Source: Falseniella ignava CCUG 37419 (lineage in GTDB: Bacteria; Bacillota; Bacilli; Lactobacillales; Aerococcaceae). Taken from it: DNA of 46,775 bases. This document shows positions 1 through 46,775 of the stretch, one piece after another (position 1 is the stretch's first letter; the number at the start of each line of letters is the position of its first letter). The notes below the pieces were generated by a model. It was not told where the DNA came from, did not search any database, and was given only the letters and a program-made list of their open reading frames with translations. The translations under genes and the position numbers were made by a program. The DNA is taken from NCBI RefSeq assembly GCF_000301055.1, contig NZ_JH932300.1, positions 616,464 to 663,238 of the forward strand. The letters run 5' to 3'.

Positions 1-546
1 CTCTATCGTAACGGTGAAGCAACCGGACAGACACTAACCTTATCTGCTTCAAATGAGTGGCAAGGCACATTCCATGACCTAGCACTCATTAACCCGGCTG
101 ATTCTACGGAGTATGTGTACACCGTGAAAGAAGTTGGAGAAGCTAATGGACTCATCCAATTTGGTGAACGTCAATTTGACGTCATCTACGGTGGGCTAAT
201 GGGTGGTGTCACATCTATCACCAATAAAGAAAAAACTCAAGAACCGAAGACGCGTGACCTTCACGTGACAAAGGCTTGGGAGCTTCAAGGAAATGAACTT
301 CTTGTTCCACAAATTGAAGTCGAGCTATATCGCAATGGTGAAGCAACCGGACAGACATTAACCTTATCTGCTTCAAATGATTGGCAAGGCACATTCCGTG
401 ACTTAGCATTGATTAACCCAGCTAATTCTACAGAGTATGTGTACACCGTGAAAGAGGTCGGCGAAGCTAACGGACTGATTCAATTTGGTGAACGTCAATT
501 TGACGTCACGTATACAGGAACAATGATAGATGGTTTTACCATTGAG
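1..546 (+). repeat. Tandem Cna-B domain repeats, 324-bp period
   Basis: The codons for LYRNG at 1 and at 325 start a repeat of exactly 324 bp (108 codons). The copies differ at only a few residues, for example SNEWQGTFHD against SNDWQGTFRD. The high nucleotide identity suggests recent duplication or gene conversion. More units probably lie to the left of the window. Confidence 0.85.
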
Positions 547-792
547 AATAAGGAAAAACCAACAACACCTCCCGATATTCCGGAAGAACCAGGTGAACCG
601 GAGGAACCTCCAACACCTCCCGAAATACCGGAAGAACCAGGTGAACCAGAAAAACCATCAGCTCCTGAAAATCCAAGGAAGCAATTACCACCTACAGGTG
701 AAGTAATGAGTGGTTATGTTTTGGTAGGTTTATTACTTATTATGAATGCAATAATTGTGTTTACATTAATCGATTTTAATGAAGATTATTAG
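1..792 (+). CDS. Cna-B repeat LPXTG surface protein, C-terminal part
   Basis: The frame is open from base 1, so this is the 3' end of a larger gene. Two near-identical repeats of 108 residues each carry LYRNGEATG and YVYTVKEVGEANG motifs, the pattern of Cna protein B-type (collagen-adhesin stalk) domains. A proline/glutamate-rich wall-spanning segment with two PEEPGEPE units follows (about residues 185-222), then KQLPPTGE and a hydrophobic span. Known family role: cell-wall anchoring by sortase, acting as an adhesin or stalk. Oddity: the tail after the hydrophobic span is acidic (DFNEDY) with no lysine or arginine, unlike normal sorting signals. The ligand-binding head lies outside the window. 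Family assignment is confident; the adhesion target is unknown. Confidence 0.88.
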   Translation, partial: LYRNGEATGQTLTLSASNEWQGTFHDLALINPADSTEYVYTVKEVGEANGLIQFGERQFDVIYGGLMGGVTSITNKEKTQEPKTRDLHVTKAWELQGNELLVPQIEVELYRNGEATGQTLTLSASNDWQGTFRDLALINPANSTEYVYTVKEVGEANGLIQFGERQFDVTYTGTMIDGFTIENKEKPTTPPDIPEEPGEPEEPPTPPEIPEEPGEPEKPSAPENPRKQLPPTGEVMSGYVLVGLLLIMNAIIVFTLIDFNEDY

Positions 793-804
793 AGAAAACA
801 CAAT

Positions 805-834
805 GAGGCTCCGTTTTTAAACGGAGTCTTTTTA
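805..834 (+). terminator. Rho-independent terminator after the surface protein
   Basis: A stem pairs GGCTCCGTTT with AAACGGAGTC and is followed by TTTTTATTT, just after the stop codon at 792. Confidence 0.85.
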
Positions 835-911
835 TTTGACTATAGGACCAATCCAATTGTATCAATCCCCCCGAACAACCTATGTGAAATCTAATAAAAT
901 ATCGATGGGTA

Positions 912-941
912 TTGGGATTTGATTCACAAATATGATAAAAT
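912..941 (+). promoter_or_regulatory. Possible promoter of lpd
   Basis: TTGGGA (912-917) and TAAAAT (936-941) are 18 bp apart and lie 68 bp before the lpd start. The -35 element is weak, so this is tentative. Confidence 0.35.
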
Positions 942-1008
942 AGATGTAACATTTTTCTTTGCTCTTCACTTGATGAAGGGTAAGCATATTTAAGGAGGGC
1001 AATTGTAA

Positions 1009-2406
1009 ATGACAATTGAAACAGAAGTAGTTGTAATTGGTTCAGGTCCTGGTGGATATGTTGCTGCTATTCGTGCGGCTCAACTTGGTAAGAAAGTCGC
1101 AATTATTGAGAAAGAATATATTGGGGGCGTCTGCTTAAACGTGGGATGTATCCCATCGAAAGCGATGATTACAGCCGCTCATAAATACAACGATGTGAAA
1201 GAATATGAACAATTTGGATTGAATGTTCCGGAAATTACGTTTGACTGGGATAAAGTTCAAGCATTCCGTGCTAATGCGGTTGAACAATTAACGGATGGTG
1301 TTGAATACCTTCTAAATGGAAATAACATTGAAATTGTTCGCGGTACAGCACGCTTTGAAGACGAACATACGTTAAGTATTGAAAGTGAAGAAGGTCAAAA
1401 AACGCTGAAGTTTGAAGACTGTATTATTGCGACAGGATCTCGTCCACGTGATATTCCACCGGTACGATTCTCTGACCGCATTGTTTCTTCAACAGAAGTA
1501 TTAAGCTTCCCAGAACGTCCAGATAGCTTAATTGTTATTGGAGGGGGCGTTATCGGTATCGAGTTAGCAACGGTTTATGCAAACTTTGGCACAAAAGTAA
1601 CGGTTCTTGAAGGACAAAAGAACATTTTACCGGGAACGAACCGTAAGTTAACGAATGTTGTTCAACGTAAACTAAAAGAAAAAGGCGTTGAAATTGTTAC
1701 AAATGCGATGGTTAATGGAAGCCAAGAAGAAGCAGATGGTGTGACAGTTACTGCGGAAGTTAAAGGAAAAACAGAAGAGTACAAAGCAGACTATGTAATG
1801 CTAAGTATCGGTCGTGTGGTTAATACTGACGATATTGGTATTGAAAAAGCAGGCGTAGAATTAGATGAATACGGTCTTGTTAAAGTTGACGAACAAGCAC
1901 GTACGAACAAGCCACATATTTATGCAATTGGGGATATTATTGCAGGTCCACAACTTGCACATAAAGCAAGTTATGAAGCTAAAATTGCTGCTGAAGCAAT
2001 TGCAGGCATGGATTCTACTATTGCATACAAATGTATGCCATCTGTCGTATATTCTGAACCTGAAATTGCGGTAACGGGTGTAACGTCGGATGAAGTAAAG
2101 GCACAAAAATTAGATGCGATTCAATCTTCATTCCAATATGCTGGAAATGGCCGTGCAATCGCGATGGCAGAAACAGCCGGTTATGTAAACTTAATTTCTG
2201 ATAAAGCGACAGGTAAAGTAATTGGTTGTGAGATTGTAGGAGCGAATGCATCAGACTTAATCAACGAGTTGTCTCTGGCAATTGAGAAAGAATTAACGGT
2301 TGAAGATATCGCGATGACTGTTCACCCACATCCAACTTTAGGTGAAATTATAATGGAAACGGCTGAAATTGCAGCAGATAAGCCAATTCACGTTGTTAAA
2401 AAATAA
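1009..2406 (+). CDS. lpdA: Dihydrolipoyl dehydrogenase (E3)
   Basis: An FAD/NAD disulfide oxidoreductase that re-oxidises dihydrolipoyl groups of 2-oxoacid dehydrogenase complexes using NAD+. Visible landmarks: the FAD-binding GSGPGG near residue 12, the redox pair in GGVCLNVGCIPSK near residue 40, the NAD-binding GGGVIGIE near 180, the second FAD motif AIGDI near 305, and the C-terminal catalytic HPHPTLGE. The length of 465 residues is normal. A strong ribosome site (AAGGAGGG) precedes the ATG. The usual E1/E2 partner genes are not adjacent: a surface protein lies upstream and an esterase 9 bp downstream. It may therefore serve complexes encoded elsewhere, or the glycine cleavage or acetoin system. 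Confidence 0.95.
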   Translation: MTIETEVVVIGSGPGGYVAAIRAAQLGKKVAIIEKEYIGGVCLNVGCIPSKAMITAAHKYNDVKEYEQFGLNVPEITFDWDKVQAFRANAVEQLTDGVEYLLNGNNIEIVRGTARFEDEHTLSIESEEGQKTLKFEDCIIATGSRPRDIPPVRFSDRIVSSTEVLSFPERPDSLIVIGGGVIGIELATVYANFGTKVTVLEGQKNILPGTNRKLTNVVQRKLKEKGVEIVTNAMVNGSQEEADGVTVTAEVKGKTEEYKADYVMLSIGRVVNTDDIGIEKAGVELDEYGLVKVDEQARTNKPHIYAIGDIIAGPQLAHKASYEAKIAAEAIAGMDSTIAYKCMPSVVYSEPEIAVTGVTSDEVKAQKLDAIQSSFQYAGNGRAIAMAETAGYVNLISDKATGKVIGCEIVGANASDLINELSLAIEKELTVEDIAMTVHPHPTLGEIIMETAEIAADKPIHVVKK

Positions 2407-2415
2407 TCGATATTT

Positions 2416-3156
2416 ATGAGTACAACAGACCGATCATTTTTTTATCAAACAGGTGAAGTTGCGATATTATTATTACATTCATACACTTCATCTCCGATTG
2501 ATTTCCGAACTTTTGCGAGATTATTGTCCAAAGCGGGATTCAGTGTCTATGGGCCAGTATTAACACATCATGGCGGCGCCATTGAAGAAACAATTGCTAA
2601 CCCAGATGTTTGGATTGAAGATGGTTACCAAGCAGTCGAACATTTAAAATCATTAGGGTACAAAAAAATTATTGCCTTTGGCGTTTCGCTAGGCGGGTTG
2701 ATTGCAATGCATCTTATTGCAAATTCAGAAGATGTTCTTGGTGGTGGTGCGTTTTGTGCTCCCCTTATTCCTGAAAGTTCAAATAAAGTTGCGGAGAGTT
2801 TTGTTAAACGTTTTGTTCAAGAAAAGAAAAAATTAGGTTGGACACCGCAAGAGATTGGACAGGCTACTCAAGGGATGAAACAAGAAGTTAGTAAGGTCGT
2901 TTTAGAGCCATTAGGAGAAATCTCATATGCGCTACTCAAACAATTTGCAGAACTTGATAAGCCAGTCTTAATTGCTCAAGGTGGCCAGGATACAATGATT
3001 GACCCTCAACAGAGCCGAGATTTATTGGATTATTTCCATAAAAGAAAACCTGAACTAATCTGGTATGAAGAGGGTTTGCACGTTTTAACGATTGGTCGGA
3101 CAAAGCAACAGCTGGCTGATGAAGTGATAAGATTTGTAAATAGTCATTTTGTGTAA
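2416..3156 (+). CDS. Carboxylesterase, alpha/beta hydrolase (Est30-like)
   Basis: A monoacylglycerol lipase/carboxylesterase-type alpha/beta hydrolase of 246 residues. The nucleophile elbow GVSLGG is near residue 93, the oxyanion-hole segment LLHSYTSS near 20, the acid probably in GGQDTMID near 193, and the catalytic histidine in GLHVLT near 222. The order and spacing match Est30/YvaK. There is no signal peptide, so it acts in the cytoplasm on short-chain or monoacyl esters. It starts 9 bp after lpd without a good ribosome site and is probably co-transcribed and translationally coupled. A terminator follows. The physiological substrate cannot be read from the sequence. Confidence 0.88.
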   Translation: MSTTDRSFFYQTGEVAILLLHSYTSSPIDFRTFARLLSKAGFSVYGPVLTHHGGAIEETIANPDVWIEDGYQAVEHLKSLGYKKIIAFGVSLGGLIAMHLIANSEDVLGGGAFCAPLIPESSNKVAESFVKRFVQEKKKLGWTPQEIGQATQGMKQEVSKVVLEPLGEISYALLKQFAELDKPVLIAQGGQDTMIDPQQSRDLLDYFHKRKPELIWYEEGLHVLTIGRTKQQLADEVIRFVNSHFV

Positions 3157-3171
3157 ACGATTTATGTATAG

Positions 3172-3212
3172 GAGCAAAAGATAATTTGTATTTTCTTTTG
3201 CTCTATTTTTTA
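3172..3212 (+). terminator. Terminator of lpd-esterase unit
   Basis: A perfect 10-bp stem, GAGCAAAAGA (3172-3181) with TCTTTTGCTC (3194-3203), is followed by a long T-rich run. Confidence 0.88.
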
Positions 3213-3217
3213 TTTTT

Positions 3218-3232
3218 TTGCAAACGGTTCCC
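3218..3232 (+). promoter_or_regulatory. cre-like CcpA site
   Basis: TTGCAAACGGTTCCC fits the catabolite-responsive element consensus WTGNAANCGNWNNCW at all but the last position. It lies about 75 bp before TATACT (3307-3312), a likely -10 of the next gene. This is a pattern match only. Confidence 0.45.
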
Positions 3233-3387
3233 AAATAAACGTTGATATTATCGCAACTTTTTGTAAATCATAAGTGCTTTTATTAGCAATTACTTTATTT
3301 ATGTAGTATACTATTAATGTAGTGAATGATAAAAATATCATTAATAGAAACACTATAATTTATCGTAAAGATAGAAAGGGTGTTATT

Positions 3388-4587
3388 ATGACAGAACATA
3401 ATCATAATAATGTAGACAAAGTATACACAGAAGCAGCAGTACGCGACGGAGAATCTGTTGAGTATACATCAACCACCACTTACGGTGGAGTAGTTAAAGA
3501 AGATAAAGCAGGGGCCAACATTTCTTGGTCAGCTGTTATTGCAGGGGCCATTACATTTATCGCTTTAAGTATTTTACTTTCATTAATTGGATCAGCCATT
3601 GGATTTGGTGTTCCTAACTTTACAGCGAATGAGCCATTTGCTGGTTTAACGGTTAGCATGGTAATCTGGTTTGTTGTTTCACTTATTGTTTCATTAGGTG
3701 GAGCTGGATATGTTGCCGGTGTAGCTGCTGGTCGTGGTGGATTGGTTCACGGTTTCTTAACTTGGGCAGTGAGTTTATTCTTATCAACTTGGTTAGCATT
3801 CTCAGCATTATCAGGAGTTTTCGGACTTGTTGGTAACGTTGTAGGCGGCACACTTGGTGCAGCAGGTAATGCTGTATCAACCGTAGCAACTACTGCAGGT
3901 GATGCAATTGGTTCTGTTGCTTCAACAGCAGGTTCAGCAGTGGGTAATTTAACTCAAGAAGCATTTGATTCAATTGCTGCTGAAATCAATATTGAAGATA
4001 CAGCTGATGTTGAAGAAGAAGTTCTAAAAGCTTTAGAAAATTCAGATGTTCCTCAATTCCAACCTAATTTCTTACAAAGTCAAATTGATTTAACAATCGA
4101 TGAGATTAAAGACGCAGGACGTCGTATCGTCATTGACGGAGAAGATGCACAAGCTGTAGTAAGTGAAGTAGGTCAATCAATTGAAGACCGTATTACAGAC
4201 ATTGCAGCAGATGTTGACCGTGATGATCTAGAAAAAGTAATCTCAGAAAACACAGACTTATCTAAACAAGAAGTTGAGAAAGCTGTTGATAATTTAATTG
4301 AATCTTACAATGAATCTGCAGAAAAAGTTCAAACTGCTTTAGCAGATGCAGATACTCGTCTACAAGAATTATCTACTCAAGCAAGCGAAAAAGCTGAAGA
4401 AGTTTCTGAACAAGCTGACGAGATTGTAAGCCAAGCAGTTGAAGTAAGTGAAGATGTTTCAAACGAAGTTTCTAAATACTCACTTTACTTATTCTTAGGC
4501 TTAGTTCTAGGATGTGTATTTACAACGATGATGGGTAAAGCAGGAGTTAAATCTTCTGACAAATACTTTGAAATTGTAAATAAATAG
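3388..4587 (+). CDS. Glycine/alanine-rich membrane protein with coiled-coil region
   Basis: The start at 3388 is preferred because AAAGGG lies 8-9 bp upstream; an in-frame ATG at 3322 lacks a ribosome site. The 399-residue protein has a short polar N-terminus (HNHNN), three hydrophobic segments (about 48-75, 85-110, 115-150) rich in GxxxG, and a Ser/Ala/Gly stretch repeating VxSTAGxAVG. A long acidic helical region (about 200-360, with repeated Q-A-S-E-K-A-E-E type units) and a C-terminal membrane span (about 367-387) complete it. The composition resembles stress-related membrane proteins of Lactobacillales, but I do not recognise a named family. It is monocistronic, behind a cre-like site and closed by a terminator. 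Function unknown; an envelope or stress role is a guess. Confidence 0.8.
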   Translation: MTEHNHNNVDKVYTEAAVRDGESVEYTSTTTYGGVVKEDKAGANISWSAVIAGAITFIALSILLSLIGSAIGFGVPNFTANEPFAGLTVSMVIWFVVSLIVSLGGAGYVAGVAAGRGGLVHGFLTWAVSLFLSTWLAFSALSGVFGLVGNVVGGTLGAAGNAVSTVATTAGDAIGSVASTAGSAVGNLTQEAFDSIAAEINIEDTADVEEEVLKALENSDVPQFQPNFLQSQIDLTIDEIKDAGRRIVIDGEDAQAVVSEVGQSIEDRITDIAADVDRDDLEKVISENTDLSKQEVEKAVDNLIESYNESAEKVQTALADADTRLQELSTQASEKAEEVSEQADEIVSQAVEVSEDVSNEVSKYSLYLFLGLVLGCVFTTMMGKAGVKSSDKYFEIVNK

Positions 4588-4597
4588 TTTAATTTTT

Positions 4598-4628
4598 AAA
4601 CCAGCACTACATTCGGTGCTGGTTTTTT
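4598..4628 (+). terminator. Terminator
   Basis: The stem AACCAGCAC / GTGCTGGTT is followed by TTTTT, directly after the membrane protein gene. Confidence 0.88.
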
Positions 4629-4807
4629 AAATTTGTAAAATTCCATCTTTTTAGTATGTATCTAGATAACACGATCATTCCTTAAATAATTTTAACATTC
4701 ATCAGATGTTTGATTGACTTCTACTTTTTATTATGCAATATTAAAGTTACCACATATTTTGGGAAATTATGTGGATAATATATTCAAAGATTGAAAGGAG
4801 ACAATCT

Positions 4808-6889
4808 GTGAGAAATCATAAGTTTTATCATTATTTTTGGGCGGTATTTGCATCATTGATGCTATTTACAACGCCATTGTCCGTTCAAGCTGAAAATGCT
4901 CAAACGGAACCCGTTGTTGCTTCTGAAGAGGTTGCAATTCCTGAAATGGAAGGAGAAGATCTGACGCCTGCTGAAAGTTCATCAGATGAAGCTGATGAAA
5001 AAGTAGTAGAGGAGCGAGGAATTCAAGATCCAGATGTTACTATTGTTCATACTAACGATATGCACGGACGAATCGAAAGTACAGATCGTGAAATTGGGAT
5101 TGGTAAATTAAAAACTTATGTTGAAGAAACGAAGCCAGATTTAGTCCTGGATGGTGGAGATGCTTTCCAAGGATTACCGATTTCAAACTCTGATAATGGA
5201 AAAACCATGGCAGAGCTTATGAATGAAGTCGGTTATGACGCAATGGTAGTAGGGAATCACGAGTTCGATTTTGGTTATGAAAATGCGTTAGCTTATCAAG
5301 AACTATTGAATTTCCCAATTCTTTCTGCCAATGTCTATAAAGATGGAAAACGTGTATTTCAACCTCATACTGTGATTGAAAAGAACAATCGCAAATATGG
5401 AATTATTGGTTTAACAACACCTGAAACAGCGACTAAAACACATCCTAAAAATGTAGAAGGTGTTGAATTTAGAAATCCTATCGCAGAAGGATTAGAGCAA
5501 TTTAGTGAACTCGCAGAAAAAATGGTAGATACTTTTATTTATCTGGTACATTTAGGAATTGATGATGAAACAAATCCGCAATGGCGTGGAGATTCTCTGG
5601 CTAAAGTACTAGCAGAGCATCATGGAGATGCACAAATTATGGTAATTGATGGTCACTCACATACGAAAAAAGCGATGCGCTTCGGCAATGTGTTGTACAG
5701 TCAAACAGGATCACACTTAGCTAATATTGGTAACATTGCTTTAAAAGGTAAAGACGCTGACTATCAAGCTGAAGCTTATTATGTTTCTGCAGAAGAATTG
5801 AAAGATTTAGAAGTAAATTCAAAAGCAAAAGAAATCATTGAAGCTGCTCGCGAAGAGTATGACCGTGTCAATGCTGAAGTGATTGTTGAAAATAACCCGG
5901 TGAAATTTGTTGGTGAGCGTGATGATGTTCGTCGTCGTGAAACAAATCTCGGTAATATTATTTCTGACTTATTATATGAATATGGACAAACAGGCTTCAC
6001 AAATCCAACTGATTTAGCAGTAATCAATGGTGGAGGCGTACGTGTAAGCGTTGAAGAAGGTCCGATTACACGTGGTAATATTATTTCAGTTTTACCATTT
6101 GGTAATACAATGTCTCAAATTCAAGTGACAGGTAAACAATTATATGCGATGTTTGAACATTCTCTTCGTACTGATGTTGAAAAGAATAAAGCAGGCGAAA
6201 TTGTTAAAGATTCAAATGATCTTCCTCGATTAGGTTCGAATGGTGGATTTTTACAAGTATCTCATTCGGTTCAAGTTTATTTCGATGCGATGAAAGAAGC
6301 AGGAAAACGCGTATGGGATCTTAAGATTTTGAACCCTGTAACGAAAACATTTGAGAAAGTATTAGAAGATAAAATGTATAATCTCGCTACGAATGATTTC
6401 TTAGCGGCAGGTGGCGATGGCTATGATATGTTAGGTGGATTACGTGAAGAAGGTCCATCAATGGATGAAGTGGTGATGGAATATCTTAAGAAGATGACTG
6501 CGGAACAATTAGAAAAATATGCAGAAGCGTTCCCGAATACACGCATCATGCAACAAGTTCAAGCAGCTGAAGAGCCAACTGAACCCGAAGAAGAAGTTCC
6601 AGTAACACCTGCTGAACCCGAAGAAGAGACGCCAACAGTTCCTGCTGAACCTGAAGAAGAGAAGCCAGTAAATCCTACAGAACCTGAGACTGAATCCGAA
6701 GAAGTCCCAGCTCAAGAGGAGCTTTCTAAAGAGGTTGAACATCAAACTTATGTGGCAGAAACGCGTGTCGCAAGTGTAAATCAATTACCAGAGACAGGTG
6801 AAGCTATTGGCTTTAGTTTCGGAATTGGATTACTATTCTTAGCGGTTGGTTTATGGTCAATCAAACGTAAAAAAGAGTCAAGTAACTAA
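4808..6889 (+). CDS. LPXTG-anchored 5'-nucleotidase / cyclic phosphodiesterase
   Basis: GTG at 4808 is the likely start: GAAAGGAG lies just upstream and a clean signal peptide follows (KFYHYFWAVF...SVQA). A metallophosphatase domain carries IVHTNDMHGR, GGDAFQG, GNHEFDFG and IDGHSHT (residues about 80-290). The 5'-nucleotidase C-terminal domain carries NLGNIISDL and VINGGGVR (about 380-570). A proline/glutamate repeat wall-spanner with several AEPEEE units, LPETGE, a hydrophobic span and an RKKE tail form a normal sorting signal. Family knowledge: surface hydrolysis of nucleotides to nucleosides and phosphate, used for scavenging or for making immunosuppressive adenosine. It is monocistronic. 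Confidence 0.93.
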   Translation: MRNHKFYHYFWAVFASLMLFTTPLSVQAENAQTEPVVASEEVAIPEMEGEDLTPAESSSDEADEKVVEERGIQDPDVTIVHTNDMHGRIESTDREIGIGKLKTYVEETKPDLVLDGGDAFQGLPISNSDNGKTMAELMNEVGYDAMVVGNHEFDFGYENALAYQELLNFPILSANVYKDGKRVFQPHTVIEKNNRKYGIIGLTTPETATKTHPKNVEGVEFRNPIAEGLEQFSELAEKMVDTFIYLVHLGIDDETNPQWRGDSLAKVLAEHHGDAQIMVIDGHSHTKKAMRFGNVLYSQTGSHLANIGNIALKGKDADYQAEAYYVSAEELKDLEVNSKAKEIIEAAREEYDRVNAEVIVENNPVKFVGERDDVRRRETNLGNIISDLLYEYGQTGFTNPTDLAVINGGGVRVSVEEGPITRGNIISVLPFGNTMSQIQVTGKQLYAMFEHSLRTDVEKNKAGEIVKDSNDLPRLGSNGGFLQVSHSVQVYFDAMKEAGKRVWDLKILNPVTKTFEKVLEDKMYNLATNDFLAAGGDGYDMLGGLREEGPSMDEVVMEYLKKMTAEQLEKYAEAFPNTRIMQQVQAAEEPTEPEEEVPVTPAEPEEETPTVPAEPEEEKPVNPTEPETESEEVPAQEELSKEVEHQTYVAETRVASVNQLPETGEAIGFSFGIGLLFLAVGLWSIKRKKESSN

Positions 6890-6911
6890 ATTTTTAAATA
6901 TTATTTGATCC

Positions 6912-6951
6912 AAAAGACTAATCTTTGAGTAAAGATTAGTCTTTTTTAATA
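6912..6951 (+). terminator. Strong terminator after nucleotidase
   Basis: A 15-bp perfect stem, AAAAGACTAATCTTT with AAAGATTAGTCTTTT, has a 4-base loop and a T-run. Confidence 0.9.
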
Positions 6952-6991
6952 TTTTAGCGTTTTTTCATTTAATTATAGTCTACCTTAATGA

Positions 6992-7009
6992 ATGAAAGCG
7001 TGTTACAAT
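6992..7009 (+). promoter_or_regulatory. arcB promoter -10 with overlapping cre-like sequence
   Basis: TACAAT (7004-7009) is a good -10, 52 bp before arcB; the -35 is weak. TGAAAGCGTGTTACA overlaps it and resembles a CcpA box with one extra base. CcpA control of arc genes is well known in lactic bacteria, but this site is imperfect. Confidence 0.35.
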
Positions 7010-7060
7010 AGAACTGTAAAAACGTTACCATTTTTACGATTATTCGATAGGAGTGATACA

Positions 7061-8053
7061 ATGGCAAAAAACTTTAGAGGTAAATCGTTTCTTAAATTAC
7101 TAGATTTTTCATCGGATGATATTCGTTATTTGTTGGAATTATCAAAAGATTTTAAATCGATGAAACGTGCAGGTGTTCCGCATCGCTATTTAGAAGGGAA
7201 AAACATCGCGATTATTTTTGAAAAAACTTCAACTCGGACTCGTTGTGCTTTTGAGGTCGCAGGCTATGACTTAGGAATGGGCGTGACATACTTAGATCCA
7301 ACCGGCTCTCAAATGGGTCATAAAGAATCTGTGGCTGATACAGCACGTGTGCTTGGTCGGATGTACGATGGAATTGAATTCCGTGGATTTAAGCAAGAGC
7401 ACGTTGAAGCTTTAGCAAAATACGCTGGGGTTCCAGTATGGAACGGTTTAACTGACCAATGGCATCCAACTCAAATGTTAGCAGATGTGTTAACGATTGA
7501 AGAACACTTTGGTTATTCTAAAGGCTTGAAGTTTGTTTACTTTGGTGATGCAAGAAATAATATGGCAAACTCTTTAATGGTCGTTTGTGCAAAATTAGGT
7601 ATTAACTTTGTTGCTTGTGCGCCAAAAGAGTTATTCCCTGAAGAATCTTTAGTGGAAACTGCTAAAGAAATTGCGGCTGAAAACTTCTCTACTATCGAAT
7701 TAATTGAAGATGTTGAAGAAGCAGCGAAAGATGCGAATGTGATTTATACGGACGTCTGGGTATCAATGGGTGAGCCAGAGGAAGAATGGGAACGCCGCAT
7801 CAAATTACTTAAACCTTACCAAGTGACGAAAGATGTCATGAAATTAGCTGATAAGGAAGCCATCTTCTTACATTGCCTACCTGCTTTCCATGACAAAGAA
7901 ACAACTGTCGGTCAAGAAATTTTTGAAAAATTTGGCTTAGAATCAATTGAAGTAACGGATGAAGTCTTTGAATCAAAACAATCTTACGTCTTTGATCAAG
8001 CTGAAAATCGTATGCATACCATTAAAGCGGTGATGTACGCAACACTTTGCTAA
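7061..8053 (+). CDS. arcB: Ornithine carbamoyltransferase, catabolic type
   Basis: Interconverts citrulline plus phosphate with ornithine plus carbamoyl phosphate. Key motifs: carbamoyl-phosphate-binding STRTR near residue 57, HPTQ near 135, DVWVSMGE near 229, and HCLPAFHD near 271. The length of 330 residues is typical. ATG at 7061 follows ATAGGAG; an earlier in-frame ATG at 6992 has no ribosome site. No arginine deiminase gene is adjacent, unlike standard arc operons. Instead, carbamate kinase ends the operon that starts 200 bp downstream, so the two halves of carbamoyl-phosphate-to-ATP conversion bracket the cluster. Citrulline may come from outside or from an arcA elsewhere. Confidence 0.93.
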
Positions 8054-8064
8054 TAAAGTCATCA

Positions 8065-8182
8065 ATGATTTTAGAGGCTGAGAGACGACATTGTTTTAGC
8101 ACCAAAAACAGGGTGCCCCAAGATGCAATCTGTTTCCGCGGGTTAACAAATCAATCAATCCGGGAGAAATCCCGGATTTTTA
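8065..8182 (+). promoter_or_regulatory. Structured leader, possible attenuator, before gate-protein operon
   Basis: Between arcB and the next operon lies an RNA-like region: stem GCACC (8099-8103)/GGTGC (8112-8116); a competing pair AAACAG (8106-8111)/CTGTTT (8130-8135); CCGCGGG; and a strong terminator at 8157-8182. GGGTT near 8140-8144 can pair with AATCC, the 5' arm of the terminator, as an anti-terminator would. I do not recognise a riboswitch class. It could also simply be the arcB terminator. Confidence 0.4.
8157..8182 (+). terminator. Terminator downstream of arcB
   Basis: AATCCGGG (8157-8164) pairs with CCCGGATT (8171-8178) around AGAAAT and is followed by TTTT. Confidence 0.85.
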
Positions 8183-8259
8183 TGATTAGTTTGCTTTCAG
8201 TTCTCATAATTTGGAATTAGACAAAGCGACGTTACGTTATCACCAATTGGAGGAGACCA

Positions 8260-9420
8260 ATGGAGAATAATTTACGTAATCACAATTTGAAGAAAGAAAT
8301 TAGCATTGAACCTTTGATATTTTTAGTGCTATTCTTTTCATTATTTATTTATATGGGACGCATTATGGGTGGTACTAATATGTTTAAAACCATGATGTTA
8401 ACCGCCTATGATTTATTGATAAATGTTTGTTTATATTTAATGGCTGTAGCCGTTATTGCAGGAGGAATTTCAGCGATATTTTCTGAATTTGGTGTAATTG
8501 CTCTTGTAAATAAAGCTGTATCCTTCTTTATGAAGCCTATTTATGATTTGCCGGGAGCGAGTTCATTAGGGATGCTGAACTGTTTTATGTCTGATAATCC
8601 GGCAATTTTAACGTTAGCTTTCGACGATAATTTTAGAAAATACTTTAAAAAATATCAAATGCCCGCTTTGACGAACTTAGGAACATCATTTGGGATGGGA
8701 TTAATTACGGTTACTTCGATGATGGCATTGCCAATCGATGGAGCATTAAAAGGAGCGTTAGTAGGCTTTGTTGGCGCGATTATCGGATCTATTATTTCCG
8801 TTCGACTGATGATTATGCGAACGAAGGCCTATTATGGAACCACTGAAATGGTTGAGACCAAAAGAGCGGACGAGATTCCAATAGGCTATCGTAAAATTCG
8901 TGAAGGTTCTGCTGGAGCTCGCTTTATTACGGCCTTCCTAGATGGTGGTAAAGTGGGTGTTGATATGGGACTTGCGATTATTCCGGGAGTTTGTTTAATT
9001 TGTTCGATCGTTTTACTTCTTACGAATGGTCCCGGAGAAGGTGGTGTTTATACCGGAGCTGCGAATGAAGGGATTGCATTATTGCCACTTTTAGGTGAGA
9101 AAATTTCATTTATTATTAATCCATTATTCGGCTTTTCAAGTCCTGATGCGATTGCGGTGCCAATTACAGCATTAGGTTCTGCAGGGGCAGCGATTGGGAT
9201 GGTCACTGATATGGCTAATAAAGGAATTGTCAATGGAAATGATATCGCAGTCTTTACATCCATTTGTATGTGTTGGTCCGGTTATTTATCGACTCATATT
9301 GCGATGATGGATGCTTTAGATACGAAGGAAATGACTGGGAATGCGATCTTCTGTCATACTATTGGAGGGATTGGTGCTGGTGTCGCATCTCACTTAATTT
9401 GGCTACTTATAGGAGGATAG
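8260..9420 (+). CDS. Gate (nucleoside-recognition-like) domain membrane protein
   Basis: A 386-residue protein with about nine to ten hydrophobic segments, start supported by GGAGGAG. Pairs of glycine-rich membrane segments with conserved polar patches (GMLNCFMSDNPAI, LGTSFGMGLITVTSM, FGFSSPDAIAVPITALGSAG) are typical of the 'Gate' domain found in YjiH-like and nucleoside-recognition proteins. The family is thought to include transporters, but the substrate is usually unknown. It is first in an operon with a ClpB-like ATPase (2-bp gap), two LOR/SDH proteins and carbamate kinase. This context suggests transport of an amino acid or ureido compound such as citrulline, ornithine or a related product. 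The substrate is inference only. Confidence 0.75.
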   Translation: MENNLRNHNLKKEISIEPLIFLVLFFSLFIYMGRIMGGTNMFKTMMLTAYDLLINVCLYLMAVAVIAGGISAIFSEFGVIALVNKAVSFFMKPIYDLPGASSLGMLNCFMSDNPAILTLAFDDNFRKYFKKYQMPALTNLGTSFGMGLITVTSMMALPIDGALKGALVGFVGAIIGSIISVRLMIMRTKAYYGTTEMVETKRADEIPIGYRKIREGSAGARFITAFLDGGKVGVDMGLAIIPGVCLICSIVLLLTNGPGEGGVYTGAANEGIALLPLLGEKISFIINPLFGFSSPDAIAVPITALGSAGAAIGMVTDMANKGIVNGNDIAVFTSICMCWSGYLSTHIAMMDALDTKEMTGNAIFCHTIGGIGAGVASHLIWLLIGG

Positions 9421-9422
9421 AG

Positions 9423-11939
9423 ATGGATTTAGCAAAATATTCGCAAGCTGCGCTGAATGTCATTAAAACAGCCAATCAGTTGGCCATTAAATACAGTAAT
9501 GCTGAAGTGACAGATTTGCATTTATTTTGTGCACTTTTAAGACTTCCTGAGGGACTTATCCGTGATGACTTAAAAATATTAAAAATCGATGTTCAATCTC
9601 TTGAAGATGCGACGGATTTAGCGATTCAAAAATTAAGATCGGCGAAGGGATTGACTTCTCTATACACGTCAAGGTCATACCAACGTGCCTTATTAATCAG
9701 TGAAGAGGTTGCTAGAAATCAATATGAAGATCAAATTAAAGTTGAGCATCTATTATTAGCACTTCTACGTGAAGAGGATATGCCCACAGCAAAATTAGTT
9801 CAACAATACGGTCTTACTTATACAACGTATTATCAGTTGAAGGGTCAACAATTCAATGAGAATTTATTAAGTGGCTTAAACCAAGAAACCTTACAAACTT
9901 TGAAAAAATATGGGAGAGTTTTAACTCAAGAAGCGATGGAAGGGTTATTAGATCCAGTTATCGGACGAGAAGAAGAAACTCGAGATATGATTCGGATTCT
10001 ATCGAGACGTATTAAAAATAATCCGGTCTTAATCGGAGAAGCTGGAGTAGGGAAGACAGCCATTGTAGAAGGACTTGTTCAGCGTATTGCTAAAGGGGAT
10101 GTTCCCGATGCGTTAAAAGATAAAGTTGTCTTTTCGTTGGATATGACTGCACTCGTAGCAGGGGCAAAATACCGAGGGGATTTTGAAGAACGATTAAAAA
10201 AGATTTTGGAGTTAATTCGTGACTCAGAGGGTCAAATTATTCTATTTATTGATGAAATTCATAATATAATTGGCAGTGGTTCGAGTTCAGGAACCATGGA
10301 TACAGCCAATATGTTGAAACCAATGCTAGCTCGAGGCGAGATACTAACGATTGGCGCGACCACCATTGAAGAATATCGCCAGTTTATCGAGGTTGACCGG
10401 GCATTGGACCGACGTTTTCAAAAAATATTAGTTGAAGAACCGAGTTTAGAGACGACGATGGCAATTTTGCGAGGGATTAAGTTCAAATACGAGGCTTATC
10501 ATCAAGTTGAAATTTCGGATTTGGCGCTTACAGAAGCTGCTAGATTATCGCAACGCTTCTTATCGGAACGTAAATTGCCCGATGTGGCGATTGATGTGAT
10601 TGATGAAGCTTGCGCTATTGTAAAAATGGCACGCGATCAGCAACCCGAAGCCTTAGACCAACTTCATCGTTCGATTATTCAACTGGAAATGGAAAAAATT
10701 GCCTTAGCCTCAGAATCGGACCGCTTATCTCAACATCGACTGCAAGAAAAATCCGAACAAATTCTTTCATTAGAAAGTGAATGGTCAGAGCAAATAGAAC
10801 GTTATCAACGAGAAAAGGACCGCCAAGCGGAGGTTGTCCGTTATGAAAGTGAGCGGTTCGCTTTGATGATTGAAATTGAAGGGTTGCAAGAAGCGCATGC
10901 GTTTGAGGATTTGGCGAGGTTAATTCAACAAAAGGACCAACTTGAATTAAAGTTAAAAACATTAAAACAACAAGCTCCGTATTATCCACTAACGACAAAA
11001 GTGACGGAGAATGAAGTTAAAGACGTGATTTCGAAATTATCTGGCATGCCAAAATCTAAGCTAACAACGAATAAATTAGAGCAACTACAGGGAATTCGAT
11101 CTCTTCTTAAACAATCCTTTGTAGGTGGAGAAGATGTTATCGACCAAATTATGAATCAATATATTATTTCAGAAGGTGGGATATTATCTCGTTCTAAACC
11201 CGTTGGAAGCTTTCTGATTACGGGGCCAAGTGGATCTGGAAAATCGTATCTTGGAGAATTATTAGCGGATAGCCTATATGATGGTGCTAAATCATTAATT
11301 CGATTTGATCTAAGCGAATTTACCGATGCGTCTTCGATTACTAAGTTAATTGGAGCACCACCGGGCTATGTTGGTTATGAATTTGGGGGAGTTTTGACCG
11401 AGTCACTTCGGACGAAACCATATTCAGTGATTGTGTTTGATCATATCGATCGAGCACACAGACAAGTTCAAAACCTTATTTTACAAATGATTCAAAGTGG
11501 TATGATTACCGATAATAAAGGTCGAACGATTAGTATGAAACACGCTTTAATATTACTCACAGTGACCTCACATGAGGCCATAGAACATGGTATACTAGAA
11601 GTAGATTTCATTCGCCACGTAGACGGGTACTTCCATTTGCCACCGTTAAATGAGAATACGACTCGAAAATATATCAAGTTGTGCTTAGCAAAACTTGAAT
11701 CCGAACTTCAAGAACGTCAAATTGAGTTAAGTTATGATTCGAAGTTCTTGGATCAATTTATGCAAATGATACGGATGGAGCAACGAGAACCCACAGCCAT
11801 TCAGCGGATGATTGAGCAAGAAATCTATTTATTGATTTCTGAAATTAATTTCGTCCAAGAGATTCAAAGTTTTACAACATTATCGCTCTCTTTGGATGAA
11901 GCGAATCAATTCAATGTTACTTTACATCAAAATAAATGA
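9423..11939 (+). CDS. ClpB/ClpC-like AAA+ ATPase with degenerate second ATPase domain
   Basis: The start at 9423 follows GGAGGATAG; an earlier open-frame start overlapping the previous gene is not credible. Order in 838 residues: Clp N-domain with two repeats (1-150); first AAA module with Walker A GEAGVGKT (about 205-212), pore loop KYRGDF, Walker B FIDE (about 277) and RRF finger; coiled middle domain (about 405-540); second AAA module with GPSGSGKS (about 600), pore loop GYVGYE, but VFDHIDRAH (D673-H674) where Walker B glutamate should be. Sensor-1 asparagine is missing, and H732 stands at or next to the arginine-finger position. No ClpP-docking loop is obvious. Probably an operon-dedicated remodeller or chaperone with one active ring. 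A Clp gene inside an ornithine-type operon is unusual. Confidence 0.85.
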
Positions 11940-11952
11940 TTGGAGGAATAAT

Positions 11953-13128
11953 ATGGGATACCAAGTACCGGAATTTGTTTATCCAGATTTTACACAAACC
12001 AAATTTAAAGAGGCATCAAATGTTCAACTGGCAGAAGTAGAAATAGAAGGGGTCGCTCCAGATAATTTTTATTTAACATCACATATGCCTACATTTTATA
12101 AACTGAATGAAGAATGGGTGATTCCTGAACATAACTCACTCAATTGTGTGGCCGTTGTTAAAGACCAACAAGTAACTATAACTGAAATTCGCGATTTAAA
12201 AGTAGGGGATCAAGTTGTATTGAGTAAAGAAGGGCGCGTAGAGGATGGAATATTAGTCTATCGAGATGGCTTCCCTGAATCGATCTTTTCAACTCCAGGT
12301 AAAGCGGTTGAAACATCTTTTTCAAAAGATTATGATTTACTCTTTGAATTGATGCAGCATGAACGAGATTCGGAAGATGGCTATATTGTTTGGGTTTTAG
12401 GACCTTCCGTAGTATTCGACTATGATACCCGTAAATCACTTAATCGACTTGCTGAAAATGGCTATATTGATTGTTTAATGGGTGGGAATGCGATGTGTAC
12501 CCATGACCTAGAAGGGGGCTTCCTGCAGACGGCTTTAGGTCAAAATATATATACGCAAGAGAACGTACCGATGGGGCACTATAATCATTTAGACTTACTC
12601 AATGAAGTAAGAACTGCAGGTTCCATTAAAGAATTTATTGCTTCTGGTAATGTTAAAGATGGCATTATTAAGACGTTGTCCGATATGGATGTACCGTTTG
12701 TCTTGTCAGGTTCTATCCGAGATGACGGGCCACTACCTGAAGTCATTGCTGAAACAGACCTTGCGCTCTCAGAAACGAAGAAAGAGCTTGATAAAGCAAC
12801 ATTAGTTATTTGTATTGCGACAATGCTCCATAGTTTATCGGTTGCGAATATGGCCTCAAGTTATCGTATCCGTAAGGATGGTAAGATTACGCCAGTTTAT
12901 ATGTACTCGGTTGACGTAACTGAGAACGTCGTTAATAAAGTCGGGGCTGCAAGAGAACAAATGGCCTTTATTCCAATGGTAACGAATGTTCAAGACTTTG
13001 TTGTTAACTGTGAAAAAGCATTAATAACGCCAGCAAATCCAACGTTATTTGAAGAAATGGCGATTCCTGAAATGGAGCACGTTGAAGTGGAACAACAAAG
13101 CCATGTTCAGAAAGGAGCGAATCAATAA
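11953..13128 (+). CDS. LOR/SDH-family protein, ornithine cyclodeaminase-like (subunit 1)
   Basis: A 391-residue protein with the layout of the LOR/SDH (TIGR00300) family: archaeal ornithine cyclodeaminases and the C-terminal half of cyanobacterial ArgZ/AgrE. I recognise the N-terminal FYLTSHMPTF followed by EEWV, the RDLKVGDQVVL segment, GPSVVFD, GGNAMCTHDLE, and the near-diagnostic SGSIRDDGPLPEVI and MVTNVQDF blocks. The family uses NAD(H) to deaminate and cyclise ornithine to proline; some members are uncharacterised. This copy keeps RDDGPLP, which the next gene lacks, so it may be the catalytic partner. Start set by TTGGAGGAATAAT. It overlaps the next gene by one base. The residues usually reading GNMLPS are altered (ANMASS), so the reaction is uncertain. 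Confidence 0.78.
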   Translation: MGYQVPEFVYPDFTQTKFKEASNVQLAEVEIEGVAPDNFYLTSHMPTFYKLNEEWVIPEHNSLNCVAVVKDQQVTITEIRDLKVGDQVVLSKEGRVEDGILVYRDGFPESIFSTPGKAVETSFSKDYDLLFELMQHERDSEDGYIVWVLGPSVVFDYDTRKSLNRLAENGYIDCLMGGNAMCTHDLEGGFLQTALGQNIYTQENVPMGHYNHLDLLNEVRTAGSIKEFIASGNVKDGIIKTLSDMDVPFVLSGSIRDDGPLPEVIAETDLALSETKKELDKATLVICIATMLHSLSVANMASSYRIRKDGKITPVYMYSVDVTENVVNKVGAAREQMAFIPMVTNVQDFVVNCEKALITPANPTLFEEMAIPEMEHVEVEQQSHVQKGANQ

Positions 13129-14222
13129 TGCACTTTGAAATGCCAAAATATCATCATCCTGATTTTGAGCAAGAATTCCTTAAAAATGCACCCAATGTCA
13201 CTGTCGAAGAGGTGACCCATGATGGATTGAGTCCAAGGAATTATCATGCACTTTCGGTTTACCCAGAATACTTTAAAATTAATGGAAAATGGGTATTAGC
13301 TAATGAATCTCGTATGGATACAGTTTGTGTAGTGAATGACACACCTGGTGAAGAAAGTGTGAATATTGTCGAATTCCGTAATTTGAAAAAAGGTGACAAA
13401 GTCGTTATTGGCCGAACGGAAGATGCTTCTGAAGGTATTTATGTTTGGACACAAGGCTTTTTAGCCGAAGAAGAAAATACGGATACTTTTGCTTTCCGAT
13501 CTGGACGCTCGCGTGAGACCGCATTCTCCATTGACTATGATACTTTGTATGAAGTACTCAAACATGAGAAAGCGAACAACGGTTATGTGACACTCATTGT
13601 TGGGGCCGCCCTTGCGCTAGACCGTGATTCACGTCTAGCATTGGAGCGACTTGTGCGAAACGGTTATGTTCAAGCAATCTTCTGTGGAACGGAGACAGCT
13701 GCATTTGACTTAGAGAAAGGGATATTTAATACGTCTTGGGGTCAAGAGCACTTTGAAAAAGAACAAAATACGACGCGAAATTTATTTGAAACCATCAACC
13801 TAGCTAGAAAATACGGTTCAACAAAAGCGTTAGTTGAATCTGGCTTAGTTAAAGATGGGTTTATCAAAGCATGCGTAGAAATGGACGTGCCGGTGGTCAT
13901 TGCAGGAACAATCCGTGACCGTTTAGGCTTACCTGAGACGATTAACGATGTCTATGAAGCGCAAAATATTATGCGTATGCATGCTCGTAAAACATCTACG
14001 ATTATTATGATGTCTGCGATTTTATTTACGATAGCAACAGGAAATATGACACCATCCTATAATGTGTTTGATGGAATGGTGCGTCCAGTCTATATGTATA
14101 CGATTGATATTCAAGAATTTGCAGTCAATAAACTTTCAGACCGTGGGACTGTAACAGCCGTATCGATGGTTACAAACGTTCAAGACTTTATTCGAAATGT
14201 GGATCGTGCGTTGAATAATTAA
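13128..14222 (+). CDS. LOR/SDH-family protein, divergent paralogue (subunit 2)
   Basis: A 364-residue paralogue of the preceding gene, beginning on its stop codon (TAATG). It shares the N-terminal EMPKYHHPDF/PEFVYPDF-like start, FRNLKKGDKVVIG, VGAALALDRDSR, IAGTIRDRLGLPE, GNMTPSYN, YMYTIDI and MVTNVQDFIRNV, all at positions equivalent to LOR/SDH proteins. It lacks the RDDGPLP motif (RDRLGLP instead) and the GHYNHL-type segment before AGSI. GNMTPS is closer to the family's GNMLPS than subunit 1. Complementary losses in two adjacent, overlapping paralogues suggest a heteromeric enzyme in which each subunit supplies part of the active site, or one catalytic and one regulatory subunit. This is inference. 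Confidence 0.75.
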   Translation: MHFEMPKYHHPDFEQEFLKNAPNVTVEEVTHDGLSPRNYHALSVYPEYFKINGKWVLANESRMDTVCVVNDTPGEESVNIVEFRNLKKGDKVVIGRTEDASEGIYVWTQGFLAEEENTDTFAFRSGRSRETAFSIDYDTLYEVLKHEKANNGYVTLIVGAALALDRDSRLALERLVRNGYVQAIFCGTETAAFDLEKGIFNTSWGQEHFEKEQNTTRNLFETINLARKYGSTKALVESGLVKDGFIKACVEMDVPVVIAGTIRDRLGLPETINDVYEAQNIMRMHARKTSTIIMMSAILFTIATGNMTPSYNVFDGMVRPVYMYTIDIQEFAVNKLSDRGTVTAVSMVTNVQDFIRNVDRALNN

Positions 14223-14243
14223 TTCATAAATAGGGGGACAAAC

Positions 14244-15170
14244 TTGAAAAAAATTGTATTAGCTTTAGGTGGAAATGCATTAGGGAATACACCAGAGGAG
14301 CAAAAAGAAGCAGTAAAAATTACCGCGAAATCGATTGTAGACTTAGTTGAGCAAGGTAACAAAGTTATTGTTTCACACGGTAACGGTCCGCAAGTTGGAA
14401 TGATTAACCTAGCCATGGATATTGCTTCAAAATCAGAAGCACAAACAGCAGAAATGCCATTCCCAGAATGTGGGGCGATGAGTCAAGGTTATATTGGATA
14501 TCACTTACAAAATGCGATTCAAAATGAGTTATTAGCCCGTAAAATGGACCAAACCGTCGCATCGGTTGTGACTCAAGTTTTAGTTAATAAAGATGACCCT
14601 GCCTTTGAAAATCCTACAAAACCAATTGGTTCATTCTATAGTAAAGAAGTTGCCGATGAAATGATTGAAAAAGGCTTCTTTTTCAAAGAAGATGCAGGAA
14701 GAGGCTATCGTCGCGTTGTTCCATCACCAAAACCAGTAGATATTATTGAAAAAGAAGCCGTGGAACTGCTTTATAACAATGGTATGATCGTGATTGCTGC
14801 TGGTGGTGGCGGTGTTCCAGTCATTAGTGAAAATGGGGCATTAGAAGGGGTTGCCGCAGTAATTGATAAAGACTTTACATCCGCTAAATTAGCTGAATTA
14901 GTGGATGCTGATACCTTAATTATTTTAACTGCTGTTGAGAAAGTAGCGATTAAATTTGGGCAACCGGATCAAGAATGGTTATCTGAACTCTCAATTGAGC
15001 AAGTAGAACAATATTTAGCGGATAAAGAATTCGCTGAAGGCTCAATGAAACCAAAGATTGAAGCTGCTTTAGGCTTTGTGAAAGCAAAAGAGGGTGGATC
15101 TGCCTTAATTACTTCTCTTGAACAAGCTTTTGACGCATTAGCAGGTAAAACAGGGACTTGGATCAAATAA
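14244..15170 (+). CDS. arcC: Carbamate kinase
   Basis: An amino-acid-kinase-fold enzyme making ATP from carbamoyl phosphate and ADP. The N-terminal LALGGNALG, SHGNGPQVG near residue 45, GYRRVVPSPKP near 157, IAAGGGGVPV near 190 and VIDKDF near 211 are all classic carbamate kinase motifs; 308 residues is standard. The start is TTG at 14244, preceded by AGGGGG. It is last in the five-gene operon, 21 bp after the second LOR/SDH gene. Together with arcB upstream it can convert citrulline to ornithine with ATP gain, linking the LOR/SDH proteins to ornithine disposal. Confidence 0.95.
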   Translation: MKKIVLALGGNALGNTPEEQKEAVKITAKSIVDLVEQGNKVIVSHGNGPQVGMINLAMDIASKSEAQTAEMPFPECGAMSQGYIGYHLQNAIQNELLARKMDQTVASVVTQVLVNKDDPAFENPTKPIGSFYSKEVADEMIEKGFFFKEDAGRGYRRVVPSPKPVDIIEKEAVELLYNNGMIVIAAGGGGVPVISENGALEGVAAVIDKDFTSAKLAELVDADTLIILTAVEKVAIKFGQPDQEWLSELSIEQVEQYLADKEFAEGSMKPKIEAALGFVKAKEGGSALITSLEQAFDALAGKTGTWIK

Positions 15171-15183
15171 TTTATGAAATAAT

Positions 15184-15212
15184 AAGGTCAACTCTTTATT
15201 CGAGTTGACCTT
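15184..15212. terminator. Bidirectional terminator between arcC and PPOX-like gene
   Basis: A perfect 11-bp stem, AAGGTCAACTC / GAGTTGACCTT, lies between two convergent genes; it has a T-rich side to the right and an A-rich side to the left. Confidence 0.85.
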
Positions 15213-15216
15213 CTTT

Positions 15217-15648
15217 TCAATGATTAGACTTGAAATCAAAGGTATATCGATGTCCCTGTGTTAAACTATGGTAAAAACCAACACCTTGGTAACATTGAAA
15301 GACTTGCATTGATGAATGATCAGTGTGATTAGGATAAACTTGATCAATATAAGGATGATTTGGTAGCAAAACATCTAGCATTGCACGATCAACTGGTCGC
15401 ACATCACCTTCAATTCGGATCACTTCAATAAAATAATCTTCTTCACGATAACTTGTAATAGCAACTTTTGGGATTGTCATCAGTTGTTGGTAAAAATGAG
15501 TATCCGGACTTGTCATAAAGTAAATACCATCTTCATTCGCTAAACCAATATGAATGGGTCTTGCATGTGGATTACCATCTTGATCAGCCGTTGAAAAGAT
15601 AGCAAGACCATTTTTGGCTAATTGTTGCATAATATCATCTAATAACAT
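15217..15648 (-). CDS. Pyridoxamine 5'-phosphate oxidase-family (FMN split-barrel) protein
   Basis: A 143-residue protein with the PPOX-class split-barrel signature: AIFSTADQDGNPHARPIHIG near the N-terminus, IYFMTSPDTHFYQQL, and KVAITSYRE. Members bind FMN or F420/heme-like cofactors and reduce or bind small molecules; many are uncharacterised general-stress-type proteins. AAAAGGAG lies 8 bp before the ATG. It is monocistronic and converges on arcC, sharing its terminator. True PNPOx activity is unlikely at this short length. Confidence 0.85.
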   Translation of the reverse strand: MLLDDIMQQLAKNGLAIFSTADQDGNPHARPIHIGLANEDGIYFMTSPDTHFYQQLMTIPKVAITSYREEDYFIEVIRIEGDVRPVDRAMLDVLLPNHPYIDQVYPNHTDHSSMQVFQCYQGVGFYHSLTQGHRYTFDFKSNH

Positions 15649-15850
15649 AGAAAGACTCCTTTTAAAATAATTGTTCGATAATATATATTATGTAAACTAA
15701 TTAATATGAAAGATAAAAGTTTGACTAACACCCTATGACACTTTATCATTCGCATTCTTGAGAATCCACTTGTGAACTTATTTTCAAGTAGCTTACCACA
15801 AAGCTACCATACGTTATATCCCCAGTCAATGATTAAATTACATTAAAAAT

Positions 15851-15891
15851 AAAAGCAAGCCAACCCTATCAAAATAGGTTGGCTTGCTTTT
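15851..15891 (-). terminator. Terminator of the left secreted-protein operon
   Basis: A long stem, AAAAGCAAGCCAACCCTAT (15851-15869) with its complement at 15874-15891, lies just after the stop codon of the 15,904-16,446 gene. A diverged copy follows the duplicate gene at 23,827. Confidence 0.88.
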
Positions 15892-15903
15892 ATTTAAAAG
15901 GGT

Positions 15904-16446
15904 TTACTCAGATTCAGATTTAAGTGTGTATTCTATATTATCTAAGATTAACTTATCATCTTCAATTTGTGCGTCAATGACAACAACTTTGTTATATCTA
16001 ACTCTTAGAACGTTATCTTTATTATAGATATCAATTCCATTAAATTCTATAATAAACGATCCATTTATTTTAACGACATATTGAACTTGGTCATAAATTT
16101 TAGACAATTCTCCATAAATTACTCTATCAGCAAGACCTTGTTCTTCGAGTTCCTTAGCTTTTGAAACTAAAGACTCATTCGGTTGATTTTGACTTGGCAT
16201 AGTTGGATTTGCATTTTTAATTGCCGCTTCGTCTTCTATTTGTAAGTATGGTATGATTTCAATAAATTTTTCGTATATAGCACCTCCAGCAAAAGATAGG
16301 ATTAATGAATCTTCCGAAATTAAAATTTGTTCAATAACCGCATTTTCGTCTGAAGTTGTATATACTTTGTAATTTTCTTCAGCAAATATATTATGTGAAG
16401 GTAACAGCAACACGATAGAAACGATGGTTAAAAATAATTTTTTCAT
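15904..16446 (-). CDS. Exported 180-residue protein, third gene of left module
   Basis: The signal peptide (KKLFLTIVSIVLLL, cleavage near IFA/EE) is followed by a roughly 160-residue mature domain of mixed beta/helix character with no cysteine. It contains an Asn/Gln/Pro linker (NPTMPSQNQPNESL), a charged helix (KAKELEEQGLADR) and a beta-rich end. I do not recognise the family. A nearly identical copy lies at 23,827-24,363. It overlaps the upstream gene by one base (TAATG), so the three genes are translationally linked. The plus-strand module ends with a similarly sized exported protein (18,432-19,004) that is not obviously homologous. Role unknown; co-export with the two small proteins is the only strong clue. 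Confidence 0.78.
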   Translation of the reverse strand: MKKLFLTIVSIVLLLPSHNIFAEENYKVYTTSDENAVIEQILISEDSLILSFAGGAIYEKFIEIIPYLQIEDEAAIKNANPTMPSQNQPNESLVSKAKELEEQGLADRVIYGELSKIYDQVQYVVKINGSFIIEFNGIDIYNKDNVLRVRYNKVVVIDAQIEDDKLILDNIEYTLKSESE

Positions 16447-16796
16447 TAATCTACCTCCACTAAAATTTCTCTGCTCTGAATAGGTGCAATATTACCAGTT
16501 ACTGTACCGGAATACAGTGCATACCACAAATATCTTTTTCTAGCACTAGGACCGAGCCTTCTCTCCATATAGGAAAACGAAAGAGTTCCGGAGTATACAC
16601 CATCATTGTAATAAAATGTCTTGGAAAACAATGGTGGATATTCACCATCGCCTATAAGTACCCATTGACTAACCCTTTTGGTATAGTAACCCATTAATTC
16701 ATTCTCATTATCTAACTGGCTGGAGGCTGAAGTTGTAGTTGGTTTAGTAAAATTAAAAACTAAAAGAAAGCTTAAAACAAGAAAGATTTTTTTCAT
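16446..16796 (-). CDS. Small exported YSG-motif protein, second gene of left module
   Basis: A 116-residue precursor with a signal peptide (KKIFLVLSFLLVFNF, cleavage near TSA). The mature part carries TFYYNDGVYSGTLSF, then GPSARKRY, YALYSGTV and APIQSREI. The pattern Y-Y-x-[DN]-G-x-x-x-G-x-L followed about 25 residues later by [AY]-x-Y-[SK]-G-x-V recurs in all four small proteins of this locus, suggesting a common small beta-fold. Its closest relative in the window is 17,703-18,077, which shares GPxAxK and PI..R..EI. It lies 2 bp after the first gene and overlaps the third by one base. Function unknown. Confidence 0.75.
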   Translation of the reverse strand: MKKIFLVLSFLLVFNFTKPTTTSASSQLDNENELMGYYTKRVSQWVLIGDGEYPPLFSKTFYYNDGVYSGTLSFSYMERRLGPSARKRYLWYALYSGTVTGNIAPIQSREILVEVD

Positions 16797-16798
16797 TT

Positions 16799-17146
16799 TT
16801 ATTCAGCCTCCGTTTTTATTATAACTTTTTGCATTGGGATAGGTCCATCAACTGGATACACATAACCACTATAAACAGCAAGAGGTACACCTGCCATATT
16901 TTTATAATCAATCAGCTGTAAATATCCATGCCAGGGTCCATCTCTATAATAAAATTTGTATGGTGGTTTAATAGTATCAGGTGACAATAGTACCTTATGT
17001 TGGTCTATCCACATTCTTCTAATAGTACTTAAACTTTCAGTAACAGGATTATTAGTAAACTCTTGTGCGGAAACATTCGACATGAAAATTGTTTCTTGTA
17101 ATATAAAAATACTAAGAACAATAAAAGCTTTTTTTATCATTTTCAT
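16799..17146 (-). CDS. Small exported YSG-motif protein, first gene of left module
   Basis: A 115-residue precursor; signal peptide IKKAFIVLSIFIL... with cleavage near VSA/QE. The mature region has KFYYRDGPWHGYLQL and AVYSGYVYPVDGPIP, the shared motif of this locus. It matches 18,080-18,439 best (YSGYLYPINGPRP). GGGGGG upstream provides the ribosome site. It is transcribed from a strong divergent promoter at 17,212-17,240. No cysteines and no double-glycine leader, so it is not a typical bacteriocin; it is exported by the general Sec route. Function unknown. Confidence 0.75.
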   Translation of the reverse strand: MKMIKKAFIVLSIFILQETIFMSNVSAQEFTNNPVTESLSTIRRMWIDQHKVLLSPDTIKPPYKFYYRDGPWHGYLQLIDYKNMAGVPLAVYSGYVYPVDGPIPMQKVIIKTEAE

Positions 17147-17180
17147 TCATTTCCCCCCTATTATTAAAAAATCTTAAGTG

Positions 17181-17194
17181 ATACAGATATGTAT
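17181..17194. promoter_or_regulatory. Near-palindromic operator-like site in left-module leader
   Basis: ATACAGATATGTAT is one base from a perfect palindrome and lies about 10 bases into the transcript. The orphan duplicate has the perfect form ATACATATATGTAT at 24,397. A related ATATCTGTA occurs in the right-module leader (17,664-17,672). Confidence 0.4.
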
Positions 17195-17211
17195 AGCGCC
17201 ATACTAACCGT

Positions 17212-17240
17212 AATATATCAAAAGAAATTAATTTAGTCAA
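17212..17240 (-). promoter_or_regulatory. Promoter of left secreted-protein operon
   Basis: On the minus strand TTGACT (17,235-17,240) and TATATT (17,212-17,217) are exactly 17 bp apart, an excellent sigma-A match 66 bp before the first gene. Confidence 0.75.
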
Positions 17241-17587
17241 CTCTATATTACATTTTGGTTAAACTTTAATGTATTATTTCTAATCATATCTTGAAATTAT
17301 CAGGAAAACATAAATGGATTAGGGTTGTTCGTCAAATAAAAGTATGTGTGAACATTAGAAAACAATATCCTGTCGATTCTTCTTGATCCTTCATAGTTAT
17401 AGTTGATTATACTAATAATGAAAGTTTCACTTGAAAAAAGTCTATCTGTGCACCCCTTTTAAATTTAAAGTATAGTTGTGCTTCTTTGAAAAGTAAGGTT
17501 TATTTTAAAATATAACGAACATTTATGCATATTAACGTCATACCTGAACATATTTACTGCATTATATTACAAAATCGAAATTAAATA
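17241..17587. other. AT-rich spacer between divergent modules
   Basis: No convincing gene in this 347-bp stretch. TAGGGTTGTTC near 17,318 is shared in reverse with the resolvase-associated repeat region near 22,136-22,146, possibly a relic of recombination. Confidence 0.4.
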
Positions 17588-17616
17588 TTGTAACCTTTTT
17601 ATCATCGTGTTATAAT
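17588..17616 (+). promoter_or_regulatory. Promoter of right secreted-protein operon
   Basis: TTGTAA (17,588-17,593) and TATAAT (17,611-17,616) with a 17-bp spacer give a strong sigma-A promoter and a leader of about 80 bases. Confidence 0.75.
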
Positions 17617-17644
17617 CATTTTAATAAAACTGAAAGGAGGTTTA

Positions 17645-17677
17645 TTGTCGCACAATATTGTTATATCTGTAAAGTAG
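17645..17677 (+). CDS. Possible 10-codon leader peptide (TTG start)
   Basis: AAAGGAGG (17,633-17,640) is one of the best ribosome sites in the window, yet it is too far (62 bp) from the next gene. Four bases later TTG opens a frame reading SHNIVISVK after the initiator, ending at TAG. It may be a translated leader controlling the operon, or a chance. The weak points are the TTG start and short spacing. Confidence 0.3.
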   Translation: MSHNIVISVK

Positions 17678-17702
17678 TCAGGAAAAGAAAGGATATAGAA
17701 AT

Positions 17703-18077
17703 ATGAAAAATAAAAAACATTTTTATTACTTGCTTTCACTATGTTTTGTATTGTCCTGTACTCCAGTAAGCGATCAGAAAGTTAATGCCGATAATTTCAC
17801 AAATCAATTTGGTTCTTCTGATTCAATCGATTTACAGTCTAAAGTTATTTATCATACTGTTTATTATCCTTATTCAATTTATAACATGAATATAAATTCA
17901 AAAAAATTCAAGCCGATTCCGAATACGTATTATTATAATAATGGTTCTTCTCAAGGTATTTTATATCTTCAATCTTGGGAATCGGGACCTAACGCATATA
18001 AAGCTACCTATAAAGGATATGTTGGAAGTCAATACCCTATTCCTGCAAGAGATAAAGAGATCAAAGAAAGAGGATAA
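17703..18077 (+). CDS. Small exported YSG-type protein, first gene of right module
   Basis: A 124-residue precursor. The N-terminus has KNKKHFYYLLSLCFVLSC, which could be a lipobox (VLSC) or a Sec signal cut later (VNA/DN). The mature part contains NTYYYNNGSSQGILYL, GPNAYKATYKGYV and YPIPARDKEI, the locus motif, and pairs best with 16,446-16,796. GAAAGGAT lies about 8 bp upstream. The stop is 2 bp before the next start. If it is a lipoprotein it would be surface-tethered while its partner is released; this differs from the left module. Function unknown. Confidence 0.75.
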   Translation: MKNKKHFYYLLSLCFVLSCTPVSDQKVNADNFTNQFGSSDSIDLQSKVIYHTVYYPYSIYNMNINSKKFKPIPNTYYYNNGSSQGILYLQSWESGPNAYKATYKGYVGSQYPIPARDKEIKERG

Positions 18078-18079
18078 AT

Positions 18080-18439
18080 ATGAAAAAATTAAAAATTATT
18101 TTCGCGATGTTATCTGTGTTCACTCTAACTAATACAACTATATCTATTAATCAAAATTCGGTAGCTAGTGCTGTTGAATTAAATAGCTTGCCACCTAGAA
18201 GAATATATTTTGAATTTTATTCAGACACGAATTATGGTCCTTATTATACTATGGAAAGAACAGAAGCTGGTGCAACATATACCGGTAAATTAGCACGTAC
18301 AACACAGTTTCATGATGCTAAAATAGCCCTTTATAAATACTCTGGTTATTTATATCCTATTAATGGTCCTAGACCTGGACAATTTAAAGTAAAAAATTTT
18401 GAATTACTATTTAATCGAGGTGAAAATTTAAATGAATAA
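18080..18439 (+). CDS. Small exported YSG-motif protein, second gene of right module
   Basis: A 119-residue precursor with a Sec signal (KKLKIIFAMLSVFTL, cleavage near VASA). The mature protein holds TMERTEAGATYTGKLAR and LYKYSGYLYPINGPRPGQ, matching the left-module protein 16,799-17,146 (YSGYVYPVDGPIP). Thus the first and second genes are in swapped order between the modules. It starts 2 bp after the first gene and overlaps the third by 8 bp. Function unknown. Confidence 0.75.
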   Translation: MKKLKIIFAMLSVFTLTNTTISINQNSVASAVELNSLPPRRIYFEFYSDTNYGPYYTMERTEAGATYTGKLARTTQFHDAKIALYKYSGYLYPINGPRPGQFKVKNFELLFNRGENLNE

Positions 18440-19004
18440 AAAATATAAGAATATTTTTCTTTACATGATAGTTCAAATGTTTTTATTAATTCCAGTTTTT
18501 TCAATATTTATTAATTCTGCTTCTGCAAATGAAATTAAGTATGATGATTTTATCGGGGTTTATCAAATAGAAGATGATTCGCAATTAAAGTATGTTGAAA
18601 TAGAAGAAGGATTAGTAACTTTATACTCTGATAAGTACAATCCTTTTGATGCAATTGATCAAAAAGATACTTATCATTTATTACTTGAAGCGGTTTATGA
18701 TTTAATATATAATCCTCATTTATCTTCTTTAACTGAACTAGATGAGAAAGAAAATGACCAAGAAGTTATAATTGAATTAATCGAGTATACTTCTGATAAT
18801 AAAGATGAATTTAATTTTAATACTGATTATTTAGTTCGTATCGAAGCTAAGGCGGATCATTTCATTTCAAAATCTACCAATCAATTTAAAATTAAACTTA
18901 AACCGAACAGTTCAATTTTACTAAAACTTAACGAAGATGGCGACTTAGAAGATGCACATAATAATGTAACTTTTAAACGCATTGAAATGGAGAAAGATAA
19001 TTAA
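18432..19004 (+). CDS. Exported 190-residue acidic protein, third gene of right module
   Basis: Signal peptide with hydrophobic core FLYMIVQMFLLIPVFSIF and cleavage near ASA/NE. The mature region is strongly acidic, with VYQIEDDSQLKYVEI, a Leu/Asp-rich helix and beta-rich YLVRIEAKADHF. It takes the same position and size as the 180-residue protein of the left module but clear sequence similarity is not visible to me. It could be a structural counterpart. The 8-bp overlap with the previous gene implies coupling. A terminator follows. Confidence 0.75.
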   Translation: MNKKYKNIFLYMIVQMFLLIPVFSIFINSASANEIKYDDFIGVYQIEDDSQLKYVEIEEGLVTLYSDKYNPFDAIDQKDTYHLLLEAVYDLIYNPHLSSLTELDEKENDQEVIIELIEYTSDNKDEFNFNTDYLVRIEAKADHFISKSTNQFKIKLKPNSSILLKLNEDGDLEDAHNNVTFKRIEMEKDN

Positions 19005-19033
19005 GTTATACTAATAATCGTTATCAATGAATA

Positions 19034-19072
19034 AAATAGGATTGGTAAAGAAAAACTTTACCAATCCTATTT
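19034..19072 (+). terminator. Terminator of right secreted-protein operon
   Basis: A 17-bp perfect stem around AAAAA, with arms AAATAGGATTGGTAAAG and CTTTACCAATCCTATTT, is followed by TTTAC. Confidence 0.88.
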
Positions 19073-19087
19073 CTTTACATTAAAAAT

Positions 19088-19246
19088 TTATTTATAGTAC
19101 TCTTCCCTTGCTATTCGTAATTTTTTAATTTTTTCTAAATACTTTACAATATCCTCTGTGTAATATATTGAATGAGGTCTTTTCGTATTTTTTGCATACA
19201 CATGAATCGGTGTTAATCTCCCTGCTTCAACCTTTTCTAGTAACAT
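19088..19246 (-). pseudogene. Remnant ORF, DNA-binding-like fragment
   Basis: 52 codons beginning MLLEKVEAGRLTPIHVY and ending IAREEYYK. The composition (VEAGRLTPI, YTEDIVKYLEKI) resembles C-terminal parts of small MerR/excisionase-type DNA-binding proteins. No ribosome site is obvious. The first 12 bases ATGTTACTAGAA repeat those of the neighbouring ABC fragment 62 bp away. Probably debris; function not assignable. Confidence 0.35.
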
Positions 19247-19254
19247 TGAATTTC

Positions 19255-19308
19255 TTATCTTACCTTAGTCTTATACTTTTTACTCAAATGACTTACTTCT
19301 AGTAACAT
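19255..19308 (-). pseudogene. Truncated ABC transporter ATPase N-terminus
   Basis: 17 codons reading MLLEVSHLSKKYKTKV then stop. This is the usual first strand of bacteriocin/drug-type ABC ATPases, and AGAGGAATAGAG lies upstream. Removing the IS256 element puts it directly after the membrane protein gene, so it was the third gene of that operon. The remainder of the ATPase is missing. Confidence 0.5.
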
Positions 19309-19334
19309 CTCTATTCCTCTTTTTTATTCTTGTC

Positions 19335-19342
19335 ATTTTCTG
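19335..19342 (+). repeat. 8-bp target duplication, left copy
   Basis: ATTTTCTG here and at 20,787-20,794 flank the IS256-family element exactly. Confidence 0.85.
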
Positions 19343-20786
19343 CATAGTGTAAAATTTCTTGTGTAACCTCCAAAGTCCATAGAAAAAGGGACCTTTATCT
19401 TGTAAGATTGTAGTTACGACAAAACAATCACTTACAGGAGGTCCCATATGGAAAACTTTAACACAAAATTAATGACAGCACTAGCTAAAGGTGAGTCTAT
19501 TCATGAAATTTTTAGACAAGCCTTGGAGGATGCAGTCAATCTTTTGCTAGAATCCGAAAGAACCGTCTTCTTAGATTATGAAAAATGGGATATTAGAGGA
19601 TACAATTCTGGAAATTCAAGGAATGGTTATTACTCTCGGCGTTTAAAGACGGAATATGGCACCCTCGAACTCAAGATACCCCGAGATCGCTTGGGTGAAT
19701 TAGAAATTCAAACGGTTAAAGCCCTGAAAGAGTCTCATTCGCATCTCGAACAAATGATTATTTTGATGTATCAAAAAGGGATTACGACTCGTGAAATATC
19801 GGATCTCATCGAAAAAATGTATGGGCATTATTATTCAGCAGCTACCATCTCGAATCTATCAGACAGTTTTAAAGACGAATTGTATGCTTATCGTCAGGAA
19901 GTGATTCAGGCTGATTATGTGTGTCTTTATTGCGATGCAACCTTTATCCCAGTGAGACGAGGGACGGTTTCTAAAGAAGCTGTGCATACCATCGTGGGCA
20001 TTGATTCGAAAGGCTATAAGAAAATACTCGATTTTCAAGTATATCCTACAGAGTCAGCGCTCCATTATCGTGAAATGCTTCAAGATTTGAAACGTCGCGG
20101 TCTCCAACAGGTCCTACTCTTTGTTTCAGATGAATTAACCGGTTTAGCAGAAGCCGTTACCCATGAATTCCCTCAAGCCTTACACCAAAGTTGTTGGACC
20201 CATCTTTTGAGACAAATGGGTTCAAAAGTGAGAGTAAGTGATCGTTCAGAAGTTCTAGCGGCTTTAAAACAGATCCCCAAAGCTTCCAATATCAAGGAAG
20301 CGACACAGCTACTGGGTGAATTCTGTCAACAATGGGAATCTAAATATCCAAAACTGGTAAAACAGATGAGAAACAAACAGAATCTCTTCTCTTTTATGCA
20401 TTTTCCAAAAGTGATTTGGCCTTCATTGTATACCAACAATCTTTCCGAAAGTATCAATAAACAACTGAAGCGACGTACAAAAACGAGAGAACAATTTCCA
20501 CATGATTATTCATTAGAGAAAACCGTTTACTGTTATGTTTCAGAATATAACACACGATTTAGCCAACGAATACATAAGGGATTTGGACAAGTAACGTTTG
20601 AATTAGAGGCGCTCTTAGCACAGAAACAATCCGTTAAACGGAGTCAAATGACACTAAAGAAGAATGAAACACACGTTTCATAAGTAATCAATTAAACACT
20701 AAATACTGTACTAAAATTATCCAATGAACTAAGACATATAAAATACAATTTTACAATCGAGTTTACACAATTTTTTTGACACTACC
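19343..20786 (+). mobile_element. IS256-family insertion sequence, intact
   Basis: 1444 bp with imperfect terminal inverted repeats of about 26 bp: left TAGTGTAAAATTTCTTGTG, right (reversed) TAGTGTCAAAAAAATTGTG. It is bordered by the 8-bp direct repeat ATTTTCTG, the duplication size expected of this family, and holds one full transposase gene. It inserted near the 3' end of the membrane protein gene at 20,763-21,206, changing its last residues, and separated it from the ABC ATPase remnant. Confidence 0.88.
19448..20683 (+). CDS. IS256-family (mutator-type) transposase
   Basis: A 411-residue DDE transposase. Visible signatures: NGYYSRRLKTEYGTLELKIPR near residue 60, GITTREISDLIEKMYG near 115, the first catalytic aspartate in LYCDATFIPVRR near 163, a second in LFVSDELTGL near 228, CWTHLLRQ near 252, and TNNLSESINKQLKRRTK near 335 with the catalytic glutamate. 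AGGAGGTCCCAT precedes the ATG. Full length and uninterrupted, so potentially active; it differs from the other IS256-type copy at 34,467. The ends and target duplication are given in the mobile element entry. Confidence 0.93.
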   Translation: MENFNTKLMTALAKGESIHEIFRQALEDAVNLLLESERTVFLDYEKWDIRGYNSGNSRNGYYSRRLKTEYGTLELKIPRDRLGELEIQTVKALKESHSHLEQMIILMYQKGITTREISDLIEKMYGHYYSAATISNLSDSFKDELYAYRQEVIQADYVCLYCDATFIPVRRGTVSKEAVHTIVGIDSKGYKKILDFQVYPTESALHYREMLQDLKRRGLQQVLLFVSDELTGLAEAVTHEFPQALHQSCWTHLLRQMGSKVRVSDRSEVLAALKQIPKASNIKEATQLLGEFCQQWESKYPKLVKQMRNKQNLFSFMHFPKVIWPSLYTNNLSESINKQLKRRTKTREQFPHDYSLEKTVYCYVSEYNTRFSQRIHKGFGQVTFELEALLAQKQSVKRSQMTLKKNETHVS

Positions 20787-21206
20787 ATTTTCTGACTTTG
20801 AAGTAATAATTTTTGTTATTAAATAACTAATAGTCACATACATTATTAAGGTAAATATCAGTTGTGATAAGTCTATTGGACTATTTGCAATTTCGATAGA
20901 GGTCTCCCCTACTTCTCTACCATTTCCTAATCTAAAGGCATCCCATTTTCCATTACTCTTAACAATAAGACCAAAGATTATATAAATTATAAAGCTTGTT
21001 ATAGGTAATAAATAGTGGTGATTGTTAACCTCGTTAGTAAGCTTATATTCCTTTTTTATTAATATAGAATTGACAATTATAGGTAATATTAAAACTAAAA
21101 GAACTATACCCATACTCATTTTGTCTATAAATAAAGCTAGAATCAAAAAAATCAACGCATTGATTATAATTGATTTTAAGTAAGTATTTTTTGTAGTGTT
21201 TTTCAT
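20763..21206 (-). CDS. Four-span membrane protein, 3' end altered by IS256
   Basis: A 147-residue hydrophobic protein with about four membrane segments (residues 12-30, 33-50, 66-84, 113-133). I do not recognise the family; similar small proteins sit beside CPBP proteases and ABC transporters in bacteriocin-immunity loci. The current stop lies inside the IS terminal repeat, so the tail NGSVKKIV is IS-encoded. Deleting the IS restores a tail of DKNKKEE and a TAG stop 2 bp before the ABC ATPase start. The CPBP gene is 13 bp upstream. Function was probably transport or immunity, now likely impaired by loss of the ATPase. Confidence 0.7.
   Translation of the reverse strand: MKNTTKNTYLKSIIINALIFLILALFIDKMSMGIVLLVLILPIIVNSILIKKEYKLTNEVNNHHYLLPITSFIIYIIFGLIVKSNGKWDAFRLGNGREVGETSIEIANSPIDLSQLIFTLIMYVTISYLITKIITSKSENGSVKKIV
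20787..20794 (+). repeat. 8-bp target duplication, right copy
   Basis: ATTTTCTG, second copy, directly after the IS256 right end. Confidence 0.85.
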
Positions 21207-21219
21207 AAAAATCTCCTTT

Positions 21220-21810
21220 TTACATATAAAAAAAATCTACTAAAGAATTGTTTAGCCAGTGAAGTGCAAAAGCATTTTCATATCCAAACTTATCATATAA
21301 AATATATAGAACAATAGACATAGGAAACTTGCTTATTATATTTATAAGTACATCTACATTTAAATGTAATATTAAAGCAAATAATATGGATCCTATTACT
21401 ATTGCGTATTTCTTATCAAATCCTCTTAAAAGTATTTCAAATATTATGAACCTAAATAAAAATTCTTCACTACTAGCCACAATTAAATTTCTAAAAATAT
21501 TTATACTATCAATCTTCAATATATATTTAAAAAATATAAACCCTATTAAGATATAAATTGTATAATTTTTAAGGTTAATCTTTAAATATCTATAATCTAT
21601 GCCATAAATTTTTTTAGCGATAAAAAAAGGTATAATAACAAAAAAAATGAGCATACACACAGTTAGCCAGAAAGTAGATAGAAGATTAAAATTTTGATTA
21701 TTAGAACTTATAATGGTTAAAAAACCAGATAAGGCATAACTTATACCAGCAATAGCTATTAAAGCAAAAGATATTAAAATAGATTCAGTTTTTTTAGAAT
21801 TGTTGTTCAT
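21220..21810 (-). CDS. CPBP-family intramembrane metalloprotease
   Basis: A 196-residue polytopic protein with the Abi/CPBP (CAAX protease and bacteriocin-processing) motifs: motif 1 SSEEFLFRF (EExxxR) near residue 114, motif 2 LFALILHLN (FxxxH) near 143, motif 3 HWLNNS near 184. Family role: membrane glutamic/metalloprotease, often for bacteriocin self-immunity or peptide processing. A very strong ribosome site, AGGAAGGAGG, precedes the ATG. It was first in an operon with the membrane protein and an ABC ATPase that is now lost. An orphaned immunity locus is a reasonable reading. Confidence 0.88.
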   Translation of the reverse strand: MNNNSKKTESILISFALIAIAGISYALSGFLTIISSNNQNFNLLSTFWLTVCMLIFFVIIPFFIAKKIYGIDYRYLKINLKNYTIYILIGFIFFKYILKIDSINIFRNLIVASSEEFLFRFIIFEILLRGFDKKYAIVIGSILFALILHLNVDVLINIISKFPMSIVLYILYDKFGYENAFALHWLNNSLVDFFYM

Positions 21811-21861
21811 AGCTTCCTCCTTCCTAAATAAAGGGGAAAAGCGATTGTTTTTCCCTAAACT

Positions 21862-22105
21862 TTATGTGATAAACTCCGATAAGTCTGTATAATTTCTTCC
21901 TAAACGATCTAGCTCCGTGACAACTACAATATCTCCATCACGAATATAATCAATCAAATTCAGTAATGCTTTTCTATTGGTATTAGCTCCACTCTGTTTA
22001 TCATAGAAAATCTTTGAGCAGTTTTCTCTAATTAAGAAATTTGTCGCTCTAAATTTTGTTCATTTGAACTAACACGAGCGTACCCTACCTACTTTCAAAT
22101 TCCCA
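21862..22105 (-). pseudogene. Broken serine recombinase (resolvase), N-terminal part
   Basis: The minus strand reads, through two frameshifts, YARVSSNEQNLERQI, then FYDKQSGANTNRKALLNL, then DGDIVVVTELDRLGRNY and a stop. These are the catalytic-domain motifs of Tn3/Hin-type serine recombinases (YARVSS contains the nucleophile; ELDRLGR is the conserved Arg region). The C-terminal DNA-binding half is absent. A relic of a transposon or plasmid. Confidence 0.75.
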
Positions 22106-22391
22106 CCTCTATTCTAAATTAAAAATGTATTATGAACAACCCTATTGAACACTTTAAGAGACTATTAAATGAATATTTTAAAATTGTTCATTAGAGTATA
22201 CCCTATTGAACAATTACGCTAAAAAATAAAGCATTACGTATTAATTTAATCATACTTGATTTATTAATAAGTCCAATTTAAATTTCCAATCACTGGTATA
22301 TTCATTTCAGTTTTTAAAAGTTGGGTACTCATTTTTAATATTAATACTCCTATATCAATCGGAAACTTTTGTAACTCAAAAGTTTCTTATC
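22106..22391. other. Non-coding stretch upstream of broken resolvase
   Basis: No gene. It holds two copies of the 13-mer ACCCTATTGAACA (22,139 and 22,200) and nearby TTGTTCA inverted segments. As it lies just upstream of the resolvase, it could be the remains of a recombination (res) site. Confidence 0.4.
22139..22212 (+). repeat. 13-bp direct repeat pair, possible res-site relic
   Basis: ACCCTATTGAACA at 22,139-22,151 and 22,200-22,212, 61 bp apart start to start. Confidence 0.45.
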
Positions 22392-22421
22392 AGCACTTCC
22401 TCATGTGAGGAAGTGCTTTTT
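22392..22421. terminator. Strong hairpin with T-run
   Basis: AGCACTTCCTCA (22,392-22,403) pairs with TGAGGAAGTGCT (22,406-22,417) and TTTTTT follows. First of a row of hairpins before the RadC-like gene. Confidence 0.75.
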
Positions 22422-22436
22422 TCGGTTGCACAAGCC

Positions 22437-22530
22437 ACCCTTCTATCGCAAGGGTAAATACACGATTATCTCTAAGCTCCTTCGTCGCTAAGATCTAATC
22501 GCCCTTGTCGATTTCAGGGCGTTTGCGCCC
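22437..22530. other. Cluster of four further hairpins (plasmid/ICE-type control region)
   Basis: ACCCTT/AAGGGT (22,437-22,455); an imperfect GATTA...TAATC stem (22,464-22,500); CGCCCT/AGGGCG (22,500-22,521); and competing GGGCG/CGCCC (22,517-22,530). Such dense structure next to a RadC/JAB gene suggests a mobile-element regulatory or transfer/replication origin relic. I cannot name it. Confidence 0.45.
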
Positions 22531-22589
22531 CCTTCAAAGTAAGCCCACCCCCAAAGGGATAGGCAAAATAAAATTTAGGAGTGGTAAAT

Positions 22590-22949
22590 ATGAAAACAAT
22601 CAAAAGTTTATTGAGTAAAAACGCTAGGGAAAAGTTAGGAGAAGTATCAATTTCTTTGTTACTATCAGATGAATTTATTCAAACAAATGATATTCTTACA
22701 GCAAGGGATAGAGAAAAATTAGAAATTATAAAAGAAAGCTATGCTTCATATGTGATTGAAAATTTTGAAGGTAAAAAAATTCTTTCAACACAAGATGCGG
22801 GAGAATTTGGGATTCAATTATTAGGTGAAAAAAAGCAAGAACATTTAGTTGCTGTTTACCTAAATTCTAAGAATAAGATACTAAGTCACAAAACAATTTT
22901 TATCGGCTCGGTAAATCAATCAGTTGCTCATCCTTTAAAGAAAAATTGA
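22590..22949 (+). pseudogene. Truncated RadC/JAB-domain protein
   Basis: ATG at 22,590 follows TTTAGGAG; a GTG 9 bp earlier is within the ribosome site. The 119 residues match the start of mobile-element RadC-like JAB proteins: a helical N-terminus, then STQDAGEFGIQLLGEKKQEH, LVAVYLNSKNKILSHKTIF and GSVNQSVAHP. Just where HPREIF and the metal-binding HxH...D motif should come, the frame ends in LKKN. The catalytic half is therefore lost. Chromosomal RadC is longer; this type is common on ICEs and plasmids. Confidence 0.75.
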
Positions 22950-22991
22950 CTAATTCTTTTTCTCCTTTTATTTCAGATGGAAAGTTAGGTA

Positions 22992-23066
22992 CTAATTCTT
23001 TAATTTTTGAATTTCGTCCGACTGATCCATTAATTCATCATACGTGGGTAAATTATAATCGGTCAT
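22992..23066 (-). CDS. 24-codon ORF with ribosome site, fragment
   Basis: AGGGAG precedes ATG; the product begins MTDYNLPTYDELMDQSDE and ends QKLKN. It looks like the first part of a plasmid or ICE-encoded protein cut short. Not recognised. Confidence 0.3.
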   Translation of the reverse strand: MTDYNLPTYDELMDQSDEIQKLKN

Positions 23067-23269
23067 TCAATCTCCCTTTTTTAAGAACCTTTTTTATCAG
23101 TAAAAAAATATAAGTGTAACATTCATTATACACATTATACCATACCCTGCTAGAATAAATGATGTTTAGAATTTATATATTCGCTAGATTAATTGAGACA
23201 AACAAGAAAACTCATAACAGGTTCGTATAAAATGTTAGTAACCACAAAAATACACACGGAGGACCTGTT

Positions 23270-23700
23270 ATGAGCTACAAAATCTTACCATAGAAAACTG
23301 TTCAAAAATAGAAGTACTTTATCATGAAGGCTATACAGTGAGTCAAATTGCTGAAGCCATCGGGCATCATCGTTTAACGATTTATCGAGAGCACAAGCGT
23401 GTTAAGTCAGCAAGTTACGATGCTCAATTGGCTTAAGATAACGCTACTGAACATAAATCTCTTAAAGGTCGTCGCCTTAAACATACGCTTGAGCTCACTC
23501 AAGATATTCAAACAAAGTCAGAATTAACTTGGTCTCCCGAACAAATTGTAGGACACTGCTATTAAAATAGATTATCATTTAAAACAATCTATAACTGGAT
23601 TTATCAAGGTGTCATTGAGGTCTCGTTAAATTGCCTGAGACAAAAGGGTAAACGACGCAAACCTCAGGAGACCAGAGGTAAATTTAATATGGGAACCTCT
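23270..23700 (+). pseudogene. Decayed IS30-family transposase
   Basis: Reading through stops gives EVLYHEGYTVSQIAEAIGHH and LTIYREHKRV (the IS30 helix-turn-helix), later LTWSPEQIVGH and TIYNWIYQG. At least three in-frame stops and frameshifts are present and the catalytic region is missing. GGAGGACCTGTT precedes the original ATG. Inactive remnant, unrelated in detail to the intact IS30 copy at 25,940. Confidence 0.8.
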
Positions 23701-23778
23701 TGAAGTACTCATGCACGAACTCGTTCAGTTAGAATGACTTTTTGTCGCAATAATTATTGCAATTCTTCAAAAAATAAA

Positions 23779-23813
23779 AACTAGCCTACTCTATCAAAAT
23801 AGGTAAGCTAGCT
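23779..23813 (-). terminator. Diverged copy of the secreted-gene terminator
   Basis: CTAGC...GCTAG stem around CTATCAAAATAG, matching the layout of the terminator at 15,851 with several changes. It was duplicated with the adjacent gene. Confidence 0.6.
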
Positions 23814-23826
23814 TATTTAAAAGGAA

Positions 23827-24363
23827 TTACTCGGATCCAAGTGTATATTCTATATTATCGAATATTAATTTATCATCTTCAATTTGTCCCTCAATGACAA
23901 CGACTTTGTTATATCTAACTCTTAGAACGTTATCTTTATTATAGATATCGATTCCATTAAATTCTATAATAAACGATCCATCTATTTTAACGACATATTG
24001 AACTTGGTCATAAATTTTAGACAATTCTCCATAAATTACTCTATCAGCAAGACCTTGTTCTTCGAGTTCCTTAGCTTTTGAAACTAAAGACTCATTCGGT
24101 TGATTTTGACTTGGCATAGTTGGATTTGCATTTTTAATTGCCGCTTCGTCTTCTATTTGTAAGTAAGGTATGATCTCAATAAATTTTTCGTATATAGCAC
24201 CTCCAGCAAAAGATAGGATCAATGAATCTTCCGAAATTAAAATTTGTTCAATAACCGCATTTTCGTCTGAAGTTGTATATACTTTGTAATTTTCCTCAGC
24301 AAAAATATTTTGTAAAGGTGACAGCAACACGATAGAAACGATGGTTAAAAATAATTTTTTCAT
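23827..24363 (-). CDS. Orphan duplicate of the 180-residue exported protein
   Basis: The start at 24,363 (after GGGGAGG) is preferred over an upstream in-frame ATG at 24,402, since it restores the signal peptide KKLFLTIVSIVLLS. The protein differs from 15,904-16,446 at only about ten positions (for example LSPLQ for LLPSH, EGQ for DAQ, shorter tail GSE), so the copies are recent. Its upstream leader (24,384-24,412) resembles the leader of the whole left operon, not the coding region that precedes the other copy. The two small YSG genes have thus been deleted here. It stands alone between IS30 and IS21 debris, probably still expressed. Confidence 0.78.
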   Translation of the reverse strand: MKKLFLTIVSIVLLSPLQNIFAEENYKVYTTSDENAVIEQILISEDSLILSFAGGAIYEKFIEIIPYLQIEDEAAIKNANPTMPSQNQPNESLVSKAKELEEQGLADRVIYGELSKIYDQVQYVVKIDGSFIIEFNGIDIYNKDNVLRVRYNKVVVIEGQIEDDKLIFDNIEYTLGSE

Positions 24364-24396
24364 GAATATACCTCCCCTTTTTAAAAAACTTATGTG

Positions 24397-24410
24397 ATAC
24401 ATATATGTAT
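24397..24410. promoter_or_regulatory. Perfect 14-bp palindrome in leader of orphan copy
   Basis: ATACATATATGTAT is self-complementary and corresponds to 17,181-17,194. A -10-like TATAAT lies just upstream on the minus strand (24,414-24,419). Shared by both copies, so a regulator site is plausible. Confidence 0.4.
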
Positions 24411-24734
24411 AGCATTATAATAACTCAACTATAGCACAAAACATTAAGTTAGCCAAGGATATATTATGTTTCGATAGTGTCAAATTATTGTTGGTTTTCC
24501 TCTACCATATTTTTATGTTTCCCTGAACCCAGTTTCATGGATTCCATATTTTAACCGACGTCTTTGACACCGCGCCTCCGTCGGTATTCACTTCATCGCC
24601 TCTCGCTTTCGTTATGAAGACGGGTTTCACTCTATTGGATTTCAATAATCAGCGATTGTTCGAAAAAATCTGCCGATTCCGTGTGCTATTGGAATAGTGT
24701 AAGATAGCTACTTTACGAATTGTAAATATCAACA

Positions 24735-25310
<576 letters not shown>

Positions 25311-25833
25311 CTTACACGAATCCAACCATACTGACGGGCGTCTAATTTATCGAATTACATATCTTTGTAATAACGCATTGGAGAGTTTACGCATCGTGTC
25401 TCCAATGGTTTTGATACACATTGAAAATCTTATTTTCGCTTGAATCGCTTAATTATATAAATCTGCTATCATTTTACTAATTTCTTGTATAATTTGTGTT
25501 ACAACATTCATGAATAATCCTCTAACTTTCTGTGTTTTTTTGCCTACTAACTGTATAGTAGAGGGTTATTGTTTGCTTTTAGCTTACCAACAGTTATTTT
25601 ACAGTAAGGTATCATTTTATTAAGTGTCTGTGTTATAGGCAGTTTAATGTAAAATGTATGACTCGTTTAAAACCTATTAAAATGTATAAAGATATATCAA
25701 AATTAAAAATAATCCCCTTCTAATTATTTATAATCTGTAAAATTATAATTCTGTATTCATATTTCAGATGATTTATTTTCTGTTTAAAACTAAAAAATCC
25801 CATCAGATTATTATTTAAATAAGATAAAATAAA
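25311..25833. other. AT-rich transposon debris, no intact gene
   Basis: On the minus strand a frame beginning MNVVTQIIQEISKMIADLYN at 25,510 hits a stop, then continues as GDTMRKLSNALLQRY, resembling a decayed transposase N-terminus (ISLre2-like is a guess). An inverted pair AATAATCCTCTA / TAGAGGGTTATT (about 25,513-25,572) may mark an element end. The rest shows nothing I can name. Confidence 0.35.
25821..25833 (+). repeat. 13-bp direct repeat flanking IS30, left
   Basis: AAGATAAAATAAA, repeated at 27,084-27,096, exactly bordering the matched inverted repeats of the IS30 element. Confidence 0.75.
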
Positions 25834-27083
25834 GGTGTGTTGTAAAATGAATTGCAACACTCAGTAATTTCTGAAATACAAAAAGACATGAAGATTCGTT
25901 ATACTTAAATCACCACAAAATAAGCAAAGGAGAATCTTCATGTCCACAAATAATTATAACACAAATCAGAACCGATCATTTACTCATTTAGACTTTAAAG
26001 AAAGACAGCTAATAGAAAAATGGTTAAATGAAGATATTAGTAAAGCAGAGATAGGCAGACGCCTTGGACGTAACCGCTCCACAATCCATAGAGAAATTAA
26101 TCGGGGCACTGTAGAACAGATCAAGCAGATTAATGGCTATAATAAGAAAGTCACTGTGTACTACTCAGATTCCGGTCAATCTGTTTATGAAAATAGACGT
26201 TTAAAGTGTGTCCGCAAAAAGATTGTTTCTTTCTCGAGCGCTTTCTTCTCTGCGCTGGAGGATGCCTTCACTAAAGGATTGTTTAAAGGTAAACAGCGGC
26301 TCTACAACATAAAGACATTTATAGCTCTTTATAGAAAAAAGCATCCTGTAGAGAATATACCAACGTTTAAAACCGTCTATTCATATATACGTCAAGGTCT
26401 TTTGTCTATCAAACCACATGACTTACCTGTCATGTATCGTCTGAAACCAAGAAAAAACCAGCATAGTAACCCTAAGGGTAAAAACAAAAGAATCCTAGGT
26501 ACCAGTATCACCGATCGTCCAGAGGACGTCTTATCAAGAGAAACATTTGGACACTGGGAAGCTGATCTGGTTAAAGGGAAGAAAACGAAAAATGAACCGG
26601 CAATCATTACCTTGGTAGAGAGAAAAACACGCTATGCCATTACTAAGAAAATCAGCGACTATAAAAGTCAAACGGTTAAAAATGCCTTTGAAGAGATTCT
26701 AGCAGATAACCCTAACCTATTTGCTTCAATAACTTTTGATAATGGTTCTGAATTCTCCTTAATGTCTGAACTCAATACAGACGTATATTTTTGTCATGCC
26801 TACGCATCCTGGGAACGGGGCTCAAACGAAAACTTCAATAAACTGTTGAGGGAATTCATCCCTAAAGGAAAATCCATCCATCTTTTTTCAGAAATGGATA
26901 TCGATCAAGCCACTCAGGCAATCAATAAAAGGATTAGAGAAGTGATAGGGCTACGTTCATCAGAAGAGTATTTTCAACAATGTCGTATTTAAATTTTTTC
27001 TTCTCCTAGGGGAAGAAGTAAAGAGATTTTAAGTTCATCGAATCATGTAACAGAAAGTGTTGCATTTAACTTTACAACTCAAG
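25834..27083 (+). mobile_element. IS30-family insertion sequence, intact
   Basis: 1250 bp. The ends match when one is reversed: left ...GTTGTAAAATGAATTGCAAC, right (reversed) ...GTTGTAAAGTTAAATGCAAC. One full transposase gene. The 13-bp AAGATAAAATAAA on each side is longer than the 2-3 bp common in this family, although a few members (such as IS1630) make long duplications. Confidence 0.85.
25940..26992 (+). CDS. IS30-family transposase
   Basis: 350 residues. Helix-turn-helix LDFKERQLIEKWLNE...ISKAEIGRRLGRNRSTIHREINRG (about 17-55); TVYSYIRQGLL near 145; catalytic DDE: first D in FGHWEADLVKG near 207, second in ITFDNGSEF near 265, E in SWERGSNENFNKLLREFIPKG near 292. Motif order and length are typical and the frame is intact. 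GCAAAGGAGAATCTTC precedes the ATG. Probably active. It lies just downstream of the hexuronate operon, between it and the debris island. Confidence 0.94.
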   Translation: MSTNNYNTNQNRSFTHLDFKERQLIEKWLNEDISKAEIGRRLGRNRSTIHREINRGTVEQIKQINGYNKKVTVYYSDSGQSVYENRRLKCVRKKIVSFSSAFFSALEDAFTKGLFKGKQRLYNIKTFIALYRKKHPVENIPTFKTVYSYIRQGLLSIKPHDLPVMYRLKPRKNQHSNPKGKNKRILGTSITDRPEDVLSRETFGHWEADLVKGKKTKNEPAIITLVERKTRYAITKKISDYKSQTVKNAFEEILADNPNLFASITFDNGSEFSLMSELNTDVYFCHAYASWERGSNENFNKLLREFIPKGKSIHLFSEMDIDQATQAINKRIREVIGLRSSEEYFQQCRI

Positions 27084-27096
27084 AAGATAAAATAAA
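27084..27096 (+). repeat. 13-bp direct repeat flanking IS30, right
   Basis: AAGATAAAATAAA, second copy, directly after the IS30 right end. Confidence 0.75.
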
Positions 27097-27147
27097 TCTA
27101 ATAGGATTAATATTTATAATTGTTTTATATTAAATTATAAATTATAT

Positions 27148-28518
27148 TTAATTTTTAGCATTATAATCAGTTTCGTCAAAACCAAGTAGAGCTTGAACTA
27201 TAAAAGTAACAGTAGTTGTGATTATAATAGTGATCACTGCTTGTAATAAGTAGTTTTCATTCTCGGATATCCACATTGGTAGTGATAATAGTGCTGGTGT
27301 CACATATATAAATGCCTTCATCTTAGCAAGTGACGCAAAAACACCACCTGCAAATGCCCCTACCATACTTGCAATCATCGGCTTTTTAAGAGGCAAGTTA
27401 ACACCATACATTACCGGACCAGTTGTTCCACCTAAAAATGCTGTTAAACTTGTTGAGTAAGCTAGTGACTTTAACTCTTTATCTTTCGCACGGAATCCAA
27501 CAAATAAACCAGCTGCTGCTTGTGACATGTTTGCACAAAGTGCTACTACTCTAATAATAGGGTCGAATCCTTGCTCTGCAACTAATGTAATACTTATAGG
27601 ACTGAGCGCCTTATGGACTCCAATTGATACTAACCAGGGATATGCTGCAGCAAGTAGTGGTATTGCAATAAAACCTACTGTATCATATAGAAAGACAGAT
27701 CCGTCTGCAACAAGCTGACTAATCCAATCTCCTAATGGTCCAAATACTAAAAATGTCAAAGGTGCGGTTACTAACATTGTCATAAGTGGTACTCCGAATA
27801 CTTTCATCATATCTGGAACTATTTTTCGGAAGAACTTTTCAATATAACTCATTAACCAGACTGTTACCAAAGCTGGAATCAATGTAGTTTTATAGTTAAT
27901 CAAAGGTACATTTAAACCAAGGAATGTAAAAGGAATACCGTCAGCAATAATATTCATCCATGTAGGATGGACAGTCATTAATCCCATGAATCCACCCAGA
28001 TACTGGTTAGCTCCAAATACTTTTGCTGCTGAGAACCCAGTATATGCAGGTAAGAAGAAATATGCTGTATCAAATATGAAAGATAGAAAAATATGTACTG
28101 GATGAGTTTTAGTTAGAATTCCTGCTAATTCTAAAACAAGAACAATAACTTTTCCTAAGCCAGCACCTGCCATAACTGGAACAACTGGAGAAAGACTTGC
28201 TGTAATTGCTTTAATTCCTCTATTAAATAAACTCTCTTCTTTTAGTTTTTCTTTTTTCTGTTCTCCATCGTCATTTGAATCTAAGTATTCTATAAGGGAA
28301 TCATATACTTCAGAAGCAGAATCGGTAAAACTTACATGGATACCTAAACTGTTATAATTGATGTTTGAAACACCAGAAACATGTAATAAATCTGACGTTC
28401 TTACTAATGCAGGATCTTTTACATTAAAAACAAATACATTTTCATTTTGATTAACTGTTTTAATATTTTGTTTCCCGCCGAGATGTTCAACGAGATCAAG
28501 ACTAACTTTTTCGAACAT
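27148..28518 (-). CDS. PTS EIIBC-like permease lacking key residues
   Basis: The start at 28,518 (MFEKVS) is chosen because GAGG lies 6 bp before it; ATGs at 28,530 and 28,524 lack one. 456 residues: an N-terminal EIIB-type domain (LVEHLGGKQNI) and an EIIC domain of the glucose/beta-glucoside superfamily with about ten spans. Odd: the EIIB phospho-cysteine of NCATRLRF is replaced (NQNENVFVF, N25). In EIIC the usual ITEPAIYGV reads TTGPVMYGV (Glu to Gly) and GAHHAL reads GVHKAL. No EIIA is present. It probably moves an uronic acid or glycoside without phosphorylating it, or is non-functional. Last gene of the uxu operon. Confidence 0.8.
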   Translation of the reverse strand: MFEKVSLDLVEHLGGKQNIKTVNQNENVFVFNVKDPALVRTSDLLHVSGVSNINYNSLGIHVSFTDSASEVYDSLIEYLDSNDDGEQKKEKLKEESLFNRGIKAITASLSPVVPVMAGAGLGKVIVLVLELAGILTKTHPVHIFLSFIFDTAYFFLPAYTGFSAAKVFGANQYLGGFMGLMTVHPTWMNIIADGIPFTFLGLNVPLINYKTTLIPALVTVWLMSYIEKFFRKIVPDMMKVFGVPLMTMLVTAPLTFLVFGPLGDWISQLVADGSVFLYDTVGFIAIPLLAAAYPWLVSIGVHKALSPISITLVAEQGFDPIIRVVALCANMSQAAAGLFVGFRAKDKELKSLAYSTSLTAFLGGTTGPVMYGVNLPLKKPMIASMVGAFAGGVFASLAKMKAFIYVTPALLSLPMWISENENYLLQAVITIIITTTVTFIVQALLGFDETDYNAKN

Positions 28519-28579
28519 TTTCATCCTCATTTCGAATTAATTTTGTAAATTATTGAGTAGCTCACTTTATTAAATTTAA

Positions 28580-29371
28580 TTATTCTAGGTTAGACCAAAA
28601 TTTATCTATTAACTTTTTCTGGTTATCTTTAAGGTAAGTTCCATCTAAAATATTTGCTAATTCACTATCAACTAAGTGATTCCAAGATTCTTTTTCTTGC
28701 CCTACTAAGATGGGATAAAATAAAGCACCATTAGAAGTAGCTGCTGTTAAATCACCAGGGGAATCTCCAACCATCAATATGCGATTACTAGGTTGTCCGT
28801 TGCGAATAAATTCCGCAATGACATCCTCTTTTTTTCCACGATTTTGACAATATAAATCGTCTACATATTGGATTAAATTATGACGAGTCCACTCATCTTT
28901 AACAGCTGATTCGTTAGCAGAGCTTACCACATAAACTGTTCCTTTCTCTTTTAATAATTTTAAAGCATGATCAGCACCCTCAAAGTATTCATCGTCATGT
29001 TTATTATCTCGTAAACTAGAATTAATTAATTCTGACCATTTTAATGCTTTACGTAAATTTTCTGAATTATTTACTTTTAATTTTTCTTTGAGTGAATCAT
29101 TGGAGAGTGATTCTGTAGAATCCACCCATTCTTTTAAGTCATCAATATTATTATATCCAACAGAATCTAGTGCTTTGACAAGTCCTACAAAACGATTAAC
29201 TCCACGCGTTTTAGTATAGAGATTAATTTGTTCCCAGTTTTCTTGAAAAACTTTAGGATCTTTTACCTCAAAAACTTCAGCTGCTAAAGGTCCGAAGAAA
29301 TCTTCGTGTTTATAAGTCATAGTATCCATAACTGCCCCATCCGAATCAATACAAAAAATAAAATTTCCCAT
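28580..29371 (-). CDS. HAD-superfamily hydrolase (phosphatase-like)
   Basis: 263 residues with HAD motif I CIDSDGAVMDTM (nucleophile Asp near residue 8), motif II VVSSAN near 150, lysine in RGKKEDV near 180 and motif IV GDSPGDL near 202. The large helical cap (about 20-130) suggests a beta-phosphoglucomutase/phosphatase-type member. In this operon it may dephosphorylate a sugar-acid phosphate or act in repair of a dead-end intermediate. The substrate is not predictable. The usual KDG kinase is not found here, and this enzyme is not a kinase. Confidence 0.82.
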   Translation of the reverse strand: MGNFIFCIDSDGAVMDTMTYKHEDFFGPLAAEVFEVKDPKVFQENWEQINLYTKTRGVNRFVGLVKALDSVGYNNIDDLKEWVDSTESLSNDSLKEKLKVNNSENLRKALKWSELINSSLRDNKHDDEYFEGADHALKLLKEKGTVYVVSSANESAVKDEWTRHNLIQYVDDLYCQNRGKKEDVIAEFIRNGQPSNRILMVGDSPGDLTAATSNGALFYPILVGQEKESWNHLVDSELANILDGTYLKDNQKKLIDKFWSNLE

Positions 29372-29415
29372 TATAAATACCTCTTTCTATATATCTATTA
29401 TGTTTTTTTAATAAA

Positions 29416-30252
29416 TTAAACACCCGAATACGCGTTGAAACCGCCATCAATTGGAATTATCACTCCGTTAACAAAACTTGCTAAATTTTCGCTAGCAAGA
29501 AAAAATGTAGCACCTACTAGTTCATCTGCTTCACCAAAACGTCCCATAGGTGTATTTCTAAGAATTTTTTTAGCACGTTCTGTTGGTATTTCTCCATTAA
29601 AAAGAAGATTTCTATTTTGATTAGTTACTAAAAATCCTGGTGCAATGGCATTACACCGGATACCAACGTGAGAAAAATGGACAGCTAACCACTGGGTAAG
29701 ATTACTTACTGCTGCTTTAGCTCCAGAATAGGCTGGAATTTTTGTTAGCGGTGTATAAGCATTCATACTTGAAATATTAATAATATTAGTTCCTTTACGT
29801 CCAATCATATCTTTGGCAAATACTTGGATTGGCAATAATGTTCCTAAAAAATTTAAATTAAAAACAAATTCAATACTATTTTTTTCTAAACCAAAAATTG
29901 ATGTCGAATTTTCAGTTAAATATGTTTCATGGAACTCATTCTCAGTGGTAGCCTTCGGATTATTTCCCCCAGCACCATTTATTAAAATATCAACTTTTCC
30001 TAAATCGCGTAAGACACATTTTCTAACTTCTTCAAGATTTTCTTTATCAAGGACATTAGCTTTGTAAGCAATCGCTATTCCACCATCTTCATTTATTTGA
30101 TTTGCATTATTTTGTGCAGCTTCTTCATTTATGTCTAACAATGCTACTTTTGCACCTTTTTTAGCAAATTCTTGTGATATTTTAGCACAGATTACGCCAC
30201 CAGCTCCTGTAACAACTATTACTTTATCCGTAAAATCAATGTTAAAAGGCAT
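29416..30252 (-). CDS. uxuB: D-fructuronate reductase / D-mannonate oxidoreductase, SDR type
   Basis: A 278-residue short-chain dehydrogenase. NAD-binding TGAGGVICAKI near residue 15, NGAGGNNPKA near 95, catalytic serine in NISSMNAY near 163 and YSGAK near 180. Gram-positive hexuronate operons use an SDR (YjmF-type) for NADH-linked reduction of fructuronate to mannonate, in place of the longer enterobacterial UxuB. Position next to uxuA (1-bp gap) supports the assignment. The extra loop near residues 105-130 is typical of this SDR subgroup. Confidence 0.85.
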   Translation of the reverse strand: MPFNIDFTDKVIVVTGAGGVICAKISQEFAKKGAKVALLDINEEAAQNNANQINEDGGIAIAYKANVLDKENLEEVRKCVLRDLGKVDILINGAGGNNPKATTENEFHETYLTENSTSIFGLEKNSIEFVFNLNFLGTLLPIQVFAKDMIGRKGTNIINISSMNAYTPLTKIPAYSGAKAAVSNLTQWLAVHFSHVGIRCNAIAPGFLVTNQNRNLLFNGEIPTERAKKILRNTPMGRFGEADELVGATFFLASENLASFVNGVIIPIDGGFNAYSGV

Positions 30253-30253
30253 A

Positions 30254-31336
30254 TTATGTCTCCTTTCCGAATTTTTTTTGTAGTAAATCTTTATTTTCCA
30301 TATTACGTATAGCTTCCCATAAACCTGATAAATATGTTGCTCCTAAAGCTCTATCATATAATCCGTAACCAGGGCGCCCGGTTTCTCCCCAAATCATTCG
30401 CCCATGATCCGGACGAATTGGCCCATTCCAATCATAGTCACTCAATGCCTTAATTACTTTATACATATCTATTGAACCATATTCGGTAGGATGTGCTGAT
30501 TCCTCAAACGATTTCCCTTCTTTAAGCAAGATATTACGAGTATGCATAAAATTGACGCGATTACGTTCGAGTGCATAGCGTAAAATATCATTCACATCAT
30601 TTGTAGGATTAGATGCATATGATCCAACACATAATGCGAGCCCGTTGTTTGGGCTATCATATATATCTAAGAATCTAGCTATTGCTTCTTTTCCAGTAAT
30701 AATTCTAGGTAATCCAAAAATTGAATATGGAGGATCATCTGGATGGATTGCCATTTTGATTCCAACTTCTTCGGCAACAGGAATAATTTTTTTAATAAAA
30801 TATTCTAAATTCTTCCACAGCTTTTCATTATCAATCTCAGAATAGTTCTTTATTATATCGGCTGTTTCTTCTTTAGTATAACTAGAATCCCAGCCTGGTA
30901 GTGAAAGATCCCCATTTAACGGATCCATCCTTCTAGCAACACATTCATCAAAAATTAAAGCGTTTGACCCGTCATAGAGTTCATAGGCGAGGTCAGTTCG
31001 TGTCCAATCGAATACAGGCATAAAGTTGTAACAAACCATGTCAATACCGCATTCAGCAATATTTCGTAATGTTTGCTTATAGTTTTCAATTAATTTGTCA
31101 CGACTATCTTTACCCATTTTTATATCTTCATGAACAGGTACCGATTCGATTCCTGATAAACGTAAACCGTGCTGCTCTACCATATCTTTTATTCTCTGAA
31201 TATTTTCGACAGGCCATACCTCTCCTACTGGAATGTCATACACAGCTGAAATAATACCTCGAACGGTAGGTATTTGACGAATATTTTTAAGCGTTACAGG
31301 ATCATCTTCGCCATACCATCTAAATGTCATTTCCAT
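30254..31336 (-). CDS. uxuA: Mannonate dehydratase
   Basis: 360 residues. FRWYGEDDPVTLKNIRQIP at the N-terminus is diagnostic; later AIHPDDPPYSIFGLPRI near 198, CVGSYAS near 235, HTRN near 263 and RPDHGRMIWGE near 310 supply the metal-binding and catalytic His/Asp/Cys residues. Converts D-mannonate to 2-keto-3-deoxygluconate. Length and motifs are normal. Between uxaC (29-bp gap) and uxuB. Confidence 0.95.
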   Translation of the reverse strand: MEMTFRWYGEDDPVTLKNIRQIPTVRGIISAVYDIPVGEVWPVENIQRIKDMVEQHGLRLSGIESVPVHEDIKMGKDSRDKLIENYKQTLRNIAECGIDMVCYNFMPVFDWTRTDLAYELYDGSNALIFDECVARRMDPLNGDLSLPGWDSSYTKEETADIIKNYSEIDNEKLWKNLEYFIKKIIPVAEEVGIKMAIHPDDPPYSIFGLPRIITGKEAIARFLDIYDSPNNGLALCVGSYASNPTNDVNDILRYALERNRVNFMHTRNILLKEGKSFEESAHPTEYGSIDMYKVIKALSDYDWNGPIRPDHGRMIWGETGRPGYGLYDRALGATYLSGLWEAIRNMENKDLLQKKFGKET

Positions 31337-31365
31337 TAATCAATTCCCCTTGTATTAAAAATATA

Positions 31366-32766
31366 CTATTCTTCAAAAAAACGTTTAGCATTGTAATAAG
31401 CAATATTCTTAGCTACTTCTCCTACAAATTCAAGATCATTAGGGATTTCACCATTATCCATCCACTTTCCTAAAAGTGAAGATAATATTCTTCTAAAGTA
31501 ATCATGGCGAGAATAGGATAAAAAGCTTCTAGAGTCTGTTAGCATTCCTACAAAATTGGCTAACATTCCTTGCTCTCCTAAAGTTTTCATTTGATCAAGA
31601 ATTCCACGTTTGTGATCAGAAAACCACCATGCAGAACCAAATTGTAATATACTCCGTTGTTTTTTCTCATTCGCTTGGAAGTTAGTTAGTGTGTTAGCAA
31701 CAATTGTGTTGTAGTTAGGATTTAAGTTATACCAAATCATTTTCGGAAGTTTATCTTCTTTTTGGAGGTAGTTAATAAAACAGTTCAATCCATGAGCAAG
31801 ATCAGTTTGATCACCGATTGAATCAAATCCACTATCGACTCCAACTTGTTCATAGTAAATTGAACTATTATTTCTTTGTGCTCCAAAGTGAATTTGAGCA
31901 ACAAAACCATATTTTTTGTATAGTCCACATAATGATTTAAGAATTTCTGTCTGCCATTGTGATATTTCTAATGTAGTAAGTTTTTTATTTTGAAGTTTTT
32001 TGCGTAATATTAAATCAAGAACATCTTTGTTTGTGGGACAAAAACTTATTGAATCTAAACTTATATCAGATGCCTTACAACCACAGTCTGCAAAATATTT
32101 AACACGTTTTTCTAATCCATTAACAAAATCATGATAAGATTTAATTTCAATCTCTTCGAGTTCACTTAAAGCATTCACAAAATGATTAAAATCTGAATGA
32201 TGAACAAAAGCAGAGTCTGGTCTGAAAGTTGGTGCTACTGTTGTATTAAATGTCTTATCTTCATTCAGTTTTTTATGCCACTCTAAACTATCTAATGGTG
32301 AATCGGTTGTTCCAATGAAATCTACATTGGACTCCTTAATCAACTGTCGTGGACTAAGTTTTTTTTCATTGATATAATCATTTAAATGATCATATATTTC
32401 TTTCCAATTATTCTCATTCAAATGTTCTACAACACCAAAAATATTTTTTAATTCTAAATGACTAAAATGAAACAACGGATTTCCAAAAGCTGTACCAATA
32501 GTTCTTGCCCATGCTTCAAATTTTATTTCATTATCAGCGTTCCCTGTAATTTTACTTTCTGGTATTCCATTTGCTCGCATCAAACGCCATTTATAATGGT
32601 CACCATCTAACCATAAATCCACAATATTATTAAATGGTTTATCTTCATAAATAACTTTAGCATCCAGATGGCAGTGAAAATCAAAAATTGGTAAATCCTC
32701 TATTAATTGATATAACTTTTTTGCTGATGGACTTTCAAGTAAAAAAGAATCATTCATGAAAGACAT
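31366..32766 (-). CDS. uxaC: Glucuronate (uronate) isomerase
   Basis: 466 residues. An amidohydrolase-fold metal enzyme; DFHCHLDAKVIYEDKPF near residue 28, LDGDHYKWRLMRANG near 53, the IGTTDSPLDSLEWH segment near 151, AQIHFGAQRNNSS near 291, and SWWFSDHKRGILDQM-type motif near 376 all fit UxaC. Converts D-glucuronate to D-fructuronate (and galacturonate to tagaturonate). It starts 11 bp after eda. No tagaturonate enzymes (uxaA/uxaB) are present, so glucuronate is the likely substrate. Confidence 0.95.
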   Translation of the reverse strand: MSFMNDSFLLESPSAKKLYQLIEDLPIFDFHCHLDAKVIYEDKPFNNIVDLWLDGDHYKWRLMRANGIPESKITGNADNEIKFEAWARTIGTAFGNPLFHFSHLELKNIFGVVEHLNENNWKEIYDHLNDYINEKKLSPRQLIKESNVDFIGTTDSPLDSLEWHKKLNEDKTFNTTVAPTFRPDSAFVHHSDFNHFVNALSELEEIEIKSYHDFVNGLEKRVKYFADCGCKASDISLDSISFCPTNKDVLDLILRKKLQNKKLTTLEISQWQTEILKSLCGLYKKYGFVAQIHFGAQRNNSSIYYEQVGVDSGFDSIGDQTDLAHGLNCFINYLQKEDKLPKMIWYNLNPNYNTIVANTLTNFQANEKKQRSILQFGSAWWFSDHKRGILDQMKTLGEQGMLANFVGMLTDSRSFLSYSRHDYFRRILSSLLGKWMDNGEIPNDLEFVGEVAKNIAYYNAKRFFEE

Positions 32767-32777
32767 CTATATTCCCC

Positions 32778-33416
32778 CTATGCATTAAAATTTTTAACTT
32801 TATCACTAAAAATTTTCGCTGTCTCAGTAATACTTTCGTAACCCATTTCATCTAGATTTTTAGTTAATGCACTTCCGATACCTACAGCTATCGCTCCTTT
32901 TGACATCCATTTTTCAATGTTGTCAATTGATACTCCACCAGACGGCATTAAATTTGCATCAGGAATTGGACCGTGGATATCGCTAATGAAATTTGGTCCA
33001 AGTATTCCGCCTGGAAAAATTTTAATAATTTTACATCTTGCTTTCATAGCGTTTACAATCTCGGTTGCAGTAGCACAGCCTGGCATGTAGTAGACATTTT
33101 TTTCGTGCGCAAACTCTGCAATTATTGGATCAAAATGAGGACTAACCAAAAATCTTGCCCCAGCCTCATAGGCTTCTTTCGCCATTGATAGATTCATAAC
33201 TGTACCTGCACCCACAATGACTTCATCATTATCACTATATTTTTCTACTAAATTCGAAATTACTAATGTAGCATTTGGTGTCGTATAGGTTACTTCTAGG
33301 TTTTTGATACCACCTTTAACAGCAGCGATACAAATCTTTTCTGCATCAACCTCATTTTTACCACGGACTACAGCAAAAATATAATTTTTTTGCAAAGTAC
33401 TTAATAACTCGCTCAT
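32778..33416 (-). CDS. eda: 2-keto-3-deoxy-6-phosphogluconate aldolase
   Basis: ATG at 33,416 follows TTAGGAGGAG; an upstream in-frame ATG at 33,470 lies inside the hairpin region. 212 residues of the KDPG/KHG aldolase fold: FAVVRGK near residue 13, the Glu in NLEVTYTTPNA near 43, GAGTVMNL near 75, FLVSPHFD near 95, and IKIFPGGILGP near 130 with the Schiff-base lysine. Splits KDPG to pyruvate and glyceraldehyde 3-phosphate. First structural gene of the operon. The KDG kinase that makes its substrate is not encoded in this window. Confidence 0.93.
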   Translation of the reverse strand: MSELLSTLQKNYIFAVVRGKNEVDAEKICIAAVKGGIKNLEVTYTTPNATLVISNLVEKYSDNDEVIVGAGTVMNLSMAKEAYEAGARFLVSPHFDPIIAEFAHEKNVYYMPGCATATEIVNAMKARCKIIKIFPGGILGPNFISDIHGPIPDANLMPSGGVSIDNIEKWMSKGAIAVGIGSALTKNLDEMGYESITETAKIFSDKVKNFNA

Positions 33417-33453
33417 AACCGCTCCTCCTAAATATAATATGTAGTAGAATTTA

Positions 33454-33490
33454 AATAAACCCAAAGTCATCTGATGACTTTGGGTTTATT
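33454..33490 (-). terminator. Terminator of gntR, overlapping operon start
   Basis: AATAAACCCAAAGTCATC and its complement form a near-perfect 17-bp hairpin with T-rich flank on the minus strand. It lies between gntR and eda and overlaps the promoter at 33,488-33,516. Confidence 0.75.
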
Positions 33491-33516
33491 CTAGCTTTAT
33501 TTAGAATTTATGTCAA
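33488..33516 (-). promoter_or_regulatory. Promoter of hexuronate operon
   Basis: On the minus strand TTGACA (33,511-33,516), a 17-bp spacer and TAGAAT (33,488-33,493). Transcription should start near 33,481, inside the hairpin's first arm. The palindrome AAAGTCATC/GATGACTTT just downstream, or the related ATAAGTCATCCTATGT at 33,576, may be operators for the GntR protein. Confidence 0.7.
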
Positions 33517-33607
33517 GGAAATACGTGTTTTATTGTTATAATTACATAGAAAAATAAAAAAAGTGATTTAACACATAAGTCATCCTATGTATTTCAAGAG
33601 CTTAAAT

Positions 33608-34285
33608 TTAATCTAAAATTGTGCGTCGGTTATTTATAATATGAATTAAAGCAGCATCGAATGCAGCAATCTCATCACCTTTTTTTAGAGCATCTAATAT
33701 TTCACGATGCGATATAATGGTCTCTTCCTTTATGGTTGCAGATGAATATTTTTTATTATACTGAACAATAGATTCATATATTATAGGGAATAAATTATAG
33801 AAAGCTATACTTTGAGAAGCTTTGGCGATCACTTGGTGAAATTGTATATCATAATCTAAATGATCCAAAGTCTCATTTACTATAGAGTTCTCAATTTTTT
33901 TCGCTAAATCCTCTAATTCGTGAACTTGTTCTTTTGTAATATATCTTGCTGCTTTTGCAGTCATGGTGGGCTCCACTAAATATCTTATTTCAAATAAATC
34001 TTGAACAAGCTTTAACGGCTTTTTAATTTTTCCAAAATTTAAAATATCTTCAGTTTCATTTGGGCCTGGTCCAACATAGGTGCCAGAACCATGTCTAACC
34101 TCAAGGACATTGATTGAAACCAACATACGAACAGCTTCTCTCAATGTACTGCGGCTAACTTTAGCATACTCTGCAAGCTCATTTTCATTTGGCAAACGCT
34201 CTCCTATAGCTAATTCATTTACTTTTATAAAATTTATAATTGCATCTGCAGCTTGTTCAATGCGAAGTTTGCGGGTTGCTTTCAT
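33608..34285 (-). CDS. GntR-family (FadR subgroup) hexuronate operon regulator
   Basis: 225 residues. N-terminal winged helix: IGERLPNENELAEYAKVSRSTLREAVRMLVSINVLEVRHGSGTYVG (about 22-67); all-helical FCD effector domain with the metal/ligand histidines near HLDYDIQFHQVIAKAS and a later ALIHI. This layout is that of UxuR/ExuR/KdgR-type repressors that release DNA on binding a sugar acid. It lies directly upstream of eda, with its own terminator. Autoregulation and operon repression are likely; the ligand (fructuronate, KDG) is inferred from context. AAGGTGG precedes the ATG. Confidence 0.88.
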   Translation of the reverse strand: MKATRKLRIEQAADAIINFIKVNELAIGERLPNENELAEYAKVSRSTLREAVRMLVSINVLEVRHGSGTYVGPGPNETEDILNFGKIKKPLKLVQDLFEIRYLVEPTMTAKAARYITKEQVHELEDLAKKIENSIVNETLDHLDYDIQFHQVIAKASQSIAFYNLFPIIYESIVQYNKKYSSATIKEETIISHREILDALKKGDEIAAFDAALIHIINNRRTILD

Positions 34286-34415
34286 ATCACCTATACCACC
34301 TTATCTTATCTATTCGTAAGTTTAATAGCATATTCTTCAGAGTTTATATTTAGAAAAAATTCGATTTGAATTTTTATACTATAACAACTTTAAAGATATT
34401 TTGCACTGAATTGTT

Positions 34416-35740
34416 AGTCAAGTCCACAATCCTGTGTAAAATACTATACAATGTTTTACCGGTCACTCATTGATCAAACTTAATATATTTTCTTGTAGAA
34501 CTGAGCCATTCATCATGAAGGTCCATAAGGACAGCTCCAATTAATCGATTGGCGGACGCTCGGTTGGGAAAGATACGAATAATCTTTTCTCTTCTGCGGA
34601 CTTCCTGGTTCAGTCGTTCAAGAAGGTTGGTGCTTTTTAGCCGATTGTGGCCATTTCCGATGACCGTGTATTGAAAGGCATCTTCGAAGCCATTATCCAA
34701 TGTTTCGCATGCTTTTGTATATTTGGACTGGTCAATATATTCACCGACTAAGGCATTCTTAGCTGTTCGAGCGAGTTCAATATCCGTAAACTTAAAGATC
34801 GCTTTTACTGCTTCTCTAAACGGTTTTGAATTCTTTTTTGGAATGGAACTGAAGATATTTCTTAAAAAATGGACCTGACATCTCTGCCAACTTGCGTTGG
34901 TAAAGGACTTACGAATCGCAGACACTAGGCCATTATGGGCATCAGAAATGATGAGTTCTGTCCCCTGTAGACCGCGTTCTTTTAAGTAGTCAAAGAAGAT
35001 GGACCATGTGTCATCACTTTCTTCATTTTGGATCATGAAGCCAATGATTTCACGATCACCCCCTTCTGTTATCCCGATCGCAATATGGCAGCTTTTAGAA
35101 AGCACTCGATGGTCCTCACGGACTTTTATGTAGAGAACATCAGTCATCAGATAAGGATAATTCGTACCTGAGAGCGAACGGTTCTGCCATTCGTTGACCA
35201 TCGGGTCTAACTGTTCAGTCAGGCTAGAAACAAAAGATTTCGATACCGATTTTCCACAGAGCTTTTCAACAATCTTTGAAACTTTACGTGTCGAAACGCC
35301 TGAAACATACATCTCAAGCATTGAAGCGAGCAGTGCCTTTTCATTTCGCTGATAACGCTCAAACACCGTCGGTGAAAATTCACCATCACGTGTTCTAGGC
35401 ACTTTTAATTCGAGTGTGCCCACACGAGTTGTAAAGTCTCGCTCATAATAGCCATTTCTTTGACTCTGACGACTTTCTGAACGTTCATAGTCATCGGCTT
35501 GAATATATTCTGTTCGTTGATTTTCCATCAATTGGTTGAAAACAGTGGTCAAAATATTTTTAGACACATCATCTTTAACGGAATGTTCAATAATACTTTG
35601 AACCTCTTCGTTGTTCAGTGTAAAATGTACTTGGGTCATGTAACGTCCTCCTGGGTATGTTTTTAGTGGTTAAAAACATTGTACCGTAAAAGGGCTGTTA
35701 CATGGCCTTTTAACTTTTACACAATTATATGGACTTTATC
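34416..35740 (-). mobile_element. IS256-family insertion sequence (second type)
   Basis: 1325 bp with imperfect 26-bp ends: left ...AAGTCCACAATCCTGTGTAA, right (reversed) GATAAAGTCCATATAATTGT. Flanks share ATTGTT but not a perfect 8-bp duplication (GAATTGTT left, AGATTGTT right), so the insertion is older than the other copy or slightly misaligned. It lies 130 bp upstream of gntR. Confidence 0.8.
34467..35639 (-). CDS. IS256-family transposase (second type)
   Basis: 390 residues, intact. Begins TQVHFTLNNEEVQSIIEHSV; NGYYERDFTTRVGTLELKVPR near 65; YVSGVSTRKVSKIVEKLCG near 110; first catalytic Asp in YPYLMTDVLYIKVRED near 166; second in ELIISDAHNGL near 229; WQRCQVHFLRN near 249; STNLLERLNQEVRRREK near 329 with the catalytic glutamate. 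More like classical IS256 than the copy at 19,448. It has its own GGAGGACGTTAC ribosome site. Potentially active; it could influence gntR expression from upstream. Confidence 0.93.
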   Translation of the reverse strand: MTQVHFTLNNEEVQSIIEHSVKDDVSKNILTTVFNQLMENQRTEYIQADDYERSESRQSQRNGYYERDFTTRVGTLELKVPRTRDGEFSPTVFERYQRNEKALLASMLEMYVSGVSTRKVSKIVEKLCGKSVSKSFVSSLTEQLDPMVNEWQNRSLSGTNYPYLMTDVLYIKVREDHRVLSKSCHIAIGITEGGDREIIGFMIQNEESDDTWSIFFDYLKERGLQGTELIISDAHNGLVSAIRKSFTNASWQRCQVHFLRNIFSSIPKKNSKPFREAVKAIFKFTDIELARTAKNALVGEYIDQSKYTKACETLDNGFEDAFQYTVIGNGHNRLKSTNLLERLNQEVRRREKIIRIFPNRASANRLIGAVLMDLHDEWLSSTRKYIKFDQ

Positions 35741-35967
35741 AGATTGTTGATTATCAAAAATAATTAAATATATATCAACACAAAAATATAAATTCCTTTA
35801 TTCATTGCTTGATTTATACCATAATTTATGTCATACAGAAATCATGGTTGTTACTGGGAAAAACATTATAACACAATTATATTCAGTAAATAATTTTAAG
35901 ACATATTTTCTAAAAATATAAAATAAGATCAGAAGGACAAAAAATTATTTAAAAATAATATATTTTT
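35741..35967. other. Gap right of IS256, no feature seen
   Basis: Very AT-rich, no frame or strong hairpin. Likely the original spacer between the hexuronate block and the fet genes. Confidence 0.5.
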
Positions 35968-36747
35968 TTAACTTCCACGCTTCTCCTCTACTAGCAACTG
36001 TGCGCGGTGGTTGAAGAATTTAGGATAGGCTAAGTAAGCTCCGATAATGGTCGAGCAACTGATTGAAGATAAGATCATAAACATTACAACCAATTGGTAA
36101 CGAATGGCTTGCGTTGGTTCTGCGCCTGCCATAATCATCCCAGTCATCATTCCCGGTAACGATACAAGACCTACCATTTTGGTTGAGTCGATATTCGGTA
36201 TTAGCCCTGTCTTAATGCTCTCTCTAACGACGGTTTTTGAAGCTTGATGGATTGTAGCTCCAAGTGCCAATTTCTCGAGTACTTTTTGTCGTTGATCAGT
36301 GAATTTGCTGTGCAATGAGTTAAAGGTTAAGCTCATTCCAGTCATAGCATTGGAAGATAACATGCCCATAATTGGAATCACTTCTCGTGGTGTCCATTGG
36401 ATTGCGCCGGTGAGAATGAGGATTCCCAGTGTAATGATTGCCCCTGCGCCGATAGAGACAAAGGAGATGAAAAAAGCATTATTAATTCCTTTTGAACGAC
36501 GTTTCGCATTCATTGAGGCATTAAAAATCATAAAAATAATCATTAAAGTTGTTAATAAGTGATTATTAACATTAAAAATAAATTGTAAAACATATCCGAT
36601 AATAAATAGCTGTATCGCAGCTCGAATTCCTGCTACTAAGACTTCTTTTTCAACATCTAAGTGCTCCTTATAAGATATTACGACTGGAACTAACAAGAGC
36701 AATGATGTTAAAAGTAATGAGTAAATGGATAAATTATTTGAATTCAT
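35968..36747 (-). CDS. fetB: FetB-type ABC transporter permease
   Basis: 259 residues of the UPF0014/FetB (YbbM) family: about seven spans; ELVAGIRAAIQL-type motif AGIRAAIQLFIIGYVLQFIF near 39, MNAKRRSKG near 82, MIGMLSSNAMTG-like GMLSSNAMTGMSL near 127, KLALGATIHQASKTVVRESI near 162, GLVSLPGMMTGMIMAGAEPTQAIRYQ near 190. FetAB of E. coli exports iron and confers peroxide resistance; some homologues may export other metals. It overlaps the ATPase gene by 14 bp, so they are coupled. Confidence 0.88.
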   Translation of the reverse strand: MNSNNLSIYSLLLTSLLLLVPVVISYKEHLDVEKEVLVAGIRAAIQLFIIGYVLQFIFNVNNHLLTTLMIIFMIFNASMNAKRRSKGINNAFFISFVSIGAGAIITLGILILTGAIQWTPREVIPIMGMLSSNAMTGMSLTFNSLHSKFTDQRQKVLEKLALGATIHQASKTVVRESIKTGLIPNIDSTKMVGLVSLPGMMTGMIMAGAEPTQAIRYQLVVMFMILSSISCSTIIGAYLAYPKFFNHRAQLLVEEKRGS

Positions 36748-37402
36748 CGCTCCGCCCTACTTTCTTATCTTCTACTTGAAGTACTTGGTCAAAATGAGTT
36801 AAATCTTCATCTAAGTGTGATACCATCAGTACGGTAATTTCGCATTCAGATTTTAAATCTTTAATGACATTTGCAATAATTTCACGATTTGATTTATCCA
36901 ATGAAGATGTGACTTCATCGAGTAATAACACCTGAGGTAGAATTAATAAATTGCGAATAAAAGCAATTCGCTGGCGTTCTCCCCCTGATAGTTCTTCAAT
37001 ATGTTTTGTTAAGTAGGATGCATCAAGATGGACTTTTCGAAGCCAATCGATTGCATGGGCTTTGTCAAAGGTTTGATGCCGAATCTCATATGGGAAAGAT
37101 AAGTTTTCTTCGACGGTTTGATCAAAAAGCAGTGGGTTTTGGAAGAAATATGAAACTTCTTTACGATATTCGATTGGATTATAAGATTCAATGTTTTTAC
37201 CTTGATAGGTTAGTGTACCTGACGTAGGAGAAATCATTAAGGCTAATAATTTTAATAAAGTGGATTTACCACTCCCAGAGGGACCGGTGATTAAGACTGA
37301 TTCCCCCTGCTGAATATCGAAATTAGCAGATTCTATAATTTGGTAGCCATCGGGTGCAGTATAACTTAATTGTTTGGCGTTAAATAATGAAGTTATCGTC
37401 AT
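36734..37402 (-). CDS. fetA: FetA-type ABC transporter ATP-binding protein
   Basis: 222 residues. Walker [10 protein letters not shown] near 41, Q-loop YFFQNP near 89, signature LSGGERQR near 139, Walker B VLLLDEVTSSLD near 159, H-loop VSHLDED near 195. Short single-domain ATPases of this form pair with FetB permeases. Start: GAAAGGTG upstream of ATG at 37,402. It lies 19 bp after the zinc-ribbon gene, so the three are probably one operon. Metal (iron) export is inferred from the family. Confidence 0.88.
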   Translation of the reverse strand: MTITSLFNAKQLSYTAPDGYQIIESANFDIQQGESVLITGPSGSGKSTLLKLLALMISPTSGTLTYQGKNIESYNPIEYRKEVSYFFQNPLLFDQTVEENLSFPYEIRHQTFDKAHAIDWLRKVHLDASYLTKHIEELSGGERQRIAFIRNLLILPQVLLLDEVTSSLDKSNREIIANVIKDLKSECEITVLMVSHLDEDLTHFDQVLQVEDKKVGRSDEFK

Positions 37403-37421
37403 TCATTTCACCTTTCGTTTA

Positions 37422-38273
37422 TTAGTCAATTCGATAAAGCTTTAGATAAAAATCATCATCTAAATCGACAAAACTCAATGCGGATGGTTTAGTGTGTTCG
37501 ATTAAAAGAAATTGCTTATTCTCCAATTTGAAAATAAATCCATTTAGGAAATCATTGATTTCTTTATCTAGCTCATCGAGTGAAAAATCATAATAATATT
37601 CTAAGAGTTCCTGTGAGGCAGTTGGTAACTCGTGAAAAACACCCATTGCTTGTGATACGGTCATTTTGAGTCGATAACTTCCGTTTGAGCGTTCAATATA
37701 AGGTGTGATAGCTTTAATTAAAGCTTGGTCTTCCTCATAAAATGAATTTGGAATATTCCCTTTAAGAATATCTGTAATCTCGTCTTTTGACAGATATAGC
37801 CAGTTGTCTTCAACATAATCCTCAAAATTTAAATCAAATGTGACGGATTTAGGGTCAATTTGATAGTGATTACCTTGCTTTATCAGTTTGAAATTTATTT
37901 TATGATCGGATACAAAATCGTATTCAAAAACAAACTCTGCTTGGTTGTTGGATGCAACGTTTAAGTATTCAGAATAATCAGCATGTGTTTTTTTGACTTC
38001 TTGACCATTAAATAAATAAAATTGGTCTTCTGGACGTTCATTCACCCAGTAGCCACTCAGTGGACTACTTCTGAAAAAGCTGAAATATATTAAGACGAAT
38101 AATAATAAGATTCCTACTGGAATAGTATATTTAGGTAGATTTAATGTCCGATTTCCAATTTTGAATTTAGTGAGCGACGTGCTGTGTGAGTTTTTCTCTA
38201 GTTTAGTACCACACGTTGGACAAAATAAATCCTCTTCTTTAACTTCAGTACCACAATTTGGACAATATTTCAT
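37422..38273 (-). CDS. Zinc-ribbon membrane protein
   Basis: 283 residues. The N-terminal zinc ribbon has two CPxCG knuckles (CPNCGTEVKEEDLFCPTCGTK), followed by one membrane span (about 50-68, IPVGILLLFVLIYFSFF), then a roughly 210-residue outside domain with acidic and aromatic residues and no known signature. Such zinc-ribbon/single-span proteins are common in Lactobacillales and are thought to sense or scaffold, but are uncharacterised. First in the operon with fetAB; a link with metal homeostasis is suggested only by context. Confidence 0.78.
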   Translation of the reverse strand: MKYCPNCGTEVKEEDLFCPTCGTKLEKNSHSTSLTKFKIGNRTLNLPKYTIPVGILLLFVLIYFSFFRSSPLSGYWVNERPEDQFYLFNGQEVKKTHADYSEYLNVASNNQAEFVFEYDFVSDHKINFKLIKQGNHYQIDPKSVTFDLNFEDYVEDNWLYLSKDEITDILKGNIPNSFYEEDQALIKAITPYIERSNGSYRLKMTVSQAMGVFHELPTASQELLEYYYDFSLDELDKEINDFLNGFIFKLENKQFLLIEHTKPSALSFVDLDDDFYLKLYRID

Positions 38274-38389
38274 AATTATTTCCTCCCATAATTAATAATA
38301 ATAAAAAAAGTCAAATCAGATAATAATTTTTTAATCAATATTGATTCCTAGACTGATAAAGATAATACGATAACTAAAATTATACTTTT

Positions 38390-39190
38390 TTATTCAACGA
38401 TCACCTGCAGTTCTGTCACATATTCATCAATATTTGACGTTTGATTAATATCGATTAAGTATCGTTCAATTGCATATGGCCCTGGGTAATATCCGAGCGA
38501 CTTTATTCGCGACAGTAGCTGATTATAAGCTTTTTCAGCATTTTGATATGAACCTTGGTAACGCAATGTTGCATAAGTTCCAGAAGGAAGGGTTCGGTCG
38601 TATGGCTGGCCCTCCCCTACAATGAGTATGGCATCACTATATTCATTGTATTTTCTCTGATGAATTTTCTCAATTGGAAGTAAGACAGCGAAATCGCGGT
38701 TATATATTTGAATCGTTTCTTTTGATTGTTGCATTAATTGATGAAAGGCTAAATCGACTTCGTTATCCGTTTCAATCTTTTCTTCTAGATGAATAATTTT
38801 CCGCTCGGAATAATCGATGAATCGGACTTGATTAATTAAATCATTTGTTTGGGCATCTTCTAAAGCGAAGATTCGATGATTGATGTAATGTCGCTGCTTT
38901 TCCAAGGAGTTAATCTGCTCCTCAATAAATTGCAATTCTTGATTCAAAATGGCTTTTTCTTTTTCAACCGATCGCTCTTCTAGAAATTGTTTGATTTCTT
39001 TTAAAGAGATATCTAAACGTTTCATTGTTGTAATCACATTGAGTTTCCAAATATCAAATAACGTATAGATACGATAACCATTTAATGCCCGCTCAGGGAT
39101 TAATAGTCCTTCCTTCTCATAATGACGCAATGTATCGGTCGTAATATTATATAATTTAGCAATTTCACCGATTGTATAGTGTAGGTTCAT
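38390..39190 (-). CDS. MerR-family regulator with effector-binding domain
   Basis: 266 residues. N-terminal winged helix YTIGEIAKLYNITTDTLRHYEKEGLL (4-30), the second helix pair NGYRIYTLFDIWKLNVITTMKRLDISLKEIKQFL, a coiled-coil dimer helix (about 70-120), and a C-terminal GyrI/BmrR-like effector domain (SGTYATLRYQGSYQNAEKAYNQLL near 205). BmrR-type members bind hydrophobic drugs and activate efflux genes. It lies divergently next to a MATE transporter whose promoter has the typical 19-bp spacer, so that is the likely target. Confidence 0.9.
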   Translation of the reverse strand: MNLHYTIGEIAKLYNITTDTLRHYEKEGLLIPERALNGYRIYTLFDIWKLNVITTMKRLDISLKEIKQFLEERSVEKEKAILNQELQFIEEQINSLEKQRHYINHRIFALEDAQTNDLINQVRFIDYSERKIIHLEEKIETDNEVDLAFHQLMQQSKETIQIYNRDFAVLLPIEKIHQRKYNEYSDAILIVGEGQPYDRTLPSGTYATLRYQGSYQNAEKAYNQLLSRIKSLGYYPGPYAIERYLIDINQTSNIDEYVTELQVIVE

Positions 39191-39198
39191 AATTCTCC

Positions 39199-39229
39199 TT
39201 GACCTTGGACCGACTCCAACCTTTATAGT
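39199..39229 (+). promoter_or_regulatory. MerR-type promoter/operator of the MATE gene
   Basis: TTGACC (39,199-39,204) and TATAGT (39,224-39,229) are separated by 19 bp, the long spacer of MerR-activated promoters. The spacer contains the dyad TTGGA-N5-TCCAA (39,205-39,219). It overlaps the start region of the merR gene, so both can be controlled. Confidence 0.75.
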
Positions 39230-39261
39230 GGTATTATATCATTTTTGGAGGCTTTTATTCA

Positions 39262-40581
39262 TTGGAAACAAAGAAATTATTTAAAACATATCTAAAATAC
39301 TTAGTGCCAACGATTGGCTCAATGATTTTATACTCAACTTATACGATGGTTGATGGTATTTTTGTAGGTCAAGGTGTTGGCCCCCTCGCTTTATCAGCAG
39401 TAAATGTCTCAATGCCTTTTGTAACGCTCTCTTTTGCGAGCGCGATACTCTTAGCAATTGGAACTTCTAATTTAATTACTTATTCTCTAGGTAGAGGAAG
39501 GATTCAACGAGGGAATCAGTACTTTACCATGGGACTATCACTTGCTCTAGGAGTATCCGTTGTCATCTCCTTGGTTGCTTATCTTAACTTAAATTCACTC
39601 GCTCTGCTGCTTGGATCTGAACCTGAAATCCATGAATATGTGCTAGCTTATTTAGGGACCATTATTTTGTTTAGTCCGTTCTTCTGTATGACCTATATGT
39701 TTGAAATTATGGTGAAAGCAGATCGCCATCCGCATTTAGCGATTATATTTATGGTTGTATCGGCTCTAACCAATATTATTTTAGACTACGTATTCATTTA
39801 TATTTTCCACTTGGGTGTGCGTGGCGCCGCAATTGCGACCGGGATATCGCAAGTTCTTCCGTGTATTGGGTATACCCTTCATTTTCTGTCTGATCGTGCA
39901 AATTTAAAATTTGCTAAATTTAAGATGCGTCGGATTGATCTACGTGATATGATTCGCTTTGGCTTCCCTGCAGCGCTCACAGAAATGTCTACTGGATTTA
40001 CTATTTTGGTTTTTAATCAAGTCATCGCAAATCATTATGGCGTTAACGGACTTGCTGTTTTCTCTGTGATTGTATACTTGATGAATTTAATCGTAAATAC
40101 GATGCTATCGATTGTTCAAAGTAGTCAGCCTTTATTGAGTTATAATTTTGGCGCTAAGAACATGACACATGTCAAACGACTCAGAAAATACGTTTTGTAT
40201 ACGATTCTTGTAAGTAGCTCTATGATGGTATTATTGATTCAACTCTTCCCGAATGTAGTTTTATCCATCTTTTTAAATCATATGGAAGCAGATTTTATTG
40301 AGTTAGCGGTTAGAGCCATGCGCCTGTTTAGCAGTTCGTTTTTAATTTTAGGTTTTAATATTGGTATTGGTGGTTATTTAACGGCAGTTCAACGTCCTCG
40401 AGATGAATTGATTATTTCATTGATGCGTGGCTACATTGTGGTTGCGTTGGTTGTCTTTACCTTCCCAAATCTATTCGGGTCAAGTATTATTTGGCTTTGC
40501 CTAACCATTTCAGAATTGATTACTTTAATAATTTCGCTATATTTTCTTCGTCGAGAAAGACTACACCGTACTCAAGCATAA
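39262..40581 (+). CDS. MATE-family multidrug efflux transporter
   Basis: 439 residues, twelve membrane segments in two similar halves. TTG start with GGAGG 10 bp upstream. Motifs: YSTYTMVDGIFVGQGVGPLALSAVNVSMPF near residue 24 (typical of DinF/NorM-like MATE N-halves), MVKADRHPHLAI near 150, ALTNIILDYVFI near 170, FGFPAALTEM near 233, and the second-half QSSQPLLSYNFGAKN near 288. Exports cationic drugs in exchange for Na+ or H+. Regulated by the divergent MerR protein. Confidence 0.92.
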   Translation: METKKLFKTYLKYLVPTIGSMILYSTYTMVDGIFVGQGVGPLALSAVNVSMPFVTLSFASAILLAIGTSNLITYSLGRGRIQRGNQYFTMGLSLALGVSVVISLVAYLNLNSLALLLGSEPEIHEYVLAYLGTIILFSPFFCMTYMFEIMVKADRHPHLAIIFMVVSALTNIILDYVFIYIFHLGVRGAAIATGISQVLPCIGYTLHFLSDRANLKFAKFKMRRIDLRDMIRFGFPAALTEMSTGFTILVFNQVIANHYGVNGLAVFSVIVYLMNLIVNTMLSIVQSSQPLLSYNFGAKNMTHVKRLRKYVLYTILVSSSMMVLLIQLFPNVVLSIFLNHMEADFIELAVRAMRLFSSSFLILGFNIGIGGYLTAVQRPRDELIISLMRGYIVVALVVFTFPNLFGSSIIWLCLTISELITLIISLYFLRRERLHRTQA

Positions 40582-40582
40582 A

Positions 40583-40616
40583 AAAACAGCACTCGAATTT
40601 TTCTGAGTGCTGTTTT
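40583..40616. terminator. Bidirectional terminator between MATE and pyridoxal kinase
   Basis: AAAACAGCACTC (40,583-40,594) pairs with GAGTGCTGTTTT (40,605-40,616) between two convergent genes. Confidence 0.88.
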
Positions 40617-40619
40617 GAT

Positions 40620-41471
40620 TTAAATATTCTTTGTCATCATTGTAGCGATTTTAGGAAGAATTTTCTCGAAGTTAATTCCCATATTTCTTGATCGTCCTTG
40701 CTGATATGATACATTCATGGCTTCTTCAAGTAAGATACTTGATTTTTTGAGTGAATTCTCCAAAGAATCACCGGCTAAGTGAAACACCGTTAGCAAGCTA
40801 ATAGCGGTATCTCCGGTGCCGCAATATTCTGTTTCATAATATTGGTGCATAATGTAGACAGGTTCATGGTCTTTTTGACTTAAAAAGAAACCAATTTGTT
40901 CATTATGGTGAACGCCTGTGATAATAACATTATCTGGACCGAGTTGATGCAACTTTTCAGTAAGTTGGCATAATTCATCATGGGTCGGTCTCGGTTGATA
41001 AGGTAAATCAGCTAATAGATAGGCCTCCGTAATATTCGGAAGAATGATATCAGACTGACTTAATAAATGGCGCATTCCAGTAATAATGTCTTCTGTAAAT
41101 CCTGGGTAAAGTTGTCCCCCTTCTGCCATAATCGGATCGGTTACAACGATGGCATCTTGAGCTTGGTCTAATCGGATTATTTCGAGATAAGTGACAAATT
41201 GTTCGATTTGAGCGGCATTTTCAAAATAGCCAGTTAATATCGCTGGATATTTGACTGGTTGTGTTTGCCAATGCTTCGCAAATTCCATAAAGGAATCCCC
41301 CAGTGATTTGATAACAAATCCTTCAAATCCTGTATGCGTAGATAATAATAATGTAGGTAAAAGTGCCACTTCGTATTGTGCGGCATTCAAAATGGGTACA
41401 TTAATTGAAGCAGCAGCTTTACCTAATCCAGGCCAATCATTCACTACCATAATCATTTCTGTCTTCATCAT
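40620..41471 (-). CDS. Pyridoxal/pyridoxine kinase
   Basis: 283 residues of the PdxK/PdxY group in the ribokinase fold. NDWPGLGKAAASINVPIL near residue 11, LLSTHTGFEGF near 42, GYFENAAQI near 82, VVTDPIMAEGGQLY near 108, ILPNITEAYLLAD near 141, ITGVHH near 182 and CGTGDT with the catalytic Asp near 220. Phosphorylates vitamin B6 vitamers to supply PLP. ATGs at 41,471 and 41,468 are both possible after AGGTGA. Divergent from pdxR, its likely activator. Confidence 0.9.
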   Translation of the reverse strand: MMKTEMIMVVNDWPGLGKAAASINVPILNAAQYEVALLPTLLLSTHTGFEGFVIKSLGDSFMEFAKHWQTQPVKYPAILTGYFENAAQIEQFVTYLEIIRLDQAQDAIVVTDPIMAEGGQLYPGFTEDIITGMRHLLSQSDIILPNITEAYLLADLPYQPRPTHDELCQLTEKLHQLGPDNVIITGVHHNEQIGFFLSQKDHEPVYIMHQYYETEYCGTGDTAISLLTVFHLAGDSLENSLKKSSILLEEAMNVSYQQGRSRNMGINFEKILPKIATMMTKNI

Positions 41472-41534
41472 TCATCACCTAATATTTTCTATTCATTTCC
41501 AATCGAAATGTACTTCATATTTTACCGAACAACT

Positions 41535-41552
41535 GATACTATTAATAGTATC
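41535..41552. promoter_or_regulatory. Perfect 18-bp palindrome, candidate PdxR operator
   Basis: GATACTATTAATAGTATC is self-complementary and lies centrally between the divergent kinase and pdxR genes. A further half-site, AATAGTAT at 41,557-41,564, repeats part of it in direct orientation, a layout seen with MocR regulators. Confidence 0.65.
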
Positions 41553-41597
41553 AAAAAATAGTATTTGGATGGTACCAGATGGTTGTAGGAGGTTTCA

Positions 41598-43001
41598 TTG
41601 GAACTAAATTTAAATCAAATGATTGACACCCCCCTTTATTTACAAGTTTATCAAGATATCAAAGATAAAATACATCGAGGGGAATTGAAATATAACGATA
41701 AGTTGGTTAGTAAGCGTCAATTAGCAATGCAAAATGGGATTAGTCAAAATACTGTACTGGGTGCCTATAATCAATTATTAGATGAGGGATACATCTATTC
41801 GATTGAACGAAAAGGTTATTTTGTAGCCAATATTACTAATCAATACCCTCTAATTGATTGTGACATTCCAATTTCAGAATCAGAAATAATATCGAAACAT
41901 AAATATGATTTAACAAAATCAGTTCCGGATCCAGCATTATTTCCATATCAAAAAATTGGGCGGCTTTATCAACAAGTTTTATCGCCAGACAATCTTCCTA
42001 TCTTGTCAATGACAGATTATCGTGGTTTACCTAGTTTAAGAAATGGAATTCAAGCCTATTTAAGTCAATCACGTGGCGTGCCCTGTCATCCTGATCAAAT
42101 TATTATTGGTCCGAGTACTAATTATTTAATGACGCGTCTCTTTGAAATACTTAATTTATCCCCTGGGGATAGGATTGCAATGGAAAATCCGGGATTTCAG
42201 GGGATTATGCCAGTGATTCAGCATCATTCTTTGACCGTTTGCCCCATTGGACTTGACGATTCTGGGTTGATTATCGATCAACTTCAAAAATCTAAGTCAC
42301 GACTTACATTTGTCACACCGAATCATCAGTACCCAACTGGTATTATTATGCCTGTCGATCGCAGATTAGAGCTACTCAATTGGGCGATTCAATCAAATAA
42401 TCGCTATATTATCGAAGATGATTATGACAGTGAGTTTAAGTATAGTGGTCAGCCAATCGCAAGTCTTAAACATTTAGATCGACATGAAAGAGTCATTTAT
42501 TTAGGCAGTTTCTCTCGTAATATCGCTCCAAGCTTACGAATTAGTTATATGGTTTTACCTGATTCTCTTGCACTGTTATATCAAAATTTTAAAGTATATC
42601 ATACAATGGATGTTAATACGTTAAGTCAATTTGTTTTAGCTGAATTTATACAACAAGGTGATCTAATCCAACACTTGAATCGTTCACGAAGATTTTATCG
42701 AAAGAAACGGAATCAGTTAATCGAATCGATAAAAAATGTCGATCCTAATGCCATCATTATAGGGGGGCAAGCAGGATTACATCTTCTTTTGAAGCCATCT
42801 GTTGTGTTTGATTCGACTTGTTTCCTATCAAAAATCCAATCAGCTCACATTAAATTGAATTTATTAAGTCATTTTACAATGAATTCTAACATTGAAAATG
42901 ATCAGATATTATTTATAAATTATTCATCGATCCCGTTAAATGAAATAGATCATCTAATACAAAAAATTTATCATTATTTGTATGCTTCTCAGAATACTTA
43001 A
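41598..43001 (+). CDS. pdxR: PdxR, MocR/GntR-family PLP-dependent regulator
   Basis: 467 residues. N-terminal GntR winged helix (about 8-75: DTPLYLQVYQDIKDKI, SKRQLAMQNGISQNTVLGAYNQLLDEGYI), then an aminotransferase-I domain: DYRGLPSLRNGI near 142, MENPGFQG near 196, TPNHQYPTG near 243, EDDYDSEFKYSG near 270 and GSFSRNIAPSLRISYM near 300 with the PLP-binding lysine position occupied by R/N (SFSRN where PdxR/GabR usually have SFSK). Known PdxR proteins sense PLP and activate PLP-synthesis or salvage genes. TTG start after TAGGAGG. Divergent to the kinase. Confidence 0.9.
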   Translation: MELNLNQMIDTPLYLQVYQDIKDKIHRGELKYNDKLVSKRQLAMQNGISQNTVLGAYNQLLDEGYIYSIERKGYFVANITNQYPLIDCDIPISESEIISKHKYDLTKSVPDPALFPYQKIGRLYQQVLSPDNLPILSMTDYRGLPSLRNGIQAYLSQSRGVPCHPDQIIIGPSTNYLMTRLFEILNLSPGDRIAMENPGFQGIMPVIQHHSLTVCPIGLDDSGLIIDQLQKSKSRLTFVTPNHQYPTGIIMPVDRRLELLNWAIQSNNRYIIEDDYDSEFKYSGQPIASLKHLDRHERVIYLGSFSRNIAPSLRISYMVLPDSLALLYQNFKVYHTMDVNTLSQFVLAEFIQQGDLIQHLNRSRRFYRKKRNQLIESIKNVDPNAIIIGGQAGLHLLLKPSVVFDSTCFLSKIQSAHIKLNLLSHFTMNSNIENDQILFINYSSIPLNEIDHLIQKIYHYLYASQNT

Positions 43002-43003
43002 AA

Positions 43004-43032
43004 AAGGCAGCAAATCGTTTGATTGCTGCCTT
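43004..43032. terminator. Terminator between pdxR and nrdG
   Basis: AAGGCAGCAA (43,004-43,013) with TTGCTGCCTT (43,023-43,032), between convergent genes; may serve both. Confidence 0.85.
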
Positions 43033-43044
43033 ACTATTATCATC

Positions 43045-43629
43045 TCATCTGTATTGACCTGATTTCCAAAGTACCATGCTGCCTGTTTCAAGCGATTGAG
43101 GCACATCTATGATCCGCTGATTACTACTGCCTCTAAATTGCAGCGTTAAATCTTTCTTTGTAATGTCAAAACGTCCATCAACTAGGACGTCAATTAAGTG
43201 CAATAACTCAATCTTATCTTCAGTATCTTGGAGCAATTCTTCATAATAATAACCACTCCATGACCAAATATCTTTCGTATTACCGTAAATTTCACGGACG
43301 CGCCTTACCAACGGAATTAATACCGTTGTATTGAGAAATGGTTCGCCACCTAAAAGCGTTAACCCCTGAACATAATCATGTTTTAAGTCATCGATAATTT
43401 GTTGTTCGAGTTCTTCAGTATAGGGTACACCATAATTAAAATTTTGGACAATTCGGTTATAACACCCTCGACAGTTGAATGGACAGCCGCTGACATAAAT
43501 GGAGTTGCGAACACCCTCTCCGTCGACAAAATTAAAAGCTTTATAATCCGCAATTTTATTTCGCGATAACTCACTGGCTTTCCACTCTTTCGGAGCTGGA
43601 TTTTTAAACAAAGGTTGCTGTTTTTGCAT
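43045..43629 (-). CDS. nrdG: Anaerobic ribonucleotide reductase activating enzyme
   Basis: 194 residues, radical-SAM family. The cluster motif CPFNCRGC (Cx3Cx2C) is near residue 49, after GEGVRNSIYVSG; LLGGEPFLN near 95 and WSWSGYYYEELL near 120 are typical of NrdG. It uses a 4Fe-4S cluster and S-adenosylmethionine to place the glycyl radical on NrdD. It lies 11 bp after nrdD in the same operon. Slightly longer N-terminus (QPLFKNPAPKEWKASEL) than some family members, as often in lactic bacteria. Confidence 0.94.
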   Translation of the reverse strand: MQKQQPLFKNPAPKEWKASELSRNKIADYKAFNFVDGEGVRNSIYVSGCPFNCRGCYNRIVQNFNYGVPYTEELEQQIIDDLKHDYVQGLTLLGGEPFLNTTVLIPLVRRVREIYGNTKDIWSWSGYYYEELLQDTEDKIELLHLIDVLVDGRFDITKKDLTLQFRGSSNQRIIDVPQSLETGSMVLWKSGQYR

Positions 43630-43640
43630 AATACCCCTCT

Positions 43641-45782
43641 TTACTTTGAAGCGCCCATGTGTTTTTTACGTGAAGCAATCTCCTCGTGGCGTCCATGAAT
43701 CATTGGACGGATATTAGGATTTCCTAAATAACCACAAGTTCGTTTCACAACATCACAGGTATCGGGATTAGTATTGCCACATTGTGGACATTTAAAGCCA
43801 CGTTCTGTCGGCTCGAAGTCGCCATCAAAATCACATTCGTAACAATGATCAATCGGTGTATTCGTTCCTAAATAGCCAATCCGGTCATATGCAAAGTCCC
43901 AGACGGTTTCAAGGGCTTTAGGATTTTGTACCATATTCGGGTATTCACAATAATGAATAAACCCACCTGAACAATATTTTGGATAATCTTTTTCAAACTC
44001 AATTTTTTCAAATGGGGTTGGAGATTTACGAACATCATAGTGGAATGAATTGGTGTAGTAATCTTTATCCGTAATATCTTCAATTAAGCCAAATTTTTCT
44101 TGATCCAAATGACAGAAGCGATCTGTTAAAGATTCTGCCGGAGTTGAATAGACACTAAAGTGATAACCATATTCATCTGCCCATTCATCAGCAGCTTCTT
44201 TTAGTTTTTTGACAATTTCTAAAGAAAATGCTTTGGCTGTCGGATTATTTTCCCAGTTTCGTCCAAAATAGTACGCTGTAGCTTCATAAAGTCCAATATA
44301 ACCGATTGAGATTGTAGCCCTACGATTTTTAAAGACAGTATCTACTTCGTCATTTTCAGACAAATGATGTCCAAAAGCTCCATGTTGATATAAGATCGGC
44401 GCATTGGGTGGAACGGCTTCTTTCGTACGTTCAATGCGATATAATAGTGCTTTTTTAATCACCTGGAGACGCTCGTCCATCAGTTGCCAAAATATTTTTG
44501 GAGATTGATTGGATTCCAACGCAATACGCGGAACATTTAAGGTGACGACCCCAAGGTTCATTCGACCAGCATTGACCTCTTCCCCGGCTTCATTGTACCA
44601 ACCTTGTAAAAATGAACGGCATCCCATCGGTGCTTTAAACGACCCGGTTAGTTCGACAATTTTGTCATACATTAATACGTCAGGATACATCCGTTTGGTA
44701 GCACATTCGATTGCAAGTTGTTTAATATCATAGTTAACATCATTGGGTTGAAGATTCGTCCCTCTTCTCAATGTAAAGACCAATTTAGGGAAAATTGCAG
44801 TTCGTTTTTCCTTACCAAGTCCTTGAATTCGAATATTTAAAATCGCTTTTTGAATTTCACGCTCATACCAATTTGTTCCCAAACCAAAACCAACGGTCGT
44901 AAAAGGCGTTTGGCCATTTGAGGTATATAATGTGTTAATTTCGTATTCCAAGCTTTGCATCGCATCATAAATATCTTTTTGCGTACGTGATTTTGCGTAT
45001 TCTTCGATAATATCAGATTCTGGGAACCATTCCTGAGCAGTTTTAAGGTGCTTTTTGAAATTCAGTTCTGCATACGGTGCCAGAATTTCATCAATTCGGT
45101 CAATGGTACAACCACCAAATTGACTTGAAGCAACGTTTGCAATAATTTGTGCAATTTGGGCGGCAGCGGTATTAATTGATTTTGGAGAATCCACTTCTGC
45201 ATTTCCGATCTGGAAGCCATGATCCATCATATATTTAACATCGATTAAACAACAATTTGTCATGGGACTGTAAGGTGAATAATCTAAATCGTGAAAATGG
45301 ATATCCCCTTTTAAATGTGCATTCGCAACTTCTTCAGGTAGAAGATTGAGTCCAATTGCTTTAGCGCTCGTTCCAGCCGTTAAATCGCGCATCGTATTAA
45401 AAACACGGCTATCTTTATTGGCATTTTCATTTAACATTTTTCGATTACCTGAAGTGAGTTGAGTAATTTTTTTCTTAATATCTAGTTGATCTTCTCGGTC
45501 TTTAAATTGTTTTGTATGATAGTTTTCATAATTTAAGGCAGCTTGATATTGCTTGTAGTGCTTGAGTGAATCAATGACAAATTGGTGAATTGCCTTAGTC
45601 GTTTTTAACTCATTGACTTGATTTAAAGCATTTTGAGCAATGATATTAGCGACTTCTTTATTAATATTTGCTCCCATCGCTTTTATAATGGATTGATAAA
45701 TAAAATGCGGGTAGAATTTAACGCGACGTCCATCGCGTTTTGTAATTTTTTGAGCTGTATGTGGTTGATGAATTAATTCCAT
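43641..45782 (-). CDS. nrdD: Anaerobic (class III) ribonucleoside-triphosphate reductase
   Basis: ATG at 45,782 follows ATAGGAGG; the frame is open for another 23 codons upstream without a ribosome site and across the NrdR boxes, so the shorter form is chosen (713 residues). ATP-cone N-terminus KITKRDGRRVKFYPHFIY (about 12-90), HFHDLDYSPYSP-type motif HDLDYSPYSPMTNCCLI near 178, zinc site CYECDFDGDF...CPQC near 645-667, and the glycyl-radical end RTCGYLGNPN near 685. Makes dNTPs under anaerobic conditions with NrdG. Confidence 0.95.
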   Translation of the reverse strand: MELIHQPHTAQKITKRDGRRVKFYPHFIYQSIIKAMGANINKEVANIIAQNALNQVNELKTTKAIHQFVIDSLKHYKQYQAALNYENYHTKQFKDREDQLDIKKKITQLTSGNRKMLNENANKDSRVFNTMRDLTAGTSAKAIGLNLLPEEVANAHLKGDIHFHDLDYSPYSPMTNCCLIDVKYMMDHGFQIGNAEVDSPKSINTAAAQIAQIIANVASSQFGGCTIDRIDEILAPYAELNFKKHLKTAQEWFPESDIIEEYAKSRTQKDIYDAMQSLEYEINTLYTSNGQTPFTTVGFGLGTNWYEREIQKAILNIRIQGLGKEKRTAIFPKLVFTLRRGTNLQPNDVNYDIKQLAIECATKRMYPDVLMYDKIVELTGSFKAPMGCRSFLQGWYNEAGEEVNAGRMNLGVVTLNVPRIALESNQSPKIFWQLMDERLQVIKKALLYRIERTKEAVPPNAPILYQHGAFGHHLSENDEVDTVFKNRRATISIGYIGLYEATAYYFGRNWENNPTAKAFSLEIVKKLKEAADEWADEYGYHFSVYSTPAESLTDRFCHLDQEKFGLIEDITDKDYYTNSFHYDVRKSPTPFEKIEFEKDYPKYCSGGFIHYCEYPNMVQNPKALETVWDFAYDRIGYLGTNTPIDHCYECDFDGDFEPTERGFKCPQCGNTNPDTCDVVKRTCGYLGNPNIRPMIHGRHEEIASRKKHMGASK

Positions 45783-45823
45783 GATAGACCTCCTATATGA
45801 TTCACACAGTACTGATAACACAA

Positions 45824-45871
45824 AATCAATATGTTGTGTGTGCACATACAATTATACACAATATATAGGGG
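45824..45871 (-). promoter_or_regulatory. Pair of NrdR boxes upstream of nrdD
   Basis: ACACAATATATAGGGG (45,856-45,871) and AATCAATATGTTGTGT (45,824-45,839) each match most of the NrdR consensus ACACwATATwTwGTGT. Their centres are 32 bp apart, about three helical turns, as is typical for NrdR-repressed nrd promoters. Confidence 0.75.
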
Positions 45872-46093
45872 TTATCAAACTTTTTTATATTTCACAATAT
45901 CTAGTTAGTATTCTGATGTGTAAGGTCTTTTAGTAAAATTAATTTAATTTAAACGATAAATTAAAATCAGTAATACTAATTAAGATAAGAATGGCACTTA
46001 ATTTTGATATTATTTTAAGTATTAATTAGGATTTATTGAAAAATATATTCTTATTAAATTTTTCAATAGGTACGATTTTTGATTAATATAAAA
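45872..46093. other. Spacer between nrdD promoter and right-edge terminator
   Basis: AT-rich, no open frame of interest; presumably carries the nrdD -35/-10 region near 45,870-45,900. Nothing else seen. Confidence 0.45.
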
Positions 46094-46119
46094 AAACATC
46101 CGATTTGCATCGGATGTTT
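46094..46119 (-). terminator. Terminator of right-edge surface-like protein
   Basis: AAACATCCGAT (46,094-46,104) pairs with ATCGGATGTTT (46,109-46,119), followed on the minus strand by a T-run. Confidence 0.87.
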
Positions 46120-46129
46120 AAGCAAAATA

Positions 46130-46775
46130 TTATGGGATTAAATAATCAGTGACTAACTCTATAGTCAGTATTAATAAATACCATAAATTGTACATTGCTA
46201 AATCTGATATTGAAATTGTTGAATGACCATATTGCGGTGGTAGATTATTTGATTGTGATTTATCACTTTCTACACTGCTCTTTTGTGCAGATGGAATAGC
46301 TGCACCTGATTTAAGCGTAAATTCACGATTGTATGCCTTAAGTTTTTCAATCAGATTGTTAATAGATTCCTCATTCGTTTTTTCATTAAGTGCCCGTTTA
46401 GCTACTTCGATTTGTTGGTGAATCGATTCAATCGACAATGCGTTTGGATAACGATACTGATCTAAATGAGCTAACTTATAAGTTAATTCCTTAATCAATC
46501 CAATTAATTCATCAATATTTCTTGGCGATACGTCCACAGTGTGATCATCCTGTTCTTTCTCATCGACTTCCTCTGTTATTTCTGAATTTTGAGTCGTTTC
46601 TTCCGAAGTTACTTCTTCGGTCGTTGTTTCACTCTCTGGAGTCGTTTCTTCCGAAGTTACTTCTTCGGTAGTTGTTTCGGTCTCTTGAGTCGTTTCTTCC
46701 GAAGTTACTTCTTCCGTAGTTTCTTCAGTAGTTGTTTCACTCTCTTGAGTCGTTTCTTCCGAAGTTACTTCTTCC
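46130..46775 (-). CDS. Repeat-rich surface-like protein, C-terminal part
   Basis: The frame is open to the window edge with no start, so the 5' part is missing. It begins in Thr/Glu/Ser-rich repeats of 16 residues (EEVTSEETTQESETTT type), a likely wall-spanning stalk. A helical domain of about 90 residues follows (NIDELIGLIKELTYKLAHLD..., AKRALNEKTNEESINNLIEKLKAY), resembling small FIVAR/GA-like bundles. The C-terminus reads NNLPPQYG, then about 30 mostly hydrophobic residues, ending VTDYLIP with no basic tail. LPPQYG may be a degenerate LPxTG. Predicted exported and perhaps wall-linked; function unknown. Confidence 0.72.
   Translation of the reverse strand, partial: EEVTSEETTQESETTTEETTEEVTSEETTQETETTTEEVTSEETTPESETTTEEVTSEETTQNSEITEEVDEKEQDDHTVDVSPRNIDELIGLIKELTYKLAHLDQYRYPNALSIESIHQQIEVAKRALNEKTNEESINNLIEKLKAYNREFTLKSGAAIPSAQKSSVESDKSQSNNLPPQYGHSTISISDLAMYNLWYLLILTIELVTDYLIP
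46600..46775 (-). repeat. 48-bp Thr/Glu-coding tandem repeats
   Basis: TTCCGAAGTTACTTCTTC recurs at about 46,601, 46,649, 46,697 and 46,757: 48-bp periods with one 60-bp step. It encodes an acidic Thr-rich stalk and continues past the edge. Confidence 0.85.

What the first reader, a model, noticed from the sequence alone, without database searches (positions are those of the whole stretch)
15904..19004. Two divergent three-gene modules of small exported proteins, matched pair by pair
Seen: left (-) and right (+) operons each encode two small Sec-exported proteins (115-124 residues) and one larger exported protein (180-190 residues), with overlaps or 2-bp gaps. The four small proteins share Y-Y-x-[DN]-G-x-x-x-G-x-L and Y-[SK]-G-x-[VL] motifs. 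16,799 pairs with 18,080 (YSGYVYPVDGPIP / YSGYLYPINGPRP) and 16,446 pairs with 17,703 (GPxAxK, PI..R..EI), so order is swapped between modules. Inference: a previously undescribed secreted three-component system, possibly an antagonism/immunity or surface-binding set, duplicated and diverged.
Basis: partly seen in the sequence, partly recalled or inferred. Interest (0 to 1): 0.7.

Follow-up and report, generated by a model that had tools for sequence, protein, structure and literature searches.

The report
Twin cassettes of small secreted proteins
A bacterium of the Aerococcus family carries, back to back, two versions of an undescribed three-gene cassette whose proteins all look exported; the same gene order occurs in related bacteria, and the best guess, unproven, is a bacteriocin-like weapon with its own protection protein.

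Summary
Three of four small proteins carry the first motif, four of four the second. The small proteins form two paralogous types: A (16446, weakly; 17703) and B (16799, 18080). The larger proteins (C, 15904 and 18432) are one diverged family (leave-out profile test). Order A-B-C recurs in Facklamia hominis and Globicatella sanguinis. Lactobacillus-like genomes have B-A plus an undetectably related membrane-anchored third protein and an XRE/Rgg-like regulator.

The two modules are not each other's closest relatives, so a local duplication is unlikely. C is often solitary: 21 further C loci examined had no small partner; one is in this window at 23827-24363. The small proteins share a core, modelled as a beta-meander, found across Bacilli. 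None of the six proteins passes a Pfam or NCBIfam cut-off, and the core is not lactococcin-972-like.

Best mechanism, inferred: secreted antagonism, A and B as effectors and C as an exported, perhaps calycin-like protector, confidence 0.33. Surface binding is the main rival (0.30).

The parts
15904..16446 (-). C (left): exported 180-aa protein of the C family
   Evidence: ORF; member of the C family by leave-out profile, 22.0 bits against 8.9 for the best decoy
16446..16796 (-). A-type small exported protein (left), 116 aa
   Evidence: YYNDGVYSGTL, YSGTV; A by profile, weakly
16799..17146 (-). B-type small exported protein (left), 115 aa
   Evidence: AF2 model of the mature part: beta-meander core
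17147..17702 (.). AT-rich divergent intergenic region (26% G+C) with one promoter-like site per direction: 17240-17212 (-) and 17588-17616 (+), each 10 of 12 with TG before the -10
   Evidence: consensus matches only (35 sites in the scanned region against a mean of 23.8 in shuffles)
17703..18077 (+). A-type small exported protein (right), 124 aa
   Evidence: closest to G. sanguinis A
18080..18439 (+). B-type small exported protein (right), 119 aa; lacks the first motif
   Evidence: closest to F. hominis B
18432..19004 (+). C (right): exported 190-aa protein of the C family
   Evidence: ORF; 37.9 bits by leave-out profile against 7.2 for the best decoy
15846..15894 (-). hairpin downstream of the left C, probable terminator; a similar stretch follows the orphan C at 23827
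   Evidence: read directly; alignment; not listed by the scan
19034..19072 (+). terminator-like hairpin (17 pairs) downstream of the right C
23827..24363 (-). orphan C copy, coding DNA 96% identical to the left C, no small partner (ORF listed from 24402; start placed at 24363 by alignment)

Best explanation
Shown: a cassette of two small paralogous proteins with export leaders (A, B) and one larger one (C), present in two diverged versions back to back, each laid out as one operon behind a promoter-like site. The alignments show no conserved residues of an enzymatic kind; the conserved core of A/B is Gly, Tyr and Leu, and models predict beta-structure for both families. Inferred: A and B are released through the Sec pathway and act together outside the cell on competing bacteria, in the manner of a bacteriocin that needs no dedicated transporter; C, perhaps a calycin-like barrel, stays at or near the surface and protects the producer by binding A/B or their target. 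On this reading the solitary C copies are orphan immunity genes, and cassettes with different A/B/C variants coexist because each protects against its own type. In other lactic acid bacteria relatives of the small proteins sit beside pheromone-type regulators and have other third partners (membrane-anchored protein, lipoprotein) or an ABC transporter, as expected if the protection partner is exchangeable.
For: Gene order A-B-C in F. hominis and G. sanguinis; A-B plus a lipoprotein-like third protein in G054; B-A plus a TM-anchored protein and an XRE regulator in two Lactobacillus-like genomes (genus recalled from gene content) and, with a truncated B, in L112. Accessory: small proteins in 6 of 76 family genomes with the first profile; in sister genome G031 the antiporter and nrdI genes adjoin (684 bp apart) and in F. 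hominis the operon lies between them. Orphan C copies: 3 of 6 C genes in this genome, with dN/dS 0.18-0.31 among the three near-identical copies. A and B barely differ at silent sites between the two Lactobacillus-like genomes (dS 0.051 and 0.037) while the third gene (0.89), the regulator (0.32) and a neighbouring ABC-F gene (0.48) do, as if A/B had been exchanged recently. Of 21 small-protein loci counted, 8 have an Rgg-like XRE or Agr-type regulator within 3.5 kb (my reading); profiles of Rgg or Agr type support 5 of these. In two Streptococcus-like genomes the small gene is followed by ABC-transporter genes (ATPase of one confirmed). C model: barrel core at pLDDT near 90, best VIA Z 6.6 to lipocalin-like chains.
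Against: No activity was tested. C is often solitary in Aerococcaceae and keeps its neighbours in related genomes (for example G032 and G033), which also fits an independent surface role. The Aerococcaceae C proteins that I read carry plain Sec leaders without a lipobox (by eye), so nothing shows that they stay on the cell. The third proteins of the Lactobacillus-like genomes, of G054 and of G318 are not detectably related to C (hhalign 0.1%, 0.9%, 0.6%). No regulator or transporter was recognised among the ORFs at 13-22 kb of the window (by eye). Only 1 of 4 sister genomes shows the adjoining arrangement; in the other 3 the antiporter has other neighbours, so the ancestral order is not settled. 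Two of the 21 loci hold decayed small genes (G051, G318). The small core also occurs inside phage tail-region proteins, which suggests binding rather than killing. Co-divergence of B and C over six loci is weak: Pearson 0.84 (8 of 720 permutations reach it, driven by one sister pair), Spearman 0.30 (89 of 720).
Confidence: 0.33

Rival explanations
1. A, B and C are surface- or matrix-binding accessory proteins (binding to cell wall, glycan or host material), not weapons; A and B form a heteromeric binding module and C is a separate lipocalin-like ligand binder that happens to be co-transcribed.
For: Conserved core residues are structural only (A13). The same core sits in ~980-residue proteins behind tail-type genes (by eye) in a prophage-like region; one of them has a bacterial Ig-like domain and a relative in Bacillus phage G. 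Single exported small homologues without a C-like partner recognised by eye in other orders of Bacilli. Solitary C genes with kept neighbours.
Against: Does not by itself explain the tight A-B pairing, the pheromone-type neighbours, the apparent A/B exchange between Lactobacillus-like genomes or the near-identical dispersed C copies.
Confidence: 0.3
2. C is an independent gene family (for example an exported inhibitor or lipid binder) and the A/B operon has only been joined upstream of C copies; the three-component system is an accident of operon formation in a few genomes.
For: C matches in 21 Aerococcaceae genomes, small proteins in 6 of 76 with the first profile and in 9 of the sampled family genomes at E <= 1e-6 with a broader one; 21 further C loci examined have no small neighbour. 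Homology among the three near-identical C copies starts at the RBS/ATG.
Against: C directly follows small genes at six separate loci (window left and right, G000 138 kb, F. hominis, G. sanguinis, G034), and other third exported proteins take its place elsewhere.
Confidence: 0.18
3. The cassette belongs to cell-cell signalling: the small proteins are pheromone carriers, processed signal precursors or modulators of an Rgg/Agr circuit.
For: 8 of 21 small-protein loci lie within 3.5 kb of an Rgg-like or Agr-type regulator. Three loci (L023, L025, L072) sit near a signal peptidase I-like gene, confirmed by profile for L025 only.
Against: No such regulator near the window modules (the only Rgg-type match of this genome is on another contig). 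Conservation lies in a folded core, not in a short C-terminal peptide. Regulators next to an operon more often control it than receive it.
Confidence: 0.12

Closest known systems
Lactococcin 972 family (PF09683), Sec-secreted bacteriocins
   Same: Small Sec-exported proteins of lactic acid bacteria; Streptococcus-like relatives of the small proteins also have a regulator and an ABC transporter beside them.
   Different: Profiles unrelated (hhalign 0.1%); two paralogous proteins per operon; the window modules have an exported C instead of the membrane protein and ATPase (those partner genes are recalled, not from a call).
Class IIb two-peptide bacteriocins (recalled)
   Same: Two small exported products from one operon with a third gene.
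   Different: Full Sec leaders and ~90-residue mature proteins; no double-glycine leader, and no peptidase-transporter or accessory gene recognised by eye among the ORFs at 13-22 kb.
Lipoprotein immunity proteins of lantibiotic producers, NisI/SpaI type (recalled)
   Same: Exported beta-rich protein proposed to protect the producer outside the membrane.
   Different: No lipobox seen in the Aerococcaceae C proteins read; no sequence test against NisI or SpaI was made; protection not shown.
Calycin / lipocalin-like fold proteins (YxeF 2joz, Omp19 7mhw, S. pneumoniae lipocalin lipoprotein 5cyb)
   Same: Model of G. sanguinis C aligns at Z 6.6, 6.2 and 5.0.
   Different: Z under 8 may mean only a common arrangement; low-confidence insertion at residues 60-94; no sequence similarity found.

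Membership tests
Lactococcin_972 (PF09683) | sequence profile of the mature domain | tested here: not met
   PF09683 is not among the Pfam matches up to E 1 of the six window proteins; hhalign of the core alignment against 19 PF09683 members 0.1%, while A against B gives 95.3% and core against 11 members from other Bacilli 97.8%
Lactococcin_972 (PF09683) | downstream membrane protein and ABC ATPase (recalled) | tested here: not met
   Third gene is C and the next ORF is a transposase-like one on the right, none on the left up to 15648; judged by eye on the ORFs
Class IIb two-peptide bacteriocin | double-glycine leader and dedicated peptidase-transporter (recalled) | tested here: not met
   Leaders of 22-32 residues with hydrophobic cores; no transporter recognised at 13-22 kb (by eye)
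Calycin / lipocalin-like fold (C) | calycin-like beta-barrel | tested here: inconclusive
   AF2 on 4 sequences, mean pLDDT 71.7, barrel core near 90; Foldseek no match at E <= 0.001; VIA best Z 6.6, 86 residues, rmsd 3.1
Bacteriocin / immunity system (functional class) | killing by A/B and protection by C | not testable with these tools
   Needs experiments
Known anti-phage defence proteins (PADLOC) | profile match | tested here: not met
   0 families for each of the 6 proteins at E <= 0.1

The most novel reading that the evidence does not exclude
A new kind of Gram-positive secreted antagonism: paired non-enzymatic beta-proteins sent out by Sec alone, with an extracellular calycin-type protector that has spread through Aerococcaceae as orphan immunity genes, built on a Bacilli-wide small binding domain that phage tail proteins also use.
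Probability: 0.18. Interest if true: 0.75.

Novelty: new variant of a known kind. Interest (0 to 1): 0.48.

Why it matters
The six genes belong to two exported protein families for which no model passed the cut-off in the Pfam and NCBIfam copies searched. The small family is spread over Bacilli, including Lactobacillus-like genomes and 221 Enterococcus plasmid records (E. faecium in all 20 rows shown), so one activity assay could annotate many unnamed secreted proteins. If A/B inhibit competitors and C protects, the solitary C genes would be a readable map of past competition in the Aerococcaceae, and Sec-only two-protein bacteriocins would be easy to express.

Tried and rejected
Lactococcin 972 membership: rejected. 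Anti-phage defence: no PADLOC match. PHROGs: only two matches, E 0.056 and 0.095, among 6 proteins. Solved relatives by sequence: best E 0.025 (small family) and 0.17 (C), implausible molecules. Fold of the small proteins: model weak (mean pLDDT 59.6, core 70-80), no match at E <= 0.001 in PDB or viral models, best VIA Z 4.0; no family name taken from these. Local duplication as the origin of the twin modules: rejected on nearest relatives. Third proteins of the Lactobacillus-like genomes, G054 and G318 as relatives of C: not supported. Co-divergence of B and C: weak. Plasmids and phages: no near-identical DNA to the region in plasmids; tblastn of the 138-kb B found nothing in plasmids or phages, nor did the L059 small, the Lactobacillus-like B, G. 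sanguinis C or the L085 small in plasmids. Viral-contig scans with small-protein alignments found no relative. A lead to the Listeria protein LMxysn_1693 (E 0.67; search listing seen) was too weak to follow. L022:2527-3021, which I first took for lactococcin-972-like, has no Pfam match up to E 1, so the label is dropped.

Rows dropped before counts: of the loci viewed, eight with matches weaker than E 1e-5 (G327, G367, G298, G265, G366, G262, G071, G333; loci L068-L075) are not among the 21. G034:C60, with E 0.008, is counted. Of 50 match rows for C, 5 have small partners; 21 further loci were examined, the others were not. One examined C locus (L098) has only about 340 bp of contig upstream of it.

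Literature: searches (PubMed Central library only; listings seen, and of PMC3017865 eleven passages) showed no description of this cassette. Most subscription journals and preprints are not held there, and papers cannot be searched by sequence.
Full report
Observation. The six ORFs are real and at the stated coordinates. Left operon on the minus strand: B 16799-17146, A 16446-16796, C 15904-16446. Right operon on the plus strand: A 17703-18077, B 18080-18439, C 18432-19004. The intergenic region between the operons is 556 bp at 26% G+C, with one extended -10 promoter-like site in each direction (consensus matches only). The modules are AT-rich (31% left, 27% right) against 39% for the left flank and 35% for the window. 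A transposase-like ORF follows the right module at 19448 (named by eye).

Relatedness. Shuffle tests give z 5.8 to 8.2 for four of the six window pairs of small proteins; 16446-18080 and 17703-18080 are at chance directly and are joined through relatives. With profiles built from F. hominis and G. sanguinis, 17703 and 18080 fall clearly into A and B, 16799 into B, and 16446 weakly into A. The two C proteins do not match each other directly (z 1.2). In leave-out profile tests the left C group scores 20.9-22.0 bits (15.3-20.0 if the 138-kb C is also left out) and the right group 37.9-59.6 (24.1-43.9 with two more relatives out), against at most 9.9 for 480 shuffled decoys in any of these runs. 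They are one diverged family.

Copies in this genome. The genome (1.77 Mb, six contigs, the only member of its genus in the set) has a third locus at 138 kb with one B-type small gene and a C. It has six C genes in all: three with small partners and three alone, including one in this window at 23827-24363. Two of the solitary copies (window 23.8 kb and 365 kb) have coding DNA 96% and 92% identical to the left C, with dN/dS 0.18-0.31 among the three. Similarity begins at the ribosome-binding site or ATG and fades just past the stop and terminator. The third solitary copy, at 534 kb, is 53% identical in protein to the right C.

Relatives. Of 76 genomes of the family, 6 including this one match the first small-protein profile at E <= 0.01; with a broader profile 9 family genomes of the order sample match at E <= 1e-6. 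Two were named by the genome scan: G. sanguinis NBRC 15551 and F. hominis CCUG 36813, both with the order A-B-C; this places the window in the Aerococcaceae. G054 has A-B followed by a lipoprotein-like ORF, and G034 (9% contamination) a small gene followed by two C genes. In the order, 55 of 395 genomes match at E <= 0.01, but many of the weak matches cover only the leader region of long ORFs. I counted 21 loci from 17 genomes: own genome 3; G029, G054, G055, G172, G146, G364, G394, G002, G233, G001, G051, G003, G318 and G236, one each; G036 and G034, two each. In G051 and G318 the small gene is decayed. By my reading, tandem small genes are at 9 of 21. A further exported or anchored protein directly follows at 10 of 21: C family at 6, undetectably related at 4 (G054, G172, G146, G318). 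A regulator of Rgg-like XRE or Agr type lies within 3.5 kb at 8 of 21 (G055, G172, G146, G394, G233, G051, G236, G034).

Strength of the regulator link. Rgg profiles match the regulators of L023 and L063 above cut-off. That of L056 matches at E 0.02, that of L057 is 92% identical to it, and those of L059 and L112 match only as helix-turn-helix or other distant models. L067 and L022 have AgrA/AgrC-like or AgrB-like neighbours, below equivalog cut-offs. In 20 genomes the Rgg profile gives 59 matches; three small-protein loci (G055, G051, G172) have one within 3.5 kb. By hand arithmetic on rounded genome sizes about 0.2 would be expected for some 24 loci in 47.6 Mb. Nothing of this kind was recognised near the window modules.

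C family. In the same order sample 30 of 395 genomes match, 21 of them Aerococcaceae. The search lists 50 match rows; 5 have small partners. I fetched 20 further C loci and looked at the window copy: 0 of 515 ORFs there is a small partner, by a profile that scores all 15 known small proteins at 16.9 bits or more and the best other ORF at 4.3 (several of the 15 helped to build the profile). The remaining rows were not examined. C is thus often a solitary gene, which argues against an obligate three-part system but fits orphan immunity genes equally well.

Accessory nature and exchange. In F. hominis the operon lies between nrdI and an antiporter gene that are divergent neighbours 684 bp apart in sister genome G031; nrdI identity is 86 residues over 123 and 130 aa. 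In the other three sister genomes searched (G030, G032, G033) the antiporter has other neighbours within 1.5 kb, so this is one empty site of four. Between two Lactobacillus-like genomes A and B have dS 0.051 and 0.037 while the third gene (0.89), the regulator (0.32) and an ABC-F gene (0.48) have diverged. L112 is filed as a 4.5-kb Bacillus velezensis plasmid but is bounded by ISLcr2 and IS30 transposases and reads B-fragment, A, anchored third protein, HTH; it may be a Lactobacillus fragment (inference).

Breadth. With a 59-position core profile, 24 of 398 Bacilli genomes match at E <= 0.01, some only over about 18-20 residues of long ORFs. Fuller matches include single exported 85-121-aa genes in other orders and two ~980-residue proteins behind phage tail-type genes, named by eye; the first has a relative in Bacillus phage G, gp426. 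The L068-type small protein matches 221 Enterococcus plasmid records, E. faecium in all 20 listed, with a 67-aa ORF beside it in the two records opened.

Structure. The small B model (8 sequences) is a four-stranded meander over residues 36-84 at pLDDT about 55-81, the first 32 residues under 50, without a convincing fold match. The G. sanguinis C model (4 sequences) has a barrel core near pLDDT 90 with a low-confidence insertion. Foldseek finds nothing at E <= 0.001; VIA gives Z up to 6.6 with lipocalin-like and fatty-acid-binding chains, a hint only.

Mechanism. Shown: co-directional tight genes, export-type leaders, conserved order, patchy occurrence, orphan C copies, no enzymatic signature, no known family above cut-off. 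Inferred: secreted antagonism with C as protector (0.33), against surface binding (0.30), an independent C joined by chance (0.18) and signalling (0.12). The data do not separate the first two well; an activity test would.

Noticed in passing
window 23827-24402 (-): Orphan C gene, coding DNA 96% identical to the left C, between mobile-element remnants (an IstB-like ORF at 24815-25201 and an IS30-like transposase at 25940-26992, named by eye).
   Followed up: yes
window 21220-21810 (-) and 20763-21206 (-): CPBP-type membrane protease (PF02517) and a 147-aa membrane protein just beyond the transposase right of the module; such proteases often serve as bacteriocin self-immunity (recalled).
   Followed up: partly
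L056:4483-5735 and L057:4358-5610: A and B nearly identical at silent sites between two Lactobacillus-like genomes while the neighbouring genes have diverged.
   Followed up: partly
L112 (NZ_CP102867.1): 4.5-kb record filed as a Bacillus velezensis plasmid, bounded by ISLcr2 and IS30 transposases and carrying a Lactobacillus-like B-A-third-protein-HTH set; perhaps misassigned.
   Followed up: partly
L113:952-1587, L114:4001-4636, L068:4531-5166: 140-aa exported relative plus a 67-70-aa ORF, beside recombinase genes in L113 and L114; the 140-aa protein matches 221 Enterococcus plasmid records; function unknown.
   Followed up: partly
L059:1519-5861 and L061:1344-5681: Streptococcus-like loci (genus recalled) with a divergent XRE regulator, one small relative and ABC-transporter genes (ATPase of L059 confirmed); the small gene has the highest dN/dS of the four compared (0.43).
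   Followed up: partly
L079:4579-7548, L080:4649-7582: The small core inside ~980-residue proteins behind phage tail-type genes, with a relative of L079 in Bacillus phage G gp426.
   Followed up: partly
L023:928-1446, L025:3178-3657, L072:3932-4384: Signal peptidase I-like gene near small-protein genes at three loci (L025 confirmed by Pfam; the others by eye).
   Followed up: no
L067:4927-5766: 179-aa exported glycine-rich protein and 88-aa membrane protein next to an AgrA/AgrC-like pair and a small relative; looks like a bacteriocin locus (by eye).
   Followed up: no
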